The position numbers and the translations under genes are program-made. The notes under the pieces are model-generated. The model searched no databases and was not told where the DNA came from. It worked only from the letters and a program-made list of their open reading frames with translations. From Planctomycetota bacterium (lineage in GTDB: Bacteria; Planctomycetota; Phycisphaerae; UBA1845): a stretch of DNA of 64,000 nucleotides. Positions 1 through 64,000 of this stretch are shown here, in pieces. The DNA lies in the NCBI GenBank assembly GCA_016200265.1, contig JACQFE010000055.1, positions 1-64,000 on the forward strand. The letters run 5' to 3'. The stretch's first letter is position 1; every line of letters starts with the position of its first letter.

Positions 1-63
1 CCCATGAAACATGGCCACATCCATCACCGCCGGCATGGGCCGCTTGTTCCGGTTGTCAGGCAT
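1..63 (-). CDS. N-terminus of an unidentified protein, cut by the window edge
   Basis: The minus strand has an ATG at position 63 preceded by a good ribosome binding site (GGAAGGAG, about 6 bases upstream). It reads 21 codons, starting MPDNRNKRPMPAVMDVAMFH, and leaves the window without a stop. The fragment is too short to assign to a family. It diverges from the DUF4287-type gene at 246, so the 182 bases between them should hold both promoters. The call rests only on the RBS and the open frame. Confidence 0.5.
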   Translation of the reverse strand, partial: MPDNRNKRPMPAVMDVAMFHG

Positions 64-245
64 TTCGCGTCTCCTTCCTCGAATCGCGTAAAACCTAACA
101 ACTACCGTACTTAATAGCCGGAGTCAAACAGAGAATCAGGATGGCTTTTAAGCGAATAGGGCTTCACATTGGGAAAACATCCATCGAAAGGAATGAAGCA
201 GCACAAGCGCCCTGATGTGCCTTGGACCATAAAGGAAAAACGTGA

Positions 246-806
246 ATGGCAAAGAGAATTCAAGAGAATCGATCGCCGGGAATCAGCGATGCAGCGGTGA
301 AGGCCGCGACCGGAAAATCATGGAAAGAGTGGTTCGCGATATTGGATCGCGCGGGCGCAGCGAAAATGCCGCACCGGGATATCGCAAAACTTCTCCACGA
401 AAATGATTGCGGCGACTGGTGGAGCCAGATGGTTGCGGTGGGATATGAGCGAGTGCGCGGCTTGCGCGTGAAACATCAGAAGCCCGACGGTTATTCCATC
501 AGCCGCAGCAAGACCATCTCTGCGCCGGTCGGCAGGCTCTTCAAGGCGTGGAAGGACAAGAAAGCACGGGAGCAATGGCTTGGCGTGGCGACGCTCACGA
601 TTCGCAAGTCCACGGTGAACCGGTCGATTCGAATCACGTGGGGCGATGGGCCAACGGACGTGATCGTGATGTTCTATCCAAAGGGCACTGGAAAGGCGCA
701 AGTCACGGTGGAACACAACAAATTGACCAGCGCCAAAGAGGGCGAGCGAATGAAGCGCTTCTGGGGCGCCGCGTTAACGCGATTGGAGAAAGTCCTTGCA
801 TCGTGA
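246..806 (+). CDS. DUF4287 plus SRPBCC-like domain protein
   Basis: 186 residues. Residues about 20-70 (GKSWKEWFAILDRAG, then GDWWSQMVAVGYERVRGLR) match the DUF4287 pattern seen in small cytoplasmic bacterial proteins. Residues about 85-186 (SKTISAPVGRLFKAW, later RFWGAALTRLEKVL) look like an AHSA1/SRPBCC hydrophobic-pocket domain with the usual final helix. The DUF4287-SRPBCC fusion is a known arrangement, but the ligand and function are unknown. There is no signal peptide. The start follows AAAGGAAAAACGTGA. An out-of-frame ORF at 548-988 is a shadow of this gene. Confidence 0.8.
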   Translation: MAKRIQENRSPGISDAAVKAATGKSWKEWFAILDRAGAAKMPHRDIAKLLHENDCGDWWSQMVAVGYERVRGLRVKHQKPDGYSISRSKTISAPVGRLFKAWKDKKAREQWLGVATLTIRKSTVNRSIRITWGDGPTDVIVMFYPKGTGKAQVTVEHNKLTSAKEGERMKRFWGAALTRLEKVLAS

Positions 807-884
807 AGTCGATGGTGGTCTCACAAGGCGGTGGTCAATTTGTAAAGTGCGCGATATTGCCGGGAATGTTGAAAGAGCGGACCG

Positions 885-1601
885 TTAACGATCACCCTTC
901 TTCGCAGGTGACGAAAGCTCATCGATCGCGCGGAATCCCCTCGTTGGGCAGGGAAGCGCCCGCTTGTAGTGAACATCCATGCGTTTGACGAGATCTGAAC
1001 CGGATACGAAGTACGTCGTGGCGATTCGGGTTTCCTCATCGATCAACCGTTCGATGATTCGGTATTCGGTCTTTCCGCCATCGGGACCGCGCGCCTCAAG
1101 TGTCCACACAAGGGTATCAGGCTCGTCGCCCCAAGCACCGACGGCGAGACTCGGCCCGGAAGAACCAAGATTGTCAAACCATGCGGCGCGATATTTTCCA
1201 TCGGGCTGATTCCACGTGGTCATTCCAATCGCCCAGTAAAATCGCTGCTCAGTTTTTGTGGTGTACGTTCGCCGCAGGACGCGATTATCCAGCGTCCAAA
1301 CAACTTCCTCGCGGCCTTTGACGGATGAAATGATCTCGCCTTTGGGATCGAATTGCGTTTCCACGATTTCCCAAATTCCGGCCAGCCGATCGAGCCTGGC
1401 GGTCATTGGGTCTGGAAACACTCCGGGTTCCGGTTCCTTGGAAGTAGCCTCAGATCTTTTCGCGGAGTCATTCGGCGGATCAGCGGCGTAAATCACTGCG
1501 ATTGGCAGGAGGCTGACCAATGCGAGGAACAAGACTTTCAGTCGACGGTACCTGAATGCCGCAAAAGAGAAGAAATTGGAAACTCGCCAACGTGCCGTCA
1601 T
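885..1601 (-). CDS. exported DUF1579-like protein
   Basis: About 238 residues from the ATG at 1601. An N-terminal hydrophobic stretch (VLFLALVSLLPIAVIYA) followed by AADPP looks like a signal peptide. The core (RLAGIWEIVETQFDP, then EEVVWTLDNRVLRRTY, then WAIGMTTWNQPDGKYRAAW) resembles DUF1579/lipocalin-like proteins of unknown function. The frame stays open upstream to 1664, but that part lies inside a dispersed repeat (1597-1667), so it is unlikely to be native coding sequence. Starts further downstream (CTG or TTG just before the hydrophobic segment) are also possible. A second DUF1579-like protein is encoded at 33808-34377. Confidence 0.65.
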   Translation of the reverse strand: MTARWRVSNFFSFAAFRYRRLKVLFLALVSLLPIAVIYAADPPNDSAKRSEATSKEPEPGVFPDPMTARLDRLAGIWEIVETQFDPKGEIISSVKGREEVVWTLDNRVLRRTYTTKTEQRFYWAIGMTTWNQPDGKYRAAWFDNLGSSGPSLAVGAWGDEPDTLVWTLEARGPDGGKTEYRIIERLIDEETRIATTYFVSGSDLVKRMDVHYKRALPCPTRGFRAIDELSSPAKKGDR

Positions 1602-1667
1602 TCTGAGGTCGTCATCGGCGACCGAAGAATCTCGAATCATTAGATGCTTCGCTGCGCTCAGCATGAC
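1597..1667. repeat. ~70 bp dispersed element with GTCATNCTGAG termini, copy 1
   Basis: The element begins GTCATTCTGAG and ends CTCAGCATGAC, an imperfect terminal inverted repeat. The interior contains CGAAGAATCTCG and ATGCTTCGCTGCG. Related copies are at 22602-22670 and 44918-44985. There is no internal ORF of its own, so it looks like a small non-autonomous repeat. It overlaps the 5' end of the DUF1579-like reading frame. Confidence 0.8.
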
Positions 1668-1681
1668 AAACTTCTGGCCCC

Positions 1682-3691
1682 TCAGTGTGCCGCGAGTTTC
1701 CTCGCCCGCTCCAGGATATACGTCAGTCCGACGCCGGTGTGCGAAAAAACTTCATCAGCCGTTCGCGCGGATTTGGGCATTCGGTTCACGGTGATGCCGG
1801 AAACTCGAATTTCACCGGATTCCGCCGCGGCTTCGGCCAATTCGGCGTGCAAGCCGCCGATGTAGTTGTCCTCAACGGTTAGAATCGCACTGCCGGCACG
1901 AGAAGCGGCCCGAAGAATTGGCGCGGAATCAAGCGGGAACGCGTAGACATCGAAGACGTTGCAAGTAATCCCATTTTTGGCGAGTTCGTCGGCGGCCCTT
2001 AGCGTCACATGAACCATATAGCCGCTGCTGGCCAGCGTCAGGTGCTTGCCTTCACGCAATTGCTTGGAACCTTTGAGGTCGAATTTCTCAGTCGCCGAAT
2101 AAAGGAAGGCGGCGTCAGGCCGATGGGTTCGCATGTAGCACATACCGAGGACGTTGGCCATCAGTTCGGTCAGGCGATAGGCGGCGATTGCGTCGCTGGG
2201 ATGGAATACGCGGCACGCGACCTGGCCATCGCCGGCGTCAGTTCGCGTCATGCTTCGGAAATAGGCCACATCGGAAAGCGACATCTGAGACGGGCCATCG
2301 GCCGCCAGTGACACTCCGGAATGCGAGCCGACGATCTTGATGTTCGCTCGCGTGATGTCGGCCATATCGATCTGATCTGCGCTGCGGGCGAGAAATTTGG
2401 CGAAACTGCTGGCGAACGGAATCTTCCCGGCGGCGGCCAAGCCCGCTGCGGCGCTGATCATATTCTGTTCGGCAATTTTGCACTCAAAGAAGCGATCCGA
2501 ATGAAACTTTGCAAATCGATCCGCATAAGTCGAATTGCTCACGTCGCCGTCGAGACTGACGATGCGATCGTCCACGTCGCCGAGCGCGGTCAGTGCCACG
2601 CCATACGCGACACGCGTTGCCATTTTCTTTGACGTGAAGGCCGCACCGGAGCCAACCCGCTCGCAAGCCGATTCGAACGAAGGAAGAGTGATTGCGCCTT
2701 GAGTGGCTCCAGTCTTGTTCGATGATCTTGAATCGTTCGACGCAGGTCTTGCAATTGTGGCGATTCGGCCCGATTTCGCGCCCAACCGCGCGCCAGTCGC
2801 ATCAAGCTGCGCACAGGCTTTTTCTAGCTCCGCGGCCGCAACCGGTTTGCCGTGATAATTGCTGCCGAGCATCAGATCGACGCCCCAGCCCTTCACGGTT
2901 TTCGCAACGATCGCCGTCGGCACGGTCGCCTCGCGCGCTTCATCAAACGCCGCCGCGAGCGCCGCCGGATCGTGTCCATCAGCATGAATGACCTGCCATC
3001 GAAACGCGCGTAACTTGTCGCTGATTGCATCCGCCGATTGCTGCGATGACACCGGGGCCGCCTGACCGTGACCATTGCAACTGAACACCGCGCACACATT
3101 GGCGAGCTTCTGATCAACGATGAAGTCGGCGGCCTCCCAGATTTGACCTTCGCGCGATTCGCCGTCACCGATGAGGCAGTAAATCCCCTTATCGATTCCG
3201 TCGAGCCGTGCAGCGAGCGCCAAACCTGCTGCTACCGATAATCCTTGGCCCAATGATCCGGTAGCGGCGTCGAAAAAGGGAAATCCTTCCGCAGGATTGG
3301 GATGACCGTCGAGCACGCTGTTCTGCTCGCGGAGTGTGTTCAAGTCCTCGACTCGCAGCGGCCTGGCGTCACGCGGTGATCGACCGACAACGCCGCCCAA
3401 ATCCGCATAGGCCGCATAGACGATCGGAACGCTATGACCGCTCGATAGTACCAGTCGATCGCTAGTCGGGTTCCATGGATCGGCGGGGTCCCAGCGCATT
3501 TGACGATACATCAGCTCGATCACGATGTGCGCGAGCGCCAGCGCCGTCGAGGGATGCCCCGATCCTGCGGCCGTCGTCATTCGCAAAACGTGTTTGCCCA
3601 ACTCGACGGCCTTGGCCTGCGCCGCGGCGACATCCACGTTTGTCATTTCGCCGGCCGTTTTTTTCCCGTTCATCGTACTGATTGCCGACAT
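1682..3691 (-). CDS. tkt: transketolase
   Basis: 669 residues, normal for the family. It is a thiamine-diphosphate enzyme of the non-oxidative pentose phosphate pathway that moves two-carbon ketol units between sugar phosphates in the cytoplasm. The N-terminal PP domain has SGHPSTALALAHI (about 44-56), GSLGQGLSVAAGLALA (about 145-160) and the TPP motif GDGESREGQIWEA (175-187) with its partner Asn near 206. The Pyr domain has SLDGDVSNSTYADRF and ECKIAEQNMISAAAGLA. The start at 3691 has GGGAG six bases upstream. The frame is open further upstream, but that part is low quality and overlaps a decayed gene. An upstream promoter in 3692-3855 is likely. Confidence 0.95.
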   Translation of the reverse strand: MSAISTMNGKKTAGEMTNVDVAAAQAKAVELGKHVLRMTTAAGSGHPSTALALAHIVIELMYRQMRWDPADPWNPTSDRLVLSSGHSVPIVYAAYADLGGVVGRSPRDARPLRVEDLNTLREQNSVLDGHPNPAEGFPFFDAATGSLGQGLSVAAGLALAARLDGIDKGIYCLIGDGESREGQIWEAADFIVDQKLANVCAVFSCNGHGQAAPVSSQQSADAISDKLRAFRWQVIHADGHDPAALAAAFDEAREATVPTAIVAKTVKGWGVDLMLGSNYHGKPVAAAELEKACAQLDATGARLGAKSGRIATIARPASNDSRSSNKTGATQGAITLPSFESACERVGSGAAFTSKKMATRVAYGVALTALGDVDDRIVSLDGDVSNSTYADRFAKFHSDRFFECKIAEQNMISAAAGLAAAGKIPFASSFAKFLARSADQIDMADITRANIKIVGSHSGVSLAADGPSQMSLSDVAYFRSMTRTDAGDGQVACRVFHPSDAIAAYRLTELMANVLGMCYMRTHRPDAAFLYSATEKFDLKGSKQLREGKHLTLASSGYMVHVTLRAADELAKNGITCNVFDVYAFPLDSAPILRAASRAGSAILTVEDNYIGGLHAELAEAAAESGEIRVSGITVNRMPKSARTADEVFSHTGVGLTYILERARKLAAH

Positions 3692-3855
3692 GCGTTGCTC
3701 CCATCCGAATGATTCAATTCGTCCGCCGGAGCCTAGCCGACAAGGGTGCTGGGGACAAGCGATGCTTGAACCACGCTGTGAATAGAAATCGACGGATAGA
3801 GAACGCGAAATTGGGCGCCCAGAGCCGTTGCTCAGCGAGGACCGCCTCTTGCTGC

Positions 3856-4210
3856 CTATTTCGGCGTGTGAACGAGATTGAGCAATGAAGATAGGCCCAG
3901 GAGATCCACATCGGCGTCGAAAACGAATGCGCCAAAGGGCGGTGAATACACGAGTCTTCCCGGTGGAGCAAACAATGGCCCGGAGGCGCAATTCGCCCAT
4001 CCGGCGAGATCGCTCGTATTGGCTGAATTAGCATGTCCCCATGTCGATCCGGCCGCACAGCACTCTCGGACGGCCGTCAAGATAGGTTTCACGCGTCTCT
4101 GGTGCAAAGCTCGGATCATCCGCGTTGATGCACGGCGACCCAGGGCTTAAGCGACGAACCCAGCCGCCGCCGACCTCCACCCATGTTTGGGAAAAGCTCT
4201 GGAATATCAC
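3856..4210 (-). pseudogene. decayed C-terminus of a secreted beta-helix/dockerin protein
   Basis: One minus-strand frame (4210-4028) reads SPCINADDPSFAPETRETYL, then DGRPRVLCGRIDMG, then stops. This is the typical end of planctomycete parallel beta-helix proteins (SPCIDAGDP...DLDG.PRV..G.VDMGAYE). A second frame continues with TSDLAGWANCASGPLF and AFVFDADVDLLGLSSLLN, which matches the paired dockerin-like calcium loops that normally follow, and ends at 3856. The two halves are in different frames, no N-terminus is present, and the usual DADGD loop is shortened. The remnant fills most of the 526-base gap between the epimerase and transketolase genes. Confidence 0.6.
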
Positions 4211-4217
4211 AGCGCAT

Positions 4218-5222
4218 TCACAAATTTTCTGAACGCTTTAAACATTCGATGAGTCTTCTTTCGCCGGATTCAGTTGAGACCAACAGGTCATAGCCAAAGT
4301 CGCGGCGAGCGGCGGAGATATCGAAATAATGCGAATTCGCGAGCTGGGCGGCGAGGAAGCGAGTCATTGGCGGATCGCCCCGCAATCGCATAACTCGGTA
4401 AATCGCCTCACAACAACCGCCGATTCGATACGCCCGAGCGTAGGATATTTTTCGCGTGATCGTCGGCGCGCCGATGGCCGAAAGGATCTTGTTGAGCCAC
4501 TCCCATAACTGCACCGGTTCGCCCTGACTGATGAAATAGGCTCGACCAGCGCAGGATGCACAGGGCTTCAGTGCATTGGCGGCAAGGATGTGTGCGTGTG
4601 CTGCGTTGTCGATGTACGTCACGTCGACCAAGGTGTCGTCCCCGCCGATCTGACGAAGTTTTCCCGCGCGGGAACGGGCGATAATCCGTGGAACCAAGTG
4701 CGGATCGCCCGGCCCCCAGATCAAGTGCGGCCGCAGGGCCACAGTCGCCAAGCCTTCGCCGTTGGCACGCAGCACCATTTGCTCAGCGATGGCCTTTGTT
4801 CTCGGATAGTCGGCCAAATACGCTCGCGGGTACGGGTGCGACTCATTTACGCCGCACAGCGATTCGCGTCCATTACCGAAAACGACGCTCGGCGTGCTCG
4901 TATAAATGAGCTTTTCCACTCCGCAATCGCGACAGGCGTCAATGACATTCTTTGTGCCTTCAACGTGAACCGATTCGAAATCGCGGCGCTTCCCCCAAAT
5001 CCGCGGCATGGCGGCCACATGGAACACGGTGTCAACACCTTGACACGCAGCTCGGACCGCTGTTGCATCGCGAATGTCGCTTTGAAACAAGCGAGAAATG
5101 CAATCAGTAAGGTGCGGATAGTTGCCGCGACCCAGAACGCGCACGTTATCGCCTCGCGCGTGAAGCATCCGCACGATCGCGCTGCCAAGAAATCCTCCGC
5201 CGCCGGTTACTAGAACAGCCAT
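4218..5222 (-). CDS. NAD(P)-dependent epimerase/3-beta-HSD family reductase
   Basis: 334 residues, extended short-chain dehydrogenase. The N-terminus has the Rossmann motif VTGGGGFLGSAIVRML (GxxGxxG, about 5-20), then VDTVFHVAAMPRIWG, and a catalytic Tyr-x-x-x-Lys in DYPRTKAIAEQ. The overall pattern is closest to 3-beta-hydroxysteroid dehydrogenase/OleD-type reductases, which act on 3-oxo or 3-hydroxy lipids, but no other ole genes are nearby. The substrate cannot be told from sequence. The start at 5222 is the first ATG, with AAGGAAACG-type weak complementarity upstream on the other strand. A low-complexity repeat (5231-5282) lies just upstream. Confidence 0.85.
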   Translation of the reverse strand: MAVLVTGGGGFLGSAIVRMLHARGDNVRVLGRGNYPHLTDCISRLFQSDIRDATAVRAACQGVDTVFHVAAMPRIWGKRRDFESVHVEGTKNVIDACRDCGVEKLIYTSTPSVVFGNGRESLCGVNESHPYPRAYLADYPRTKAIAEQMVLRANGEGLATVALRPHLIWGPGDPHLVPRIIARSRAGKLRQIGGDDTLVDVTYIDNAAHAHILAANALKPCASCAGRAYFISQGEPVQLWEWLNKILSAIGAPTITRKISYARAYRIGGCCEAIYRVMRLRGDPPMTRFLAAQLANSHYFDISAARRDFGYDLLVSTESGERRLIECLKRSENL

Positions 5223-5230
5223 GACACGAA

Positions 5231-5282
5231 GGAAACGTCAAAACGTCCAATTGTCAAAAGTCGAAACGTCGAAAAAGAGGCG
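5231..5282. repeat. low-complexity AACGTCGAAA-type repeat, copy 1
   Basis: Reads as imperfect units of AAACGTC, AAAACGTCC and AAAAGTCGAAACGTCGAAA. A closely similar tract lies in frame inside the DUF115 gene at 37081-37117. It sits directly upstream of the epimerase start, so it occupies part of that gene's promoter or 5' region. Confidence 0.7.
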
Positions 5283-5356
5283 GCGAGGCAAAAGGCGACT
5301 GGCAATGGGTCAAGCAGGAAATTTTGAAACTTCGGTGCCTGGGGTGTTGATCCGCG

Positions 5357-5381
5357 CGAGCCGCAGACTTCAGTTCGCGCG
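5357..5381. repeat. GAAGTCCGCGG palindromic repeat, copy overlapping the acpS stop
   Basis: Imperfect palindrome running CGAGCCGCAGACTTCAG and TTCGCGCG. On the other strand it matches, with a few mismatches, the two units at 37398-37424 and 37469-37493 (GCGCGGACTGAAGTCCGCGG). The TGA stop of acpS lies within it, so the last codons of acpS come from repeat sequence. Confidence 0.65.
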
Positions 5382-5756
5382 GAGTCCAATCGCCGACGCG
5401 GCCGCGTAATTCTTGGTGTGCGTGATGGAAAGATTCACGCGATTGATGCCTATCGCTTCCGCGCGGCGGGCGGTCGCGCCGCAAAGTCGCACGATCGGTT
5501 GACCCAGCTCGTTCGGCAGAATCTCCATGTCCGTCCAGGCGATCTCGCCGCGCCAGCCCGTGCCGATCATCTTGAGGATCGCTTCCTTGGCCGCGAACCG
5601 TCCGGCGATGAAAGGAATCGGATCGGCGAAGTGTTCAGCCCGCTCCTGCTCGGCCACGGTCAGCACGCGATCCAGAAACCGCTTGCCGTGATTCTCCAAC
5701 ACCCGCGCGATCCGCTCGCATTCAATGAGATCGATGCCGTGAGAAACGAATTGCAT
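5370..5756 (-). CDS. acpS: holo-[acyl-carrier-protein] synthase
   Basis: 128 residues, the usual size. It transfers phosphopantetheine from CoA to the conserved Ser of acyl carrier protein in fatty acid synthesis. The two diagnostic motifs are present: GIDLIECERI with Asp9 and RFAAKEAILK with Glu58, which bind magnesium and CoA. The start at 5756 gives the normal N-terminus MQFVSHGIDL and lies four bases past the stop of the upstream gene, so the two are probably co-transcribed and coupled. A longer open frame to 5831 reads back into the upstream gene and is rejected. The C-terminal residues IGLRAN and the stop fall in a dispersed palindrome. Confidence 0.93.
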   Translation of the reverse strand: MQFVSHGIDLIECERIARVLENHGKRFLDRVLTVAEQERAEHFADPIPFIAGRFAAKEAILKMIGTGWRGEIAWTDMEILPNELGQPIVRLCGATARRAEAIGINRVNLSITHTKNYAAASAIGLRAN

Positions 5757-5760
5757 GCCG

Positions 5761-6615
5761 TTACGCTTTCTCCCCGCTGACGAAGCGCACCTGAATTGGT
5801 TCAAGAGCGATGGAAATTTCGCGTAGCGCACGGAGATGAATCACAAAAAAGCGAATCATCGAAGCGACCCCAAATAACAACACGCCGACGCTAAGCGCTC
5901 CTACCCAATCAGTCACCGAGAACAATGGAAGGTAGGTGGTCATAGAGTAGTGAAACAGCCAGGATTGAGTCCGACCACTCGGTGTCGAGCAATTCAATAC
6001 CTGCCAAAGAACGGCCAATACGAAAGACGGCGCGACAGCTCTCGGCACACCTGCGGCCGCGGAAATCGCGATGTGCCTGAGCAATTCACTGTTCGATTTG
6101 GGCCGGGCCGCACGACGCAAATACCAAACATACACTATCGAAGCCATCAGAACGATCTCAATCGTGGTCAGGATTGCAAGTGTAAGCAAAGCGCCCTCCG
6201 CGACTCGCACCTTAGGACCTAGATAGCCGTAATAGCCAAACTCGGCAATAAAATTCACATGCTCGCCACCACCGCCGTGCAAGCGCAGTCCAACGTAGGT
6301 TGCAAAATATTCCGAGTACGCGAAGCCAAATCCAAGCAACAGTGCCGTTCCAATAAGCCAGATTAACGGCGCCGACTCGTCGGTATTGGTGAACCGAAGC
6401 GCCGGCCTCCAGCCTCGCGGCAGGCACCGATGCACGACTTTGAGAAACGTCTCGATTTCAAATTGCTTTACCAGATAATGGGTGCCACATTCCGGACACG
6501 TTCCTTCCTTCGGCAGCCCGCACAACCGGTATCTACAGGTAGGACAAGTTAGTCTCTGATCATCAAAGCAGATTTCTTCCAGTGTTCCTGACGGACGCAA
6601 TTCAGACGCGAGCAT
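5761..6615 (-). CDS. zinc-ribbon multi-pass membrane protein
   Basis: 284 residues. Residues about 23-45 form a zinc ribbon with two CxxC knuckles (CPTCRYRLCGLP, then CPECGTHY), a signature very common at the N-terminus of planctomycete membrane proteins. Four hydrophobic segments follow (PLIWLIGTALLLGFGFAYS, LLTLAILTTIEIVLMASIVY, VAPSFVLAVLWQVL, VGALSVGVLLFGVASMI). Function is unknown. It ends four bases before acpS on the same strand and so probably shares its transcript. The start ATG at 6615 places the ribbon near the N-terminus as in relatives. Confidence 0.75.
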   Translation of the reverse strand: MLASELRPSGTLEEICFDDQRLTCPTCRYRLCGLPKEGTCPECGTHYLVKQFEIETFLKVVHRCLPRGWRPALRFTNTDESAPLIWLIGTALLLGFGFAYSEYFATYVGLRLHGGGGEHVNFIAEFGYYGYLGPKVRVAEGALLTLAILTTIEIVLMASIVYVWYLRRAARPKSNSELLRHIAISAAAGVPRAVAPSFVLAVLWQVLNCSTPSGRTQSWLFHYSMTTYLPLFSVTDWVGALSVGVLLFGVASMIRFFVIHLRALREISIALEPIQVRFVSGEKA

Positions 6616-6646
6616 GATGAAGCATATTCACCATGCTTCGCCACTT

Positions 6647-6688
6647 CAATCGCAAATCGACAATCTCCAATCGACAACTGGCAATTAG
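6647..6688. repeat. low-complexity CAATC/GCAATT repeat, copy 1
   Basis: The intergenic tract reads CAATCGCAAATCGACAATC, then TCCAATCGACAACTGGCAATT, as repeated short words. A similar tract (ATTGGCATTCGGCAATCGGC) is at 32400-32440. It lies between the zinc-ribbon gene and the DNA glycosylase gene. Confidence 0.55.
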
Positions 6689-7761
6689 GCCTTCATCCCA
6701 CCATTGGCGTCCTGAAATTCTCGAATCAGTTCTCCCGCCGTTTCCCAGCGGATCCAGCTTTCACACCAGTACACGAGGTTCTTCCATTTGCCGTACGGGG
6801 CGTAGATGCGCTGAATTTTCTTGAGCGTCGGCTTGCGGCCATTGGTGTGGATCGCGGCCACGTGGGCGATGGTAGCGCTGTCGATGGACACGCGATCGTG
6901 TCGACCAAGCAGGCCGAGAAGCGAGTGAGCACTGGCCGGGCCGATGCCGCGAATCGATGTGAGAATCTTCAAGAGTTCGTCGCTGCTGATGTTTAGATCG
7001 GCCGCAAGCGACCAAAGCGATTCGGGGTCGAATTTGCCTGAGTCCACATCGCGGCACAATTTGACGATCGGCTCGGCGCGATAGCCCATGCGACAGACTT
7101 CGACGAGATATTTTTCGCCGGCGCGGGCGATCTCGCGCGGCGTCGGCCAGGCCGTGAGATTGCGGAAGTGCCGCACGTGCGGGCCAAGCTGAGCGATGCG
7201 GTTGATGGCTTTGACGGCCTGCGTCCAGTTGATGTTCGTGGCGCACAGGCACTTGATGATGTTTTCCGTCATGGTCGGCGACTTAATGAGCCGCCCGGCG
7301 CCGATCTTCGGCACGATCGCAAGTCGCGGATGCTCGGCGCAAAGTTCGTAGAATTCGCTGAGCTCCTCGTCGAGACCCAAAATGCGGTGAGCGTCTGCGA
7401 GGACTCGCTCGCGCCCCGCGCCGTCCACATCGCCATCGATCTGCCCGTGGGCCGCCTCGCCTACTCTGCCGTCGATGCGAATGCTCAAGTGCCGCGAAGT
7501 GGCACCACGACTCTGAATTTTGCGATTTGAATTCTGAGACTTCAGGTATGCGATTCGATCTTCGCGGCGAGCTGGTTCACTGATTGAGACACGAAACGGG
7601 CGTTCCTCGCCGCGAGTGATCCACTGCAGGCAGCCGCCGCATTCGTTCCAAGACATCGGCGAACATTCGTGCCAGCCGTGGCTGAGGGCAGTCGCTTTGA
7701 GGGAAAACGTCTCTGGGACAGCTAAGTGCAAGCTTGAATTTTTCAATGTATTATCGGACAT
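6685..7761 (-). CDS. AlkA-like DNA-3-methyladenine glycosylase
   Basis: 358 residues from the ATG at 7761. The N-terminus (LAVPETFSLKATALSHGWHE) is the beta-rich domain of AlkA/OGG-type base-excision glycosylases. The C-terminal half has the helix-hairpin-helix LTSIRGIGPASAHSLLGLLG followed by RVSIDS, whose Asp is in the expected catalytic position. It would remove alkylated or oxidised bases from DNA. The frame extends to a TTG at 7869, but the ATG at 7761 starts right at the conserved domain and is preferred. No clear Shine-Dalgarno sequence is visible. The long linker at about residues 70-140 is less conserved. Confidence 0.8.
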   Translation of the reverse strand: MSDNTLKNSSLHLAVPETFSLKATALSHGWHECSPMSWNECGGCLQWITRGEERPFRVSISEPARREDRIAYLKSQNSNRKIQSRGATSRHLSIRIDGRVGEAAHGQIDGDVDGAGRERVLADAHRILGLDEELSEFYELCAEHPRLAIVPKIGAGRLIKSPTMTENIIKCLCATNINWTQAVKAINRIAQLGPHVRHFRNLTAWPTPREIARAGEKYLVEVCRMGYRAEPIVKLCRDVDSGKFDPESLWSLAADLNISSDELLKILTSIRGIGPASAHSLLGLLGRHDRVSIDSATIAHVAAIHTNGRKPTLKKIQRIYAPYGKWKNLVYWCESWIRWETAGELIREFQDANGGMKA

Positions 7762-7949
7762 ATAGAAGAGGCCTTTTTCCTGGCAATTGGATAACTCTAC
7801 AGTTAGACGCCGAAGCTCACTCCGCCACTGAAAATCAATGGTCCCGGTAATTTTCTGGAAATTTGCCAAAATGACAAGCTGTTAACAGTATTGTGAAATG
7901 ATCCATAAATATAGTTAACATCAATGATTGGGTTAATGATACATCAAGC

Positions 7950-7965
7950 ATACAATATGTGGTAT
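7950..7965. promoter_or_regulatory. possible NrdR box upstream of nrdJ
   Basis: ATACAATATGTGGTAT matches 9 of 11 core bases of the NrdR box CAATATATTGT. It lies just upstream of the nrdJ promoter candidate. NrdR represses ribonucleotide reductase genes in many bacteria, usually from two boxes a few helical turns apart. Only one convincing box is seen here; a weaker AACAGTATTGTGAA lies near 7885. Confidence 0.3.
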
Positions 7966-7982
7966 GAAATTGCAGAATTTAG

Positions 7983-8010
7983 TTGACATGGTCGATTAAT
8001 GAGTTATGCT
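7983..8010 (+). promoter_or_regulatory. sigma70-type promoter for nrdJ
   Basis: A perfect -35 TTGACA (7983-7988) is followed after 16 bases by TATGCT (8005-8010) in an AT-rich stretch (7870-8045) that contrasts with the surrounding GC-rich DNA. This leaves a leader of about 200 bases before nrdJ. The leader was inspected for a cobalamin riboswitch and no clear B12-box consensus was seen. The rest of the 460-base gap 7762-8221 holds no gene. Confidence 0.5.
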
Positions 8011-8221
8011 ATCCGTTCTAAAAGGGTGATCTTTGTGAAGCATTTACCTTTCATTTTCAGTGGTGATGTTTTTGCCGGGCGGGTTGTTCCCGCAATTCCT
8101 TGGATAAGTTGAAGAGCAGGCGGATGACGATGGCTCGCTTCGGCGCGCCTTTTTTGACTGTTGCATAGCGTCGATGGACCAATAACAAAGTGTATTCTCG
8201 CCGGTGGAGGCGTGAGGTGAC

Positions 8222-10804
8222 ATGGCTGAATTAGGGATCAGACGCGGTGGCTTGAGTGTTACGGACGACACGCGGATGTCAAAGGTGGGCTTCTCCGAAA
8301 ACGCGGAGCGCGTTCTTCGTGCGCGGTATTTGAAAAAAGACGAGCAAGGAAAATACACCGAGTCAATTCCGGAGTTGTTTCGGCGGGTTGCTAAGGCGGT
8401 CGCCGAGGCCGAAACACTGTATGACTCGAATCCTCAAATCCGCAGCGAGTGGGAGGAACGTTTCTACGAGCTGATGATGAGCCGCAGGTTCATGCCCAAC
8501 AGCCCGACGCTGATGAACGCGGGGCGCGAGATGGGTATGTTGAGCGCGTGCTTTGTCCTGCCCGTACGGGACAGCATCAACGACATCTTTGACTCCATCA
8601 AGCACACCGCTCTGATCCAAAAAGCCGGTGGCGGAACCGGCTTCGCCTTTGATGAACTTCGCCCCACCGGCGACTACATCAGCAGCTCCGGCGGCACGAC
8701 AAGCGGGCCTATCTCATTCTGGCGTGCGTTCAGTGAGGCGACGAATGCGATTCAGCAAGGCGCGTTCCGTCGCGGCGCGAACATGGGAATGATGTACATT
8801 CATCATCCGGATATTCTGAAGTTCCTGCACGCCAAGGAAGACCTCACTCAATTCACGAATTACAACATCTCGGTGAAGGTGACTGATGCGTGGATGGACA
8901 GCTTCCTGCAGCAGCCGGACCTCCCGCACGTCGTGCGAAATCCGCGCACGTGTCGAACGTATTTGATGCCAAAGAATCTCTCGATCTGGGAATATAACAT
9001 TCGATCGTTGACGGAAATCAAAGAGAATGAGCCGCTGCCTGCCGGTGAGTTTTATAGCAAGCGAGACATGTGGAACATCATTCTGAAAAACGCCCATCGC
9101 ACCGGAGAACCCGGCGTCGTGTTCATCGATCGCATCAACGAATTCAATCCCACGCCGCATGTGGGCCGAATCGAAGCGACGAATCCGTGCGGCGAGCAGC
9201 CGCTGCTCCCTTATGAGGCCTGCAATCTCGGCAGCATTAATCTCGTGGAGTTTGTTGACGTCAACGATCGGGGTGCGGCGGCCGTGGATTGGAAGGGGCT
9301 TCGCTCGGCCGTTCATGAATCCACGCGGTTCCTCGACAACATTATTGACGTAAACCGGTATCCGCTGCAGGAAATCACGGACATGTGCAAGGCCAATCGC
9401 AAGATCGGCCTCGGCATCATGGGCTTTGCGGATGCGCTGTACAAGCTCGGCGTGCCATACAACAGCGAAGAAGGCGTGGCTTGGGGTCAGCGGTTCATGA
9501 AGTTTGTCGATGAGGAATCGCACAATTACAGCGAGCAACTCGCCGACGAACGCGGGAATTTCCCGAATTGGAAGGGGAGCATTTACGACACGAAGTTCAA
9601 TCGGCCCATGCGCAACGCAACATGCACGACGGTTGCGCCGACAGGCACGATTAGCATCATTTCAGGCTGTTCCGGCGGCATTGAGCCGATGTACAGCCTC
9701 GCATTCTTCCGCAACGTCCTCCGTGGACAGGATGAAGGCAAGGCGCCGATGGTTGAGATCAATCCGATCTTTGAGGCCGTCGCTCGCAGGAGTGAATTCT
9801 ACAGCGAGGGGCTGATGGAGCGGATCGCCACGGAGGGCACCCTCGCTCATCTGGAAAATGTTCCGGATGAATTGAAGCGCGTGTTCGTTTGTGCCCATGA
9901 TATTTCACCTGATTGGCACATGCGGATGCAGGCTGCCTTCCAAAAGCATTGTGATTCTTCGATCTCCAAGACGATCAATTTTCCGGAATCGGCCACGGTC
10001 GAAGACGTGGAGCGAATTTATCGACTTGCGTACGAGCTTCATTGCAAGGGCGTCACCGTTTATCGCAACGGTTGCCGAAAGCATCAGCCGATGGCGCTCA
10101 AAACGAGTGATACCGAGCATGCCAAGGCGACCGAAATTGGCGACACAGCCGTTATCTCGGAATTGCCCACGCGCATCCGACTTAGGCCCGCAGTTCTACC
10201 TGAGCTTGCCACTGGCGTTCGCGTGCGGCAGCTTACTCCCTTCGGCAACATGCACATCAACATCACCGTCGATCCAAAGGCCGAACAAGAGCTGGAAGTC
10301 TTCGCTCAGCTCGGTAAGGGTGGCGATTTAGCCAACAGCGATCTGGAAGCGATTTGCCGTATGGTTAGCTTATGGCTGCGATCGGGCGGCAGCCTCGAAG
10401 ATGTCATTTCCCAGCTTCATGGAATTGGCTCAAGCCTCCAGGTGTCCACCAAAGATGGCAAAATAATGAGTCTTGGTGACGGATTGGCCCGGGCTCTTCG
10501 GCGATACATGCTCGCAAAGCAGGAAAAAGGACTTCGAGCCCTGTTGCTGGGTGACACTTCGGTTGATGCCGCTGCAAAAAAGACTGTTGGTACGAATGGA
10601 AACGGTAATGGGAACGGCCACCATTCCACCGATGCCGATGAATCGGGTGGATCCGCAGCGGTCCCCGCACCCAACAAGCTCGATGCACATGGTATCCAAT
10701 GGCAGCAGACCCAATTCAAAGTTAGGTGTCCAGACTGCCAGGGAGAGCTTCGTTTTGGCGAGGGTTGCATGACTTGTGCAGCATGTGGGTTCTCAAAGTG
10801 CTAG
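8222..10804 (+). CDS. nrdJ: vitamin B12-dependent class II ribonucleotide reductase
   Basis: 860 residues. It reduces ribonucleotides to deoxyribonucleotides using adenosylcobalamin, so it works with or without oxygen. Visible family features are RRFMPNSPTLMNAG, the cysteine in SACFVLPV, the NPCGEQPLLPYEACNLGSI active-site segment (N-x-C-x-E), and the late barrel motif TGTISIISGCSGGIEP. After about residue 650 come the TSCPD region (ELEVFAQLGKGG to LRSGGSLEDVISQLHGIG) and a C-terminal zinc ribbon (CPDCQGEL, CMTCAACGFSKC). A Gly/Asn-rich linker (NGNGNGNGHH) precedes the ribbon. The ATG follows GGAGGCGTGAGGTGAC. It is a single-gene unit. Confidence 0.96.
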   Translation: MAELGIRRGGLSVTDDTRMSKVGFSENAERVLRARYLKKDEQGKYTESIPELFRRVAKAVAEAETLYDSNPQIRSEWEERFYELMMSRRFMPNSPTLMNAGREMGMLSACFVLPVRDSINDIFDSIKHTALIQKAGGGTGFAFDELRPTGDYISSSGGTTSGPISFWRAFSEATNAIQQGAFRRGANMGMMYIHHPDILKFLHAKEDLTQFTNYNISVKVTDAWMDSFLQQPDLPHVVRNPRTCRTYLMPKNLSIWEYNIRSLTEIKENEPLPAGEFYSKRDMWNIILKNAHRTGEPGVVFIDRINEFNPTPHVGRIEATNPCGEQPLLPYEACNLGSINLVEFVDVNDRGAAAVDWKGLRSAVHESTRFLDNIIDVNRYPLQEITDMCKANRKIGLGIMGFADALYKLGVPYNSEEGVAWGQRFMKFVDEESHNYSEQLADERGNFPNWKGSIYDTKFNRPMRNATCTTVAPTGTISIISGCSGGIEPMYSLAFFRNVLRGQDEGKAPMVEINPIFEAVARRSEFYSEGLMERIATEGTLAHLENVPDELKRVFVCAHDISPDWHMRMQAAFQKHCDSSISKTINFPESATVEDVERIYRLAYELHCKGVTVYRNGCRKHQPMALKTSDTEHAKATEIGDTAVISELPTRIRLRPAVLPELATGVRVRQLTPFGNMHINITVDPKAEQELEVFAQLGKGGDLANSDLEAICRMVSLWLRSGGSLEDVISQLHGIGSSLQVSTKDGKIMSLGDGLARALRRYMLAKQEKGLRALLLGDTSVDAAAKKTVGTNGNGNGNGHHSTDADESGGSAAVPAPNKLDAHGIQWQQTQFKVRCPDCQGELRFGEGCMTCAACGFSKC

Positions 10805-11336
10805 TGGAATTTGCTTTTTTTGATTACCACTTTTACAATGCGGACTCGGATGCCGATTTTCGGGTCAGCGTCGGTCGTTCCGGTAAAAATCGTCTTAGTT
10901 GCTGACTTTTTCATTCTTGAGTGTAGAATTATGCAGAATGCAAAAGCTGTTGTTGGAAATGTGCCGATAGTACGTGTCGTGTGAAGGCTTAAAGCTTTGA
11001 GTGTATATTATAACGGAGGATGTGCTTAGCGGGCGGAGTTTGACGTATCTGGCTTCTTTCCCCTCCGGAAAGCACCGTTTCGCCTTCGGGCGAGCGGTGC
11101 TTTCTTTTTTGGGGAGCATTCCCTGGCAATTCGTGCGAACCCCGGAGGTTCGTCGGACCAATTCTCGAATCGAGCATTCTGGATAACGCTCGCCCAACGC
11201 GGATAGCTAACCTTGGAAACTGGATCGGCCCGCACTTGTCAGAAATTCGTTCGTCAGTATACTGATTCGACTCGGCGTTCAGGTGGGCCAGGAACGGCCT
11301 GAACCTGCTTTCTTGCTACACGGAGCGGAATTTCCA
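10805..11336 (+). other. intergenic region with a possible short transcript ending at a terminator
   Basis: This 532-base gap between nrdJ and rpsP has no convincing protein gene. A promoter-like pair, CTGACT (10902-10907) and TAGAAT (10924-10929) with 16 bases between, could start an RNA near 10936. A strong intrinsic terminator at 11069-11110 would end it after about 175 bases. The terminator is 265 bases past the nrdJ stop, which fits a separate small transcript at least as well as the nrdJ mRNA. GGAGGATG near 11015 gives only a seven-codon ORF. The remaining 11111-11336 should hold the rpsP promoter, but none stands out. Confidence 0.35.
11069..11110 (+). terminator. intrinsic terminator
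   Basis: AAAGCACCG (11069-11077) pairs perfectly with CGGTGCTTT (11095-11103). An inner CGCC/GGCG helix closes on a TTC loop, and the stem is followed by CTTTTTT. This is a classic rho-independent terminator on the plus strand. Confidence 0.9.
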
Positions 11337-11651
11337 ATGGGTGTACGAATTCGATTGAAGCGCGTGGGTCGCAAACATAAACCTGCTTATCGCGTGACGG
11401 CGATTGACGGCCGACGTGATCGTAGTGGCGAAGTTATCGAAGAACTCGGCTCGTATGACCCGTTGAAGCACGACGAATCGCAGCAGATTCAACTGGACCG
11501 CGAGCGGATCGAATATTGGTTGAGCGTGGGCGCCCAACCAACTGAAACAATGCGACGACTCCTTCACAGGCAGGGAATTGAGGTCGCAACGAAGAAGAAG
11601 AGAGAACCGCGGGCCAAGAAGAGTCCTGCCACCGCTGCAACTCGCAGGTGA
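11337..11651 (+). CDS. rpsP: 30S ribosomal protein S16
   Basis: 104 residues. The start [20 protein letters not shown] is the conserved S16 N-terminus, followed by [15 protein letters not shown] and [17 protein letters not shown] basic tail rich in Lys, Arg and Ala follows. It is a structural component of the small ribosomal subunit. The ATG at 11337 with CGGAGCGG upstream is chosen over a longer in-frame GTG at 11283. It heads the rpsP-trmD-rplS-yraN operon. Confidence 0.96.
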
Positions 11652-11707
11652 ATTTGACGCAACGGCGTTCGGTCGTCGATGAGGCGGACCACGTCAGTGT
11701 GGCCATC

Positions 11708-12412
11708 ATGCGAATCGACGTCTTGACGCTATTCCCGGAGGCGATCGAACCGTATTTGGCCTCGAGCATTGTCGGCCGGGCCGTTGAAAATGGCATCGTC
11801 GAATTGCACTTGGCGAACTTCCGGGATTTCGCCCACGACACCCATCGAACCGTGGACGATCGACCGTTCGGCGGCGGGCCGGGAATGGTGCTGATGTGCG
11901 GTCCGGTGGTCGAGGCCGTCGAGCACATTGGGCGGTGCGGGAATGAAAAATGCGGTTCACCGTTGCGGATCATGCTAACGCCGCAAGGTGAGAGGTTGAC
12001 GCAGAATCTCGTCGCGGAGCTTGCGTCGCAGCCGTGGATTGTCATTCTCTGCGGCCATTATGAAGGATTCGACGAGCGAATTCGGACGTCGATTCCGTTT
12101 CGCGAGATTTCGATCGGCGACTACGTGCTTTCCGGCGGTGAGCCGGCGGCGATGGTGCTGATTGATGCGATGGTGCGATTGCTTCCGGGCGCACTGAATG
12201 ATGCGGACTCGGCGGCCAATGATTCATTCGCGGATGGCATTCTCGAATATCCGCACTATACGCGACCGCGTGAGTTTCGCGGCATGACCGTGCCGGAAGT
12301 CTTGCTTTCCGGCGATCACGCGAAGATCGCGGCGTGGCGAAGAGATCAATCGTTGATTCGCACGCGGGAACGACGGCCTGATTTGCTCGATGGCCGACCG
12401 TTGACGCAATGA
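11708..12412 (+). CDS. trmD: tRNA (guanine-N1-)-methyltransferase
   Basis: 234 residues. It methylates G37 next to the anticodon of some tRNAs to prevent frameshifting, using S-adenosylmethionine bound in a trefoil knot. Diagnostic segments are [13 protein letters not shown] at the N-terminus, [25 protein letters not shown] and [20 protein letters not shown]. The start at 11708 matches the family N-terminus. An alternative GTG at 11648 overlaps the rpsP stop (GTGA) and would add 20 unrelated residues, although the overlap could aid coupling. Confidence 0.95.
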
Positions 12413-12499
12413 GAACGAAGAGGCGGTTTCCTTCTGAAGGCAAGGAAAGAGTTTTCAGCGGCCGGTGGTCGCAGAATGAAATGAACGGGAGTGTTTACC

Positions 12500-12895
12500 A
12501 TGAATCAGCCGCTGATCGAACTTGTCGAGTCCTCGTATCTGAAAAAGACGGAACCTGAATTCCACGTAGGCGACACGGTCGACGTATTGACGCGAATCAT
12601 CGAAGGTGAAAAGGAACGCGTACAGATTTTCAACGGCGTGGTCATCGCCGAGAGGGGCCGGGGAATCAATTCCGCATTCACCGTGCGTCGCATCGTCGGC
12701 AATGAAGGCGTTGAGCGGACCTTCCTGTTGCATTCACCGAACGTTGTTGATGTCAAAGTGAAGCGCCGCGGTCGAGTGCGTCGCGCCAAGCTGTACTACC
12801 TGCGTGAGCGTCTTGGAAAGGCCCGGAAGCTGCGTGAACTTCGAGTTCGTCAAAAACCTGCTAACGAGCCGGAGCTGGCCGGGTCGGCGGCCTGA
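12500..12895 (+). CDS. rplS: 50S ribosomal protein L19
   Basis: 131 residues. Family features are PEFHVGDTVDVLTRIIEGEK, RVQIFNGVVIAERGRG and VKRRGRVRRAKLYYLRER. L19 sits at the interface of the two ribosomal subunits. The ATG at 12500 has GGGAG eight bases upstream. A GTG nine bases earlier is rejected. It is 87 bases after trmD and overlaps the yraN-family gene at its 3' end. Confidence 0.96.
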   Translation: MNQPLIELVESSYLKKTEPEFHVGDTVDVLTRIIEGEKERVQIFNGVVIAERGRGINSAFTVRRIVGNEGVERTFLLHSPNVVDVKVKRRGRVRRAKLYYLRERLGKARKLRELRVRQKPANEPELAGSAA

Positions 12896-13265
12896 GTCGA
12901 AATCGCGATTCGGCGAAAAGGGCGAACGCATCGCCGAGAAACACCTTCGCCGCAAGCGACTTCGCATCCTCGCTCGCAATTTTCATTGCGTTGCGGGCGA
13001 GATCGACTTGATCGCTCGCGATCGCGATACGATCGTGTTCGTCGAAGTGAAAACCCGTTCCAGCGAGCAGGCCTTCTCACCGGATTTCAATATCAGTCCG
13101 TTCCAGCGCGGGCAGATCGAACGAGCGGCTCGATATTTTCTCATGGAACGATCGGCCCAGCACCGCCCCTGTAGATTCGACATTGTAGCCGTTGTAAATC
13201 CACCGACCGGCCCGACCCGTGTCGAGCATTTCGAAAACGCATTCACGCCGCACATACACGCATGA
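12834..13265 (+). CDS. UPF0102 (YraN) family putative endonuclease
   Basis: About 143 residues. FGEKGERIAEKHLRRKR, then GEIDLIARDRDTIVFVEVKT, is the hallmark of the YraN/UPF0102 family, a restriction-endonuclease-like fold with the D...ExK catalytic pattern (EIDLIARD, VEVKT). The biological role is unresolved; it commonly follows rplS and rnhB as here. The start is uncertain. GTG at 12834 has GGAAG a few bases upstream and overlaps rplS by 62 bases; GTG at 12804 is the alternative. Confidence 0.85.
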   Translation: MNFEFVKNLLTSRSWPGRRPESKSRFGEKGERIAEKHLRRKRLRILARNFHCVAGEIDLIARDRDTIVFVEVKTRSSEQAFSPDFNISPFQRGQIERAARYFLMERSAQHRPCRFDIVAVVNPPTGPTRVEHFENAFTPHIHA

Positions 13266-13288
13266 TCGAGAGACATTGAAGATAAACT

Positions 13289-13326
13289 CGCCTCCCTCCT
13301 TACCAAGGGGAGAATGAGGGGGGTAA
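13289..13326. repeat. C-rich/G-rich palindromic repeat, copy 1
   Basis: CGCCTCCCTCCTTACCAAG, then GGGAGAATGAGGGGGG, belongs to the family whose core is CCCCCTTGGTAAGGGGG. Other copies are at 27845, 33664, 34549 (weak), 37281 and 51465. It lies between the yraN-family gene and the next small membrane protein gene. There is no T-tract, so it is not read as a simple terminator. Confidence 0.7.
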
Positions 13327-13374
13327 GGCGACGCCCGTACAACTTTGAATGAGATTGGCACTCCAGGAATTATC

Positions 13375-13731
13375 ATGAGCATCAAGCTGATCCTCACCCT
13401 TGGCATTCTGGTCATTGGATTGAGCTTTGGCCTGATTTACTTTCTGTGGGGCGCATGGCGGGAAGCGGATGCCTCGCAAACCATCTTTGGCGATCGACCC
13501 TGGCGGCGTCTGGGCGCGGCGATAGCGGCGGTGACGGCCGTGATGTTTGCTGTCGGTGCGTACGCAGTGGACATACCCGACCGGCCCGGCCCGTATGCGG
13601 TATACTGGATCGTGCTGCTTGGAATGGTGGTGTGGCTGGGGGTGCTGGCGGTCAAGGACGTTCGCCACACCCGGCGGATCGTCCAGCAATGGCGCGACAG
13701 CGAGAATGAACGGCGAATGAAAGAGTCGTAA
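13375..13731 (+). CDS. small three-helix membrane protein
   Basis: 118 residues with three hydrophobic segments: LILTLGILVIGLSFGLIYFL, AAIAAVTAVMFAVGAYAV and YWIVLLGMVVWLGVLAV. A charged C-terminal tail follows (HTRRIVQQWRDSENERRMK). The family is not recognised. The start ATG at 13375 has AGGAA six bases upstream; an earlier in-frame ATG/TTG would add ten polar residues. It follows the ribosomal operon, with a palindromic repeat between them. Confidence 0.65.
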   Translation: MSIKLILTLGILVIGLSFGLIYFLWGAWREADASQTIFGDRPWRRLGAAIAAVTAVMFAVGAYAVDIPDRPGPYAVYWIVLLGMVVWLGVLAVKDVRHTRRIVQQWRDSENERRMKES

Positions 13732-13747
13732 GTGTTATCAAGCGGGT

Positions 13748-13811
13748 AAATTGTAACTCTTGAATCCTGAGTGTGACTCAACGCGTAATTCGTAACTTGT
13801 AACTCTTGAAT
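13748..13811. repeat. low-complexity GTAACTCTTG/CGTAACTTG repeat, copy 1
   Basis: Reads TAAATTGTAACTCTTGAATC, then GCGTAATTCGTAACTTG and TAACTCTTGAATAG. The words GTAACT and CGTAACTT recur as in the longer tract at 28592-28657 upstream of ruvB. It lies between a membrane protein gene and the DUF192 gene. Confidence 0.6.
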
Positions 13812-13885
13812 AGTTCGCGGGATTGGCAATTTCGGCCCGGCTGCAATGATCTTCAATTGGGTGACTCGGTGAAGGAGCATCTACC

Positions 13886-14386
13886 ATGAACATGACGGCG
13901 TTGGGTGTCACTGTTCTGACACTCATGATGGGTGTGTATGCGGCGAGCTGTGCGTCTTCCAACAAACCGAATGAGCTGGACAAATTGGGAACCATAACCA
14001 TCGCCGTGAAGAATCAATCGTTCACGCTCTGGGTCGCTGACGATTGGCAGGAACAGGAACGCGGGCTTATGTTCGTCACCAAGGAGCAGTTGGCTCCGCT
14101 GCCGGACGGCTCCGAGCGCGGCATGATCTTCGTATTCGATCACGAGCGCGATCTTACTTTCTGGATGAAGAATACGATCATTCCTTTGGATATTGCCTAT
14201 CTGGATTCCAAAGGCACAGTGCTCAACACCATGACCATGGCCGCACTGGATGAACGACCGAATCAATACCCATCCGCCGGCCCCGCGCGATTCGCGATCG
14301 AAGTGAACGCGGGCGTCTGGTCGCGCATCGGTGTCCACGCCGGAGATAAAATCGAACTCCCGGCGACGCTGCTCAAGCACAAGTAG
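13886..14386 (+). CDS. DUF192 family exported protein
   Basis: 166 residues. An N-terminal hydrophobic segment ends in VYAASCASS, a possible but imperfect lipobox. The mature part carries the DUF192 signature: FTLWVADDWQEQERGLMFV, GMIFVFDHERDLTFWMKN, TIIPLDIAYLDSKGTV and a final GDKIEL. The family is widespread and extracytoplasmic, with no settled function. The start is preceded by GAAGGAGCATCTACC, a good ribosome binding site. Confidence 0.88.
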   Translation: MNMTALGVTVLTLMMGVYAASCASSNKPNELDKLGTITIAVKNQSFTLWVADDWQEQERGLMFVTKEQLAPLPDGSERGMIFVFDHERDLTFWMKNTIIPLDIAYLDSKGTVLNTMTMAALDERPNQYPSAGPARFAIEVNAGVWSRIGVHAGDKIELPATLLKHK

Positions 14387-14511
14387 AGCGTTTTCCAGAG
14401 CCGTCGAAATCGCCGCTTTTTCGCTTTCATTTCGTCGGCCGAATCTGATATAATGCTGCCGCAACCCATTCACTGGGCTTGGGATTATTGAGGGTGTGTC
14501 TGGGGGTTCTA

Positions 14512-15631
14512 GTGAGCAAGATCATTTCTACATCGGGTCGAATTGCGATCACGCCTGTGGAGCTGTTCGCCGTCGTAGGATGTGTCGGACTGCTCGCGTT
14601 TCTCACGTACCCGTCATTGCAGGCGGCTCGCAATTCTTCGAAGCAGGACGAATGTCTCGAACATCTTCACACGATTGGCCAGGCGAGCCTGATTTACGGT
14701 GGACAAGAAATAGTTGATTGGGCGATTCCGGTGCATCCGAAGTTTTTTTCATCCATCGGATCCATTTTCTGGTCCCCAAGTGGGGGCATATGAATGGGGA
14801 GGCAAGAGCGGCATAGGGGCTAGACTCACTTCTCCGCCAACCGTTTTGGACAGCAACTTCGGGACGAAGCTTGGCTTTGGACCTGCTACACGACCGCTAA
14901 ACAAGATCCTCTATCCTTTCGGATTCCGGGATTACCTGAATCCTACGTTTGACCCAGTCGGAGCGACTCAGGATTCACGTTTGGAACTTTCAACATATCG
15001 ATGCCCAGCGGACGACGGTCCTCCTCGTGGGGCTCATTGTCCGAATTGGATTAGTACTGGCCGTACTTCATTCGATCATTTTGGAACGAGCTACGCAGCG
15101 AATGTCTTTTGGGTCAATTGGCCAGCACAGGTGGTCGCCAGCAACTCGCCTTTTTTGCGAGGCGCATCCGGCGTGCCGAATCCAGCCAGAACGATCAACT
15201 ACGAAGAAAACATAGGGCGATGGGCGTGGGCAACCAAGAGGGCATACAGCGGATGTTCCGGCGTTGGGGAGGGAATCGAACCAGGTGCAGGCGGTGTGAT
15301 GCACGGCTGGCACGGCAAGGATTGGAACTACACACATGCTTTTGTCGACGGACATGCTGGATCGCGCCAGATTTATGTTGACGGTTCCGAGGACGCTGGC
15401 GGATATGGCTATCACTTTGTGGGCGAAATCCTAAATGAATCCCCTGCATCGAATTGCTGTCAGCCCGGTACACAGTGTGCTCCGACTGCCGGCAATTTCA
15501 ATAGCGTTTGCTATACCGTGCGAGGTGACGGTTGGCAAAAGGACACATTGCCTGCGACCCCCGTGTGTACTGGATATTTCTCGGCCAGTGGAAACCGCGC
15601 GAACAATGAGGGATGCGTGACCAATCCATGA
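14512..15631 (+). pseudogene. pilin-like DUF1559/H-X9-DG protein, split by a +1 frame change
   Basis: Frame 1 starts at GTG 14512 and encodes ISTSGRIAITPVELFAVVGC, then VGLLAFLTYPSLQAAR, a degenerate type IV pilin-like N-terminal helix (the Glu after the cleavage site is kept). It then gives DECLEHLHTIGQASLIYGGQ and stops soon after 14790. Frame 2 continues from about 14750 with FHPSDPFSGPQVGAYEWGG and ends with the conserved HGKDWNYTHAFVDGHAG (H-X9-DG). The frames join exactly if the T7 run at 14743-14749 were T6, giving HPKFFHPSDPF. The join is either an assembly error, a mutation or a slippage site. The stop overlaps the next gene's ATG, so the downstream frame is probably still translated. 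Confidence 0.7.
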
Positions 15632-17361
15632 GTAGTTCAATCGCTAATCAAAGACACGCTACCAACTTTCGGTTCATCGTTGGACTCACGGCGGTATTCA
15701 TGCATGCCACTGTTCTTTATGGCCGACCGGGGACGAATACGTCCTGCAAAGATGCGGTTCACGTTTCCGGCGAAGGATTGTTTGCATTCGATTCTCGCGA
15801 CATTTCCAACTCGACCATACATCCGTCATGCAAAGCCTTCGGCACTGCAAGCGCGAAGAACCTGTGGTTTTGCTGGACGGCGACATGGACGGGCGAAGTC
15901 ACGGTTGACACGTGTGGCGGAACTCTGGTCGATACGCAGCTCGTCGCATTTGATTCATGTTCCTGTGATGGCGCGGAGATTGCTTGCAACGACGACGCCT
16001 GCGGAACGCAGTCAAGCATTTCATTTTCTGTCACAGAAGGAAACAGTTATGCCATATTGCTTGGTGCAGGTGACGTTTCGGGCGCAACCGGGACTTTTCG
16101 CATACAGGCGGGGGTCCCACAGAGTGCGATTCGACCCTGTGCAAAATCGAATGGTGATCCCTGTTACGGCAGAGCTTCACCGATCGGTGACGCCCTCAAC
16201 AGCACGCGAGGAGAATTTGTGGTCATGGACGACTTCAGCATCTATACACAGACCAACACGACATACAATTTGAGCCAGATTTGCTGGTGGGGCGTAAATT
16301 TCGATGGAACGCAGGAATGTCTGCGATCCTCTACTGATCAGTTCGAGGTCATCTATTTCAATGACGATTGCGGAAAGCCCGGATCGATCCTGGCAGGACC
16401 GTTTCGGCAGTCCGAAGGTTCGCTCACTGTGATCGGTCCTTGGCGCACTTACCGATCGCTACGATCTGCGCAGGAGTTGGAGTATTCCGGCAGCCATGCA
16501 CAGTTTCAGGTTAGTTCAAATGTCCCTTACTGGGTGAAGATTTCGAATTCTCCATCCTCCAGTTGTTCGTGGTATTGGGAGGTGTCATCGCCCAGCGGTC
16601 AGTCATTCCAAGCATCGGCCGAACAGCCAGATCTATTCGTCCCTGTCGGTGGAAATGTGTTTTTCGACGATGTCTTGCAGTGCTCCTCAAGCATTCCCAT
16701 GCTTCGTTTCATTGATCGGGGCGTGTGCTATCCGGTTCCGGCCAATGATCTATGCTCGAATGCGAGCGAGCTGCAGGCAGGGGCCACGATATCGTTTGAC
16801 ACAACCAAAGCGGGAACTGACGGCCCGACAAACGTGCCCTTTGTGTCGGATTCCGGAATACTTGAAAATTATTTTCCCCTGGGCGACGAACAGGTCTACA
16901 ACGACATCTGGTTCCGACATCATTCCAATTGTGATGCGATCTTGGCAGCCAATCTCTGCGATAGCAATTTCGACACCAAGGTCGCCATTTACGATAGTTT
17001 CGATTGCGTGACGTTGCCGCAACCAGTTTCGATTAACGATGATGCATGTGGACCAGAGTTGGAAATTCAAAGCTTACTTCGCACCACCATCAAACCAGGT
17101 CACGATTACCTCATTCGCATCGGTGGCTACCGACGTGCCATCGGGCTCGGTGAAATCAAACTGTCCTATCAGCCGCCAGAGGGCGCTACCCTAACTCAGT
17201 TTGCGATACTTTCGCGATGTTTCACCGGTCCGTGTGCCCCGACGTGTGATTCTGGATTGGTCCCAATCGACCCCTGTTGCTCTGCTTCCGATTACGACGC
17301 CGATGGCGATGTGGATGGAATTGATCTAAAGGGAATGATTCGATCTCTTGTCGGACCATGA
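15628..17361 (+). CDS. secreted protein with C-terminal dockerin-like calcium loop
   Basis: 577 residues. An N-terminal hydrophobic segment (FIVGLTAVFMHATVLYG) looks like a signal peptide. Two related domains (near SAKNLWFCWTATWTGEVTVD, ending CDGAEIACNDDACG; and near NDIWFRHHSNCDAILAANLC, ending INDDACGPEL) resemble Cys-rich beta-sandwich repeats common in planctomycete secreted proteins. The end, CCSASDYDADGDVDGIDLKG, is a dockerin-type EF-hand loop, likely for surface attachment or complex assembly. The start ATG overlaps the stop of the pilin-like gene (ATGA), so the two are probably translationally coupled. The exact role is unknown. Confidence 0.75.
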   Translation: MSSSIANQRHATNFRFIVGLTAVFMHATVLYGRPGTNTSCKDAVHVSGEGLFAFDSRDISNSTIHPSCKAFGTASAKNLWFCWTATWTGEVTVDTCGGTLVDTQLVAFDSCSCDGAEIACNDDACGTQSSISFSVTEGNSYAILLGAGDVSGATGTFRIQAGVPQSAIRPCAKSNGDPCYGRASPIGDALNSTRGEFVVMDDFSIYTQTNTTYNLSQICWWGVNFDGTQECLRSSTDQFEVIYFNDDCGKPGSILAGPFRQSEGSLTVIGPWRTYRSLRSAQELEYSGSHAQFQVSSNVPYWVKISNSPSSSCSWYWEVSSPSGQSFQASAEQPDLFVPVGGNVFFDDVLQCSSSIPMLRFIDRGVCYPVPANDLCSNASELQAGATISFDTTKAGTDGPTNVPFVSDSGILENYFPLGDEQVYNDIWFRHHSNCDAILAANLCDSNFDTKVAIYDSFDCVTLPQPVSINDDACGPELEIQSLLRTTIKPGHDYLIRIGGYRRAIGLGEIKLSYQPPEGATLTQFAILSRCFTGPCAPTCDSGLVPIDPCCSASDYDADGDVDGIDLKGMIRSLVGP

Positions 17362-17366
17362 ACGAA

Positions 17367-17400
17367 CCGGCCCGGGCGATTCTTGATCCACCCGGGCCGG
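17367..17400. terminator. hairpin between convergent genes
   Basis: CCGGCCCGGG (17367-17376) and CCCGGGCCGG (17391-17400) form a perfect 10-bp stem around a 14-base loop. It sits in the 71 bases between two convergent genes and could stop transcription from both sides. The following bases are not strongly T-rich. Confidence 0.7.
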
Positions 17401-17432
17401 AAACTACATTCACTTACTTTTCTTGAAGACGT

Positions 17433-20231
17433 TTACCCCTGCGACTTCGCCGGCGCATCGCCCGGCTTTTGATCCGTCGTCTTTTGCAGGTCGCCGGCTT
17501 TCACCTTCACCATGCGGCTGGGGTCGATGAACTTGGACACGGCTTTTTGGATCTGGTCTTTGCTGACCGACTGCACCTGCTTATCGAGCCTCGCGTGATA
17601 CTCCATCGTCCGGCCGACGTACAGGCCGCGAGCGAGCTGCCCCGCGACGTAGCTGTCATCCGCGAGACGATTCTTGTTTTCCAAAGCGATGCTCGTCTTG
17701 GCGTCGGTCAGCTCTTCGTCGGTAATGCCCTCTTTGTACCACTTGTTGAATTCCTCGAGCATGTAATCGTGGGCCTTGTCCGCGTTTTCCGTCGCACAAA
17801 TGGCGAAGCCAAACAACGCCGCGCGTCGATCGATCGCATCGGCCTGGAACATCGATCCCGCGCCGTAGGACAATCCTTCCTTCTGCCGCAGGCGATTGAG
17901 CAGACGCGATTTCGCGCTCGCGCCGAGAACATGGTTCGCGACGCTCACCGGTGCATAGTCCGGATCATCGTCCTTCAGCTCGACATTGAGTCCGGCGCAA
18001 ACAATGGCCATCTTCTTGTCGGGGGTAAGAATGGTCTCGTCGCCGGCGGCGCTGTCGCTGCGGAAGGGGACGGCCACACGCTCGAATTTTCCGGGTGACT
18101 TCCAGCCGGCGAACATCTCTTCCACGGACTTCTTCACAGCGTTTTCATCAAAGTCTCCGACGGCCGCGAATTCCGCGTGGCTCGCGCCGTAGAACTTCTT
18201 GTACGACTCTTTGACCTGATCGAGAGTGACACCCTTCAATCGCTCGATTCGCTCCGCGACGGTGGGCACATAGCGCACGTCGTCGGCGGTATAGGGAGCG
18301 AGGCGACGCATCATGCTCACGAAAGCGAGCGGCTGCGGATCGGAAAGCTGCTGCTCCATCCGCGCCAGCTGCTCTTTCTTCAGCGTATCGAACTCGTCCG
18401 CCGGGAACACGGGATCGGTCAGGATTTCGTGAACCAGCTTGAGCGTCGGCACGAGGTTTTCGTTTGTCGTTTCAATATTGACCGCGACCACGCCGGCTTC
18501 CGAGCCGCGCATTCCACCGCCGCCGCCCATGTTGACTCGCGCCTTTAACTTGTCGAATTCATCGCGAATCTGCTGGAACGTGTGCTTGCTAGTGCCGCGC
18601 ATGAGCATGTCCGGCACCATCCCGAGTGCCGTGGTCTTGCCCTTGAGATCGGCCTCAGTGCCAAAGTGCAGCACCATCTGCGCCTGTACGGCTTTGCCTC
18701 GCGTTGATTTCGAAAGCAACGCTAGCTTCATACCACTGGGTAATTCGGATCGCTTCGTGCGCTTGTCGATATTTTCCGCGGTGGCGTCGAAGGCCTCACC
18801 CTCGGTCGATTCTCCCACACCCTTGTAATCCTTCACCAAAGCGACCACGTCGGGCGCCTCTGGAACCAGCGAACGCACTGGCGTCTTCGTGGGAAGAAAC
18901 AGACCGGATGTCCGGTTGCTCTGTGTGAAATAGAAACTGGCAACACGTTGCAGATCTTCCGGCTTGAGCTCCTTGATGCGATCACGATGGATGAAGTAAA
19001 GCCTCCAGTCGCCCATCGCCGCCCATTCGGACAATTCGATGCCGATCGAATCACTCTGCGTCAGATCGAGTTCGATACCCTTAAGCAAAGAAGCCTTGGC
19101 TCGCTCCGTCTCTTCGGCCGTGACCGGCTGCTTGTCGAAGCCTTCCATCACTTCTGTGAGCTTGTCGAGCGCCTTCCGTGGATCCTGCTCGAGGCGAACC
19201 TGGGCCATAAATTCAGCGAAACCGGGCTCGCGGAGGCTCATTACGTTGCCAAAGACATTTGACGCCAGACCTCCATCGACGAGCGCCTTATACAAACGCC
19301 CCGACGGTTTGTTGGTGAGGACGTGCTGTACGGCATCGAGTGCGGCCGCATCGGGATGCGAACCGGCGCAGATGTGATACAACGCGCCAACAGCGTTCAC
19401 GTCGCCGTTGCGTCGCAGGATGACCTGTCGTTCGCCATCCTGAACCGGCTCGACTGTGTACGTCGCCGACAATGTTCGCGTGGGCTTGGGGATCGGCGCG
19501 AAATACTTATCAACCAATGCGAGCGCCTTTTCCGGCTCGAACTTGCCCGCGATCACGACCATGGCATTATCGGGCTGGTAATACTTCTTGTAGAATTCCT
19601 TGAGGTTGGCGATCGGAACGCGCTCAATGTCTTCCTTCGATCCAATGGTGGATTTGCCGTAGTTGTGCCACAGATACGCCGCGTTCTCCATGCGCTCCGT
19701 GAGAATGGCGATCGGTTGGTTCTCGCCCATTTCGAATTCGTTGCGAACTACGGTCATTTCCGTGTCGAGGTCGCTCTTCTGGATGAAGCTGTTGATCATG
19801 CAGTCGGCCGCGACGTGAATGCCAAAGTCGAGGTTGTCATCCGACGCGGGCATGGTCTCAAAGTAGTTCGTGCGATCGTACCACGTGCTGCCGTTGAAGC
19901 GGGCCCCGTGCTGATCGAAGAAATTCCACAGGCTGGGAAACGTCGGCGTGCCTTTGAACACAAGGTGCTCAAGCAGGTGCGCCATGCCCGTTTCACCGAG
20001 GCCTTCACTTCGCGACCCGATGAAATAGGTCGTGTTCACCGTGACGGTCGGCTTGGATTGATCGGGAAAGAGCAGCACGCGCAGGCCGTTGTCGTAGTTG
20101 TACTCAGTGATCCCCTCAACCGAAGTCACTTTCTTCGGCGGTTCGGCCGCACGACCCAAACTGCTCGTGAGCAGCGTGATGCTGGAAAACAGGACAAAGA
20201 TCTGACTGTAACGTGTCTTCATCAAGCTCAT
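17433..20231 (-). CDS. exported M16-family zinc metallopeptidase (fused two-subunit form)
   Basis: 932 residues with an N-terminal signal segment (IFVLFSSITLLTSSLGRAAE). The first half has the inverted zinc motif HLLEH (85-89) and the downstream acidic partner in EMTVVRNEFEMGEN, so it should be catalytic. The second half repeats the M16 fold (ALGMVPDMLMRGTSKHTFQQ, later LLNRLRQKEGLSYGAGSMF) but lacks HxxEH, as is usual for the partner half that closes the chamber. M16 enzymes degrade short peptides; here in the periplasm or at the cell surface. The ATG at 20231 follows AAGGGGATCATGCC. The next gene cluster holds another exported protease-like pair. Confidence 0.92.
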   Translation of the reverse strand: MSLMKTRYSQIFVLFSSITLLTSSLGRAAEPPKKVTSVEGITEYNYDNGLRVLLFPDQSKPTVTVNTTYFIGSRSEGLGETGMAHLLEHLVFKGTPTFPSLWNFFDQHGARFNGSTWYDRTNYFETMPASDDNLDFGIHVAADCMINSFIQKSDLDTEMTVVRNEFEMGENQPIAILTERMENAAYLWHNYGKSTIGSKEDIERVPIANLKEFYKKYYQPDNAMVVIAGKFEPEKALALVDKYFAPIPKPTRTLSATYTVEPVQDGERQVILRRNGDVNAVGALYHICAGSHPDAAALDAVQHVLTNKPSGRLYKALVDGGLASNVFGNVMSLREPGFAEFMAQVRLEQDPRKALDKLTEVMEGFDKQPVTAEETERAKASLLKGIELDLTQSDSIGIELSEWAAMGDWRLYFIHRDRIKELKPEDLQRVASFYFTQSNRTSGLFLPTKTPVRSLVPEAPDVVALVKDYKGVGESTEGEAFDATAENIDKRTKRSELPSGMKLALLSKSTRGKAVQAQMVLHFGTEADLKGKTTALGMVPDMLMRGTSKHTFQQIRDEFDKLKARVNMGGGGGMRGSEAGVVAVNIETTNENLVPTLKLVHEILTDPVFPADEFDTLKKEQLARMEQQLSDPQPLAFVSMMRRLAPYTADDVRYVPTVAERIERLKGVTLDQVKESYKKFYGASHAEFAAVGDFDENAVKKSVEEMFAGWKSPGKFERVAVPFRSDSAAGDETILTPDKKMAIVCAGLNVELKDDDPDYAPVSVANHVLGASAKSRLLNRLRQKEGLSYGAGSMFQADAIDRRAALFGFAICATENADKAHDYMLEEFNKWYKEGITDEELTDAKTSIALENKNRLADDSYVAGQLARGLYVGRTMEYHARLDKQVQSVSKDQIQKAVSKFIDPSRMVKVKAGDLQKTTDQKPGDAPAKSQG

Positions 20232-20621
20232 GGCATGATCCCCTTATGAGGAAAACAAGTTCGAAACGCGTCGCGAGTGCGACAGGCCCAAGGCAAACGT
20301 CCCGACATCGGTGCAATCGTAATACGGTCCTCGCCCATTGACCAGAGCTTCTCCGGAAACGGCGCGCAAGAAAGCGTCGAATTATCGTATTTTCTTGTGG
20401 ACGCCCGCTTTCCCTAGGCACATCAGGTATTTCAGTATTGGAAACGATGGCCCCCGGGATTCGACAAGCAAGTGGTCTTGTTCCATTCGCGAGCCCCAGC
20501 CCTGGTTCGAGCCGCAGCTCGCTCAACTTTTCAATCGACGAGCACCGATAGCGGATACTAGGTCTGGTCAAGGCTGACGTCGCGGGCGTCGCTTGTGGCG
20601 GGGCGGTCAACGAGGTCTCCG
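20232..20621. other. 390-base intergenic stretch, nothing recognised
   Basis: Divergent region between the M16 gene and the small lipoprotein gene. Open frames here run mostly antisense or across the M16 start and show no family pattern. It should hold both promoters, but no strong sigma70 match was found. Confidence 0.4.
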
Positions 20622-20849
20622 ATGAAAACAACTCAATGCCGGTCGCTTGCCACCATAGGAATTGGTCTCCTGCTACTCTTGGGTGCAACCGGCTGCATTG
20701 TCACCGGCAAGGACTTTCGCACTGTCGCAACACCGGAGTTTCAAACCGGCGTCAAGTCCCTCCTAAATGGGTTTGTTGATGGCCTTTTTGCGGCAATGGC
20801 TGTAGACAGTTCCAGCAGCACCAGTGGAAGCACGACATCGGGTCATTGA
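20622..20849 (+). CDS. small lipoprotein, unknown function
   Basis: 75 residues. A basic start (MKTTQCRSLA) and a hydrophobic run (TIGIGLLLLLGATGC) end in a clear lipobox LGATGC, so it should be lipidated and anchored to a membrane. The mature part is short (VTGKDFRTVATPEFQTGVKS, then FVDGLFAAM) with a Ser/Thr/Gly tail. The family is not recognised. The ATG at 20622 has GAGG six bases upstream. It is convergent with the TldE-like gene, with a hairpin between them. Confidence 0.75.
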   Translation: MKTTQCRSLATIGIGLLLLLGATGCIVTGKDFRTVATPEFQTGVKSLLNGFVDGLFAAMAVDSSSSTSGSTTSGH

Positions 20850-20853
20850 CGAC

Positions 20854-20890
20854 GTCTCGCGCGGACCCGGCCCAAAATTCGGCGCGGGAC
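20854..20890. terminator. hairpin between convergent genes
   Basis: GTCTCGCGC (20854-20862) pairs with GCGCGGGAC (20882-20890), nine pairs with one G-U, in the 44 bases between two convergent stops. No clear T-tract is present. Confidence 0.5.
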
Positions 20891-20893
20891 AGA

Positions 20894-22561
20894 TTACGAA
20901 CCCGTATTCGCAGACGGCGTCTTTCCTCGAACTAGCGGTGACGGGAGAATCGGCAGCTTGTCGAATTCTCCCTCGATCTTGGTGAGTTCCAGTTCTTCAA
21001 ATACGATGGCAGGTGCGATGACGCTGGCCGACACGGGCGACGTTGTGTTGAAAGCCTTTCGCTCACCACCGGCGGCCAGCAGTCGCTTCAGCGAACGCAC
21101 TTCGACCGGCTTGAATTGTGCCCCACGAATCGGCTCTTCGTGCCCATCCTCGACAAACACCTTGAACGCTCGAACGGGATTTCCGATGCCGCCGGCTTCG
21201 CCTTCTCTGATTGACTTGATTCGAAGCGCAAAAGGAAGTCCTTCGTCACGAGCGGATTGCAGAAGCTCCTGCTTGAGCTCGTCCGCCGAGAGTGGCTGAT
21301 CGGTGGACACATAGAGGCATCCAGCGACGGCTCGCGGATCGCCGAACCCGCTTGCCCGGCCATGACCATTCGATTGCTTGACCGCTTTCGTGGGCTCACG
21401 ACCCGAAACCAGCGTCTTGAGAATTCCTCTCTCAACCAGCGAGACCCTTTGCGGCTTCACGCCTTCATCGTCGTAGTCGTAAGCGCCGGCGAGTGCCTTG
21501 CCGTCGAGCTCCTTCGGTCCGGCATCGTCATAAATACTGAAGGATCTCGGAAGAATCCGCAGACCGATCTTCTTTTCCAGACTCTGGTCGCTGTCTTCGC
21601 CGGAGCCGAGGGGAATCGGGCGCGCCGCCAGGCCATTACTCAGAAGAGAATCAAAAACGGACCCCGCGGCGTGCGCCTCAAAGAGAATCGGGCCGGTGTA
21701 TTGCTGCAGGATCGACGCTTCGGACGTGCTGATCAGGTCGCGGCACATCTCCTCAATATCCCCCAGCATTTTTTCCATCGTCGGAAGCTGATCGAGACGC
21801 TCGGCGATATAACTGCGCGAATCGGTGATCGGCATTCCATCGGTCGCCTGAATCTCAGCGCGAATTTCGATTTGCGCGCCGGTGTCCGTCGTCCGCAGCC
21901 GCGTGCCTTCGGAATTCACCAGCCACTCTACGGATGAACCGGCCATCATCGACACACGAGCGTCCTTGATCCTGGGTTGATCCTTGAATCGACTCGAAAG
22001 CCGCACGATGGTTTGTTCCCATTTCTTAACGTCGAAATCAAATTTGGGCCGAGGTTGTGATTCAACCGCGGGGGGAGCGGCTGAAAAATCATCCGGGCGA
22101 TCCGAGACGGATTTCTCCTTCAAATACGCGATTTTCTGAGTCAGGTTTTCAACCGCCCGCTTGTAGTCCTGATCGAGAAAAAGCCAGAACGCGCATCGAA
22201 TTGCTTTGTAGTCATCTTCGATCGGCAAGATCCCGCCGGCCCCGAACGAACCGCGAAAGTTCGTGTTATCAAGCTGTGTCGAGCCGACGCGACTGCGCAC
22301 CGTGCCGATGCGACTGCGCGAGTGTGCCGAACGCTCAAGCCCGCCATACGAAGCGCTCAATGAATAGGTTTCGCGATCTTCGGTCTTGGCCTGAATGAAA
22401 TACGACTTCGGCAGGCCTTCGAGCATGAGCTTATCCTTCGCTCGATCGACCTCATCGACCATGGCCCGCATGACGACGTCGTCAGTTTTTTCCTCAGCGC
22501 GAGCGAATGGACTGATAGCTACGGCTGCGAGCCAGGCGACGAATAATGATTTCGATTTCAT
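20894..22561 (-). CDS. exported TldE/PmbA-like protein lacking the HExxxH motif
   Basis: About 555 residues from the ATG at 22561, which has AGGA six bases upstream. The start MKSKSLFVAWLAAVAISPFA is a signal peptide. The fold is that of the TldD/PmbA family (later TDQPLSADELKQELLQSARD and FKPVEVRSLKRLLAAGG), but the position of the metal site reads GPILFEAHAAGSVFDSLL, without HExxxH. It is therefore like TldE/PmbA, the non-catalytic partner. The catalytic-looking paralogue lies immediately upstream on the same strand. In E. coli the TldD/TldE heterodimer is a cytoplasmic protease; export of both partners here is unusual. Family relatives are about 450-480 residues, so this one is longer. Confidence 0.85.
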   Translation of the reverse strand: MKSKSLFVAWLAAVAISPFARAEEKTDDVVMRAMVDEVDRAKDKLMLEGLPKSYFIQAKTEDRETYSLSASYGGLERSAHSRSRIGTVRSRVGSTQLDNTNFRGSFGAGGILPIEDDYKAIRCAFWLFLDQDYKRAVENLTQKIAYLKEKSVSDRPDDFSAAPPAVESQPRPKFDFDVKKWEQTIVRLSSRFKDQPRIKDARVSMMAGSSVEWLVNSEGTRLRTTDTGAQIEIRAEIQATDGMPITDSRSYIAERLDQLPTMEKMLGDIEEMCRDLISTSEASILQQYTGPILFEAHAAGSVFDSLLSNGLAARPIPLGSGEDSDQSLEKKIGLRILPRSFSIYDDAGPKELDGKALAGAYDYDDEGVKPQRVSLVERGILKTLVSGREPTKAVKQSNGHGRASGFGDPRAVAGCLYVSTDQPLSADELKQELLQSARDEGLPFALRIKSIREGEAGGIGNPVRAFKVFVEDGHEEPIRGAQFKPVEVRSLKRLLAAGGERKAFNTTSPVSASVIAPAIVFEELELTKIEGEFDKLPILPSPLVRGKTPSANTGS

Positions 22562-22601
22562 AGGCAATCCTATTCTGCAAAGTGTTCTCTTTCCTATGGT
22601 C

Positions 22602-22670
22602 GTCATGCTGAGCGACGCGAAGCATCTCGGCTTAGAGATTCTTCGGTCGCTGCGGCGACCTCAGAATGAC
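22602..22670. repeat. ~70 bp dispersed element with GTCATNCTGAG termini, copy 2
   Basis: Starts GTCATGCTGAG and ends CTCAGAATGAC, with the interior GCGAAGCATCTCGG and GAGATTCTTCGGTCG. It is in the opposite orientation to copy 1 at 1597-1667. It lies between the two TldD-family genes, just upstream of the TldE-like start. Confidence 0.8.
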
Positions 22671-22744
22671 CTTGAGCGAAAGATCGAATCCGATAGGCCG
22701 TTATTCGATCTTCGCCATTCGCTCTTCGAACTTCAGGCGTTGCG

Positions 22745-22761
22745 TGCATCCTGATGCACCG
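22745..22761. repeat. GTGCATC-N-TGATGCAC palindrome, copy 1
   Basis: GTGCATCCTGATGCACC is a short palindrome found again at 24743-24760 and, with one change, at 37222-37239. Copies 1 and 2 flank the TldD-like gene on both sides. Confidence 0.65.
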
Positions 22762-22777
22762 AAATTGACTCCGAGTC

Positions 22778-24493
22778 TCAATTCAATGTAAGCGGCGACG
22801 GCAGAACCGGCGGTCGGCTCTGATCGCGGGTGCGTTTTTCAATCTCAATGCTCGACACCAGAATGCTCGGCGAAGAGGCAGACACCGGAACCCATCCCGA
22901 TTCCGCACCGCACGAACCGTTGAACACACCCACGTCATTGCCGGTGTACGTGATCTTCTCAAACGAAGTCAGCGGCGTGCCCACAATGTCCGCGCCGCGA
23001 ATCAACTCGTCCGGGCGACCATCGGCATACACGCGATACACCACAATCGGCAGCACCTTGAACGACTGCGGCCCGCGTCGGCTCGTGGTCGTGTAGCCGC
23101 CGGAAATATCCTCAAACAACAACCCATACGGCTTGCCTTGAGCCTTGCATTCTTCGATCAATTTCCCACGAAGATCGTCAAAGCTGACTTGCTTGGTCGA
23201 TTCGACAATGAGATTTCCCTGACGCGAAACCTGCGCATTTCCCGGCTGCTTTCGACCATGCCCATTCGAGTGCGGCACTTTGTCGAGTGGCGTTCGTGAC
23301 ATCAAGAACGTCTTGAGCACACCCTTATCAACGAGCATGACGTTTGATGCGGCCACGCCTTCGTCGTCGTATCGATAAAATCCGCGCAGATCCGTGTCCT
23401 CAATCTTCGCCCGCGATGGATCGTCAACGACGGTAATGAACTCCGGAAGAATCTGCTGTCCGAGTTTCTTGGTGAATGTCTGGCCCTCCGTCACGTCCTT
23501 CTGTCGATGCCCTTCAATGCGATGTCCGAAAATTTCGTGGAAGAAAACGCCGCTGGCACGGTTTCGCAGAATCGCCGGACCAATGTATGGCTCCGCGAGC
23601 GGCGCCTCACGAAGCGCCAACACCTGCTTGATGACTTTCAGAAAGGCCCCTTCGATCGTCTTGTCGTCCGGCAGGCGATCTTCGGTTGAAGCATTGAAAT
23701 CCGAGAACTGGCTCAGCTCCATCCCGTCATCGGCCTTCGTCGCTGCGGACATCGTGATGCGATAACGCTGCTCAGCGTTCTGCAGCCGCGTTCCTTCAGT
23801 GTTCACGATGTTTCGAGTGGCCGCATACGTGCCGACGGTGACGTTGGATTGATAGATTTGCGGATAATCGCGGGCGATCATGCTGATCTTCCGAAGCCGA
23901 TCCTTCCAGCGGTCGTGATCGAACTTGTAAACTGCCGGCGCCTCATAATCGACGTGTGATTCTTCCTTGCTGAAATCGTCGGACTTGTCTTCTTCCTCGA
24001 CCTTGACCTTCAAATCCGTTTTGACTTGCGTGAGCCTCTTGGCCGCCGCTTTGAAATTCTCATCCGTCGCGACCCAGAGCGCATGACGGATGGAGTCTGG
24101 CTCATCCTCGAGCGGCAGGGCGATGTTTCCGCTGCCATACACGTGCGAAGGTCCTCCGCCGCGAAGCTGATGCGTGTTGTCCACCTTGTATTCGCCGACG
24201 CGAACTTCGAGATTCAGGTTTCGCTCCTGTGAGTCCGTGTCGGAAACGATTGCCCCCAGCGACGCCGCGATACTGGCCGAATGCTCGTCGTAAACCGTGT
24301 AACTCAAGAAGTACGGCTTCGTGCCATCGTCCGTTGCCAAATTCTGCATCGAATAATCGAGCTCATCAACGAGATATTGCATGATCGGTTTCGCGGTCTT
24401 GCCGTTCGTCGATCCGGTTGCCGCCGCCGCATTCGAGCAAAGCGGCATTCCAACGGCGACACCAATCAGGCTGAGACGGAAAATGGATTTCAT
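22778..24493 (-). CDS. exported TldD-like metalloprotease
   Basis: 571 residues from the ATG at 24493, preceded by AAGGATCGACT. The N-terminus MKSIFRLSLIGVAVGMPLCS and following NAAAA indicate a signal peptide. The zinc motif is intact: GVFFHEIFGHRIEGHRQ (HExxxH at about 319-324), matching the catalytic site of TldD. The C-terminal part has GPQSFKVLPIVVYRVYADGR and IRGADIVGTPL, typical of the family. It probably forms a heterodimer with the TldE-like product of the next gene downstream, 217 bases away. TldD/TldE in E. coli trims microcin B17 and degrades CcdA; the substrate of this exported version is unknown. Confidence 0.9.
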   Translation of the reverse strand: MKSIFRLSLIGVAVGMPLCSNAAAATGSTNGKTAKPIMQYLVDELDYSMQNLATDDGTKPYFLSYTVYDEHSASIAASLGAIVSDTDSQERNLNLEVRVGEYKVDNTHQLRGGGPSHVYGSGNIALPLEDEPDSIRHALWVATDENFKAAAKRLTQVKTDLKVKVEEEDKSDDFSKEESHVDYEAPAVYKFDHDRWKDRLRKISMIARDYPQIYQSNVTVGTYAATRNIVNTEGTRLQNAEQRYRITMSAATKADDGMELSQFSDFNASTEDRLPDDKTIEGAFLKVIKQVLALREAPLAEPYIGPAILRNRASGVFFHEIFGHRIEGHRQKDVTEGQTFTKKLGQQILPEFITVVDDPSRAKIEDTDLRGFYRYDDEGVAASNVMLVDKGVLKTFLMSRTPLDKVPHSNGHGRKQPGNAQVSRQGNLIVESTKQVSFDDLRGKLIEECKAQGKPYGLLFEDISGGYTTTSRRGPQSFKVLPIVVYRVYADGRPDELIRGADIVGTPLTSFEKITYTGNDVGVFNGSCGAESGWVPVSASSPSILVSSIEIEKRTRDQSRPPVLPSPLTLN

Positions 24494-24742
24494 AGTCGAT
24501 CCTTGTGACAGAACAGGTCTCGGTCGCATGCCGCGTCTACGCGAAGAGTCCTATTTATGCTCGGCAATTCCAAACCGCAACCATGTGAATTTGTCATGAC
24601 CACGCACCAGAGAATATACCGCTTCGACCGACTTGTCACAGCGGATCGAACGATACACGCCGCAATCGAGCACGTCCGGCTGGCAATGTAGTTGCAAGTT
24701 GCGCGCCGATGATTGAAAATGCCTTGGTGAGATTCCTTGTCG

Positions 24743-24760
24743 GGTGCATCTTGATGCACC
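24743..24760. repeat. GGTGCATC-TTGATGCACC palindrome, copy 2
   Basis: GGTGCATCTTGATGCACC is a near-perfect palindrome, 36 bases before the aminotransferase start. It lies in the 302-base divergent gap 24494-24795, in which no gene or other feature is seen. Confidence 0.7.
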
Positions 24761-24795
24761 TTATTTCGCATCGAATTGCCAAACGGATGAGCTGA

Positions 24796-25977
24796 ATGAA
24801 ACTTTCCCGACGTGTTCTTGAACTTGCTGAATCCGCAACCCTCGCCGTGTCGGCCAAGGCCGGCAAAATGAAGGCCGCCGGAGTCGATGTCGTCAGCTTC
24901 GGTGCGGGAGAGCCGGATTTTGATACGCCGGCCCATGTCAAGGCCGTCGCAATCGACGCCTTGAACAAGGGAAAAACAAAATATCCCAATCCGGCCTTCG
25001 GTCTGCTCGAAACCCGCGAGGCCGTTTGCAAAAGCCTGCAACGCGATGCAGGCCTGAATTACAAGCCCGAAGAGGTCATTATCACCTCCGGCGGCAAAGA
25101 GGCCGCATATCTTGCGTTCCACGCTCTGCTCGATCCCGGCGATGAGATCGTGATCCCGGATCCGTATTGGGTGAGCTACCCGGAAATGGCCCGACTCGCG
25201 GGCGGCGTGCCGATTCACGTGCGCGGCCCGGAATCAAGCGACTTCAAGCTGACGCCGGAGTTGGTGCGATCAGTGATGACTCCTCGCACTCGAATCTTCC
25301 TGATCAATTCTCCCTCGAATCCCAGTGGCGTGACGTATCATCCTGACGAAATTCGGGCCCTCGCAACCGAACTGCAAAAGCACGACATCGTCGTGATTTC
25401 CGATGAAATTTACGATCGGCTGCTTTATCACGGACAGAAGACGTTGAGTTATGCGGCCGTCAGCCCAATGGCATTCTTTCAAACGCTGACACTCAATAGC
25501 GCATCGAAGACATTTGCAATGACCGGCTGGCGACTCGGCTATGCGGCCGGCCCAGTTGAGATCATTCGCAGCATGGCCAAGCTGCAATCTCAATCCACGA
25601 GCGGGGCGGCCACCTTCGGCCAAATCGCTTATGCCGCCGCGCTGACAGGCGACCAGGAACCGGTGGAGAAAATGCGTCAGGAATTCGAACGCCGCGCGGA
25701 ACATATGTGGCGGCGACTCACTGCCATGCCCGGCATTCGCTGCCCGCGCCCGACAGGCGCGTTCTACTGCTTCCCCAACGTTGCGGCCTCGTACAAAAAG
25801 TTAGGCGTGCTTGGCTCTATTCCTTTCGCCGAAAAATTGCTTGAGCAGGCGCTGGTTGCCGTAGTCCCCGGGGCCGCCTTCGGAATGGACGAACACATGC
25901 GACTTTCTTTCGCCACCAGCATGGAGCAGATCGACAAGGGCCTGGATCGCATCGAGAAGTTCCTGCGGGGAACATGA
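24796..25977 (+). CDS. class I aspartate/aromatic aminotransferase
   Basis: 393 residues, PLP-dependent fold type I. Family features are SFGAGEPDFDTPAHV, IITSGGKEAAYLAFHALLDP, NSPSNPSGVTY, SDEIYDRLLYHG and the PLP lysine in NSASKTFAMTGWRLGY. The C-terminal RLSFATSMEQIDKGLDRIE includes the carboxylate-binding Arg. The pattern fits bacterial aspartate aminotransferases of subgroup I-beta, which make aspartate from oxaloacetate and glutamate; the exact amino acid preference cannot be read from sequence. The start matches the family N-terminus. It is a single gene with no obvious operon partner. Confidence 0.93.
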   Translation: MKLSRRVLELAESATLAVSAKAGKMKAAGVDVVSFGAGEPDFDTPAHVKAVAIDALNKGKTKYPNPAFGLLETREAVCKSLQRDAGLNYKPEEVIITSGGKEAAYLAFHALLDPGDEIVIPDPYWVSYPEMARLAGGVPIHVRGPESSDFKLTPELVRSVMTPRTRIFLINSPSNPSGVTYHPDEIRALATELQKHDIVVISDEIYDRLLYHGQKTLSYAAVSPMAFFQTLTLNSASKTFAMTGWRLGYAAGPVEIIRSMAKLQSQSTSGAATFGQIAYAAALTGDQEPVEKMRQEFERRAEHMWRRLTAMPGIRCPRPTGAFYCFPNVAASYKKLGVLGSIPFAEKLLEQALVAVVPGAAFGMDEHMRLSFATSMEQIDKGLDRIEKFLRGT

Positions 25978-26053
25978 CAGAATGAAGGGATGGCAATTTT
26001 TCCGTCAATCGCGTCGAACCAATCTGAGAGGCCTTTCCAGCCCGACATAAGAC

Positions 26054-26557
26054 ATGAACGAAAGTACCCAACGCCGCCAAGTTGCTTTTTCCGACTTTTC
26101 ACAGTTATTGGACGAAATCGACCGTTGCCGCCTCGGACATGTATCCTTGGGCTCTTGGACCTTGGCCCAGATTTGCCGGCATTTGGCCGACACGATTACG
26201 GGGTCGATGGACGGCTTCAATTTGAAGAAGCACCGCATGAAGCGCTGGTTTTTCGGAAGGAAAATCCTCAAATTGACCCTGACGCAAGGCATGCCCAAGG
26301 GGTACACCGTCGATCTGGCCCTGAATCCGCCGTCGAGCCTGGAATTCAATTCTGAACGAAAACGGCTTCAAGACGCCATTGACCGATATCAGGTATATCG
26401 CGGGCGTCTGAGGCCGCACCCGATTTTTGGCCGACTTTCGCGAGCCCAGTGGGACGAACTTCATTTGTTCCACGCTGCGCACCACCTGGGATTTGTTGTG
26501 CCCAGTAATTCGGGTGCCGTCAAAGGACGCGAAGGCTGCGTTTCAGAAGTTAAGTGA
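26054..26557 (+). CDS. DUF1569 (DinB-like) protein
   Basis: 167 residues. SLGSWTLAQICRHLADTITG and HPIFGRLSRAQWDELHLFHA, then AHHLGFV, is the DUF1569 pattern, related to the four-helix DinB/YfiT fold with histidines placed to bind a metal. Function is unknown; relatives are often linked to small-molecule transfer or stress. The downstream gap holds an imperfect hairpin (ACCCGG near 26625, CCGGGT near 26650) that may be its terminator. Confidence 0.8.
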   Translation: MNESTQRRQVAFSDFSQLLDEIDRCRLGHVSLGSWTLAQICRHLADTITGSMDGFNLKKHRMKRWFFGRKILKLTLTQGMPKGYTVDLALNPPSSLEFNSERKRLQDAIDRYQVYRGRLRPHPIFGRLSRAQWDELHLFHAAHHLGFVVPSNSGAVKGREGCVSEVK

Positions 26558-26699
26558 TGTGCCGCCCTGGGCGGATTGCCGCGAACGCGACTTGGCGGCC
26601 GATTTTAGGTATAAGATCGGCAGACCCGGGTGGTAACGTGTGACCCAGCCGGGTCCCTCGGCTCTTCGGTTCGGCAACTGGCGGAATGTAATCTAGCGA

Positions 26700-26727
26700 G
26701 TGCCCCAGCCCATGAGCTGGGGGACTG
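26700..26727. repeat. CCCCAGCCC-GCTGGGG palindromic repeat, copy 1
   Basis: GTGCCCCAGCCCATGAGC followed by TGGGGGACTGA. The reverse complement of this unit occurs in frame inside the DUF115 gene at 37186-37213 (AGTCCCCCAGCCC, GGGCTGGGGCAC). It lies upstream of a small exported protein gene and accounts for the spurious in-frame extension of that gene. Confidence 0.75.
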
Positions 26728-26780
26728 ATTTAGTGGAATCTAGAGATGGAATGAATTTGGAATACCGAGAGGTGACTGAA

Positions 26781-27269
26781 ATGACATTACGAAAGCGGTC
26801 CACAATTGGCGTTGTCGGCGCAGTGATTTTGATTGCCATTCCAACCATCGCGCCTCTTTATGTGCGAGGTCAGGGGAAGGATTCCAAGAAACAACTCGTC
26901 AAACCGACAATGGCCCAGAGCCGTGAAGTCACGGTGCGCGGCACTGTCGTGTGCATCCACACCTATATCACCGGTGAGGCCGTCACTCCGGAAAAAATGA
27001 AAGCCATCGGCGATGCGATTCGAAACGGCGCTCCCGCAGGGCTCGAAACAAAAACCGGCTTGGTCGTTCTTGGACAGGGCACGACCAATCCCGGCCGACT
27101 CTTGTTCCCTCACGCAATGCGCAGCGTGAAAATCAAGGGTCGCATGTATGATAAAGCAGGGTTTAAGTATCTTGATTTCACCGAAGTAAAACAGGCGAAA
27201 GAACCCACCGGCGGTGATGATGACAACGCCGCCGATGACGATGACGATGACGACGATTCGGGAGAATGA
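26781..27269 (+). CDS. exported small protein with acidic tail
   Basis: 162 residues from the ATG at 26781, which has GAGAGG eight bases upstream. A signal-type segment (STIGVVGAVILIAIPTIAPL) is followed by VTVRGTVVCIHTYITGEAVT and LVVLGQGTTNPGRLLFPH, suggesting a small beta-barrel-like domain. The C-terminus is almost pure Asp (about 17 of the last 25 residues), which could bind calcium or keep the protein soluble. The family is not recognised. The frame continues upstream to 26700 but that is a dispersed palindrome. Confidence 0.65.
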   Translation: MTLRKRSTIGVVGAVILIAIPTIAPLYVRGQGKDSKKQLVKPTMAQSREVTVRGTVVCIHTYITGEAVTPEKMKAIGDAIRNGAPAGLETKTGLVVLGQGTTNPGRLLFPHAMRSVKIKGRMYDKAGFKYLDFTEVKQAKEPTGGDDDNAADDDDDDDDSGE

Positions 27270-27324
27270 CGACGTGCCGGTGTTGCGATCACGGCAAGTC
27301 GGTTGATTTGCAAAGGCCCGACCC

Positions 27325-27936
27325 ATGGATGGGGAAACAGTGGACTCGATCATCTGCGGAATTGATCCGGGGTTGGGAATAACCGGCTACGCGATCATCC
27401 GCACGAATCAATCCACAAACAATTCACAGGATTTCAATCGTGATCCAAATGTGGTTGACGCCGGCGTCTGCCGATTCGAAAGTTCGCACTCGCTCCCACG
27501 TCGACTGGCCGCCCTCCATTCCGATATCACCGCAATTCTTGAAGAGCATCAACCGCAGGTCGTCGCTGTCGAACAGCTCTACTCGCATTACAATCACCCG
27601 CGAACAGCGATTCTGATGGGGCACGCTCGCGGAGTGATTCTTCAAGCCGCCGCATCATCCGGGATCGAAGTAAAAAATTACTCGGCGACGCGGATCAAGC
27701 GATTCCTCACGGGCAATGGACGGGCGAGCAAGGGCCAGATGCAGCGGGCGGTCCAGGTCATGTTGTCCCTGCCGGCGCCGCCCGATCCACCGGACGTTGC
27801 CGATGCCATCGCCGTGGCACTCTGCGCCGCCGCAGACGTGGGCGCCTCCCCCCTTGCCAAGGGGGGACGCAGGGGGGTTGTCAATCGCTCTTCTCTATTC
27901 GCCTTTCGCCATTCGCGACCAACGGGAGCGTTATGA
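27325..27936 (+). CDS. ruvC: crossover junction endodeoxyribonuclease RuvC with repeat-derived tail
   Basis: 203 residues. RuvC cuts Holliday junctions after RuvAB branch migration. The catalytic acids are visible: Asp14 in GIDPGLGITGYA, Glu83 in VVAVEQLYSHYNHPRTA, and Asp157/Asp160 in DPPDVADAIAVAL. The conserved fold ends near residue 172. The last about 30 residues (GASPLAKGGRRGVVNRSS onward) come from a C/G-rich palindromic repeat and a word-like TTCGCC repeat read in frame, which lengthens the protein beyond the usual 165-175 residues. The stop overlaps the ruvA start. Confidence 0.94.
   Translation: MDGETVDSIICGIDPGLGITGYAIIRTNQSTNNSQDFNRDPNVVDAGVCRFESSHSLPRRLAALHSDITAILEEHQPQVVAVEQLYSHYNHPRTAILMGHARGVILQAAASSGIEVKNYSATRIKRFLTGNGRASKGQMQRAVQVMLSLPAPPDPPDVADAIAVALCAAADVGASPLAKGGRRGVVNRSSLFAFRHSRPTGAL
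27845..27880. repeat. C-rich/G-rich palindromic repeat, copy 2, in frame in ruvC
   Basis: CCTCCCCCCTTGCCAAGG followed by GGGGACGCAGGGGGGTT. It shares the core of the copies at 13289, 33664, 37281 and 51465. It is translated as PLAKGGRRGV near the C-terminus of RuvC, followed by the word-like CTATTCGCCTTTCGCCATTC. Confidence 0.75.
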
Positions 27937-28565
27937 TCGTTCGCATCACCGGCAACCTTATCGACGTGGCCGAAGACTCCGTGGTCGTCGAGCGTGAAGG
28001 CATTGCCCGCGAAGTGCTCGTTCCGCGATTCGCGATTGGCGAATTGGCAGCCCATCGGGGCCGGCAAATCACGCTGCACACCCTCGAATTCTTCGAAGGC
28101 AATCACGCATCGGGAAGCTTGATCCCGCGTCTGCTCGGATTCCTGCATCGCGACGACCGTGAATTTTTCGACCGCTTCATTGACGTGAAAGGCATCGGGC
28201 CGCGAAAGGCACTCAAAGCCCTCGCCGAACCCGTGCGACGAATCGCCTCATGGATCGAATCCGGTGATGCCAAAGCTCTTGCTCGATTGCCCGGCATCGG
28301 CAATCGCGCGGCCGAGCTGATCGTCGCCTCTCTAAAGGGTAAGATGTCGGACCTTGCGGTCGGCGGCGATGGCGTCGCGCGTAGCGCCGCGATCGAACTT
28401 AGTTCCGCTCAGCGCGACGCATTGGAAATCCTCGTCGCCTGGGGAGACCCTCTCGCTGACGCCGAACGCTGGATCGAACGAGCGGCCCAAACGAATCCGG
28501 AATTGAAATCTCCAGACGATTGGGTAAGGACGGCGTATCGGATTAAGACCGGTGTCGCGGGTTGA
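27933..28565 (+). CDS. ruvA: Holliday junction branch migration protein RuvA
   Basis: 210 residues. It binds the four-way junction as a tetramer and loads RuvB. Residues about 1-65 form the OB fold (MIVRITGNLIDVAEDSVVVE), then two helix-hairpin-helix motifs follow: DVKGIGPRKALKALAE and RLPGIGNRAAELIVASLKG. The C-terminal domain that contacts RuvB follows (SSAQRDALEILVAWG). The ATG has GGGAG seven bases upstream and overlaps the ruvC stop (ATGA), so the two are coupled. Confidence 0.94.
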   Translation: MIVRITGNLIDVAEDSVVVEREGIAREVLVPRFAIGELAAHRGRQITLHTLEFFEGNHASGSLIPRLLGFLHRDDREFFDRFIDVKGIGPRKALKALAEPVRRIASWIESGDAKALARLPGIGNRAAELIVASLKGKMSDLAVGGDGVARSAAIELSSAQRDALEILVAWGDPLADAERWIERAAQTNPELKSPDDWVRTAYRIKTGVAG

Positions 28566-28591
28566 GAGTGAGAAGCATGAAGGAAACGGAA

Positions 28592-28657
28592 AATTGTAAC
28601 TCGTAACTTGTAACTCGTAACTCGTAACTCGTAACTTGTAACTCGTAATTCTTAACT
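28592..28657. repeat. low-complexity AACTCGTAACTTGT tandem repeat, copy 2
   Basis: Six or seven imperfect 10-base units of GTAACTCGTA/GTAACTTGTA fill most of the ruvA-ruvB gap. The same words appear at 13748-13811. The units are contiguous, with no spacers, so this is not a CRISPR. Confidence 0.8.
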
Positions 28658-28668
28658 TCAGTCTTTCT

Positions 28669-29712
28669 ATGGCAAGAGACCGTGTAATTTCTGCGATCAA
28701 GAAAGATCCCGACGAGCCCGTCGATACCGCGCTTCGTCCGCGTCGGCTCGACGAAATGGTCGGCCAGGGCCCCGTCATCGAGAAACTTCACATCGCCATC
28801 GACGCCGCCAAGCGCCGCGGCGAGCCGCTTGAACACATTCTTCTCGACGGTCCGCCCGGCCTCGGCAAGACCACGCTCGCCAACGTCATCGCCCGCGAAA
28901 TGACCGAGAAGCCGCCGCGAATCACCTCCGGCCCCTCGCTCGCCAAGCAGGCCGACCTCATGGCCCTTCTCACCAACCTCGAGCAAGGCGACGTGCTTTT
29001 CATCGATGAAATTCATCGGCTGCCGACCATCGTCGAGGAATTCCTCTATCCGGCCATGGAAGACTTCCGCGTCGATTTCACGATTGAAGGCGGCCTGAAC
29101 GGTCGCGTCGTGAATTTTGCGTTGCGTCGCTTCACGCTCATCGGCGCGACCACTCGCGCTGGGATGCTCAGCGGCGCGCTTCGCGATCGCTTCGGCCATC
29201 GCTTCCATCTCGATTTTTATTCGACGGACGATCTGACGACGATTTTGAATCGCTCGGCCTCGAAGCTGGAATTGAAGACGCAGCCCCACACGCTCGAAAC
29301 CATCGCCGCTCGCAGCCGCGGCACGCCGCGCGTCGCGAATCGTTTGCTCAAGCGCGTTCGCGATTACGCCCAGGTCCGCGGCGACGGCACGCTCTCACGC
29401 AAAATCGTCGATGAAGCGCTCGACGTGCAGCAGGTCGATTCGCTGGGCCTCGACGAGCTCGACCGCGCGTTCCTCACCTCGCTAATGAAGGTCTACGGCG
29501 GCGGACCGGCAGGCATCGAAGCCATCGCCGCCACCATGGGCCAGGAACGCGACACTCTCGAAGACATGGTCGAACCGTACCTCCTGCAAATCGGCTTCCT
29601 CATCCGCACCCGCCAAGGCCGACAAGTCACCAAAGACGCCTGCGAACACCTCGGCCTACCCTTCAAACTCGCCACCAACGGCAAACCCGCCGACGCGCCA
29701 AGTCTGTTTTGA
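28669..29712 (+). CDS. ruvB: Holliday junction branch migration ATPase RuvB
   Basis: 347 residues. It is the hexameric AAA+ motor that drives branch migration. Walker A GPPGLGKTTLANVIA (from about 61), Walker B FIDEIHRL (DEIH 113-116), sensor region LIGATTRAGMLSGALRDRFG and the arginine finger segment are present. The C-terminal winged-helix domain has MGQERDTLEDMVEPYLLQIG and RTRQGRQVT. It follows ruvC-ruvA with a 103-base gap filled by a low-complexity repeat. Confidence 0.96.
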   Translation: MARDRVISAIKKDPDEPVDTALRPRRLDEMVGQGPVIEKLHIAIDAAKRRGEPLEHILLDGPPGLGKTTLANVIAREMTEKPPRITSGPSLAKQADLMALLTNLEQGDVLFIDEIHRLPTIVEEFLYPAMEDFRVDFTIEGGLNGRVVNFALRRFTLIGATTRAGMLSGALRDRFGHRFHLDFYSTDDLTTILNRSASKLELKTQPHTLETIAARSRGTPRVANRLLKRVRDYAQVRGDGTLSRKIVDEALDVQQVDSLGLDELDRAFLTSLMKVYGGGPAGIEAIAATMGQERDTLEDMVEPYLLQIGFLIRTRQGRQVTKDACEHLGLPFKLATNGKPADAPSLF

Positions 29713-29861
29713 AACAAATCAGATCCGATCGTGCCTCAATGCAAGCTAACCGGGGAAATTCTTCGCACAAGGTCTTGTTTCCCTCGTAGCAGAGCATAAT
29801 GATTACCGGGGCCGGACCGCGGGGGTAGCCAGCTTGTCACGCCATTAAGGAGGATCGCCAC

Positions 29862-31937
29862 ATGCTCCCACCAGTATTTTATGCGCGTTCATTTGTCTTA
29901 ATTGCGTCGTTGTTGCTGCTGGCATGTCTTGTTTCAAGCCCGGCGAACGCCGATCCGTGCTCGATTGCCGATGTCACGCCCCCTCCGGGCAATCGCACGA
30001 ACGCAGGCCTAATGTATGACGAAGCACGGCACGAGATGATTCTTTGGGGCGGAAGCAACGAAGCTGGCGCGATGACCAACACTTGGGCCTGGAATGGAAC
30101 GACCTGGACGCAACGCGCGACGACCGGCGCACCCGCTACGAAATTCGCCTACAACGACGCCGCTCGTGGGGTCGTTGTGGCCATCACCGAAGGTTCAATG
30201 TACGAGTGGAACGGTTCCACATGGTCATCGCACCCCGTTAGTTCTCCCTTTGGGCCTTACGGAAACGCATTCGCATACGATTCCAATCGAAAAATCGGTG
30301 TCCTTTTTGTAGGCGGCGCATCGACTTATCCGATTCCTCAAACCTGGGAATGGGACGGTACGCTTTGGACGTTGAAGAGTACTGGTGGACCGTCTGGCCG
30401 CGACCGAACGGCGTTGGCGTTTGATGCGAATCGAAACGTCGTCGTGTTGCACGGCGGTCAAAGCGCGACTGACAGCAGCATACTTCGCGACACTTGGGAG
30501 TGGGACGGCTCAACATGGACTCTTCGGAGCCAGTCGGGCCCGCCACGGTTAGAGCATAGTCTTGCATACGACGGCTCACGACATGTAGTGAGGCTATTCG
30601 GCGGTAATAGCGGCTCCGAAGTTGGCGGAACATTGGAATGGGATGGATTCGTTTGGAGGGGGAATCTGGACCCAGGCCCACAGGGGCGGACTGAATTGGC
30701 CATGGCATCCGACACCGATCGAAATGTTGTTGTCTTGTTCGGCGGCACGACATTTGTGACGGGTTCCTGGGGAGATTGCTGGGAATCAAGTGGAAGCGGA
30801 TGGTCTCTACGGACGTCCGGTTCCCCAAGCCCGCGCGGCAACGGAGGGATGGTGTTCGACGTTGCCAGGCATGTGTCCCTCCTAGCCGGTGGATCGGGCA
30901 CGAAGGACACTTGGGGCTGGGATGGCGTGAATTGGAACTTCTTCACTCGATTCGGAACTCCTGACCTGACCGGACAGGCAATGGACTACGACAGCTTCCG
31001 TAGCGTCGCAGTGATGTTCGGTGGAGGTGTTGATCAAAGTCAGTTCTCCTCCAGCCTGACCGAATGGAACGGTTCGGGTTGGGCGTCATACACAGGTCCT
31101 CGACCAAGCGCGAGAACAAACGCTGCGATGGCATTTGACAGTCGTCGCGGCGTCAGCGTGCTATTCGGAGGTGCATCCCCGACGCATGTTGCGTTTGTCG
31201 ACACCTGGGAGTGGGACGGAACCTCGTTCACGCAAAGAGATGTGTCAGGACCGCCGGGTGGCGCTTATGCAATGGCCTACGACGAACGGCGTGGCGTAGC
31301 CGTCTTGTTCGGCTGGAGTACAGCGGCTGAAACTTGGGAGTTTGACGGAAACGCTTGGACGAAAATCATTCCAGAAGGAGGCTCGCCACAGTCGCGGTAT
31401 GGCCATCGAATGGTTTATGACTCGGCCGCAGGCGTAGTTCTCCTTTCGGGGGGCGGCGTCAATAATGGCAGCTTGTCAGATATTTGGAGCTGGAACGGCA
31501 AACGATGGAATCTTGAGGGCAATCTTCCTGTTCCGGTCCGTCAGCACTTTATGTCCTATGATTCCGACCGCCAGGTGTCCGTTGTTTTCGGAGGCCATTC
31601 CTATGGGCCCGTCGGCAAAACCCATGAAATCCCCAGTTGTCTGATTGATAGTGACAATGACAACGTACCCAACATTTACGACCTTTGTCCTGAATCGAAT
31701 ATCGAGCCAACTGTAGCGGTCGAGGATTGCACGACTGAAGTGACGAATTTGACAGTCCATGACGGCTGTACCATGAACGACTTAATCAATGCGTGCGCGG
31801 CCAAGCCTCAAGTCCACCGTCGCGACTTCGTCCGCTGTGTGCGCCAATTGGCCGCAGAATGGCGACACGATGGCCTGATCACACTCCGCGACCAACGCGA
31901 GATCGTTCGCTGTGCCTCTCAAAAAAGGACACCGTGA
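29862..31937 (+). CDS. secreted kelch-type beta-propeller protein
   Basis: 691 residues. The start ATG has a strong AAGGAGGA site. A signal peptide (VLIASLLLLACLVSSPANA) is followed by about ten repeats of roughly 48-55 residues with the pattern AYD..R.VVVLFGG......DTWEWDG..WT, typical of kelch-like propellers. After residue 590 comes DSDNDNVPNIYDLCP, a thrombospondin type 3 calcium loop, then a Cys-containing tail (CTMNDLINACAAKPQVHRRD). It is probably an extracellular structural or binding protein; the ligand is unknown. An isolated gene on the plus strand. Confidence 0.8.
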   Translation: MLPPVFYARSFVLIASLLLLACLVSSPANADPCSIADVTPPPGNRTNAGLMYDEARHEMILWGGSNEAGAMTNTWAWNGTTWTQRATTGAPATKFAYNDAARGVVVAITEGSMYEWNGSTWSSHPVSSPFGPYGNAFAYDSNRKIGVLFVGGASTYPIPQTWEWDGTLWTLKSTGGPSGRDRTALAFDANRNVVVLHGGQSATDSSILRDTWEWDGSTWTLRSQSGPPRLEHSLAYDGSRHVVRLFGGNSGSEVGGTLEWDGFVWRGNLDPGPQGRTELAMASDTDRNVVVLFGGTTFVTGSWGDCWESSGSGWSLRTSGSPSPRGNGGMVFDVARHVSLLAGGSGTKDTWGWDGVNWNFFTRFGTPDLTGQAMDYDSFRSVAVMFGGGVDQSQFSSSLTEWNGSGWASYTGPRPSARTNAAMAFDSRRGVSVLFGGASPTHVAFVDTWEWDGTSFTQRDVSGPPGGAYAMAYDERRGVAVLFGWSTAAETWEFDGNAWTKIIPEGGSPQSRYGHRMVYDSAAGVVLLSGGGVNNGSLSDIWSWNGKRWNLEGNLPVPVRQHFMSYDSDRQVSVVFGGHSYGPVGKTHEIPSCLIDSDNDNVPNIYDLCPESNIEPTVAVEDCTTEVTNLTVHDGCTMNDLINACAAKPQVHRRDFVRCVRQLAAEWRHDGLITLRDQREIVRCASQKRTP

Positions 31938-32475
31938 TCCTCTGATTGCCGCTGCGGTCGTTCAACTGGCCGATCGCTGAATTCAAAGTTTTCACCAACC
32001 ACCCCTGAAGTTATCTTTCCTGATGACTCCGCGCCCCCGTTCCCTTCGACCCTTCTCGCTTTCAAACTTCCGCACCAATCGTTTTCTCCCTTTCGGACCT
32101 TTGTGCCAGTCCGATGCTCCCCTTCGAACTTGTTCACCTTCGAACCTTCACACCCGTGGTCATTCTTCGATCTTCACCATGCGCTCTTCGATCTTTCGAT
32201 TTCTGCCTTCTTACCTCGTTGCCTCGTTGCCCTGCTGCCTTTCGGTGAGTGCCACATGTTGACACTCGCGAAAAAGTACTTTGCCAAACGAACCCATCTC
32301 AAAGTTTTACTTCACGTCACGATTCGGCGTCAATCTGTGAATTCGTTGCCTTCTTGCCTATTGCCTGCTGCCTGTTGCCTTTTTGCCTTACCCAATCCAC
32401 AATTGGCATTCGGCAATCGGCAATTCGACTGCCGTTGGCCGCTGGCTTTCGTTAAATCACGGAGAACGAAGAACG
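31938..32475. repeat. 538-base intergenic region made of word-like repeats
   Basis: No gene is seen. The stretch holds TTCGAACTTGTTCACCTTCG, TTCGATCTTCACCATGCGC and TTCGATCTTTCGATTTC (32112-32205), then TACCTCGTTGCCTCGTTGCC (32213-32240), then TTGCCTTCTTGCCTATTGCC and CTGCTGCCTGTTGCC (32344-32390), then ATTGGCATTCGGCAATCGGC (32402-32421). Related words occur at 6647-6688, 22695-22740, 27893-27925 and 37336-37365. Spurious ORFs run through it, and the sucC frame is open back to 32383 for this reason. Confidence 0.7.
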
Positions 32476-33639
32476 ATGAAAGTTCACGAATATCAGGCTC
32501 GGCAGCTTCTCGCGGACGCGGGCGTGCCCGTTCCGAAATCGCAGGTCGTCGAATCCGTTGATGCGGCCATCAAAGCCTATTCAGAAATCGGCGGACAGGC
32601 GGTGGTGAAGGCCCAGGTGTTCGCGGGCGGTCGCGGGAAAGCCGGATTCGTCAAACTCGTGAACAGCGCCGACGAAGCTCGCAAGGCCGCCGACTTCATG
32701 CTTAAGAATCGCATGGTGTCGCCGCAAACAGGCGCCGCGGGGATCGCCGTGAAGAAGCTGCTGATCGCCGCCGCCGTCGATATCGAAAGCGAATACTATG
32801 CGGCCGTTGTTCTCGATCGCGCCAAACGCGTGCCGGTTGTGATGGTCTCGCGCGAAGGCGGCGTCGAGATCGAAGTCGTCGCCCATCGAAATCCCGACGC
32901 AATCATCAAACGCTGGTTACATCCAACGCTGGGACTGCTTGACTTTCAATGCAATCAACTCGTGGCCGCGCTCGGCTTCACTGACAAAGAGCAGATGAAA
33001 TCCGCAGACGCAATCATTCGCGGGCTCGTCGATGTGTTCTACAAATACGATTGCTCGCTGGCGGAGATCAATCCGCTGGTGCGAACGAAGTCGGGTCAGG
33101 TGATGGCCATCGACGCGAAGATGAACTTCGATGACAACGCGATCTTCCGTCACAAGGTGCTGCAGGAGATGTTCGATCCGACAGAAGAGAATCCGATGGA
33201 GCTCCGCGCGAAAGAGCACAATCTTTCGTATATCGCACTCGACGGAAATATCGGCTGCCTCGTCAATGGCGCGGGACTCGCGATGGCCACGATGGACATC
33301 ATCAAGCTGCACGGCGGCGAACCGGCCAATTTCCTCGACGTCGGCGGCTCAGTGACCAAAGACGGCGCGATCGAAGCCTTCCGCATCATTCTTTCGGACA
33401 ACAAGGTCCGCGGCATTCTCGTCAATATCTTCGGCGGCATCGCCAAGTGCGACACCATCGCCGAAGCCCTCATCGCCGCAGCCAAGGAAATCGGCTTCAA
33501 AGTCCCCGTCGTTGTCCGCCTCGAAGGCACCAACGTCGACCGCGCCCGGCAACTTCTCAAAGAAGCGGCCTTGCCCGTGCTGATCCCCGCGGCCGACCTC
33601 ACCGACGCAGCGAAAAAAGTCTGTGCGAAAGTGGCATGA
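32476..33639 (+). CDS. sucC: succinyl-CoA synthetase beta subunit
   Basis: 387 residues. It is the ATP-grasp subunit of the TCA-cycle enzyme that converts succinyl-CoA to succinate with ATP or GTP formation. Family features are MKVHEYQARQLLADAGVPVP at the start, KAQVFAGGRGKAGFVKL, CSLAEINPLV, IDAKMNFDDNA, NFLDVGGSVTKDGAIEAF and FGGIAKCDTIAEALI. The ATG at 32476 gives the conserved N-terminus. sucD, which encodes the phosphohistidine-bearing alpha subunit and normally follows directly, is absent; two dispersed repeats and a minus-strand gene follow instead. Confidence 0.95.
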   Translation: MKVHEYQARQLLADAGVPVPKSQVVESVDAAIKAYSEIGGQAVVKAQVFAGGRGKAGFVKLVNSADEARKAADFMLKNRMVSPQTGAAGIAVKKLLIAAAVDIESEYYAAVVLDRAKRVPVVMVSREGGVEIEVVAHRNPDAIIKRWLHPTLGLLDFQCNQLVAALGFTDKEQMKSADAIIRGLVDVFYKYDCSLAEINPLVRTKSGQVMAIDAKMNFDDNAIFRHKVLQEMFDPTEENPMELRAKEHNLSYIALDGNIGCLVNGAGLAMATMDIIKLHGGEPANFLDVGGSVTKDGAIEAFRIILSDNKVRGILVNIFGGIAKCDTIAEALIAAAKEIGFKVPVVVRLEGTNVDRARQLLKEAALPVLIPAADLTDAAKKVCAKVA

Positions 33640-33663
33640 GCGGTCTGTGTTGATGCCCGCAGC

Positions 33664-33694
33664 CTTCCCCCTTACCAAGGGGGAACATTGGGGC
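33664..33694. repeat. C-rich/G-rich palindromic repeat, copy 3
   Basis: CTTCCCCCTTACCAAGG followed by GGGAACATTGGGG, the same family as 13289 and 27845. It lies right after the sucC stop. Confidence 0.7.
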
Positions 33695-33729
33695 TTTCCG
33701 ATCCGCGACCGCAAGCGAGCGGACGTTGG

Positions 33730-33757
33730 GTGGCATGGCCAAGCGTAGCGCCGCCAT
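33730..33757. repeat. GGCATGGCCAAGCG repeat, copy 1
   Basis: GTGGCATGGCCAAGCGTAGC followed by GCCGCCATG. The reverse complement, with small changes, is at 43476-43503 (CATGGCAGCGCTTCGC, TTGGCCATGGCAC). Confidence 0.75.
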
Positions 33758-33807
33758 GTTTCGTGCCCGCCGTACAGTGTTCAAGATGCGCGATCCAAAG
33801 GCCTGTG

Positions 33808-34377
33808 CTACTTCTGTCGCTTGTACTTGCCGGTCATTTCCACTTTCTTGACCATGTGTATGCGGTCGGCCCATTCGGTCATGTGCCAGTCGAGCGTGTC
33901 GTGGTCGACGACACTCATGCAATATCGACCGTAACTTGTCGTGCCGTCGAGGCCGATGCTCTTGTAGTCCATTGTCCAGCGCTTGTTGGCCGCGTCATAC
34001 GAGGCAGTGCCGCGCTGCGGGTAACCCCAGTTGTTGAACATGCCCCAGATGTATTGCTTGTCGCGGGGGTGCCAGCTCCAGATACCCTCGGCCTCGAACT
34101 TCGTCCGCTTGCTTTGCGACTGGAACGCGCCTCGCAGGCAGCGTTTGTCGAGAGTCCACTTCCACTCGGCCTTGCCGGTCCAGGCTTTGTCCTGCTCGTC
34201 GGCGTTGAGCATCTCAGCTTCCCAATTCCACGTGCCCACGAACACGTCGTAGGCCTCGAGTTCCGTCGGACGAGGTGGCTGCTGAATTTTCGAGAAATCC
34301 GCTTTCCGCGCCGCACAGCCCCCGCTCAGCCCAACGATCGAGGCCAACATCCACAGTTTTTGCCAATTCGTTTTCAT
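33808..34377 (-). CDS. DUF1579-like lipoprotein
   Basis: 189 residues from the ATG at 34377, which has AGGAGA eight bases upstream. MKTNWQKLWMLASIVGLSGG followed by Cys is a lipoprotein signal with lipobox LSGGC-type. The body (YDVFVGTWNWEAEMLNADEQ, WKWTLDKRCLRGAFQSQSK, EGIWSWHPRDKQYIWGMFNN) is a lipocalin-like beta-barrel of the DUF1579 kind, related in pattern to the protein at 885-1601. Function unknown. It is convergent with sucC. Confidence 0.75.
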   Translation of the reverse strand: MKTNWQKLWMLASIVGLSGGCAARKADFSKIQQPPRPTELEAYDVFVGTWNWEAEMLNADEQDKAWTGKAEWKWTLDKRCLRGAFQSQSKRTKFEAEGIWSWHPRDKQYIWGMFNNWGYPQRGTASYDAANKRWTMDYKSIGLDGTTSYGRYCMSVVDHDTLDWHMTEWADRIHMVKKVEMTGKYKRQK

Positions 34378-34548
34378 GACCGCATCTCCTTTTCCAAAAA
34401 TGCCGGTTCTGGACATGCAAAGTGTCGCGTTCCTGACACGCAGAGTCAAGTAGATTCGTATGGACTGGCGACGCCGCGTGATCCGAACCCCAAGCGGGAG
34501 AGAGTGGGACGCGTTTCCGAGCCGCGCCTGTTAAGAAGCGGACGCGCC

Positions 34549-34575
34549 GTCCCCCTTACGAAGGGCTGAGGGCGA
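34549..34575. repeat. partial C-rich/G-rich repeat, copy 4
   Basis: CGTCCCCCTTACGAAGGG followed by CTGAGGGCG, a degraded member of the CCCCCTTGGTAAGGGGG family. It is in the 327-base gap 34378-34704, which also has the repeat-like CCCAAGCGGGAGAGAGTGGG at 34487-34506 and no gene. Confidence 0.45.
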
Positions 34576-34704
34576 CCAATGCGGAAGCCCGAAGTGGGGG
34601 GTTTGTTCCACCACGAATGAGCACGTAGTTGATCTACCCCGCTCCGCCGATTAGCTTCATCAAGTCGATTTCAATTTCATCTTCGTTCTAACGGAGGCCA
34701 TGAC

Positions 34705-35184
34705 ATGTCCAAGAAACTCGGCGTCGTTTTTTTCATGCTCGTTCTGATCGCGGTCGGCTGGGTGGCCGCAAACAAGTTCACCGAATTCAAGGATTTCCAA
34801 ATCTCCATCGCTTTCGGTTTCCCGAAGGAGACTGAAATCGAAATGCACGTGGTGGCTTCGATGGGCATGACCGCGTTGGAGGCCCCGACGTTCAATCCCA
34901 AGGTCGGCGGCGTCGACTGGGACGCGTGGGTGGCCAATCATTTCGACCTTCGCGACGCGAGCGGCAAACAGGTGCACATCGACTTCATGAAAGGCAGCGA
35001 CGTGGTGAACACCAAGAAGCTGCCCGGCGTGCCTGAGGGTTTTCTCTTCGCTCGCGTCAAACAAGGCGGCAAGTACACGTTCGACTACAAGCCCAAGTTG
35101 GCCGACCCCATGAAGCTCCGCTACGCATTCACCGCCCCCACGGCCGACAAACCGGTGGAATGGTGTAAGTTTGAAAAGGCATGA
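34705..35184 (+). CDS. membrane-anchored protein of unknown function
   Basis: 159 residues. One N-terminal hydrophobic helix (LGVVFFMLVLIAVGWVAANK) is followed by an extracytoplasmic domain with HFDLRDASGKQVHIDFMKGS and GFLFARVKQGGKYTFDYKPK, suggesting a beta-sandwich. The ATG has GGAGG eight bases upstream. No family is recognised and no neighbour gives a clue. Confidence 0.6.
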   Translation: MSKKLGVVFFMLVLIAVGWVAANKFTEFKDFQISIAFGFPKETEIEMHVVASMGMTALEAPTFNPKVGGVDWDAWVANHFDLRDASGKQVHIDFMKGSDVVNTKKLPGVPEGFLFARVKQGGKYTFDYKPKLADPMKLRYAFTAPTADKPVEWCKFEKA

Positions 35185-35225
35185 GGCACCACCTCGGGCC
35201 ATTCCATATGTTACTCGATTTCGCA

Positions 35226-36551
35226 CTATGGCGGACAGCCCCAGCGGGCAAGGTAGGCAAGGGTAGAAGGGTCGGTTCTAAGCGCGCCACCAGCATAGAG
35301 GGCTGGGCCGGTCCCGTCATCAAAAGGCGCTAAGGCGAGAAATGTTCCGAATTCAAAGCCATTTCCAAGCCCTGACCAACTCATGTTATTCCACTTGGCG
35401 ATCCCAATCGCTCGCATGTCACCGGCAACCGTGAAAATTCCTCCGGCGTAGAGCGACGGGCCAGCACCATCGTCAAAGGTCGCAAATGAAAGGACGGGGC
35501 GATCCATTCCGCTTCCCATAGGCGACCAGGTTTTTCCGTTCCATTTAGCGATGTTGCTCGCTGCAACATCGCCCGCCTTCGTGAACTGGCCACCCACGTA
35601 GAGCGCTGCGCCAGTGCCATCATCAAAGACGGCCATTGTGTAGACATATCCGTCGGTTCCATTTCCAAGGGGTGACCAGATCGCGCCGTTCCACTTCGCG
35701 ACGTTGAGTACCATATGTTCTATCCCGAAAAGCCCCCCAGCATAAAGCGCTGGTCCAGAGCCGTCATCAAATACAGCAAGCGCGTATACCATGTTCGCGG
35801 TCAGGCCCGGTACCGGAGACCAGCTTGTACCGTCCCATTTTGCGATGCCACCAAATTCGCCTCCCGCATAGAGTGCCGGGCCAGTCCCATCGTCAAAAAC
35901 GGCCAAGCAACGGACGGTAAGACCCGTCCCGCTTCCCAATGGTAGCCAGGTAGTTCCGTTCCATTTCGCGACGAAATGGGCCGACGCGTCGCCGGCGACC
36001 ACGAATTGTCCCCCTGCATAGAGAGCATCGCCGCTCCCATCATTGAAGACGGTCAAAGCATAGACACGACCATTGATTCCGCTTCCCAATGGCGACCAAG
36101 TCGCGCCGTTCCATTTGCCGACATGATGTAGTGACACGTCGCCTGCAGTGTCGAAATCGCCGCCAGCGTAAACCGCAGGGCCCGTGCCATCATCGAAGAC
36201 AGTTAATGCAAGAACCTCACTTTCGACGCCGAGGGGCGAGTCGAACGCGGTAAACGCGAAACCTTCATCGCACCCGGGTGGCCCGACCGGACCGACATGA
36301 TAGAGAAGAAGGAACTTTGCGAAGTCTTCGAGGTCGATGTCACTGTCAATGTCGAATTCGGCGTCCGCGCACAGCGGATTGCCTAACGCTCCGGTCGGTC
36401 CCAACATGCAGCCCTGGAAAATCGCATAGTCCACAAGATCGATGATTCCGTCGCTGTTCAGGTCGTCATCGGCTCCATACGTAGCACGAGTTCCAACCAA
36501 GAGCAGCGAATATAACAGAAGCCGATGCCACGAAACACGCTGGTCATGCAT
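35226..36551 (-). CDS. secreted protein with dockerin-like domain and beta-propeller repeats
   Basis: 441 residues from the ATG at 36551. A signal peptide (LLLYSLLLVGTRATYG) is followed by two calcium loops (DLNSDGIIDLVDYAIFQGC and DIDSDIDLEDFAKFLL), a dockerin-like pair placed unusually at the N-terminus. Then come about seven repeats of roughly 45 residues with the pattern VFDDGTGPALYAGG.F..AGD......AKWNG..WSPLG, likely a seven-bladed propeller. Such proteins are common in Phycisphaerae and may act in surface assembly or binding. A longer frame to 36614 is open but less signal-peptide-like. RBS is weak. Confidence 0.78.
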   Translation of the reverse strand: MHDQRVSWHRLLLYSLLLVGTRATYGADDDLNSDGIIDLVDYAIFQGCMLGPTGALGNPLCADAEFDIDSDIDLEDFAKFLLLYHVGPVGPPGCDEGFAFTAFDSPLGVESEVLALTVFDDGTGPAVYAGGDFDTAGDVSLHHVGKWNGATWSPLGSGINGRVYALTVFNDGSGDALYAGGQFVVAGDASAHFVAKWNGTTWLPLGSGTGLTVRCLAVFDDGTGPALYAGGEFGGIAKWDGTSWSPVPGLTANMVYALAVFDDGSGPALYAGGLFGIEHMVLNVAKWNGAIWSPLGNGTDGYVYTMAVFDDGTGAALYVGGQFTKAGDVAASNIAKWNGKTWSPMGSGMDRPVLSFATFDDGAGPSLYAGGIFTVAGDMRAIGIAKWNNMSWSGLGNGFEFGTFLALAPFDDGTGPALYAGGALRTDPSTLAYLARWGCPP

Positions 36552-36671
36552 GACTTGTGCCCCATATTTTTGGTATGTGGGCAAATCGCGCGTTGGGTGC
36601 GGGACGCCCATCAAATAACTCGCTGATGATGTTAGGAATGGCCAATATCACAGTCAAGCGGACTTGTTGAA

Positions 36672-38972
36672 TCACTTCGACCGCACGGCGTCGCTCATAC
36701 GCTCCATCGCTTCATGGAGAATTCCGGTTACGTCTTTGGCTCCGTCGCGGACGGCGGTGATGAAGTCGATGTCGCGGGCGATTTGGCGCTTGGCGCGGTC
36801 GGAGTCGGAGAGCTCTTCAGAGGCCTCAATCCGTCGGTCGGCGGAGAAGCGGCGAAGTTCGGCGAGTTGAGTGGCCATGTTGATGATCTGGTAGGCGCGG
36901 GTGTCGGCGTGGATTTTGGCGCGTAGCTCGTCGACGCGGACGAGGCGGCGATTGAAGCGTGGCGGATCGTCGGTGAGGCGCTCAAGTTCGGCGAGAAGCA
37001 CGAGGAGTTCATCGCAAACGCGCTGGGCCTCGGCGATTTCGTCGAGGCGTTTGCGCACTTCGTCGCTGGCGCGACGGAGCGAAACATCGAAACGTCGAAA
37101 AGTCGAAAAGTCGAAACCTGAGTTTGTAGGGTGGGCCGTGCCCACCAACTTGTCGTCGGTATGGGCTGACGCCTGCGTCTCGTCAGTCCCCCAGCCCAAG
37201 GGCTGGGGCACCCTGTTCTGCGGTGCATCAAGATGTACCCTAGGATCTTCGGCGTAAAGGGAATTTGTGCGCTCCCCGACTAACCCCCCTCTGTCCCCCC
37301 TTGGTAAGGGGGGAGGCAATGTCTCTCGCGACGTTTCCCCTGTTGCCTGTCGACTTGTTGCCTCGCATTCTTCCCGTCGCTCACGCTCCGGGCTCTGATG
37401 GGTCGCGCGGACTGAAGTCCGCGGCTCGTTTTGAGGTGCGCAAAGAGAATCTTTGCGATCCCCATCCGCGCGGACTAAAGTCCGCGGCTCGCACTGAGGA
37501 ATCGTGGAAGTGCAGTATTTTTCTGCGGCGGCGCGGAGGGACATTGATTCAGTGCCACGGATGCGGGCGCCGCCTTCGGTGGCGTTGATGATGCGGCGGG
37601 GGGTCGAAGCGATGTCTTTTTCGAATTGTTCGAGATAGGTGAACAAGAGGTCATCGGTGTAGAGTTCGCTTTCGTCGTTGCCGCGGACTTTGCGGAGGAT
37701 CGGGCGATTGCGGACGATGCGGTCCCATTCCTTTTGTTCCATGGTGTTGAAGCGATTGATTTCGCCGCGCCATGTTTGATGAATCTCGACGCCGGGAACG
37801 TAGAAGACGTGGCCGGTATACGCGAGGTCCTGGCCGACGAAGATGATCGGATCGCAGCCGAGATGTATGGCCAAATAGAATGCAAGGTGTGCGACGGTCG
37901 CGCCGGCGGGCAGTCCGGCGCGAGCGCCCAATTCTTCGCCGAGCACCAATCTGGCCCAGGCATTATCGAGCAGTGAGACCGGGCCGGGATATTCGTCGAT
38001 GACGTGCCAGGTGGCCTTTGGTTCGGCGACGAGGTGCGCGCCGCGAAGATCGCCGACGCCTTCGAAAAACCGGCGGGACATTTCGTGAAAATCAAGGCTG
38101 GTGATGAAATCCGGAACGATGCCCTTGTGCATCAAAGGGCCTATGGCGGTTTGGACCGCGCACAGGACGGCTCGACCCTTCAATTCCGCGAGCTGGTCGA
38201 TGTTTCGACCGAGCGAAGGGCCTGCAGAAATTACGATTCCGGGTCGGCCTGCGAATCGATCTTTCAGCGAATCAATCGGCGGCGTGGTGACATAAGTCCC
38301 CAGATTCATGGCGATGTTCTTGCACGTAATGCGGGCATTTCCGACGAGCGTGAGCAACGACATTCGGGTGAACGCAACGTATTCCGCAATTGTGTTTTGA
38401 ATTTGCGCATGGCGAGATTCGTTGAGGCGACGGGCCGGTGCGTAGGGTGCGAATTGTGCGCCGAGCATGATGAGCGAGCTCAGCGGCTGAAGCTTTGCAT
38501 GGAGCCGAGCTTTGTCATCGTCGTTGAGAAGCAGAAATCGCTTCGAAGCGAGCATGTCCGAGAAGTCATTGCACGCCAATGCAGTCGAAATCATGGCGAG
38601 ATTGGGTTCGATGCATAGGATGATTGCGTCGCCGCGAAGCCGCTTGAACAGAGCTTGAACGTGATAGCCCAATCCAAGGCCCGATACGACGATGCAAAAC
38701 TTATCTTCGATTGGAACGGCGTCAGCCCAGGTTTTTGCTTCGGCCAGCGGATCGTGCCGGCTGTGAAGGTAAAATCCTGCGCCGCCATTGGTTGACGCAC
38801 GGGCCGTCCATTCGCCGCTGCGAGTTCGCTCAAGTGGAATTCGTTCGTGATCGTGAATCGCATCGACTCGCAAGGCGAGGTCGGCGTCAAACCGCCAGAG
38901 AAGCCGCATGTTTCGAAGGAACACTTCGTTCGCATTGGGCGGAGCCTGTAAATTCGTCAAGGCTTGATTCAT
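36672..38972 (-). CDS. DUF115/motility-associated-factor glycosyltransferase-like protein with repeat insert
   Basis: 766 residues. The first about 490 residues have the DUF115 (MAF, 6-hydroxymethylpterin-kinase-like Rossmann) pattern: IVVSGLGLGYHVQALFKRL, IVISAGPSLGRNIDQLAEL, CAVQTAIGPLMHKGIVPDF, FVGQDLAYTGHVFYVPG. Relatives attach sugars such as pseudaminic acid to flagellins or other surface proteins. The last about 120 residues form a helical tail (RKRLDEIAEAQRVCDELLVL, RAYQIINMATQLAELRRF). Between them are about 140 residues of low similarity to anything, encoded by dispersed repeats. ATG at 38972 is eight bases after the aat stop, so it is co-transcribed. Confidence 0.82.
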   Translation of the reverse strand: MNQALTNLQAPPNANEVFLRNMRLLWRFDADLALRVDAIHDHERIPLERTRSGEWTARASTNGGAGFYLHSRHDPLAEAKTWADAVPIEDKFCIVVSGLGLGYHVQALFKRLRGDAIILCIEPNLAMISTALACNDFSDMLASKRFLLLNDDDKARLHAKLQPLSSLIMLGAQFAPYAPARRLNESRHAQIQNTIAEYVAFTRMSLLTLVGNARITCKNIAMNLGTYVTTPPIDSLKDRFAGRPGIVISAGPSLGRNIDQLAELKGRAVLCAVQTAIGPLMHKGIVPDFITSLDFHEMSRRFFEGVGDLRGAHLVAEPKATWHVIDEYPGPVSLLDNAWARLVLGEELGARAGLPAGATVAHLAFYLAIHLGCDPIIFVGQDLAYTGHVFYVPGVEIHQTWRGEINRFNTMEQKEWDRIVRNRPILRKVRGNDESELYTDDLLFTYLEQFEKDIASTPRRIINATEGGARIRGTESMSLRAAAEKYCTSTIPQCEPRTLVRADGDRKDSLCAPQNEPRTSVRATHQSPERERREECEATSRQATGETSRETLPPPLPRGDRGGLVGERTNSLYAEDPRVHLDAPQNRVPQPLGWGTDETQASAHTDDKLVGTAHPTNSGFDFSTFRRFDVSLRRASDEVRKRLDEIAEAQRVCDELLVLLAELERLTDDPPRFNRRLVRVDELRAKIHADTRAYQIINMATQLAELRRFSADRRIEASEELSDSDRAKRQIARDIDFITAVRDGAKDVTGILHEAMERMSDAVRSK
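37081..37493. repeat. mosaic of about ten dispersed repeat units inside a coding frame
   Basis: Units in plus-strand order: AACGTCGAAAAGTCGAAA words (37081-37117); GTAGGGTGGGCCGTGCCCACC-like unit (37127-37153, written here only in part); CCCCAGCCC palindrome (37186-37213); GGTGCATCAAGATGTACC (37222-37239); C/G-rich palindrome (37281-37317); TTGCC words (37336-37365); CCCGTCGCTCACGCTCCG (37372-37389); GCGGACTGAAGTCCGC (37398-37424); a GCAAAGAGAATCTTTGC hairpin (37440-37458); and GCGGACTAAAGTCCGC (37469-37493). Seven of these have further copies elsewhere in the window. The minus-strand frame of the DUF115 gene stays open throughout. Confidence 0.85.
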
Positions 38973-38980
38973 TTGAGTTA

Positions 38981-39589
38981 TCAACAGCTTCTTGGCAAGG
39001 CGTCAGCATCCACGAATGTGCAATCCAATTCGATTGCGTTCTGCAGCCGTCGAAGATAGTCGCGGCGAGGGATTTCGACGGCCCCAAATTGTCGCAGATG
39101 ATCGGTCATAAATTGAATGTCGAGAAAAATCATGCCGCGATTTCGCATTTGTTCGACGAGATACATTAGAGCGACTTTGGAGGCATCGGTCACGCGATGG
39201 AACATGGATTCACCGAAAAATGCGCCGCCAATCGCGACGCCATATAAACCGCCGACCATTTCATTGCCTTGCCAGCTCTCGACGCTGTGCCCGAATCCAA
39301 GCCGGTGCAGTTCCGTGTAGGCTTGAAGGATTTCGTGGGAAATCCAGGTCCCGTCGGGTCGATCGGCACAGGCCGACATTACACGCTCAAAAGCGCTATC
39401 GATCCGAATCTCGAATTTCTTGCGGCCAATTACGGAGCGAAGGGAACGCGATGGATGACAGCGATCAAGTTCAATGATGGCGCGGGGATCGGGGGACAGC
39501 CAGCGGATGTCACCGAATTCGTCGGCCATTGGAAACCATCCGGAACAGTAGGCGGCCAGGAGCCGTTCGCTCGTCAGAACCGATGGCAT
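38981..39589 (-). CDS. aat: leucyl/phenylalanyl-tRNA--protein transferase
   Basis: 202 residues. It adds Leu or Phe to proteins with N-terminal Arg or Lys, marking them for ClpAP degradation (N-end rule). Signature segments are YCSGWFPMADEFGDIRWLSP, DGTWISHEILQAYTELHRLG, HSVESWQGNEMVGGLYGVAI and GGAFFGESMFHRVTDASKVA. The protein is slightly short but complete. It lies nine bases after the HAD gene and eight before the DUF115 gene, in one minus-strand transcript. Confidence 0.95.
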   Translation of the reverse strand: MPSVLTSERLLAAYCSGWFPMADEFGDIRWLSPDPRAIIELDRCHPSRSLRSVIGRKKFEIRIDSAFERVMSACADRPDGTWISHEILQAYTELHRLGFGHSVESWQGNEMVGGLYGVAIGGAFFGESMFHRVTDASKVALMYLVEQMRNRGMIFLDIQFMTDHLRQFGAVEIPRRDYLRRLQNAIELDCTFVDADALPRSC

Positions 39590-39598
39590 TGGGAAGGA

Positions 39599-40402
39599 TT
39601 ATACCGGAAGTATTTCCAACAACTCAGCCAGTGCTCTGATGACGTAGTCTGGTTTGGGACGGAGGCGGCGTCTGCGGCGATGGAGGAGTAGCACCGAGGG
39701 CATACCCACTCTTTTTGCGCCGCGGACGTCTTTTTCGAGACGGTCGCCGACATAGAGCGTGCTATTGGCGTCAGCCCGAAGTTCATCGAGAGCGGCCTTG
39801 AAAATGCCCGGTTGCGGCTTCATGTAGCGCACGTCAGAGGAGTAAATTCGTGTGGGGAAGAATTCAAGGAGCCCCTCTTCATGAAGGAAGTTGTCGATTG
39901 CAAAAGCAGGAAAGACCGTGTTGGAAACGATTCCCAATTTAAGCCCGCGCTTGCGAAGCTCAGAAAGAACCGGCCTGGCTTCGGGGTCGACAGAGATGAG
40001 TTCGCAAACCGGCGCGATACTAAAGGCAGCCAGCTCGCGCATTTGCTCCTGGGTTAGGTCTATTCCCATTCGAGCATGGCATTTGTGAAAAGCGATGAGC
40101 AACTGGGCTTCTCGACGAGTGATCCGCGACCACAAAATAGATCGCAAGAGAGTCGCACCGAGCCGCCGGGCATATTTATGGTATGGCGGCGGATTGAAAC
40201 CCATTTCAATGAGTCGTTGATGAGCCGGCCTGGTTCCGGCCACTAAATAAGGTCGTGCTTTCCAGGTAGCGAAATGGATGATTGTATCGCCAAGATCGAA
40301 TAGAACGGCCTTGATCGCTGTGGACGCCTCGTTGCGCGACGAATCATTGTCATCGTTACGCGGTAAACATGTTCTTGCAGCTATTGATTCCGTTGCAGGC
40401 AT
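39599..40402 (-). CDS. HAD-superfamily hydrolase
   Basis: 267 residues from the ATG at 40402. Motif I AVLFDLGDTIIHF (DxGDT, second Asp replaced by Gly as in some HAD subfamilies), motif II GIVSNTVFPAF, the Lys in YMKPQPGIFKAALDEL and motif IV YVGDRLEKDVRGAKRVG are visible. The helical cap spans about residues 45-125. It is a cytoplasmic phosphatase or dehalogenase-type enzyme with unknown substrate. Replacement of the second nucleophile-loop Asp by Gly may change the reaction. It sits between mlaD and aat on the same strand. Confidence 0.82.
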   Translation of the reverse strand: MPATESIAARTCLPRNDDNDSSRNEASTAIKAVLFDLGDTIIHFATWKARPYLVAGTRPAHQRLIEMGFNPPPYHKYARRLGATLLRSILWSRITRREAQLLIAFHKCHARMGIDLTQEQMRELAAFSIAPVCELISVDPEARPVLSELRKRGLKLGIVSNTVFPAFAIDNFLHEEGLLEFFPTRIYSSDVRYMKPQPGIFKAALDELRADANSTLYVGDRLEKDVRGAKRVGMPSVLLLHRRRRRLRPKPDYVIRALAELLEILPV

Positions 40403-40507
40403 GATCCGCCCCTTACACCAAGGCGCAACCATTATACATCCAATACGTGTCCAAAGCCATGCGTGCGCTTGGTACATATCGGAGACAAAGCGTGTTGAGA
40501 AGCTGGA

Positions 40508-41617
40508 TTATCGCGGTGGTGGCTCGCCCTGTGGAATCGGTACGCTAGTCTTGAAAATGCCGGAAGAGCCGATCCCGACGTTGATTTTCCCTTCCGTCTC
40601 GATCTTTGCGAGGATCGCTTGAAGGCGGCCAATGGCGTCGCTTAGCCGCTCAAGTGACAAAAGTGCGGACTCATAAAGCCGTGCGTCATTCATCAGCAAT
40701 CCAACGGTGCCACGTCCTTTCGAGGTTTGATCGAGGACCAAGGCAAGTTGTTTGGCCCCGGAATCGAGCTCGTCGAGGATCGAATTCAGCTTCACAAAAG
40801 ATCGATCCAAATTTTCGTTGAGCCGGCCGATGCCGCCATTGATGTTGTCGGCGACTTCCTTGCTTCCGTCTTTCCAAAACTGCGTGGTTTGACGGGCGTT
40901 TTCAGCGGCAGTGCGAAATTGCGCGATGGCGGTCTTGAGATCCTCACGAATATTCGGATCGCCAAGCACGGTGTTCAGGTTGAGTACGAGCTGATCCAGT
41001 CGCTCGACAACGGTAGCGAAATTTGGAGTGACGCCCTTCGCGGCGGCATCCGGAGCACTGACTTCCGCAACGGATCGCGGCTCCAGCAGCCTGGAAAGAT
41101 TCTTGAAGACCGGCGTTGCTGCCTGGGCCATGTCACCAAAGTCGGAGATCATGCCCTCCACGACGTCCTTGTCGATGATTTCACTAATTACACTGCGCAT
41201 TTCGCCACGAATCTGAGCGTGCTTTTTTTCAATGGGAATCGGAGGTCGGTCGGAGCGAACGATGATGTCAATGTGGCCGGTGCCAAATCCCAGTGTCGCG
41301 CCATACACCAGGGCCTTGGAGCCTCGGGGGATAATGTAATCCTCGCGAATACGGGCGACGATTACGGTCCCACCTTCGGGATGCTTCTTGTCCAGAAAGT
41401 CAACGCCTCGAACCCGACCGATCTCCACGCCATTTAGGTGTACGGTGCTTCCGGGGTCGATGCCGCGAAGTTCGGGAACGTCGGTGATTTCCAACGTCCA
41501 TTCATTGCCGCCAAGCCAGTCCGGCGTCTCACCGAACCATGCCAGGAGCGTTGCAAACATGACCAGCGCAGCCACGACGAACACGCCGACCCAGAAATTT
41601 CTCTTGGCGTCCGACAT
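40508..41617 (-). CDS. mlaD: MlaD-type MCE-domain lipid transport protein
   Basis: 369 residues. An N-terminal anchor (FWVGVFVVAALVMFATLLAW) is followed by the MCE domain (WTLEITDVPELRGIDPGSTV, NGVEIGRVRGVDFL, ALVYGATLGFGTGHIDI). A long helical part follows (VERLDQLVLNLNTVLGDPN to AENARQTTQFWKDGS), as in longer MCE proteins that form tunnels across the periplasm. It works with the adjacent MlaF ATPase and MlaE permease to move phospholipids between membranes. The ATG has AGGAA seven bases upstream and lies 12 bases after mlaF. Confidence 0.9.
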   Translation of the reverse strand: MSDAKRNFWVGVFVVAALVMFATLLAWFGETPDWLGGNEWTLEITDVPELRGIDPGSTVHLNGVEIGRVRGVDFLDKKHPEGGTVIVARIREDYIIPRGSKALVYGATLGFGTGHIDIIVRSDRPPIPIEKKHAQIRGEMRSVISEIIDKDVVEGMISDFGDMAQAATPVFKNLSRLLEPRSVAEVSAPDAAAKGVTPNFATVVERLDQLVLNLNTVLGDPNIREDLKTAIAQFRTAAENARQTTQFWKDGSKEVADNINGGIGRLNENLDRSFVKLNSILDELDSGAKQLALVLDQTSKGRGTVGLLMNDARLYESALLSLERLSDAIGRLQAILAKIETEGKINVGIGSSGIFKTSVPIPQGEPPPR

Positions 41618-41629
41618 TTGAATTTCCTG

Positions 41630-42463
41630 CTAAACGCCTTTTCGCAGAGCCGCCAGCATCGCCGGGTCGCTGCGGCCTTCTACAAAGTTTCGCACTCGCT
41701 CATCTTCAGACTGGAAGACTTCGTCCCGTTTTCCGTCGAAAATGAAGCGGCCTTTATAAAGCATGATGACACGGTCGGCGACTTTGCGAACCGTAGCCAT
41801 ATCGTGCGTGACGACGACACTTGTAACGCCGAGTTCTTTCTGGAGCTTTCCGATCAAGGCGTCAATCTCATCGGATCGCGGCGGATCAAGACCGGTCGTC
41901 GGCTCGTCATAGAGAATCATCTCGGGGTCGAGGGCGATCGCACGAGCAAGAGCCACGCGTTTTTTCTGGCCGCCTGACAGCTCGGACGGCATTTTCCTTT
42001 GAATTCCTTCAAGCCCGACCAAAGCCAGTTTTCGGGCCACGATTTTATCCACTTCACTTGGAATTCGTTTGGTGTGCTCCACAATTGGGAAGGCGATATT
42101 TTCTCCCACATTCATTGAATCGAAGAGGGCGCTTCCCTGAAAGAGAAATCCCATGTGCGGGCGGATTTCAGAGAGCTGGCGCTCGGATATGTTGTCGATC
42201 CGCTGCTCGTGAAAATACACCTCGCCACGATCCGGCTTGAGCAATCTCACCAGGTGGTTTAACAACACACTTTTTCCAGAGCCTGACTCCCCGATAATCA
42301 CCGTCGTCTGTCCGGCCACAAGATCAAGATTGATACCTTCCAAGACAATCAGTGGGCCGAATCGCTTGTAGATATCGACAAGACGAGCGACCAGTTTGCG
42401 CGCATCCGCATCAGTCTTTCGTGACTCACGGAGTCCCTGGGTTGTGCTCGCCCTGTCATTCAT
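41630..42463 (-). CDS. mlaF: MlaF-type ABC transporter ATP-binding protein
   Basis: 277 residues. Walker A is VIIGESGSGKSVLLNHLVRL, the signature is PSELSGGQKKRVALARAI, Walker B is MILYDEPTTGLDPPRSDEID and the switch His is in VVVTHDMATVRKVADRV. The pattern GPLIVLEGINLDLVAGQ fits the Mla/Ttg2A lipid-transport ATPases. The ATG shares one base with the mlaE stop (TGATG), giving tight translational coupling. A longer frame to 42577 overlaps mlaE and is rejected. Confidence 0.93.
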   Translation of the reverse strand: MNDRASTTQGLRESRKTDADARKLVARLVDIYKRFGPLIVLEGINLDLVAGQTTVIIGESGSGKSVLLNHLVRLLKPDRGEVYFHEQRIDNISERQLSEIRPHMGFLFQGSALFDSMNVGENIAFPIVEHTKRIPSEVDKIVARKLALVGLEGIQRKMPSELSGGQKKRVALARAIALDPEMILYDEPTTGLDPPRSDEIDALIGKLQKELGVTSVVVTHDMATVRKVADRVIMLYKGRFIFDGKRDEVFQSEDERVRNFVEGRSDPAMLAALRKGV

Positions 42464-43401
42464 CAGACCAGCGACTTGAAGCCCCAGATTCCACGATAGA
42501 CACCCGACAGGAAATAGCCGATGAAAAAGTCGCTCACGAGAATCACCACAAAACTGGTCACGAAAGACTCGGTACACGCGCGACCGACGCCTTCGGCTCC
42601 TGTACGACAGTAAAATCCTTTATAACACGATATCAGGCCTATGGTTCCACCAAAAAAGACGCTCTTGAGGAACCCCACGAACAAGTCCCAGGATTCGATG
42701 AATTCTTCGATGTAATACCAATACGACGACGACGGAACGCCTTTGAGCGGCACGGCGATGGTCCAGCCTGCGATCGACCCGAAAACGTCGCAGAAGAAAG
42801 TCAGAAGTGGCGTAAGCAACAAACAGGCAAGAAATCGCGGAACGACCAGGTAACGCACCGGATCGGCGCCCATGACGCTAAGCGCACTGATCTGGTCGGT
42901 AACACGCATCGTTCCCAACTCCGCCGTGAGGGCGCCGCCGACTCGGCCCGCAACCATAACGCCGGCAAGCACCGGGCCAAGTTCCTGTACGAGGCTCAAT
43001 GAAACCAAGACCCCCATTCGTTGCTCAAACCCGGCCGCCTTGAGCTGATCGTAACTTTGCACCGCAAGCACCAGACCCACGAACGTGCCCGTGACGACAA
43101 TGACCGGAAGCGTGCGGTTGCCGACTTCGAAAAAGACTGGCATGGACCTGGACCACGTGCGCAGGCGCATGACTCCCGGCAGCAACCAGCGAAACATCTG
43201 GCCCGCAAAAATCCCGAACTGCCCGAAGGCCTCGAGAGCCGCAACGGACCATGCACCGATGATGCCGAAAACATAACGCATGAGATTCGCGTCACGATCG
43301 CTGGAAGAGGTCATTTCAATTCGCCGCGCCCGGTCATGAAATTCACCGGACATCGGTATGTAAGTCGGTCGGTCGGCGATGTCAAACGACACTCTATTCA
43401 T
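42463..43401 (-). CDS. mlaE: MlaE-type ABC transporter permease
   Basis: Up to 312 residues. The MlaE core is clear: PVIVVTGTFVGLVLAVQSYD, ELGPVLAGVMVAGRVGGALT, AELGTMRVTDQISALSVMGA, DPVRYLVVPRFLACLLLTPL. Five or six transmembrane helices are present. The start is uncertain: ATG at 43401, at 43353 or at 43314. The last gives 283 residues, nearer the usual 260-270, but none has a good ribosome binding site. First gene of a six-gene run mlaE-mlaF-mlaD-HAD-aat-DUF115. Confidence 0.9.
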   Translation of the reverse strand: MNRVSFDIADRPTYIPMSGEFHDRARRIEMTSSSDRDANLMRYVFGIIGAWSVAALEAFGQFGIFAGQMFRWLLPGVMRLRTWSRSMPVFFEVGNRTLPVIVVTGTFVGLVLAVQSYDQLKAAGFEQRMGVLVSLSLVQELGPVLAGVMVAGRVGGALTAELGTMRVTDQISALSVMGADPVRYLVVPRFLACLLLTPLLTFFCDVFGSIAGWTIAVPLKGVPSSSYWYYIEEFIESWDLFVGFLKSVFFGGTIGLISCYKGFYCRTGAEGVGRACTESFVTSFVVILVSDFFIGYFLSGVYRGIWGFKSLV

Positions 43402-43475
43402 GCAGAAGAAACGGTGCTGGTGTGATTTGAAATACTCTGAGTGGCATGCCCAAGCCCAGCCCCATATGGCGCCGG

Positions 43476-43503
43476 CATGGCAGCGCTTCGCTTGGCCATG
43501 GCA
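43476..43503. repeat. CGCTTGGCCATG repeat, copy 2
   Basis: CATGGCAGCGCTTCGC followed by TTGGCCATGGCAC, the reverse complement of the unit at 33730-33757. It lies in the divergent gap between mlaE and the glycosyltransferase gene; a spurious in-frame extension of the latter reads through it. Confidence 0.7.
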
Positions 43504-43578
43504 CCCGAAATCAAAATCATACCAACATCGAAGAAATGCAATGCTGTAGCGAGAATTGTTTCGATTATAATCGCGGGT

Positions 43579-44364
43579 ATGACCGATTCGTCAGTCTCGA
43601 TCATCGTTCCGACGTACAAAGAGTCGCCGAACATTCGTCCGCTCGTGGAGAGGATTTCTCTAGCGACGAAGGCCGCCGGGCTTACCGTCGAAATTGTGAT
43701 TGTGGACGACAATTCACAGGATGGGACGGTGGAAATCATTGAATCCCTGAGTAGTGATCATCCTGTTCGGATCAAAGTTCGCAAAAACGAGCGAGGACTT
43801 GCCGGTGCGGTCATTGCCGGATTCCGTGAGGCTAAGTACGACCAATTCGTCGTGCTCGACGCGGATTTGCAGCACCCGCCTGAAGCGATACGCCGCTTGC
43901 TCGAACGGCTCAATGAACCGGGCTGCGATTTCGCCATTGCGACGCGATATGCAGCGAAGGGGTCGATCGATGAAGCATGGTCCACGGGGCGACGATTTGC
44001 GAGCTGCCTCGCGACCTTGGCGGCGCGGCCACTCGCACCGCTTAGCGATCCGATGTCGGGGTTCTTTGCTTTTCGGCGGCAGACTTTTCAACACGCAACT
44101 AAACTCAACGCCATTGGTTATAAGATCGCACTCGAACTGTTTGTGAAATGCGGCTGTAGAAGCCCCGGCGAAGTCCCCATCGAGTTTTCCATCCGCAACG
44201 CCGGTCAAAGTAAGGCCGGCCTTCGCGAGGGAATGCGCTTTCTGCGGCACTTGGTGAGTCTCTATTGGTTCAAGTGGCCTATCGCAATGGCGGCATCCAT
44301 TGGTAGCAGCGTGTTGATTGTCACCGCAATTGTCTACTTTCTATGCCGAGCCATGAGTCGATAA
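43579..44364 (+). CDS. family 2 glycosyltransferase, dolichol-phosphate mannosyltransferase type
   Basis: 261 residues. SVSIIVPTYKESPNIRPLVE, VEIVIVDDNSQDGTVEIIES and FVVLDADLQHPPEAIRRLLE (DAD, metal-nucleotide binding) are the GT-A signature. GYKIALELFVKCGCRSPGEV and EFSIRNAGQSKAGLREG follow as in polyprenyl-phosphate sugar transferases. One C-terminal membrane helix (AASIGSSVLIVTAIVYFL) anchors it. It probably transfers mannose or glucose to undecaprenyl phosphate. ATG at 43579 starts at the conserved domain. Confidence 0.9.
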   Translation: MTDSSVSIIVPTYKESPNIRPLVERISLATKAAGLTVEIVIVDDNSQDGTVEIIESLSSDHPVRIKVRKNERGLAGAVIAGFREAKYDQFVVLDADLQHPPEAIRRLLERLNEPGCDFAIATRYAAKGSIDEAWSTGRRFASCLATLAARPLAPLSDPMSGFFAFRRQTFQHATKLNAIGYKIALELFVKCGCRSPGEVPIEFSIRNAGQSKAGLREGMRFLRHLVSLYWFKWPIAMAASIGSSVLIVTAIVYFLCRAMSR

Positions 44365-44443
44365 TGAATTGCGTCCATTCTTGGCGATGAATGAGAAATT
44401 CCAATTAGAGAAAAGATGAGTTGTTCGACGGAGACAAGGCCAA

Positions 44444-44833
44444 ATGTCCAAAACGCTAAAACCCGCGAGTCCCGAGCCCGCGATTCGCGTCGTCATGATG
44501 CCTCGTGACACGAACGCCGAGGGCACGATCTTCGGAGGGGTGATTCTCTCGCTAATCGATCAGGCGGCCTACGTCGAAGCCATGCGGCAGGCGCATCATC
44601 GCTACGTGACGATCGCCATGCGGGAAGTGGAGTTTCATCAGCCGGTGTTTGTGGGCGACGTCTTGAGCCTTTACGCGAATGCGGCGCGGGTCGGGCGGAG
44701 TTCGCTGACCATTCACGTTCGCGTAGCGGCGCGACGGCGGCTCGACCCGGAACAGACAGTCAACGTCACCGCGGCCGAGGTCACGTTCGTCGCGGTCGAC
44801 GAACATGGAAAGCCGTGTCCGGTTTTCACTTGA
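44444..44833 (+). CDS. YciA-like acyl-CoA thioesterase
   Basis: 129 residues, single hotdog domain. MMPRDTNAEGTIFGGVILSL with Asn and Asp-type catalytic positions (IDQAAYVEAMRQ) and EFHQPVFVGDVLSLYANAAR match the acyl-CoA hydrolase (YciA/BFIT) family. It would release fatty acids from CoA. GGAGA precedes the ATG by about nine bases. Next on the strand, after a 585-base gap, is another hotdog protein. Confidence 0.88.
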   Translation: MSKTLKPASPEPAIRVVMMPRDTNAEGTIFGGVILSLIDQAAYVEAMRQAHHRYVTIAMREVEFHQPVFVGDVLSLYANAARVGRSSLTIHVRVAARRRLDPEQTVNVTAAEVTFVAVDEHGKPCPVFT

Positions 44834-45418
44834 CCGCGCGTACCCTCGACCTGAATTTGGGTAAGGTCGAGGGTGGCGCGGACTGGAAGTGTTCAAGTCG
44901 GAATGACCTGAGAGTCCGTCATTCTGAGCGCATCGAAGAATCTAGTAGGAAGAGAAAACAGATCCTTCGCTTTGCTCAGGATGACTTTTTTTCGATTGAA
45001 TGTCATATTTCTTCGATCGATTGCGCCGTCAATCGTCGCGACTATTTTTTCATCGAAAGCGCCCGGAACGCGGGCCGTGCACCCCGCGTCCCGAGCAGGA
45101 GGTTAGGGAGCCACGATCGGAGTCCCAAACCCGCCCGGCCGATCCGGGACACTTGTATCGGCCGGGTGTTCCCCTCCGAATGTTCTTCCTTCCCGCTCCG
45201 TGCCTCTTTTCCTCGACGGATCAAGAACACCCCGATCGGGCCGTTGTTCCCCACGGTCCCCCAAGTTGGCGGTACTATTCCGCATCTGCGTTAGAACACG
45301 TTTAAGACTCGATTTGTTTTCAAACAATTGTTGAACCGCGGAAATCGCATCAGGAACGGTGAATCTGGTCGAAACGCCTTCCAGCGAGTAGGATCGATCA
45401 TTTGGATTTGTTGCGATT
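44834..45418. other. 585-base gap with repeat copy and GC-rich inverted repeats
   Basis: After the thioesterase stop the gap holds the ~70 bp element (44918-44985) and three inverted repeats: GGAACGCGGG with CCCGCGTCC (45065-45091), CCCGGCCGAT with ATCGGCCGGG (45134-45166, perfect) and GAACA with TGTTC around CCCGATCGGG (45226-45250). No tRNA, SRP, RNase P or tmRNA consensus was seen on either strand. An antisense frame at 45042-45254 lacks any family pattern. The section could be a structured RNA, but this is unproven. Confidence 0.4.
44918..44985. repeat. ~70 bp dispersed element with GTCATNCTGAG termini, copy 3
   Basis: Begins GTCATTCTGAG and ends CTCAGGATGAC; interior ATCGAAGAATCTAG and GATCCTTCGCTTTG. 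It is the same family as 1597-1667 and 22602-22670, with a diverged centre. Confidence 0.8.
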
Positions 45419-45904
45419 ATGCGCTGGATTTGGATTGATACATTCGTCGATTTTGTGCCCGGTCAGCGGGCGTCCGCGGTCAAAAACGTGACTTTGGCCG
45501 AAGATTACATGCGCGACCATTTTCCAGGGTACCCGGTGATGCCCGCGACGCTGATCATCGAAGGGATGGCGCAGACGGCGGGCATTCTCGTGGGGCACGC
45601 CAAGGGATTCGCTGAAAACGTGATCCTGGCGAAGATTCGCCAGGCTGAATTTACAGACTACGCCAGGCCGGGCGATCAACTTCGGTACAACGCAACGCTG
45701 GAGATGATTGACGAGCGGGGGGCGGTTACGGCCGGAGTGGTGGAGAAAAATGGTCAGCCAATGGGTAAAGTGGACTTGATGTTCTCACATGTGAATCAGT
45801 CCGAGAAGCCGATCGACCTGCCCGATCATAATTTCGTCTTTACCGAGCAGTTCATGACGTTGCTTGAGGGATTTCTTCGTCAGAGCGGAAAGGAGAAAGA
45901 ATAG
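45419..45904 (+). CDS. FabZ/FabA-like 3-hydroxyacyl-ACP dehydratase
   Basis: 161 residues, hotdog fold. DHFPGYPVMPATLIIEGMAQ has the catalytic His and the later Glu of FabZ-type dehydratases, followed by FTDYARPGDQLRYNATLEMI. It would remove water from 3-hydroxyacyl-ACP. It differs from housekeeping FabZ in lacking its N-terminal region and starting directly with RWIWIDTFVDFVPG, so it may belong to a specialised lipid or polyketide pathway. The next gene, two bases downstream, is a ketosynthase homologue without catalytic residues. Confidence 0.85.
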   Translation: MRWIWIDTFVDFVPGQRASAVKNVTLAEDYMRDHFPGYPVMPATLIIEGMAQTAGILVGHAKGFAENVILAKIRQAEFTDYARPGDQLRYNATLEMIDERGAVTAGVVEKNGQPMGKVDLMFSHVNQSEKPIDLPDHNFVFTEQFMTLLEGFLRQSGKEKE

Positions 45905-45906
45905 CG

Positions 45907-47247
45907 ATGCCGAGTCGGCGACGGGTGGTGATCACGGGGCTGGGTGTGGCGACGCCGATCGGGATCGGCATTGATGCGTTCTGGGAGGCGTTGCTTAATG
46001 GCCGCAGCGGGATTCGTCGCATCGCCACGTTCGATCCGTCGGGATTCCCCACGCAAATCGCCGGTGAGTTGCCGCCCTTTAAGCTTGAAGACTGTGTTCC
46101 GAAAAGCTATCGAAAGAGTGCCAAAGTCATGGCACGCGATATTGTGATCGCGGCAGCATGTGCCTACCATGCGGTTCGTGACGCCGGGTTGAACACCAAG
46201 TGCATTATTGATCGCGGAGAGGCGACGGGGCCGCCGAATGTCGATAGCACGCGCTTTGGGGCGAATATCGGCGCCGGGCTCATCTGCGCCGATCTCAATG
46301 AGCTTGCCTCGGCGCTGAGCACCGCTGCGGACGATAACGGAGCGTTCAGTTTGCGCAGGTGGGGCGCGGAAGGCATGACCAACCTGACGCCGCTCTGGCT
46401 GCTGAAGTTTTTGCCGAATATGCTCGCGTGCCACGTGACGATCGTTCACGATGCTCAGGCGCCGTCGAACACAATCACGTGCGGGGAAGCATCGAGCCAC
46501 TTGGCGATCGGAGAGGCCTATCGAACGGTCGCTCGCGGCGATGCGGACGTGTGCATTTGCGGCGGAGCGGAGAGCAAGGCCAATCCGATGGCGCTTGCCC
46601 GGCCACAGCTCTTGAAGCGATTGAACACCAGCGACAATGCCGCGCCGGAGCGGGCGAGCAGGCCGTTCGCCAGGGATCGCGCTGGCATGGTGAGTTCAGA
46701 AGGTGGGGGATTGGTAATTCTGGAAGCGTTGGAGCATGCGCAGGCTCGCGGTGCCAAAATATACGCGGAATTGGTAGGATTTGGGGCGAGTTGCAATACG
46801 AAAAGCTGGTCGTCGCCCGAGCTGACCGGGAACGGGATTGCAACATCACTCAAAAAGGCGATTGCAGATGCGAAGTTATCGTCGGACAAGATCGAGCTTA
46901 TTGCTCCGTTTGGTGTGGGGACAGAAGCCCACGACTCCTCGGAAATGGCCGCCTGGAATAGCGTCTTGGGTTCGCATCTTTCCAACATTCCGGCGATCTG
47001 CACGCGTGGAGCATTGGGAAACAACGGTGCCGGTACAGGCGCGATCGATTTTGCCGCATTGGTTACTTCTCTACATCGGGGCACAATCCCACCGTCGATC
47101 AATACATCCCAACTTGATCCGGCGTGTCGATTTCAATTCGTTCAAAATGATCCGCGCGACTCCCGCGCAAGCGTTGGGATTAGCGTTGCTTGGGCGCTTG
47201 GGGGCGGGCAATGTGCGGCCCTGGTAGTCCGCAAGTTCACCAATTGA
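45907..47247 (+). CDS. ketosynthase-like protein without the catalytic Cys-His-His (chain-length-factor-like)
   Basis: 446 residues with the full KAS II (FabF) fold: VVITGLGVATPIGIGIDAFW, RGDADVCICGGAES, SRPFARDRAGMVSSEGGGLV and ILEALEHAQARGAKIYAELV align without gaps to FabF. The active-site Cys is replaced by Glu194 (APSNTITCGEASSHLAIG against FabF GPSISIATACTSGVHNIG), the first His by Phe335 (IAPFGVGT for VNAHGTST) and the second by Asn372 (GALGNNGAG for SMTGHLLGA). It therefore cannot condense acyl chains. It may act like a chain length factor, as a decarboxylase, or as a scaffold. It is coupled to the dehydratase gene. Confidence 0.88.
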   Translation: MPSRRRVVITGLGVATPIGIGIDAFWEALLNGRSGIRRIATFDPSGFPTQIAGELPPFKLEDCVPKSYRKSAKVMARDIVIAAACAYHAVRDAGLNTKCIIDRGEATGPPNVDSTRFGANIGAGLICADLNELASALSTAADDNGAFSLRRWGAEGMTNLTPLWLLKFLPNMLACHVTIVHDAQAPSNTITCGEASSHLAIGEAYRTVARGDADVCICGGAESKANPMALARPQLLKRLNTSDNAAPERASRPFARDRAGMVSSEGGGLVILEALEHAQARGAKIYAELVGFGASCNTKSWSSPELTGNGIATSLKKAIADAKLSSDKIELIAPFGVGTEAHDSSEMAAWNSVLGSHLSNIPAICTRGALGNNGAGTGAIDFAALVTSLHRGTIPPSINTSQLDPACRFQFVQNDPRDSRASVGISVAWALGGGQCAALVVRKFTN

Positions 47248-47271
47248 TTAGGCACATTCGGTAATCCTTCC

Positions 47272-49263
47272 GTGGCCGTCGTCAACATTCAAAACGTCAC
47301 CAAGCAATTCGGCACGCAGATCGTGCTGCTGGAGGTTTCACTTGAGTTGATTTCAGGCGAGACGGTCGGATTGGTCGGTCCCAATGGAGTCGGCAAGACG
47401 ACGATATTCCGGCTGATTTGCGGAGAATTTGCGCCGGACCTGGGGACGGTGACACGATCACGCGGCACACAAATCGGATATCTCAAGCAAGAGCCGGATG
47501 TCTTGTTGGATCGGACGCTGCACGATGAAGTGGGCAGTGTGTTCGCCGATTTGCTGGCTCTTGAAGGCCGGTTGCACGAGCTTGCTGATGGAATCGCTCA
47601 CGCGCATGATCACCCGTCACTTCCCGAGTTGATGACCCAATATGATCGGGTGAATGCGCAATTCATCGCCGCGGGCGGACACACGTTCGAAGCGAGGCTT
47701 AATGAGATTCTTGGAGGCCTGGGCTTTTCGGAGAGCGATTGGGCAAAACCAATGTCGGTGCTTTCGGGCGGACAAAAATGTCGGGCGGCGCTCGGAAAGC
47801 TTCTGCTGGAAGACCGTGAGCTTCTACTTCTCGACGAGCCTACGAATCATTTGGACATCGATGCGGTACGATGGCTGGAGAAATTTTTGACCGGTCATCG
47901 CGGCGGGGCGGTCATCATTTCGCACGATCGCTTTCTGCTCGATCGGCTTTGCAAGCGGATTCTCGAACTTGAAAATCGCACCGTGACCAGCTTCTCAGGT
48001 AACTACTCGCGCTATGCCGAATCGAAGGCGCTTCGCGACCTCACGCGTCAGCGAGAATTTGAAAAAGACAAGGAGTTCATCGCCAAGGAGCGCGATTACG
48101 TCGCGAGATACGGCGCGGGTCAGCGAGCGCGGCAGGCGAAAGGCCGAAAGACGCGCCTCGAGCGCCGCCTGAACGAAGGTGAGTTTGTGACCGATGCGCC
48201 GACGGCGCGAGGATCGATGAAACTGCAATTCGGCCGTGCGGAATCCCGCAATCTCGGAGGCATGGCGCTTCGAGCCGACGATCTATCCATGCGGTTTACG
48301 GATTCGGAAACGCTCTTTGACAAGCTGAGTTTCCAGGTGCGATCCGGCGAGCGCTTGGCGATCACGGGGCCAAACGGAACGGGCAAGACGACGTTATTGA
48401 AGATCTTGATGGGTGAATTTCCGGCCTCGGCGGGGACGTTTGATTTCACCCGCGGTCTCAGCATCGGCTACTACTCGCAGGATCACCGCACGCTGGATCC
48501 GACGCGAAATTTGGTTGAGGAAGTTCGGGCAGCTCGTTCAGACTTCACGGAACACGATGCAAGAACAATGCTGGCGCGGTTCTTGTTTCGCGGCAACGAT
48601 GTGTTCAAGCCGCTCGGAGCGCTTTCCGGCGGTGAGCAATCGCGCGTGCGGTTGGCGACGTTGATGCTCACGCAGCCGGATATTTTGATCCTTGATGAGC
48701 CGACGAACCATCTGGACATCGCCTCGCGCGAGGTACTTGAGGAATCGCTCAATGAGTTTTCCGGGACGGTGATCGCGGTCAGTCACGACCGCTATTTTCT
48801 CGATCGCATCGCGGATCGACTTCTGGTCATGCGCCGCGAAGGATGTCGGTTGTTTGCCGGAAACTACTCCTTTTATCTTGAGCAGATCGAGCAGGAGGAG
48901 GCCGCCAAGAAGGAATACGCAAAATCGAAAATTCAATCCAAAAAGGTCCGAACTCGGAGCGTAAGCGACGGGCAGAGCGGCGCGACCTCGCAAAAGACTT
49001 CAATTGGAAAACGTGGCGACAAGCATGGAGCGCCGTTCCCCCGCGCGAAATCGAATCGTTTCGATCATCTTTCCATCGATCAGCTCGAAGAAATGGTCAT
49101 GACCAAAGAAGTCGAATTGGCCCGGCTCCAGGAAAAATTCGGCGATCCGGAAATCTACAAGAACGCGGAATCACTGGCCGAGCTGCAGGAGGAATTCGAC
49201 GCAGTTCAGAGCGAGTTAACCGAACTCGATGCGGCGTGGCAGGAAAGGGTGGAATCAGGGTGA
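47272..49263 (+). CDS. ABC-F ATPase with repeat-containing linker
   Basis: 663 residues. Two ABC domains: GLVGPNGVGKTTIFRLICGE / LSGGQKCRAALGKLLL / LLLLDEPTNHLDIDAVRWLE and ITGPNGTGKTTLLKILMGE / LSGGEQSRVRLATLML / ILILDEPTNHLDIASREVL. There are no membrane helices, so it is a ribosome-acting ABC-F protein of the Uup/YdiF type, not a transporter. The interdomain linker lies at about residues 230-320. The C-terminal coiled coil (DQLEEMVMTKEVELARLQEK) is joined by a stretch with RTRSVSDGQSGATSQKTS, partly encoded by a dispersed repeat (48955-48972). Start is GTG at 47272 with only a weak ribosome binding site. Confidence 0.93.
   Translation: MAVVNIQNVTKQFGTQIVLLEVSLELISGETVGLVGPNGVGKTTIFRLICGEFAPDLGTVTRSRGTQIGYLKQEPDVLLDRTLHDEVGSVFADLLALEGRLHELADGIAHAHDHPSLPELMTQYDRVNAQFIAAGGHTFEARLNEILGGLGFSESDWAKPMSVLSGGQKCRAALGKLLLEDRELLLLDEPTNHLDIDAVRWLEKFLTGHRGGAVIISHDRFLLDRLCKRILELENRTVTSFSGNYSRYAESKALRDLTRQREFEKDKEFIAKERDYVARYGAGQRARQAKGRKTRLERRLNEGEFVTDAPTARGSMKLQFGRAESRNLGGMALRADDLSMRFTDSETLFDKLSFQVRSGERLAITGPNGTGKTTLLKILMGEFPASAGTFDFTRGLSIGYYSQDHRTLDPTRNLVEEVRAARSDFTEHDARTMLARFLFRGNDVFKPLGALSGGEQSRVRLATLMLTQPDILILDEPTNHLDIASREVLEESLNEFSGTVIAVSHDRYFLDRIADRLLVMRREGCRLFAGNYSFYLEQIEQEEAAKKEYAKSKIQSKKVRTRSVSDGQSGATSQKTSIGKRGDKHGAPFPRAKSNRFDHLSIDQLEEMVMTKEVELARLQEKFGDPEIYKNAESLAELQEEFDAVQSELTELDAAWQERVESG
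48955..48972. repeat. CGGAGCGTAAGCGACGGG repeat in the ABC-F linker
   Basis: 17 of 18 bases match, in reverse complement, the unit at 37372-37389 in the DUF115 gene. It is translated as part of RTRSVSDGQSG between the second ABC domain and the C-terminal coiled coil. Confidence 0.65.
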
Positions 49264-49340
49264 AACGACGGACGTAAATTGCCGAATTTCACATATTTAC
49301 CCCTTCTCATCACGATTGGCCGAAATTCTCAAAGAGGTAC

Positions 49341-49372
49341 TTGACAGAAAGGGTTGGGGGGGGGGGTAATAT
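49341..49372 (+). promoter_or_regulatory. promoter with a G11 tract in the spacer (possibly phase-variable)
   Basis: A perfect -35 TTGACA (49341-49346) and a -10 TAATAT (49367-49372, 5 of 6) are separated by 20 bases, of which the last 11 (49356-49366) are G. The optimal spacer is 17. Gain or loss of G by slippage would move the boxes in or out of register, as at the porA and opc promoters of Neisseria. It precedes the Cys-rich exported peptide gene with a 73-base leader. Confidence 0.7.
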
Positions 49373-49445
49373 GTGGCGATTGGCGCTTAGGACTGGTGCG
49401 GACATCGGGCCTTAGCTCACTAGTTGCGAATAAGGAGAATATCAA

Positions 49446-49667
49446 ATGACGATGAGAATTCAAAGAGCCTTGGGTATGTTGGTGGGACTTACGCTCGCCG
49501 CCTCATCGGTTCACGCCGCATGCACGAGCGGGTGCGGGAGCCCTTCGGGGAGTGATCAATGTGGGCAATGCTGCGCGTCAAAATCCATCGCAGATGGGTG
49601 TTGCGGGGCTGCTTTCACGGGCTCAAAGCAGCAAAAGTGCCTTGCTTATAATGAGCTGGCTTTCTAG
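49446..49667 (+). CDS. small Cys-rich exported peptide
   Basis: 73 residues. The ATG has AAGGAGAATATCAA upstream. A signal peptide (ALGMLVGLTLAASSVHA) is followed by a mature part of about 49 residues with eight Cys, including CTSGCGS, CGQCCAS and DGCCGAAF, and no long hydrophobic segment. The even number suggests disulphides or metal binding. No family is recognised. It is the first gene behind the G11 promoter; the next gene, 105 bases on, encodes a thioredoxin-fold protein. Confidence 0.75.
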   Translation: MTMRIQRALGMLVGLTLAASSVHAACTSGCGSPSGSDQCGQCCASKSIADGCCGAAFTGSKQQKCLAYNELAF

Positions 49668-49772
49668 TTGTTCTACTCGCATAACTTCCGCAGAAAAAGA
49701 CCAGTAGGAATGTTGTCTCGCACGTTTGCGCGACTATAGGTCTATGTGCGCTGTTGAATCTCGGAGAGTTTC

Positions 49773-50897
49773 ATGTTGATAGCAATTACAATTCTCGCAA
49801 TAACGGTAGGAGGAGCGGAGCGCGAAGCTAAGCAAGTAGAGCTTGAAGCGGAGACTTGGATCAATGCACCTGCCATCGTTTTTCCCGACAACCGCTCATA
49901 CGTTGTTCTGTTCTTTTCGACCGAGTCGGACAAAGAGAAGCGAGAAGAGACCGAGAAACTGATTGAGAAGCTGCAAAAAGTCGCAAAGCGGAAGGACTAT
50001 CTCGTCATTCTTTTGTCACCGAACAAAGAGGCCGCGGTTCGACGATTCATAAAGAAGGAAAAAATTGAGTTCCCGGTCGGTAGTGGAACCAAGTCCAACA
50101 AACAGTTTAAGATCGAAGATTACCCGAAGTTAATTATCCTTGAGCGTACCGCAGACGGGAAATTGGCACCGTGGAACGACATGCCCGTTAACTACTTGGA
50201 TTCTCTAGTTCCAGGAGAGACCTCGAGCGGACTTGATTCGGGGGCGTTCGACGAGGGTTCGCCGACGGAGACTTTGACTCGATACGCGCGGGAGGATCCG
50301 AGCGACGATTCGCGGGAGAAGGCGCTTGAAATCCTTCGCGGACGAATGTCCATTGAGGCGTTTCTGAAGCTTTGCGGCTCCCTTCTCGCGGAAGCTAATC
50401 CGGCCACGCAAACCTATGGAAAGATCGAGTACCAGCGGCAACTTGCCGATCCGAGCGTCACAGAAAAGCAACCCCGGTATTCGCCCTGCGCGCTGGCCTC
50501 AAAGGCGCGCCGGGCGAATCCATCCGATGTTTGTTGGGCGCGGGTGAATGAATACGAACAGGCGGTCAGCGGAAAGCCGTTGAACCAGCTTTGGACAGAC
50601 TACCATGCTTCGGCGACAGATGAACCATCAGATTTGCTGATTCGAATGTCCATCGTGGACGACCTTGCCAATCGCACAGACAAGGCCGGCGCGCGATCGC
50701 TGCTGATGCAGATGTTCCCACTCGAAACCGACTTCGCCGTGCGGCTACATGTCGTCGGCTCCATGATGGACGCGTGTGGGCCGGGCGATACGGAAGCCGC
50801 GGACTTCCTCGAAGCACAACTGGCCCACGAAACGAATATCCGTAGCGTCCGTCCTCTCATGTTGGCGACGATCCATTACCTCCACACTGGCGAGTAA
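49773..50897 (+). CDS. exported thioredoxin-fold-like protein without CxxC
   Basis: 374 residues. A short N-terminal hydrophobic segment (LIAITILAITVGGA) suggests export or anchoring. Residues about 30-125 (YVVLFFSTESDKEKREETEK, LVILLSPNKEAAVRRFIKKE, FKIEDYPKLIILE with the cis-Pro type YPK) follow the thioredoxin/TlpA pattern, but the active-site CxxC is replaced. The C-terminal half is helical (EALEILRGRMSIEAFLKLCG, later DFLEAQLAHETNIRSVRP) and HEAT-like. It may be co-transcribed with the Cys-rich peptide and handle it, which is an inference. No ribosome binding site beyond GGAGAG is seen. Confidence 0.6.
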   Translation: MLIAITILAITVGGAEREAKQVELEAETWINAPAIVFPDNRSYVVLFFSTESDKEKREETEKLIEKLQKVAKRKDYLVILLSPNKEAAVRRFIKKEKIEFPVGSGTKSNKQFKIEDYPKLIILERTADGKLAPWNDMPVNYLDSLVPGETSSGLDSGAFDEGSPTETLTRYAREDPSDDSREKALEILRGRMSIEAFLKLCGSLLAEANPATQTYGKIEYQRQLADPSVTEKQPRYSPCALASKARRANPSDVCWARVNEYEQAVSGKPLNQLWTDYHASATDEPSDLLIRMSIVDDLANRTDKAGARSLLMQMFPLETDFAVRLHVVGSMMDACGPGDTEAADFLEAQLAHETNIRSVRPLMLATIHYLHTGE

Positions 50898-50947
50898 TTG
50901 CGCCTCGCCGCGCCCTCTTTGATCGTACATTGAGCAGCGCATTTTCA

Positions 50948-51424
50948 TTACAGCCGAAGTTCCATATATCGCACGCCTGCGATCGGGTTGGAGTAGTAGG
51001 GGGCGATATCCACAAATCCGAGTTTCTCATAGAGCTTAATTGCGGATTGCAATTTCGGGATGGTGTCAAGCCGCATTCGATCATAGCCGATAGCTCGTGC
51101 ATCTTCGATGATTTTCAACGTGAGATCCCGCCCGATCCCCAAATTCCGAAATTCCGGTCGCACGTACAACCGCTTCATTTCGCAAATGTCACCTTCGAGC
51201 GGACGAAGAGCGATGCACCCGGCAGTCTTTTCGCCGGCTCGCGCGATGTACAGTCGGCCACGAGGTGGGGCATAGTCACCGGGTAGCCCCGCAAGTTCCT
51301 CCATGAATCCCTGAAAATTCAAATCCTCTCCCAGCCATGCTCCATATTCGAGGATCAGCTCGCGAACATGCGGAACCCACTCGGCAGCATGCGCGGCCAC
51401 GATTTTGATCGATTCGGTTTCCAC
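50948..51424 (-). CDS. GNAT family N-acetyltransferase
   Basis: 158 residues. AGCIALRPLEGDICEMKRLY, then VRPEFRNLGIGRDLTLKIIE, is the acetyl-CoA binding motif (R/QxxGxG/A: RNLGIG). The C-terminal LYEKLGFVDIAPYYSNPI is the usual end. Acceptor substrate unknown. Single gene, convergent with the thioredoxin-fold gene. Confidence 0.9.
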   Translation of the reverse strand: METESIKIVAAHAAEWVPHVRELILEYGAWLGEDLNFQGFMEELAGLPGDYAPPRGRLYIARAGEKTAGCIALRPLEGDICEMKRLYVRPEFRNLGIGRDLTLKIIEDARAIGYDRMRLDTIPKLQSAIKLYEKLGFVDIAPYYSNPIAGVRYMELRL

Positions 51425-51464
51425 GACTGATACCGCCTATTCACTAACTATTCGTGCAGCGAAC

Positions 51465-51503
51465 TACCCCCCCTCGATCCCCCCTTGGAAAGGGGGGAGG
51501 TTG
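51465..51503. repeat. C-rich/G-rich palindromic repeat, copy 6
   Basis: CTACCCCCCCTCGATCCC, then CCCTTGGAAAGGGGGGAGG. It is the family of 13289, 27845, 33664 and 37281, placed between the divergent GNAT and kinase genes. Confidence 0.75.
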
Positions 51504-51572
51504 AGGCGTGCGGATTTACCGGAGCATCCTCCGGCTGACCGATTTTAATTGCACGCTACCATATTGCACGTG

Positions 51573-52517
51573 ATGACACTTGAACAAACTCATGTCCGCT
51601 TCGGTGCGGAATGCAAGCCTGTCGAAGTGGTCCAGCTTCAATCCGATGGTTGGATCGGTCGCACTGTTGTGCGCGTCACGGAACAATCGTCCGGCATCAT
51701 GGGGGTCTCCCGATGTCCCAGCGAGGGCGATTGGCGCCGGTGGATCAAAAGTTCGCTAACCGAGAACGCTGAATCCGCGAGGCGAGAGTATCTCAAATAT
51801 TCGCCGTCGGTGGAGATTTTTCGAGATCGAATTTCAATCGGGGATTCGGACGGCGGCATCGAAGTCGTGTGCAAGAAAACCAAAGGAGTGGGATTTCTTG
51901 GGCGGCTTCGAGCATCGCGAGCTGAGCGGAATTTTCGCCGCGGCTGGATGCTGCTTGATGCTGGGATTCAAACCGCCGTTCCTTTGGCCGCCATCGAGCG
52001 CCGCGAACGAGTGAGAGAGTCATGCCTCGTCACTCGATTTGTTCCGGACCTTATGGACCTTGATCGAATTGCGATGCTCGACCTTCCTCGAATATCCGGA
52101 AGCCGGGCCGTAGCGTTGAAAATGACGCTTGTTGAACAAGTCGCCGGGCTATTCGCCAGGCTTCGCGCTAGGCGCTTGCATCATCGTGACATGAAGGCCT
52201 CAAATATCATGGTCGCCAATGCGAATACACCAGCGACTGCGAGTCTTTTCATTCTTGATCTTGACGGCCTAGGCGCGGCGTCGAGATGGAGGCGCGGGTT
52301 GCGCTGGCAGCCGTTGATGCGGTTGGCCGCAAGCCTCATCGGATATCGCGGCGTTACGCGTGCAGATTTCGCGCGATGCCTGCGAAGATACTTGGTTCTC
52401 ACGGATGGAATCGATCGCGAATGGCGGAACCACTATCGCCGGTTGAGCGCGGAGGCCCGATCTTATTCTGCCGCGTCCGGACAGCGCAAGCGAGGTAAAC
52501 TGGACGGAATCGGATGA
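51573..52517 (+). CDS. lipopolysaccharide (Kdo/WaaP-type) kinase-like protein
   Basis: 314 residues from the ATG at 51573; a TTG at 51549 is the alternative. It has a kinase-like fold: a nucleotide-loop region (EVVCKKTKGVGFLGRLRASR), catalytic loop LHHRDMKASNIMVANANTP (HRD, Asn) and metal motif LFILDLDGLGAAS (DLD for DFG). The SRAERNFRRGWMLLDAGIQT segment matches WaaP/RfaP/KdkA lipid A-core kinases. It probably phosphorylates a core sugar on the inner face of the inner membrane. A glycosyltransferase and an MsbA-like exporter follow on the same strand. Confidence 0.82.
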   Translation: MTLEQTHVRFGAECKPVEVVQLQSDGWIGRTVVRVTEQSSGIMGVSRCPSEGDWRRWIKSSLTENAESARREYLKYSPSVEIFRDRISIGDSDGGIEVVCKKTKGVGFLGRLRASRAERNFRRGWMLLDAGIQTAVPLAAIERRERVRESCLVTRFVPDLMDLDRIAMLDLPRISGSRAVALKMTLVEQVAGLFARLRARRLHHRDMKASNIMVANANTPATASLFILDLDGLGAASRWRRGLRWQPLMRLAASLIGYRGVTRADFARCLRRYLVLTDGIDREWRNHYRRLSAEARSYSAASGQRKRGKLDGIG

Positions 52518-52573
52518 TTGTGGGGCGCGGCGAAAATGACTGAAATATCGATTTCGATTAGAATCTTTTTCAG

Positions 52574-53584
52574 ATGACCATTTCCGTTCTCCAGATCGTC
52601 GAATGCGCACTCCCAGATGCCAACCCACGAGCTGAAAGTCTAACGGCGGCGGAAGGCGCACTTGCCGCTTTGGGCGTGCATTCTCGGTTGCTGGGCGGCA
52701 ACCCGACTGAATCGGACTTGAAAAACACAGACGTCGTTCATATCCACGGATGGGGATACGAATCCGCGGAAAATGCCATAAATATGGCGTGTGCTCATCG
52801 TGTTCCCTACATATTTTCCCCGCATGGCGGGGGCATGATTGAGAATCCAGTTCATAGTACTGGCTTCTTTCAACGCATCCGCAGGCGATTGCGCAATAAG
52901 AAATTCACGCGACGCGCCGTCGCGATGACTGGTATCAACCAAATCGAGGTGCAGGGAATTCGCGATGAGCGATTGCACGAACGAATAGAACTGCTGCCAT
53001 ACGGTTGGCCGATACCGGCTGATATTCACCGCCAGTCGACCAACGAGCGAGATCTGGTGGTATTGGATCCTTTTTCGCCTCTTCTATCCGGCTCCACGAT
53101 GCTGTTGAAACTGTTGGCGGATCTGGGCGCCGCCGCAGACGGGTGGAAAATTACATTTGCCGGCGGTTGCGCGGACAACTCCGTTCAGATGCTTGAAGCC
53201 GCTGTGGCTCGCAAAGGAATGTCTGATCGAGTAAGTTTCATTACGCGATCGAATCGGCAAACACGGACGGAATGGTCGGAGCGAGCAACCACGCTGGTTT
53301 CGGCGTGGATGAACGTGATCTTCCCGTCGTCGATCATGCAGGCAATGGCCTATGGCGTGCCGGCGCTTTGCACGGATCAGGTGGCCATGGACGGCATGGG
53401 TGATGCGATTCGGATTTGCAGGCCCGATCGCGCGTCGCTCCGAGAGGGGTTAAGGGCATTGCTCTCTATGAGTGACGCCGAGCGAATGGCAACTTCGATA
53501 CGAGCACGGGAATATGCGAAGAAGAATTTGGACTGGTCAGTGGTTGCCCCGCGATTTGCTGATTTGTATCGCTCTGTAATTTGA
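52574..53584 (+). CDS. GT-B glycosyltransferase (GT4-like)
   Basis: 336 residues. VVHIHGWGYESAENAINMAC, YIFSPHGGGMIENP and the C-terminal VIFPSSIMQAMAYGVPALCT, a variant of the EP(F/E)G motif region of GT4 enzymes, show a GT-B fold. The usual Glu-x7-Glu of the donor site is not clear, so catalytic details are uncertain. With the neighbouring kinase and exporter it suggests a small lipid A/core or surface-glycan unit. The start is 57 bases after the kinase stop. Confidence 0.8.
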   Translation: MTISVLQIVECALPDANPRAESLTAAEGALAALGVHSRLLGGNPTESDLKNTDVVHIHGWGYESAENAINMACAHRVPYIFSPHGGGMIENPVHSTGFFQRIRRRLRNKKFTRRAVAMTGINQIEVQGIRDERLHERIELLPYGWPIPADIHRQSTNERDLVVLDPFSPLLSGSTMLLKLLADLGAAADGWKITFAGGCADNSVQMLEAAVARKGMSDRVSFITRSNRQTRTEWSERATTLVSAWMNVIFPSSIMQAMAYGVPALCTDQVAMDGMGDAIRICRPDRASLREGLRALLSMSDAERMATSIRAREYAKKNLDWSVVAPRFADLYRSVI

Positions 53585-53617
53585 AAGCGAAAATGGGTGC
53601 TGGTAGATTTTGGGTAC

Positions 53618-53666
53618 CACGGGCGGCTTGCCCGCCCGTGTCTGCACTGGCAGCAAGCTGCCAGTG
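53618..53666. repeat. two adjacent palindromes before the ABC exporter gene
   Basis: GGGCGGCTTGCCCGCCC (core of 53618-53640) and CACTGGCAGCAAGCTGCCAG (in 53645-53666) are two near-perfect palindromes. A spurious in-frame extension of the exporter reads through them. Confidence 0.75.
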
Positions 53667-53690
53667 GAACACATCCAGCAAGATAGACCC

Positions 53691-55865
53691 GTGCCCCGAG
53701 ATGAGGCTCTGCATCAATTGATCGACCCCGCACAAATTGCCAATGATGACTCCCAGCGAGCACCTGGGAAGGAATTCCGCGCCCGCGAGTTCTGGCGCAT
53801 CGTGCGCATGACGAAGCCCTATCGCACGGCGCTTATCGGCGGATTGTTCCTCACGTTCGCATTTGCGGGGTTGCACACGGCCAGCGTCGGCGCCGCGTTT
53901 CCTGTTTTCCAAATGCTGCTCGAAGAGGAGGGCCTGCACGGTTGGATTGAGCGGATCGTCGCCGGGCAGCGGCTGGAGGTGGATCTTGCGGCCCTTTCGG
54001 ACACGAATTCGGTCCACTTGGTCAAAGTTCATCATCGAAGCAATCTCTACGAGTTGGGCTTCCGGAGCGGTGACGAAATTCGCGATTCGCAGGATGGTCC
54101 GATCCGCGAATGGTTGGTCAATCTCAGCAATGCTCCAGACAAAACGACTCTCCATGTGAATGCGCGAAATGGCGGCGGCGAATGGCGTGACGTTGACGTC
54201 AAAGTCGCCGATCTGGAATTGAAGTCCCAAATCCTTCGTTGGGCTGGTCGCGTGCTTCCGCCGGATGCGCCCGGCTCGCAGCTTCGAACTTTGACGTGGC
54301 TACTTGCCATTCTGGTGACGATGACAATTCTGGCAAACGCGTGCCGATGCGGCGGAGAAGTGCTCATCGCAGGGGCCGTTCTGCGGACGCTGATGGACCT
54401 TCGCGATCGGCTCTACGAACAGACGCTTCGATTGCCGCTCTCTTATTTTTCATCTGTGCAGACGTCCGACGTGGTCACACGATTCGTGCAAGATATTCAG
54501 GAGATTCAGCGCGGGCTTCTGACGCTCTTTGGAAAGTTTGTGCGTGAACCGATGCGAGCGATCTTCCTGCTCGGACTGGCGCTCACGCTCGACTGGCGCA
54601 TCACACTGATCGTCAGCCTCATCGCGCCTGTGGCGCTGGCGCTATTTTGGGTCGTCGGAAGGAGCGTAAAAAAGGCCAATAAGAAGTTGCTTCAACAGTA
54701 CGGCCACATGATCAGCGCGCTCACGAACAGTCTGCACAATCTTCGTGTCGTGAAAACGTTTACGGCCGAGGCTCAGGAGCAAAAGCGATTGGATCAAGTC
54801 GATCGTCGAATGTTTCGGCAACAGCTCAAGCTCGCGCGGCTCGACGCATTCCTGAGCCCGATGATGGAGTGTATAGGTGTCGTTCTTGGCAGCATACTCA
54901 CCATTTGGCTTGCGAATCTTGTGATGCACCACACATTGTCGCTAGCGAAATTCGGCACGCTTGGGTTCGCATTGGCCGTCCTGTTCGATCCTCTGCGCAA
55001 AATGACCGACGTTTATGTTCGCATTCAGCGAGCGACCGCGGGCTCAGAGCGAATCTTTCAAGTGATCGACACGCAGCCGGAGGCGCAGGCTATGCCGGGC
55101 GATCCGGAAGTCGGCCCACTCCGCCGCTCGATTGAATTTAAGGATGTGACATTTACATATCCGGCCGCGAATCGACCGGCGCTTCGATTTGTGAATTTGA
55201 CCATTCAGCAAGGTGAAACACTGGCATTGGTCGGCCCGAACGGCTGCGGCAAGACGACGCTGGCAAGCCTGCTCCCGCGATTGTTCACACCCGACTCGGG
55301 GAAAATTTTGTATGACGGTGTCGACTTACAGGAAGTTACGCTGCCGAGCTTGCGAAAGCAAATGAGTGTGGTCACGCAGGAAGCGGTCATCTTCGGCGGC
55401 ACGCCGATTGAAAACATCGCCTACGGAGCGGCCGAGATTGATCGATCGCGAGTTGAAGATGCCGCACGGCGAGCATTTGCTGATGAATTCATTCGCGAAC
55501 TGCCCGGTGGATACGAGGCAGTGCTTGGCGAACGAGGCACGACTCTTTCGGGCGGCCAGCGGCAGCGACTCGCGATCGCTCGTGCGATTTATCGCGATGC
55601 GCCGATTCTGATCTTCGATGAGGCCACGAGCCAGATCGATTCCGAATCGGAGTTGAAGATTCAGACGGCGCTTCGGGAGTTTTCCCGCGAGCGCACGACC
55701 ATCATCATCGCGCATCGTTTGAGCACCATTCAATTCGCCGATCGGATTGTGGTGATGGAAGCGGGGGAAGTGGCCGACTCCGGTTCGCACCGACAGCTCT
55801 TCGACCGATCGACCCTGTATCGAACGCTGTGCGAGACGCAGATTCTGGTGGAGCCGGCGGCATAA
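53691..55865 (+). CDS. MsbA-like ABC exporter with PDZ-like periplasmic insert
   Basis: About 724 residues. One membrane helix (TALIGGLFLTFAFAGLHTAS) is followed by about 120 residues before helix 2. Residues near 110-185 of this loop (SNLYELGFRSGDEIRDSQDG, then REWLVNLSNAPDKTTLHVNA) have the PDZ pattern in which Gly-Asp-x-Ile follows the ligand loop. Then come the other transmembrane helices and the ATPase (LALVGPNGCGKTTLASLLPR, TLSGGQRQRLAIARAIYRDA, ILIFDEATSQIDSESE, IIIAHRLSTIQFADRIVVME). The rest resembles MsbA lipid flippases. The start is uncertain (GTG 53691 or ATG 53808). It follows the kinase and glycosyltransferase genes. Confidence 0.85.
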   Translation: MPRDEALHQLIDPAQIANDDSQRAPGKEFRAREFWRIVRMTKPYRTALIGGLFLTFAFAGLHTASVGAAFPVFQMLLEEEGLHGWIERIVAGQRLEVDLAALSDTNSVHLVKVHHRSNLYELGFRSGDEIRDSQDGPIREWLVNLSNAPDKTTLHVNARNGGGEWRDVDVKVADLELKSQILRWAGRVLPPDAPGSQLRTLTWLLAILVTMTILANACRCGGEVLIAGAVLRTLMDLRDRLYEQTLRLPLSYFSSVQTSDVVTRFVQDIQEIQRGLLTLFGKFVREPMRAIFLLGLALTLDWRITLIVSLIAPVALALFWVVGRSVKKANKKLLQQYGHMISALTNSLHNLRVVKTFTAEAQEQKRLDQVDRRMFRQQLKLARLDAFLSPMMECIGVVLGSILTIWLANLVMHHTLSLAKFGTLGFALAVLFDPLRKMTDVYVRIQRATAGSERIFQVIDTQPEAQAMPGDPEVGPLRRSIEFKDVTFTYPAANRPALRFVNLTIQQGETLALVGPNGCGKTTLASLLPRLFTPDSGKILYDGVDLQEVTLPSLRKQMSVVTQEAVIFGGTPIENIAYGAAEIDRSRVEDAARRAFADEFIRELPGGYEAVLGERGTTLSGGQRQRLAIARAIYRDAPILIFDEATSQIDSESELKIQTALREFSRERTTIIIAHRLSTIQFADRIVVMEAGEVADSGSHRQLFDRSTLYRTLCETQILVEPAA

Positions 55866-55914
55866 TTGCGCCGATGGGGCGATTCAAAGTTCAACGTCCA
55901 CGAATCGAAAAACA

Positions 55915-56319
55915 ATGAATTTGATTGGATCGACTTTGCTCCACGTTCAGCATCACCCGCTTGCCATCATTAGCGCCTTCGTGTGTGTGCTTCTCTTGTT
56001 TGGTGTGATCAATCGTCGTCGGCAGGCGATCCACGTGTCCGCGATGTTGTCGGCGTTCACGATTGACCTTGGGTTGGTGGTCTACCTCGAATTGCGTCGC
56101 GGAGTCGTTGAGTCCATTCCTCACCGCCAAATCACGCCGCTCCTGGTTTTTCATATCCTCATCAGCGTGATCGTGCTCATCCTGTATGGAACGCAAACAT
56201 ATACGGGTTTGCGTCGCATCCGCGGCGATCGCGGGTGGTCTCACCGCCTCGTTCCGTGGGTCCTATTGCCGCTACGAATGCTGAATTTCGTCACAAGCAT
56301 CATGGTCACGCAAGGATGA
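55915..56319 (+). CDS. DUF420-like four-helix membrane protein
   Basis: 134 residues with four hydrophobic helices (HPLAIISAFVCVLLLFGVIN, VSAMLSAFTIDLGLVVYLEL, LLVFHILISVIVLILYGTQT, LLPLRMLNFVTSIMVTQG). The layout and the IHVSAMLSAFTIDLGLVVYL segment resemble DUF420/YozB membrane proteins, some of which are linked to cytochrome oxidase assembly. No heme ligand assignment is made. ATG at 55915. Confidence 0.65.
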   Translation: MNLIGSTLLHVQHHPLAIISAFVCVLLLFGVINRRRQAIHVSAMLSAFTIDLGLVVYLELRRGVVESIPHRQITPLLVFHILISVIVLILYGTQTYTGLRRIRGDRGWSHRLVPWVLLPLRMLNFVTSIMVTQG

Positions 56320-56506
56320 CTTGGGAAGATTCGACCTGATCCACGCGAAGAGTCTGGAAATAATTTCAACTTTCTGACCGGATCAGTGCCACTGTATCGT
56401 CCCCATATCAAGCGACTCTCAGGAATTAGCGCTCAAAAGGTATTGCTGATGGGTTGGCAACCCTGCGACTCGAAACAGGCGTCGAACTTTCCAAAGGAAA
56501 ACATTC

Positions 56507-57889
56507 ATGAAAAATCGTCAATTTGCGATGTTTGTCCGATTGATCATTTTCATTGCCCTGATAGGCCTACACGAAACGGCAGTAGCAGAGCCTGCCCCAA
56601 CGGATCTTCAACAAGCCCTCAACAAACTTCTCGATCAATATCACGCCCCGGCCCTTGCGGCTGCCGCGGTGAGGGATGGTAAACTGGTGGCCATCGGCGT
56701 GGATGGAGTTCGCGAGCTGGATGGCAAGGACAAAGCGGTCATTACGGATCGGTCGATGATCGGCTCATGCGGCAAGGCGGCGACGCGGCTGCTCATCGGC
56801 AGGCTCGTTGACAAAGGCAAGCTTCGCTGGGACTCCACACTGGCCGAACTGCTTCCTGATGTGAACATGCTGGACGAGTACCGTTCAGTGACGGTGGGTG
56901 ATGTCATCGGACATCGCGCCGGCCTCCAACCCTATACGGAAATATCTTCCAAACGCACGCCGATTCTTTTTGAGCAAAGCGGCGCGGGACCGCGCGAACA
57001 ACGCGCTACGTTCATCGCACACTTGCTGATCGAGCCTCCATCTGCACCGCCGAAATCAAAATTCATCTATTCCAACGCCGGATATGGTTTGCTTGGCCAC
57101 ATCGCAGAAAGATTGATGGACCAGTCATACGAGAAGTTGATGCGCGATGAGGTCTTTCGTCCGTTGGGAATGACTTCGGCTACAATTGGAACCCCGTTGG
57201 AAGTGTCATCGCTTGCCGGTTGGACAGGACACATGCGCACGCCGAGTGGGATGCAGGCAGTGAAGCCCGGACGACCCGGGTTGCCGGCCATCGCTCCCGC
57301 CGGCCTGATGAGCATGTCAATTGAAGACTTTGCCAAGCTGAGTACCGCGCTTGTAAACGTCGAAGCCGGCAAGGTCACGGATTTCTTGAGTAAGACCGCA
57401 ATTGAAAAACTTCCCGAGCTTCGACCCGGCGCAAAAGGAAGTGAAGGCGAAGTATTCTTAGGTGGCGACGGTCACTATACGGCCGCATTCGCACTCTGGC
57501 CGAGCCGCGGTCTTTCCATCGTGGTGGAATCCAATGCCGGTGATTCCGATTCTCTTTGTCAGGCGACGGTCAAGGCGGTTCGCGAGCTGGTTGCGGCCGA
57601 TGTTCCATCGCAAGATACGCAATCCGCCGGTGGCGAGAAACCCAGGCGATATGGCTTCCGTATTAAGGCCGAGGGCGACGATGACACGTGGCTGGTCGCA
57701 GACGTTGATGATAATTCAGTTGCCGCAAAGGCCGGTCTTCACGCCAATGACAAAATCACGGCGATCAACGGCGAGGCGCTCTCCGCCATCCCTCTTGATG
57801 ACCGAATGGGCCGCGTGAAGCAGTCGCCGCTGAAACTGCGTGTCGAACGCGATGGCAAACCAATCGACATCGAAATGCGACTGCCGTGA
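56507..57889 (+). CDS. exported serine hydrolase (class C beta-lactamase family) with C-terminal PDZ
   Basis: 460 residues. A signal peptide (FVRLIIFIALIGLHETAVAE) is followed by a beta-lactamase/DD-peptidase fold: nucleophile SxxK in IGSCGKAATR (Ser87-Lys90), YxN in FIYSNAGYGLLG, and a late GGDGHYTAAFALWP in place of KTG. The PDZ domain (RIKAEGDDDTWLVADVDDNS, AAKAGLHANDKITAINGEAL) is the last about 85 residues. It probably hydrolyses a peptide or ester in the periplasm; beta-lactam resistance cannot be inferred. AAAGGAAAA lies upstream of the ATG. Confidence 0.88.
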   Translation: MKNRQFAMFVRLIIFIALIGLHETAVAEPAPTDLQQALNKLLDQYHAPALAAAAVRDGKLVAIGVDGVRELDGKDKAVITDRSMIGSCGKAATRLLIGRLVDKGKLRWDSTLAELLPDVNMLDEYRSVTVGDVIGHRAGLQPYTEISSKRTPILFEQSGAGPREQRATFIAHLLIEPPSAPPKSKFIYSNAGYGLLGHIAERLMDQSYEKLMRDEVFRPLGMTSATIGTPLEVSSLAGWTGHMRTPSGMQAVKPGRPGLPAIAPAGLMSMSIEDFAKLSTALVNVEAGKVTDFLSKTAIEKLPELRPGAKGSEGEVFLGGDGHYTAAFALWPSRGLSIVVESNAGDSDSLCQATVKAVRELVAADVPSQDTQSAGGEKPRRYGFRIKAEGDDDTWLVADVDDNSVAAKAGLHANDKITAINGEALSAIPLDDRMGRVKQSPLKLRVERDGKPIDIEMRLP

Positions 57890-57924
57890 ATACATCAATG
57901 TGCGTTGTCCGTTCCGTGGATTTG

Positions 57925-58872
57925 CTAGAGCAAGCCCGGCGTATTGGACAGCGCTTCCATCATCTTCAAAGCTGCAGGTCCGGCAAGGACAACTAGAATC
58001 GCCGGGAAGATGAACAGAATCAGTGGCGCCATGAGTTTGACGGTGGTTTTCTGGGCGCGTTCTTCGGCCGCCTGACGCCGCTTGACACGCAGGGCATCCG
58101 ATTGATTGCGTAATGCCTTGGCGATGCTCGTGCCGAATCGCTCGGCCTGGTTGATGATTGCGGTGAGCGACCGTACCTCGTCCAGCCCGCTACGCGTAGC
58201 CAAATTTCCCAGGGCCTCGGCTCGTGGAATGCCCATTTGCGTTTCCAGAGTGACGATCTGCAATTCCTCCGAAAGCGCGGGGTGAACCTTCTTCATCTCA
58301 TCGCCAACGCGCTGAAACGCGGCGTCGAGACCCAGTCCTGATTCCACAGAAATCACCAACATATCGAGAACGTCTGGAAGTCCATTGCGAATTGTTTCGC
58401 AGCGTTTGGAAATGGCCGAGCTGAGCCACAGATCCGGCGCGAGGAAGCCGAGACCCGCGGCGATCATCACCACGCCGGCCGCAGATTGCAGGGGCATTCC
58501 TTTGATCCAGACGTATGCAATCGCGCCAATGCCCACGAGGATGGCCATCACCGTCTTGCTCGCCAGAAACGTTGTCGGCGTGCTCTCGTCGCGAAATCCT
58601 GCGCTGGCAAGGCGCATTCTCAGCTTGGAAATCTCGGCCGCATTTTTCATGCCCGGATGGATCGCGATCGGCGCGACCGTGTCGAGCACTTTCTTTGCAA
58701 CCGAGTCTTTGGCTTGCTTCCGCAGCTCGGAAACGCTGGATTGCGCCCGGCGGCCGGTCATGCGGCGCTTGATTGCTTCGGTCTCTTCGCCGGCAGCGGG
58801 CCAAAGCGCATAGATGATCATCGCGATCGCCACCACGACCAATCCGGCAAGTGCGTAATAGTTGGACGACAT
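57925..58872 (-). CDS. tadC: Tad pilus inner-membrane protein TadC
   Basis: 315 residues from the ATG at 58872, which has GAGGAA seven bases upstream. It has a T2SSF (GspF-like) domain: LPDVLDMLVISVESGLGLDA, AFQRVGDEMKKVHPALSEEL, GLDEVRSLTAIINQAERFGT, then a C-terminal helix (APLILFIFPAILVVLAGPAA). Its order after TadB fits the Tad locus. It is a platform protein for assembling Flp-type pili. Confidence 0.9.
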   Translation of the reverse strand: MSSNYYALAGLVVVAIAMIIYALWPAAGEETEAIKRRMTGRRAQSSVSELRKQAKDSVAKKVLDTVAPIAIHPGMKNAAEISKLRMRLASAGFRDESTPTTFLASKTVMAILVGIGAIAYVWIKGMPLQSAAGVVMIAAGLGFLAPDLWLSSAISKRCETIRNGLPDVLDMLVISVESGLGLDAAFQRVGDEMKKVHPALSEELQIVTLETQMGIPRAEALGNLATRSGLDEVRSLTAIINQAERFGTSIAKALRNQSDALRVKRRQAAEERAQKTTVKLMAPLILFIFPAILVVLAGPAALKMMEALSNTPGLL

Positions 58873-58955
58873 TTGCAATTCCTCGTCGAACGAGCTTCAA
58901 TGGGCGCTGGAACGCCGCACGATCTTGTGCCTGCGACAAAGCAGGCGAGCGATCC

Positions 58956-59948
58956 TCAGACTTTAATATTGACGATCCAGCGAATCATCGCGATGCCCAT
59001 CAACTGCATTCCCGCCGCGATCATCAACATGATCTGTCCACGTGGGTCTTCCAGTAGGACGCGTGCATACGCTGGATTCAGATACATCGACGCAACGAAC
59101 ACGAGGGCCGGCAAGGCGAATAACACCCAGCCGGACAATCGACCTTCGGCCGTCAAGCCGCGAACAAGGCCGGCGAGCTCGATACGCTCGCGGATCACGC
59201 CGCTAATGTTATCAAGCACTTCAGCGAGGTCGCCGCCGGTTTGTCTTTGAATCATGACGGCCGTGACAAAGAATCGAATGTCAAGCGAATCGACGCGATC
59301 AGCCATCGCCTGAAGCGCATCCTCGACCCGCACGCCCAGGTTTTGTTCGTGATACACCTGGGCAAATTCCGTCGCGATCGGCGCAGGCATTTGCTCGTAA
59401 ATGAGCTGAATTGCGCCCGCAAGAGAATGTCCTGCCCGCAGCGCCTGGCTCATCATCTCGAAGACGTCCGGAAGTTGATTGCAAAGCTTCGTCATGCGCC
59501 ACTTGCGGCGCATACTGATCCACACGAGCGGCAAGATGACAATTCCGAATCCAATTCCAATGCCCGCAACCCATTTGATTCCGAACGCGATAAGAATGAC
59601 CGCAGTGAGAATCGCGCCGCCAGCCAGGTTGAGAACCATTTTGGACGCATTCCAATCGAGATCAGCTTGATCGAGCAAGATCTGTAGCTTGGGAACGAAT
59701 CTGAATTTCCCAAAAATCACATCGGCAAATTGCGTAGTACCGGAACTTCGCCGCACGATGCTGGCGACAACCTTATCCTCTCGGCTGCGTTCGCCGCGCA
59801 GACGATCCTGCATCTTCTTTTGATTCGAAACCCTGCTTTCCGTGACGACCTGCCAAATGCCATAAAAGAGCAGCATCGAGCCGACGCTCGGAAGCAAGTA
59901 GAGCCAAATCTGTCCGGCGGCTAGCATGTTTTGTGCAACCAAGCTCAT
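58956..59948 (-). CDS. tadB: Tad pilus inner-membrane protein TadB
   Basis: 330 residues from the ATG at 59948. The T2SSF domain has LCNQLPDVFEMMSQALRAGH, SLAGAIQLIYEQMPAPIATE and MIQRQTGGDLAEVLDNISGV. Hydrophobic helices lie at the start (IWLYLLPSVGSMLLFYGIWQ), the middle (LTAVILIAFGIKWVAGIGIG) and the end. It forms the platform with TadC for the CpaF/TadA ATPase. It starts 13 bases after the cpaF stop. Confidence 0.9.
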   Translation of the reverse strand: MSLVAQNMLAAGQIWLYLLPSVGSMLLFYGIWQVVTESRVSNQKKMQDRLRGERSREDKVVASIVRRSSGTTQFADVIFGKFRFVPKLQILLDQADLDWNASKMVLNLAGGAILTAVILIAFGIKWVAGIGIGFGIVILPLVWISMRRKWRMTKLCNQLPDVFEMMSQALRAGHSLAGAIQLIYEQMPAPIATEFAQVYHEQNLGVRVEDALQAMADRVDSLDIRFFVTAVMIQRQTGGDLAEVLDNISGVIRERIELAGLVRGLTAEGRLSGWVLFALPALVFVASMYLNPAYARVLLEDPRGQIMLMIAAGMQLMGIAMIRWIVNIKV

Positions 59949-59961
59949 CCTCACCGTCCCG

Positions 59962-61407
59962 TCATTCACCCTCATCCACCATCAGCACGCGACGCGTAAA
60001 AATCGAAGGATCGACTTCGCAACCCGAAGTCTTAAGGCGTTCGAGGAACGAAGGTCGAATGCCGGTGGAGACGAATTGTCCTTTGGCGCGTCCTTTTCCG
60101 GTGACGCCTGTCTGCTCGAACACAAAAATGTCCTGCATGGTGATGATTTCGCCCTCCATCCCCGTGACTTCCGTCACGCCGATCAACTTCCTCGCTCCGC
60201 CGCTCAATCGCTGCGCCTGAACTAGTATGTGGATGGCGGCGGCGAACTGTTGACGAATGGCACGCACCGGCAATTCGAATCCGGCCATCATCACCATCGT
60301 TTCCACGCGAGACACGGCGTCGCGCGTGCTGTTCGCATGGACCGTCGTTAATGAACCGTCGTGACCGGTGTTCATGGCCTGGAGCATGTCGAGAGTCTCA
60401 GGGCCGCGGCACTCACCGACGACGATTCGATCCGGACGCATACGAAGACTGTTGATGAGAAGGTCGCGGATCGTGATTCGGCCCTTGCCTTCGATGTTCG
60501 CCGGACGAGTTTCCAGGCGGACAACGTGCGGCTGACGAAGCTGGAGCTCCGCCGCGTCCTCGATGGTCACAACCCGGTCGGTATCCGGAATAAAACTCGA
60601 CAGATTATTCAGCAGAGTCGTTTTTCCAGAGCCGGTACCGCCGACGACGACGATATTCAGATGCGCAAGCACGCAGGCTTGGAGAAAATCGCGAATCTCC
60701 GGAGTCACTGACTTGAAATTGATATAGTCGTCCCAGGTCAGCGGATCGGCGCCGAATCGGCGAATCGACATGCTCGCGCCGTCAATCGCCAGCGGCGGGA
60801 TCACGGCGTTGACGCGACTGCCGTCGGCCAATCGCGCGTCCACGAGCGGGCATGTCTCGTCGCAACGTCGGCCCACGGCAGAGACGATCTTGTCTATGAC
60901 ATGCATCAAGTGCGCGTTGTCTCGAAATTCCACTTCGGTCAGTTCGAGTTTTCCGCGACGCTCGACGTAGACCTGCTTGGGGCCGTTCACGAGAATGTCG
61001 CTGATCTGTGAATCCGCGAGAATGACCTCGAGCGGCCCAAGGCCAAACGTTTCATCCAATACTTCATTGATGAGTCTTTGGCGCTCGTTGAAATTAAGGA
61101 GCGTATTTTCCTCGTCGGCGAGTTGCGATACGAGCGTTTTGACCTGCTCGCGAAGCGTCTCATCGTCGCCGACCATGCGCGTAAGGTCGAGCTTATCGAT
61201 GAGCTTGCGGTGCAACCGCATTTTCAGGGCGTTGAACTGCTCGACCTTTTCCTTGGCGACCTTGGGCTTCGCCGCAGCCGTCGTTGCAGCCTTCGTGGGC
61301 AAAGGGGGCTTCGCAGCGCCTGGTGGGGGTGGAGAGGTTCCTGCCGACCCCTTTGACGGCACTGGCGGTTGAGCAATCGCACTTGTCGTTGCACGCTTTC
61401 CAAACAT
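59962..61407 (-). CDS. cpaF: Tad pilus assembly ATPase CpaF/TadA
   Basis: 481 residues from the ATG at 61407. An N-terminal Pro/Ala/Lys-rich region precedes the VirB11-like ATPase. Walker [20 protein letters not shown] (about 256-263 onward), Asp box and Walker B region [20 protein letters not shown], and the His box [20 protein letters not shown] are visible. It powers secretion and retraction of Flp pilins. GAGG lies directly before the ATG. A longer open frame to 61434 adds only nine residues. Confidence 0.95.
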
Positions 61408-61580
61408 CCTCAAAGTCCCCCTTGGATCGCCCATGTACGTCTGATGGGCTGAATATCACTGCCTTGTGTTTCAAACAAGAAAGCGGTTCTTGCCGCCTGC
61501 CTGAACGATTACATCGAAGCTTGGGCCGTGACCCCTTGTGTGCCAAATCGAAATGCCAAGATTCGCACGGGGCATCCGCT

Positions 61581-62765
61581 TCAGGCGGCAAAAATTCGCC
61601 CGATCAATCCCTTCTTCTTTGTATCTTTATCATCGGTTTCCCCGGCGGGCATGTGCAAGCGTTCCGCGATTTCACGAATCGCTAATCGGACCTTGCTTTT
61701 CGGACTGTGCGTCAGCAGCGGCTCTCCGATGTTGATGGATGTGCTCACCGCCGTCCAATCGTCCGGTATAACCGCGAACGTTTCGAGACCGAGTGTGTCC
61801 GCGACGTTTTCTACCGTCAGGTGCGCCGAATCGCGACCCACTCGATTGCAAATCAATTTTGTGCGATCCAGGTTATAGCCACCCGATCGAAGCCCATCCA
61901 AGATGCGCATTGCATTCCGTACGCATGGAACCAATAATTGAACCACAAGCAAATTCACGTCCGATAGCGAGAGAACCGAGCTTGCGCCGAGATCCAGACG
62001 AGTCGGGCCATCGGCAATGATGTATTCGTTCATTTGAAGCAGCGTCGAGAAAACGCCCATGCATGCCGCGGCGGTCATCGCGTCGGCTTCGTCGATTGCA
62101 TTCGGTCGAGCAAGTACGTGCAGACCCGCTGAATGCTTCATCAACGCTCGCGTCACAACCGAGGGTTCAAGATGTTCGGGCGACCCGCAGAGATCTGCCA
62201 GCGTGTAATTGGGCGTAATGTCCAGCAGCGTTGCGACTTGGCCGAAACGGTAATCCAAATCAACCACGGTCACGTCGTGTGGTGCCAGCGATGCAAGTTC
62301 GACCGCGAGATTGGTCGCCAACATCGTCGCACCTACGCCGCCTGAACCGCCGATCACAGTGATCAATTTCCCGTTGGAAACGGTTTCGGCCCGGTGGACG
62401 GCAATCTTCGCAATCGCTTCTGAAAGTGTTTTGGGATCGATGGGGCGAGTCAGGAACTCACGGACACCGGAACGCATCGTCTTGAGAATCAACGGTCCGT
62501 CGGTCGATCTCGACGCCGCAAAGATGGCGACGTTGCGGTGAGCGGCTGCCGCCTCCGCGACCAAGGGAAGCACACCTTCCGGATGTGGATCAAGGTTAAC
62601 GACCACGACATCCACCGCAAGTTGATCAATCGATTGGTTCAGTAAAGCCGGCTCGTCCAGTTCTGCAACGATCTTGATCCCCTCGACCTTGAGCAACATC
62701 GCGCGCAGCTCCGCGGCGAACTGTTCGTCCTTGTTGAAGATGATGAACTTGATGTCTCTGGCCAT
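61581..62765 (-). CDS. tadZ: Tad pilus localisation ATPase TadZ/CpaE
   Basis: 394 residues. The N-terminal about 125 residues form a receiver-like domain without the usual acidic phosphorylation site set (VDVVVVNLDPHPEGVLPLVA). Then a MinD/ParA-type ATPase begins: ITVIGGSGGVGATMLATNLA (deviant Walker A, with Ala where many MinD proteins have the second Lys, as in other CpaE proteins), VTVVDLDYRFGQVATLLDIT and LKTMRSGVREFLTRPIDPKT (end of receiver). It positions the pilus machine at the cell pole. 173 bases upstream of cpaF. Confidence 0.9.
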   Translation of the reverse strand: MARDIKFIIFNKDEQFAAELRAMLLKVEGIKIVAELDEPALLNQSIDQLAVDVVVVNLDPHPEGVLPLVAEAAAAHRNVAIFAASRSTDGPLILKTMRSGVREFLTRPIDPKTLSEAIAKIAVHRAETVSNGKLITVIGGSGGVGATMLATNLAVELASLAPHDVTVVDLDYRFGQVATLLDITPNYTLADLCGSPEHLEPSVVTRALMKHSAGLHVLARPNAIDEADAMTAAACMGVFSTLLQMNEYIIADGPTRLDLGASSVLSLSDVNLLVVQLLVPCVRNAMRILDGLRSGGYNLDRTKLICNRVGRDSAHLTVENVADTLGLETFAVIPDDWTAVSTSINIGEPLLTHSPKSKVRLAIREIAERLHMPAGETDDKDTKKKGLIGRIFAA

Positions 62766-63115
62766 CGATTATTGGCGGCGATGACTTTGTAGCTACAAAC
62801 TGGATGTTTCCGTCACTGCGATCGCGTTTCTGATTGAAGCCCAATTCACAATCATCGCGTCAACGCAGAAAATCCAAATCCAATGGTCCAATTTTGACGG
62901 AGAAATCGGCGCGCATCGCCAATTGCATTCCAGCCCGCAGTTCGTTTTCCGATTCGCAAGAAATCGCCTCTATTCGTATATCGGTTAAGGACGCGACTCG
63001 ACGCTGGAATGAAACGGTCCCGGAAGTGCCCGGGACCGTCGATTGCCTCCGATAATTCGATTTCTATTCGGACTATTTCAATAGCTTCTGTGCGACGAGT
63101 CGCCTTTTTCGCCGA
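62766..63115. other. 350-base gap inside the Tad locus
   Basis: No gene is seen. The plus-strand frames (62834-63055, 62626-62844 on the other strand) show no family pattern. The gap holds one strong hairpin (63014-63039) that would end the secretin transcript, so tadZ-cpaF-tadB-tadC may have their own promoter between 62766 and 63013. No strong sigma70 match is evident there. Confidence 0.45.
63014..63039 (-). terminator. hairpin after the secretin gene
   Basis: ACGGTCCCGG (63014-63023) and CCGGGACCGT (63030-63039) pair perfectly around a six-base loop. On the minus strand it is followed by TTTCATTCC, a weak T-tract, 77 bases past the secretin stop. Confidence 0.6.
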
Positions 63116-64000
63116 CTATCGCGCTTCCTCGTCTCGCGCTTGGCCCCAAGGTCCGTGCAGTGAAGTCTCCTCCGGCTGCGACTGGAGCCCTGCAGGTGGT
63201 GGAACTGCAAGCGGACCACGCGGACCACGCTTCTTGAACCAATCCGGCGGAATCGCTTCGGTCAAGCCAAGTCCGTATAGTTCAAAGTCGTTCGGATCGA
63301 CCACATCTCCGCCGGGGAGCTTCACCATTTGGTGCGCATCGAGCGGCGCCACAATTTCGGGAGTCACAAGGACCACGAGTTCAGTCTGCGCCCGCCGAAA
63401 GTTTTGCGAACGGAAAAGCGAGCCGAGCACGGGAATATCACCGGCCCCTGGAATTCGACTGGCCAGCGCTCGCGCTTCTTCGCTCAGCAAGCCTGCGATT
63501 GCGATCGTTTGGCCGCTGCCCAATTCGACCGTGGTTTCGGTAGAGCGAGTATTAAGACCAGGCACAAAAGATCCCTGGACCTGCACGCCGTTGGTCGGGT
63601 CAAGCTGGGAAACTTCAGGACTGACACGCAAACGAATGCGTTTGTGGCCGCGAACGATGGGTGTGAAATTCAGCCGCACACCGAATTCCTTCCACTGAAT
63701 TGTGATCTGCTGCAGGCCCTGAGGCACTGGGACAGGGAACTGTCCGCCCGCGAGGAAGGTCGCAGTTTCACCGCTAATCGCCACGAGGTTCGGTTCTGCG
63801 AGAACCTGAAGCAATGAGTTGTCCGCCATGGCCTGGAGGAACAATTGCATCTGTACGCGAGGAAAGCCGATCGATGCGGTCGATGCCGGGCTGATGGGAA
63901 TTCCGTTTGGGCCGGTCAGGAACGGAACATTCTGGCGAACGTTGGCGGCCGGACCCGCTCCGATATTGATGGGATTGAACCCGCCAAGCTGGTTCACGAT
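63116..64000 (-). CDS. Tad/type II secretin (CpaC/RcpA-like), C-terminal part
   Basis: About 294 residues are inside the window; the frame runs off the edge at 64000. The secretin core is clear: VQMQLFLQAMADNSLLQVLA, EPNLVAISGETATFLAGGQF, PVPVPQGLQQITIQWKEFGV, then TVELGSGQTIAIAGLLSEEA and IPVLGSLFRSQNFRRAQTEL, ending VVLVTPEIVAPLD. It forms the outer-membrane pore for Flp pili. The tail (PPDWFKKRGPRGPLAVPPPA) is Pro/Gly-rich. The GTG near 63997 is internal, not a start. Confidence 0.93.
   Translation of the reverse strand: MVNQLGGFNPINIGAGPAANVRQNVPFLTGPNGIPISPASTASIGFPRVQMQLFLQAMADNSLLQVLAEPNLVAISGETATFLAGGQFPVPVPQGLQQITIQWKEFGVRLNFTPIVRGHKRIRLRVSPEVSQLDPTNGVQVQGSFVPGLNTRSTETTVELGSGQTIAIAGLLSEEARALASRIPGAGDIPVLGSLFRSQNFRRAQTELVVLVTPEIVAPLDAHQMVKLPGGDVVDPNDFELYGLGLTEAIPPDWFKKRGPRGPLAVPPPAGLQSQPEETSLHGPWGQARDEEAR

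Follow-up and report, generated by a model that had tools for sequence, protein, structure and literature searches.

A poly-G spacer promoter before an exported-like, Cys-rich peptide of a planctomycete, and its candidate role in promoter phase variation

Results and discussion

The locus and its poly-G promoter

The window, by which we mean the whole analysed stretch of 64,000 nucleotides, is located on contig C68 of an 80-contig MAG of the Planctomycetota, an assignment that agrees with its nearest named relatives, which are Phycisphaerae MAGs. It contains a pair of exported-like genes preceded by a promoter-like site (Table 1), with genes for a beta-ketoacyl synthase (45907-47247) and an ABC-F type ATPase (47272-49263) on one side, and a gene for a Kdo/WaaP-family lipopolysaccharide kinase-like protein (51549-52517) on the other.

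Table 1. Features of the poly-G promoter and the gene pair that follows it
Feature	Position	Strand	Basis
-35 hexamer TTGACA	49341..49346	+	Sequence; TTGAC conserved upstream of several orthologous pairs
G11 tract within the spacer, immediately before the -10	49356..49366	+	Sequence; orthologous promoters
-10 hexamer TAATAT, 20-nt spacer	49367..49372	+	Sequence; TANNNT in orthologues
Shine-Dalgarno sequence AAGGAG of the peptide gene	49432..49437	+	Sequence
73-aa Cys-rich peptide, exported-like (gene 1)	49446..49667	+	ORF with ATG; signal-peptide-like N-terminus
374-aa exported-like Trx-fold and helical-repeat (HEAT-like) protein without CXXC (gene 2)	49773..50897	+	Pfam, orthologues, AlphaFold, Foldseek

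The first-pass annotation had described a TTGACA and a TAATAT separated by 20 bases that include 11 consecutive G, and the sequence confirms these coordinates: the spacer measures exactly 20 nt, comprising nine bases followed by the G tract, and the ATG of the peptide gene lies 73 nt beyond TAATAT. The element at 49341-49372 would be a promoter of the housekeeping-sigma type, with transcription predicted to start near 49379, and it has a homopolymer inside the -35/-10 spacer, as a porA-type switch requires. A promoter scan of the window at spacings of 16-18 nt found no promoter. The tract itself is the longest G run of the 4.56-Mb genome, in whose assembly only two other runs of at least nine G occur, each of exactly nine; all other homopolymers of the window are no longer than seven, and dinucleotide shuffles of the window yielded a mean of 0.44 G9 matches. 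On these grounds the G11 tract is more than a chance run. A G9 run elsewhere in the window's genome (L011, G000, contig C10:9614-9622) is found about 10 bp upstream of the start of an exported protein with a signal-peptide-like N-terminus, with GGGGGAGGGGGGAGATAAT further upstream.

The Cys-rich peptide and its thioredoxin-fold partner

The product of the first gene reads MTMRIQRALGMLVGLTLAASSVHA/ACTSGC..., and contains 8 Cys in 73 residues, all of them in the mature part; its signal-peptide-like N-terminus is probably cleaved after VHA. Relatives were collected with profile searches, as single-sequence searches gave mostly noise above an E-value of 0.001, and were recovered in 8 of the 114 genomes of the order, the window's own genome included. 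An alignment of the mature peptides has seven invariant columns, comprised of six Cys and one Pro. The peptide was modelled as a small bundle of helices (pLDDT 74.6). Neither the sequence, against Pfam and NCBIfam, nor the model, against the PDB, matched any family or fold, including those of known Cys-rich peptides, and a toxin or bacteriocin label was accordingly dropped. The small, Cys-rich character proposed by the first-pass annotation is borne out, with export predicted from the N-terminus, but the peptide gene does not stand alone: it opens a conserved gene pair, recovered in G011 (three copies), G092, G096, G059, G048, G098, G076, G024 and G060. That it acts as a surface or competitive factor is conjectural.

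Two of the peptide orthologues have features of their own. In G096 (L021, G096:C16, reverse strand, approximately 1501-1518 of the reverse complement) an in-frame TGA occurs four codons past the ATG (ATGACAATGAAATGAAGC), with the frame open beyond it, which might reflect an assembly error, a pseudogene or a restart. In G048 (L023, G048:C3, 1475-1482) there is no promoter tract, and a C8 run lies within the region coding for the signal peptide, where it could possibly function as a frame-shift switch.

The partner encoded by the second gene has the thioredoxin fold of the TlpA/ResA family, as seen from a match to the Pfam family Thioredoxin_8 above the cut-off and from Foldseek matches of its AlphaFold model (pLDDT 83.0) to TlpA/ResA/StoA-type domains (3fkf, E-value 1.5e-4); the Pfam match to HEAT_2 is weak. 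It resembles these proteins in the fold of its N-terminal domain and in its predicted export, and differs from them in the lack of the CXXC motif, the fusion to a helical-repeat domain and, in the close orthologues examined, the location beside a Cys-rich peptide. The CXXC is absent from the active-site position in all 10 aligned orthologues, making a catalytic redox role unlikely, and the reading of the partner as a redox enzyme was therefore dropped. It might plausibly bind the Cys-rich peptide. In this order, CXXC-less proteins that join a thioredoxin fold to helical repeats make up a small family, encoded in pairs with Cys-rich peptides. No promoter-like or terminator-like site was found in the gap between the two genes.

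Divergence of the promoters of orthologous pairs

Comparison of the promoters upstream of the orthologous pairs showed that the hexamers are kept while the length of the tract varies, in each case between species or tandem copies. Against the TTGACA-20(G11)-TAATAT of the window, G096 has TTGACA-14(G8)-TAGATT and G098 has TTGACA-16(G5CG2)-TAGCTT, whereas the tract is lacking in G059 (TTGACA-16-TATGTT) and in two of the three copies of G011 (TTGACT-17-TAGATT and TTGACT-18-TAGACT). G024 possesses two tandem units, with G8 and G11 after TTGAC in their respective promoters. All tract lengths are assembly consensus values, with one genome per species. This direct comparative evidence points to the site being a promoter in which the tract is gained or lost and drifts in length; the tract would not be essential, given that the G011 copies and several other orthologues do without it. 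In G549, two contigs that seem to derive from one locus break off at the tract, with G10 and G11 respectively. A T4/T5 discrepancy close by might be due to sequencing error, and as an instance of length variation these contigs are only suggestive.

Poly-G promoters across the order and the phylum

The genome-wide statistics were obtained from pattern searches. In the order, TTGAC-N3..13-G7-N2..4-TANNNT gave 52 matches, distributed over 39 of the 114 genomes, as against 5 for the reversed pattern; the equivalent with a C tract gave 20, mostly short runs that do not abut the -10. Each genome was found to have 0-3 poly-G promoters, and in 22 of 30 sites of the order the tract abuts the -10 exactly. 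In a sample of 392 genomes from across the phylum, runs of at least nine G abutting TANNNT and accompanied by TTGAC numbered 30, in 22 genomes, versus 2 in the control, indicating that the feature also occurs outside the order, though more sparsely. So as not to build the -35 into the search, G10-TANNNT was also searched alone: it occurs 32 times in the order, compared with 11 for the reversed pattern and 2 for C10-TANNNT. A TTGAC is located at 15-22 nt from 15 of these 32 sites, and at none of the other spacings (6-14 and 23-39 nt). Roughly half of the G10 sites lack a recognisable -35, and G runs are thus not spacing switches in every case.

The spacers of 59 promoters with at least nine G range from 14 to 22 nt (17.7 +/- 2.0), with a mode of 19. 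Across them, the number of G and the length of the remaining spacer vary inversely (rho -0.50, p 6e-5). None of the 1974 permutations sampled within the limits of the search had a spacer variance as low as the observed one; as some of the sites are paralogues, the p-values are approximate. On these patterns, chance appears a poor explanation and a constraint on the -35/-10 distance a good one, and the enrichment was too strong to retain the G11 promoter as an isolated accident.

Products of the poly-G promoters

As the product of each site we took the first downstream ORF with a Shine-Dalgarno sequence, and export was called by a crude rule of our own that looks for a basic residue followed by a hydrophobic stretch of 10 residues. 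By this rule, 38 of 47 poly-G sites precede an exported-like gene, compared to 8 of 19 canonical TTGACA-17-TANNATG promoters of the same order (p 0.003). Random positions gave 19%, and among the 53 genes of the window the rule called 11. A Cys content of at least 6% is seen in 13 of the 47 products, but in none of the 19 canonical ones and none of the 53 window genes. Ten Cys-rich products of poly-G sites were compared with Pfam and matched no family. The product at L062 resembles the window peptide in a profile comparison (E-value 3.4e-5). Other products recur with tracts of their own: L107 (G11) and L110 (G10) precede homologous exported-like proteins with 35% identity, at spacers of 20 and 16 nt, while L138 and L176, both G10, precede homologues with 47% identity in genomes from different groups of the phylum, and L141 (G11) precedes a further homologous exported-protein gene of this set. 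Thus, the poly-G promoters appear to drive mainly exported-like and often Cys-rich products.

A proposed mechanism and its alternatives

Slipped-strand phase variation of promoter spacing, of the porA type and dispersed over many genes for exported proteins, is in our judgement the best explanation of these observations, and probably the right one. The sequence comparison behind it covers the architecture of the promoter, its recurrence, the constraints on strand and distance, the divergence of the tract between orthologues and the enrichment in exported-like and Cys-rich products; from these we infer slippage within a population, an effect on transcription, supported indirectly by the spacing constraint and by the compensation between tract and remaining spacer, and a benefit through bet-hedging of surface or secreted factors. 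A hypermutable G tract would set the -35/-10 spacing, and slipped-strand mispairing during replication would add or remove G residues in it. The changed number of G would alter the distance between the two hexamers, and with it promoter strength, which in turn would tune or switch transcription of the exported Cys-rich peptide, probably along with that of its thioredoxin-fold partner. The dispersed set of such promoters would then amount to a 'phasome' in the Phycisphaerae. MutS homologues are present and would lower the rate of slippage, so that any switching would proceed at the pace of a cell with working mismatch repair.

The first-pass annotation had considered the 20-base spacer far from optimal and had noted that loss of three G would give 17. 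Among the 59 promoters described above, however, 20 nt falls within the range of the class, close to its mode, so it does not follow that the promoter is off until three G are lost. Poly(dG) stretches tend to adopt an A-like helix with lower twist; in conjunction with the mode of 19, this means that the optimum for a spacer with a G tract may exceed 17 nt, and that the G11/20-nt allele may be moderate rather than 'off'. What survives of the original reading is a promoter, apparently real, whose tract length differs between orthologues and whose geometry recurs across the clade, mostly before exported-like proteins.

The presence of MutS homologues would also suit a tract that is a real spacer kept stable by efficient mismatch repair, and that serves only as an evolutionary tuning knob between species, as would the restriction of the length differences to species or paralogues. 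We consider this unlikely: runs of 9-16 G are of lengths at which slippage can be measured in other bacteria (porA, 9-11G; PMC3639595), and the G10 and G11 contig ends of G549 speak against it too, notwithstanding the sequencing error that their T4/T5 difference could represent. The strand bias, with 32 G10 sites versus 2 C10 sites abutting TANNNT, is a counterpoint to slippage, which alone does not predict it, and hints at an additional, direct contribution of the G tract. Taken further, the bias might mean that the run is a constitutive promoter element, whose poly(dG).poly(dC) beside the -10 would assist RNA polymerase, be it via an A-like helix, an upstream contact, or an R-loop or quadruplex formed by the non-template strand, with the drift in length being incidental. 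The exact abutment on the -10 in most sites of the order agrees with such an element, and the mode of 19 nt would fit a spacer of lower helical twist. However, a fixed element could do without hypermutable runs of 9-16 G, some orthologous promoters lack the tract or have G8 at 14 nt, and enrichment in exported proteins is what is expected of phase-variable genes; we accordingly hold a constitutive element to be quite unlikely. A chance homopolymer or mutational by-product next to a fortuitous TTGACA, with expression starting elsewhere, would accord with the scan at 16-18 nt, which found no promoter, and with a 20-nt spacer being unusual in E. coli. In view of the conservation of the hexamers in orthologues, the enrichment throughout the order relative to controls and the constraint on spacing, it is strongly disfavoured and highly improbable.

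Phase variation and a direct contribution of the tract could be combined in a broader proposal, wherein poly-G spacer promoters found clade-wide in the Phycisphaerae, and more sparsely in other Planctomycetota, randomly and independently switch families of exported Cys-rich proteins, with the orientation-specific tract abutting the -10 acting as both an active element and a spacing ruler. This fuller proposal is tentative, and as a whole we lean slightly against it.

Significance and comparison with known promoters

Host-adapted pathogens provide the best-known cases of promoter-spacer phase variation. The patterns reported here raise the prospect that environmental planctomycetes might turn their surface or secreted proteins on and off at random, in the manner of some pathogens. 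If so, the same bet-hedging is used by free-living bacteria, and the promoters point to dozens of uncharacterised exported proteins that would be worth switching upon contact with phages, grazers or competitors. The type of mechanism is known; what appears new is its dispersed, orientation-biased deployment in the Planctomycetota on uncharacterised exported-like Cys-rich proteins, and the open-access literature that we searched contained no report of such poly-G promoters in Planctomycetes.

The closest parallel is porA of Neisseria meningitidis, which likewise has a poly-G tract, also of 11 G, between the -35 and -10 (PMC3639595, PMC7864442). Its expression declines in the order 11G>10G>9G (PMC3639595), which has been attributed to a spacing other than the optimal 17 nt (PMC7864442). 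Both systems drive an exported or surface protein, by prediction in our case, with spacing as the proposed control variable. The planctomycete version differs in belonging to another phylum, in comprising many unlinked promoters across a clade, in a tract that usually abuts the -10, in having a Cys-rich peptide and thioredoxin-fold pair as product, and in that its switching is a proposal from sequence. In Treponema pallidum, tprL and related tpr genes resemble this set in that several genes per genome for exported or outer-membrane proteins have poly-G promoter tracts, but the tract of tprL overlaps the -10 in part and leaves the -35/-10 spacing unchanged (PMC7864442), whereas the planctomycete tract is a genuine component of the spacer. 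The opc gene of N. meningitidis also has a homopolymer in the promoter of a surface protein gene (PMC7864442); in opc, however, this is a poly-C over the -35 region, while in our searches C tracts directly before the -10 hardly occur (2 versus 32). A rare opposite-strand version is seen in G066, where two similar promoter-like sites in one genome (G066:C1:3313213 and G066:C1:3867353) have C11 and C14 tracts, each placed after TTGACGAA and before ATACATT.
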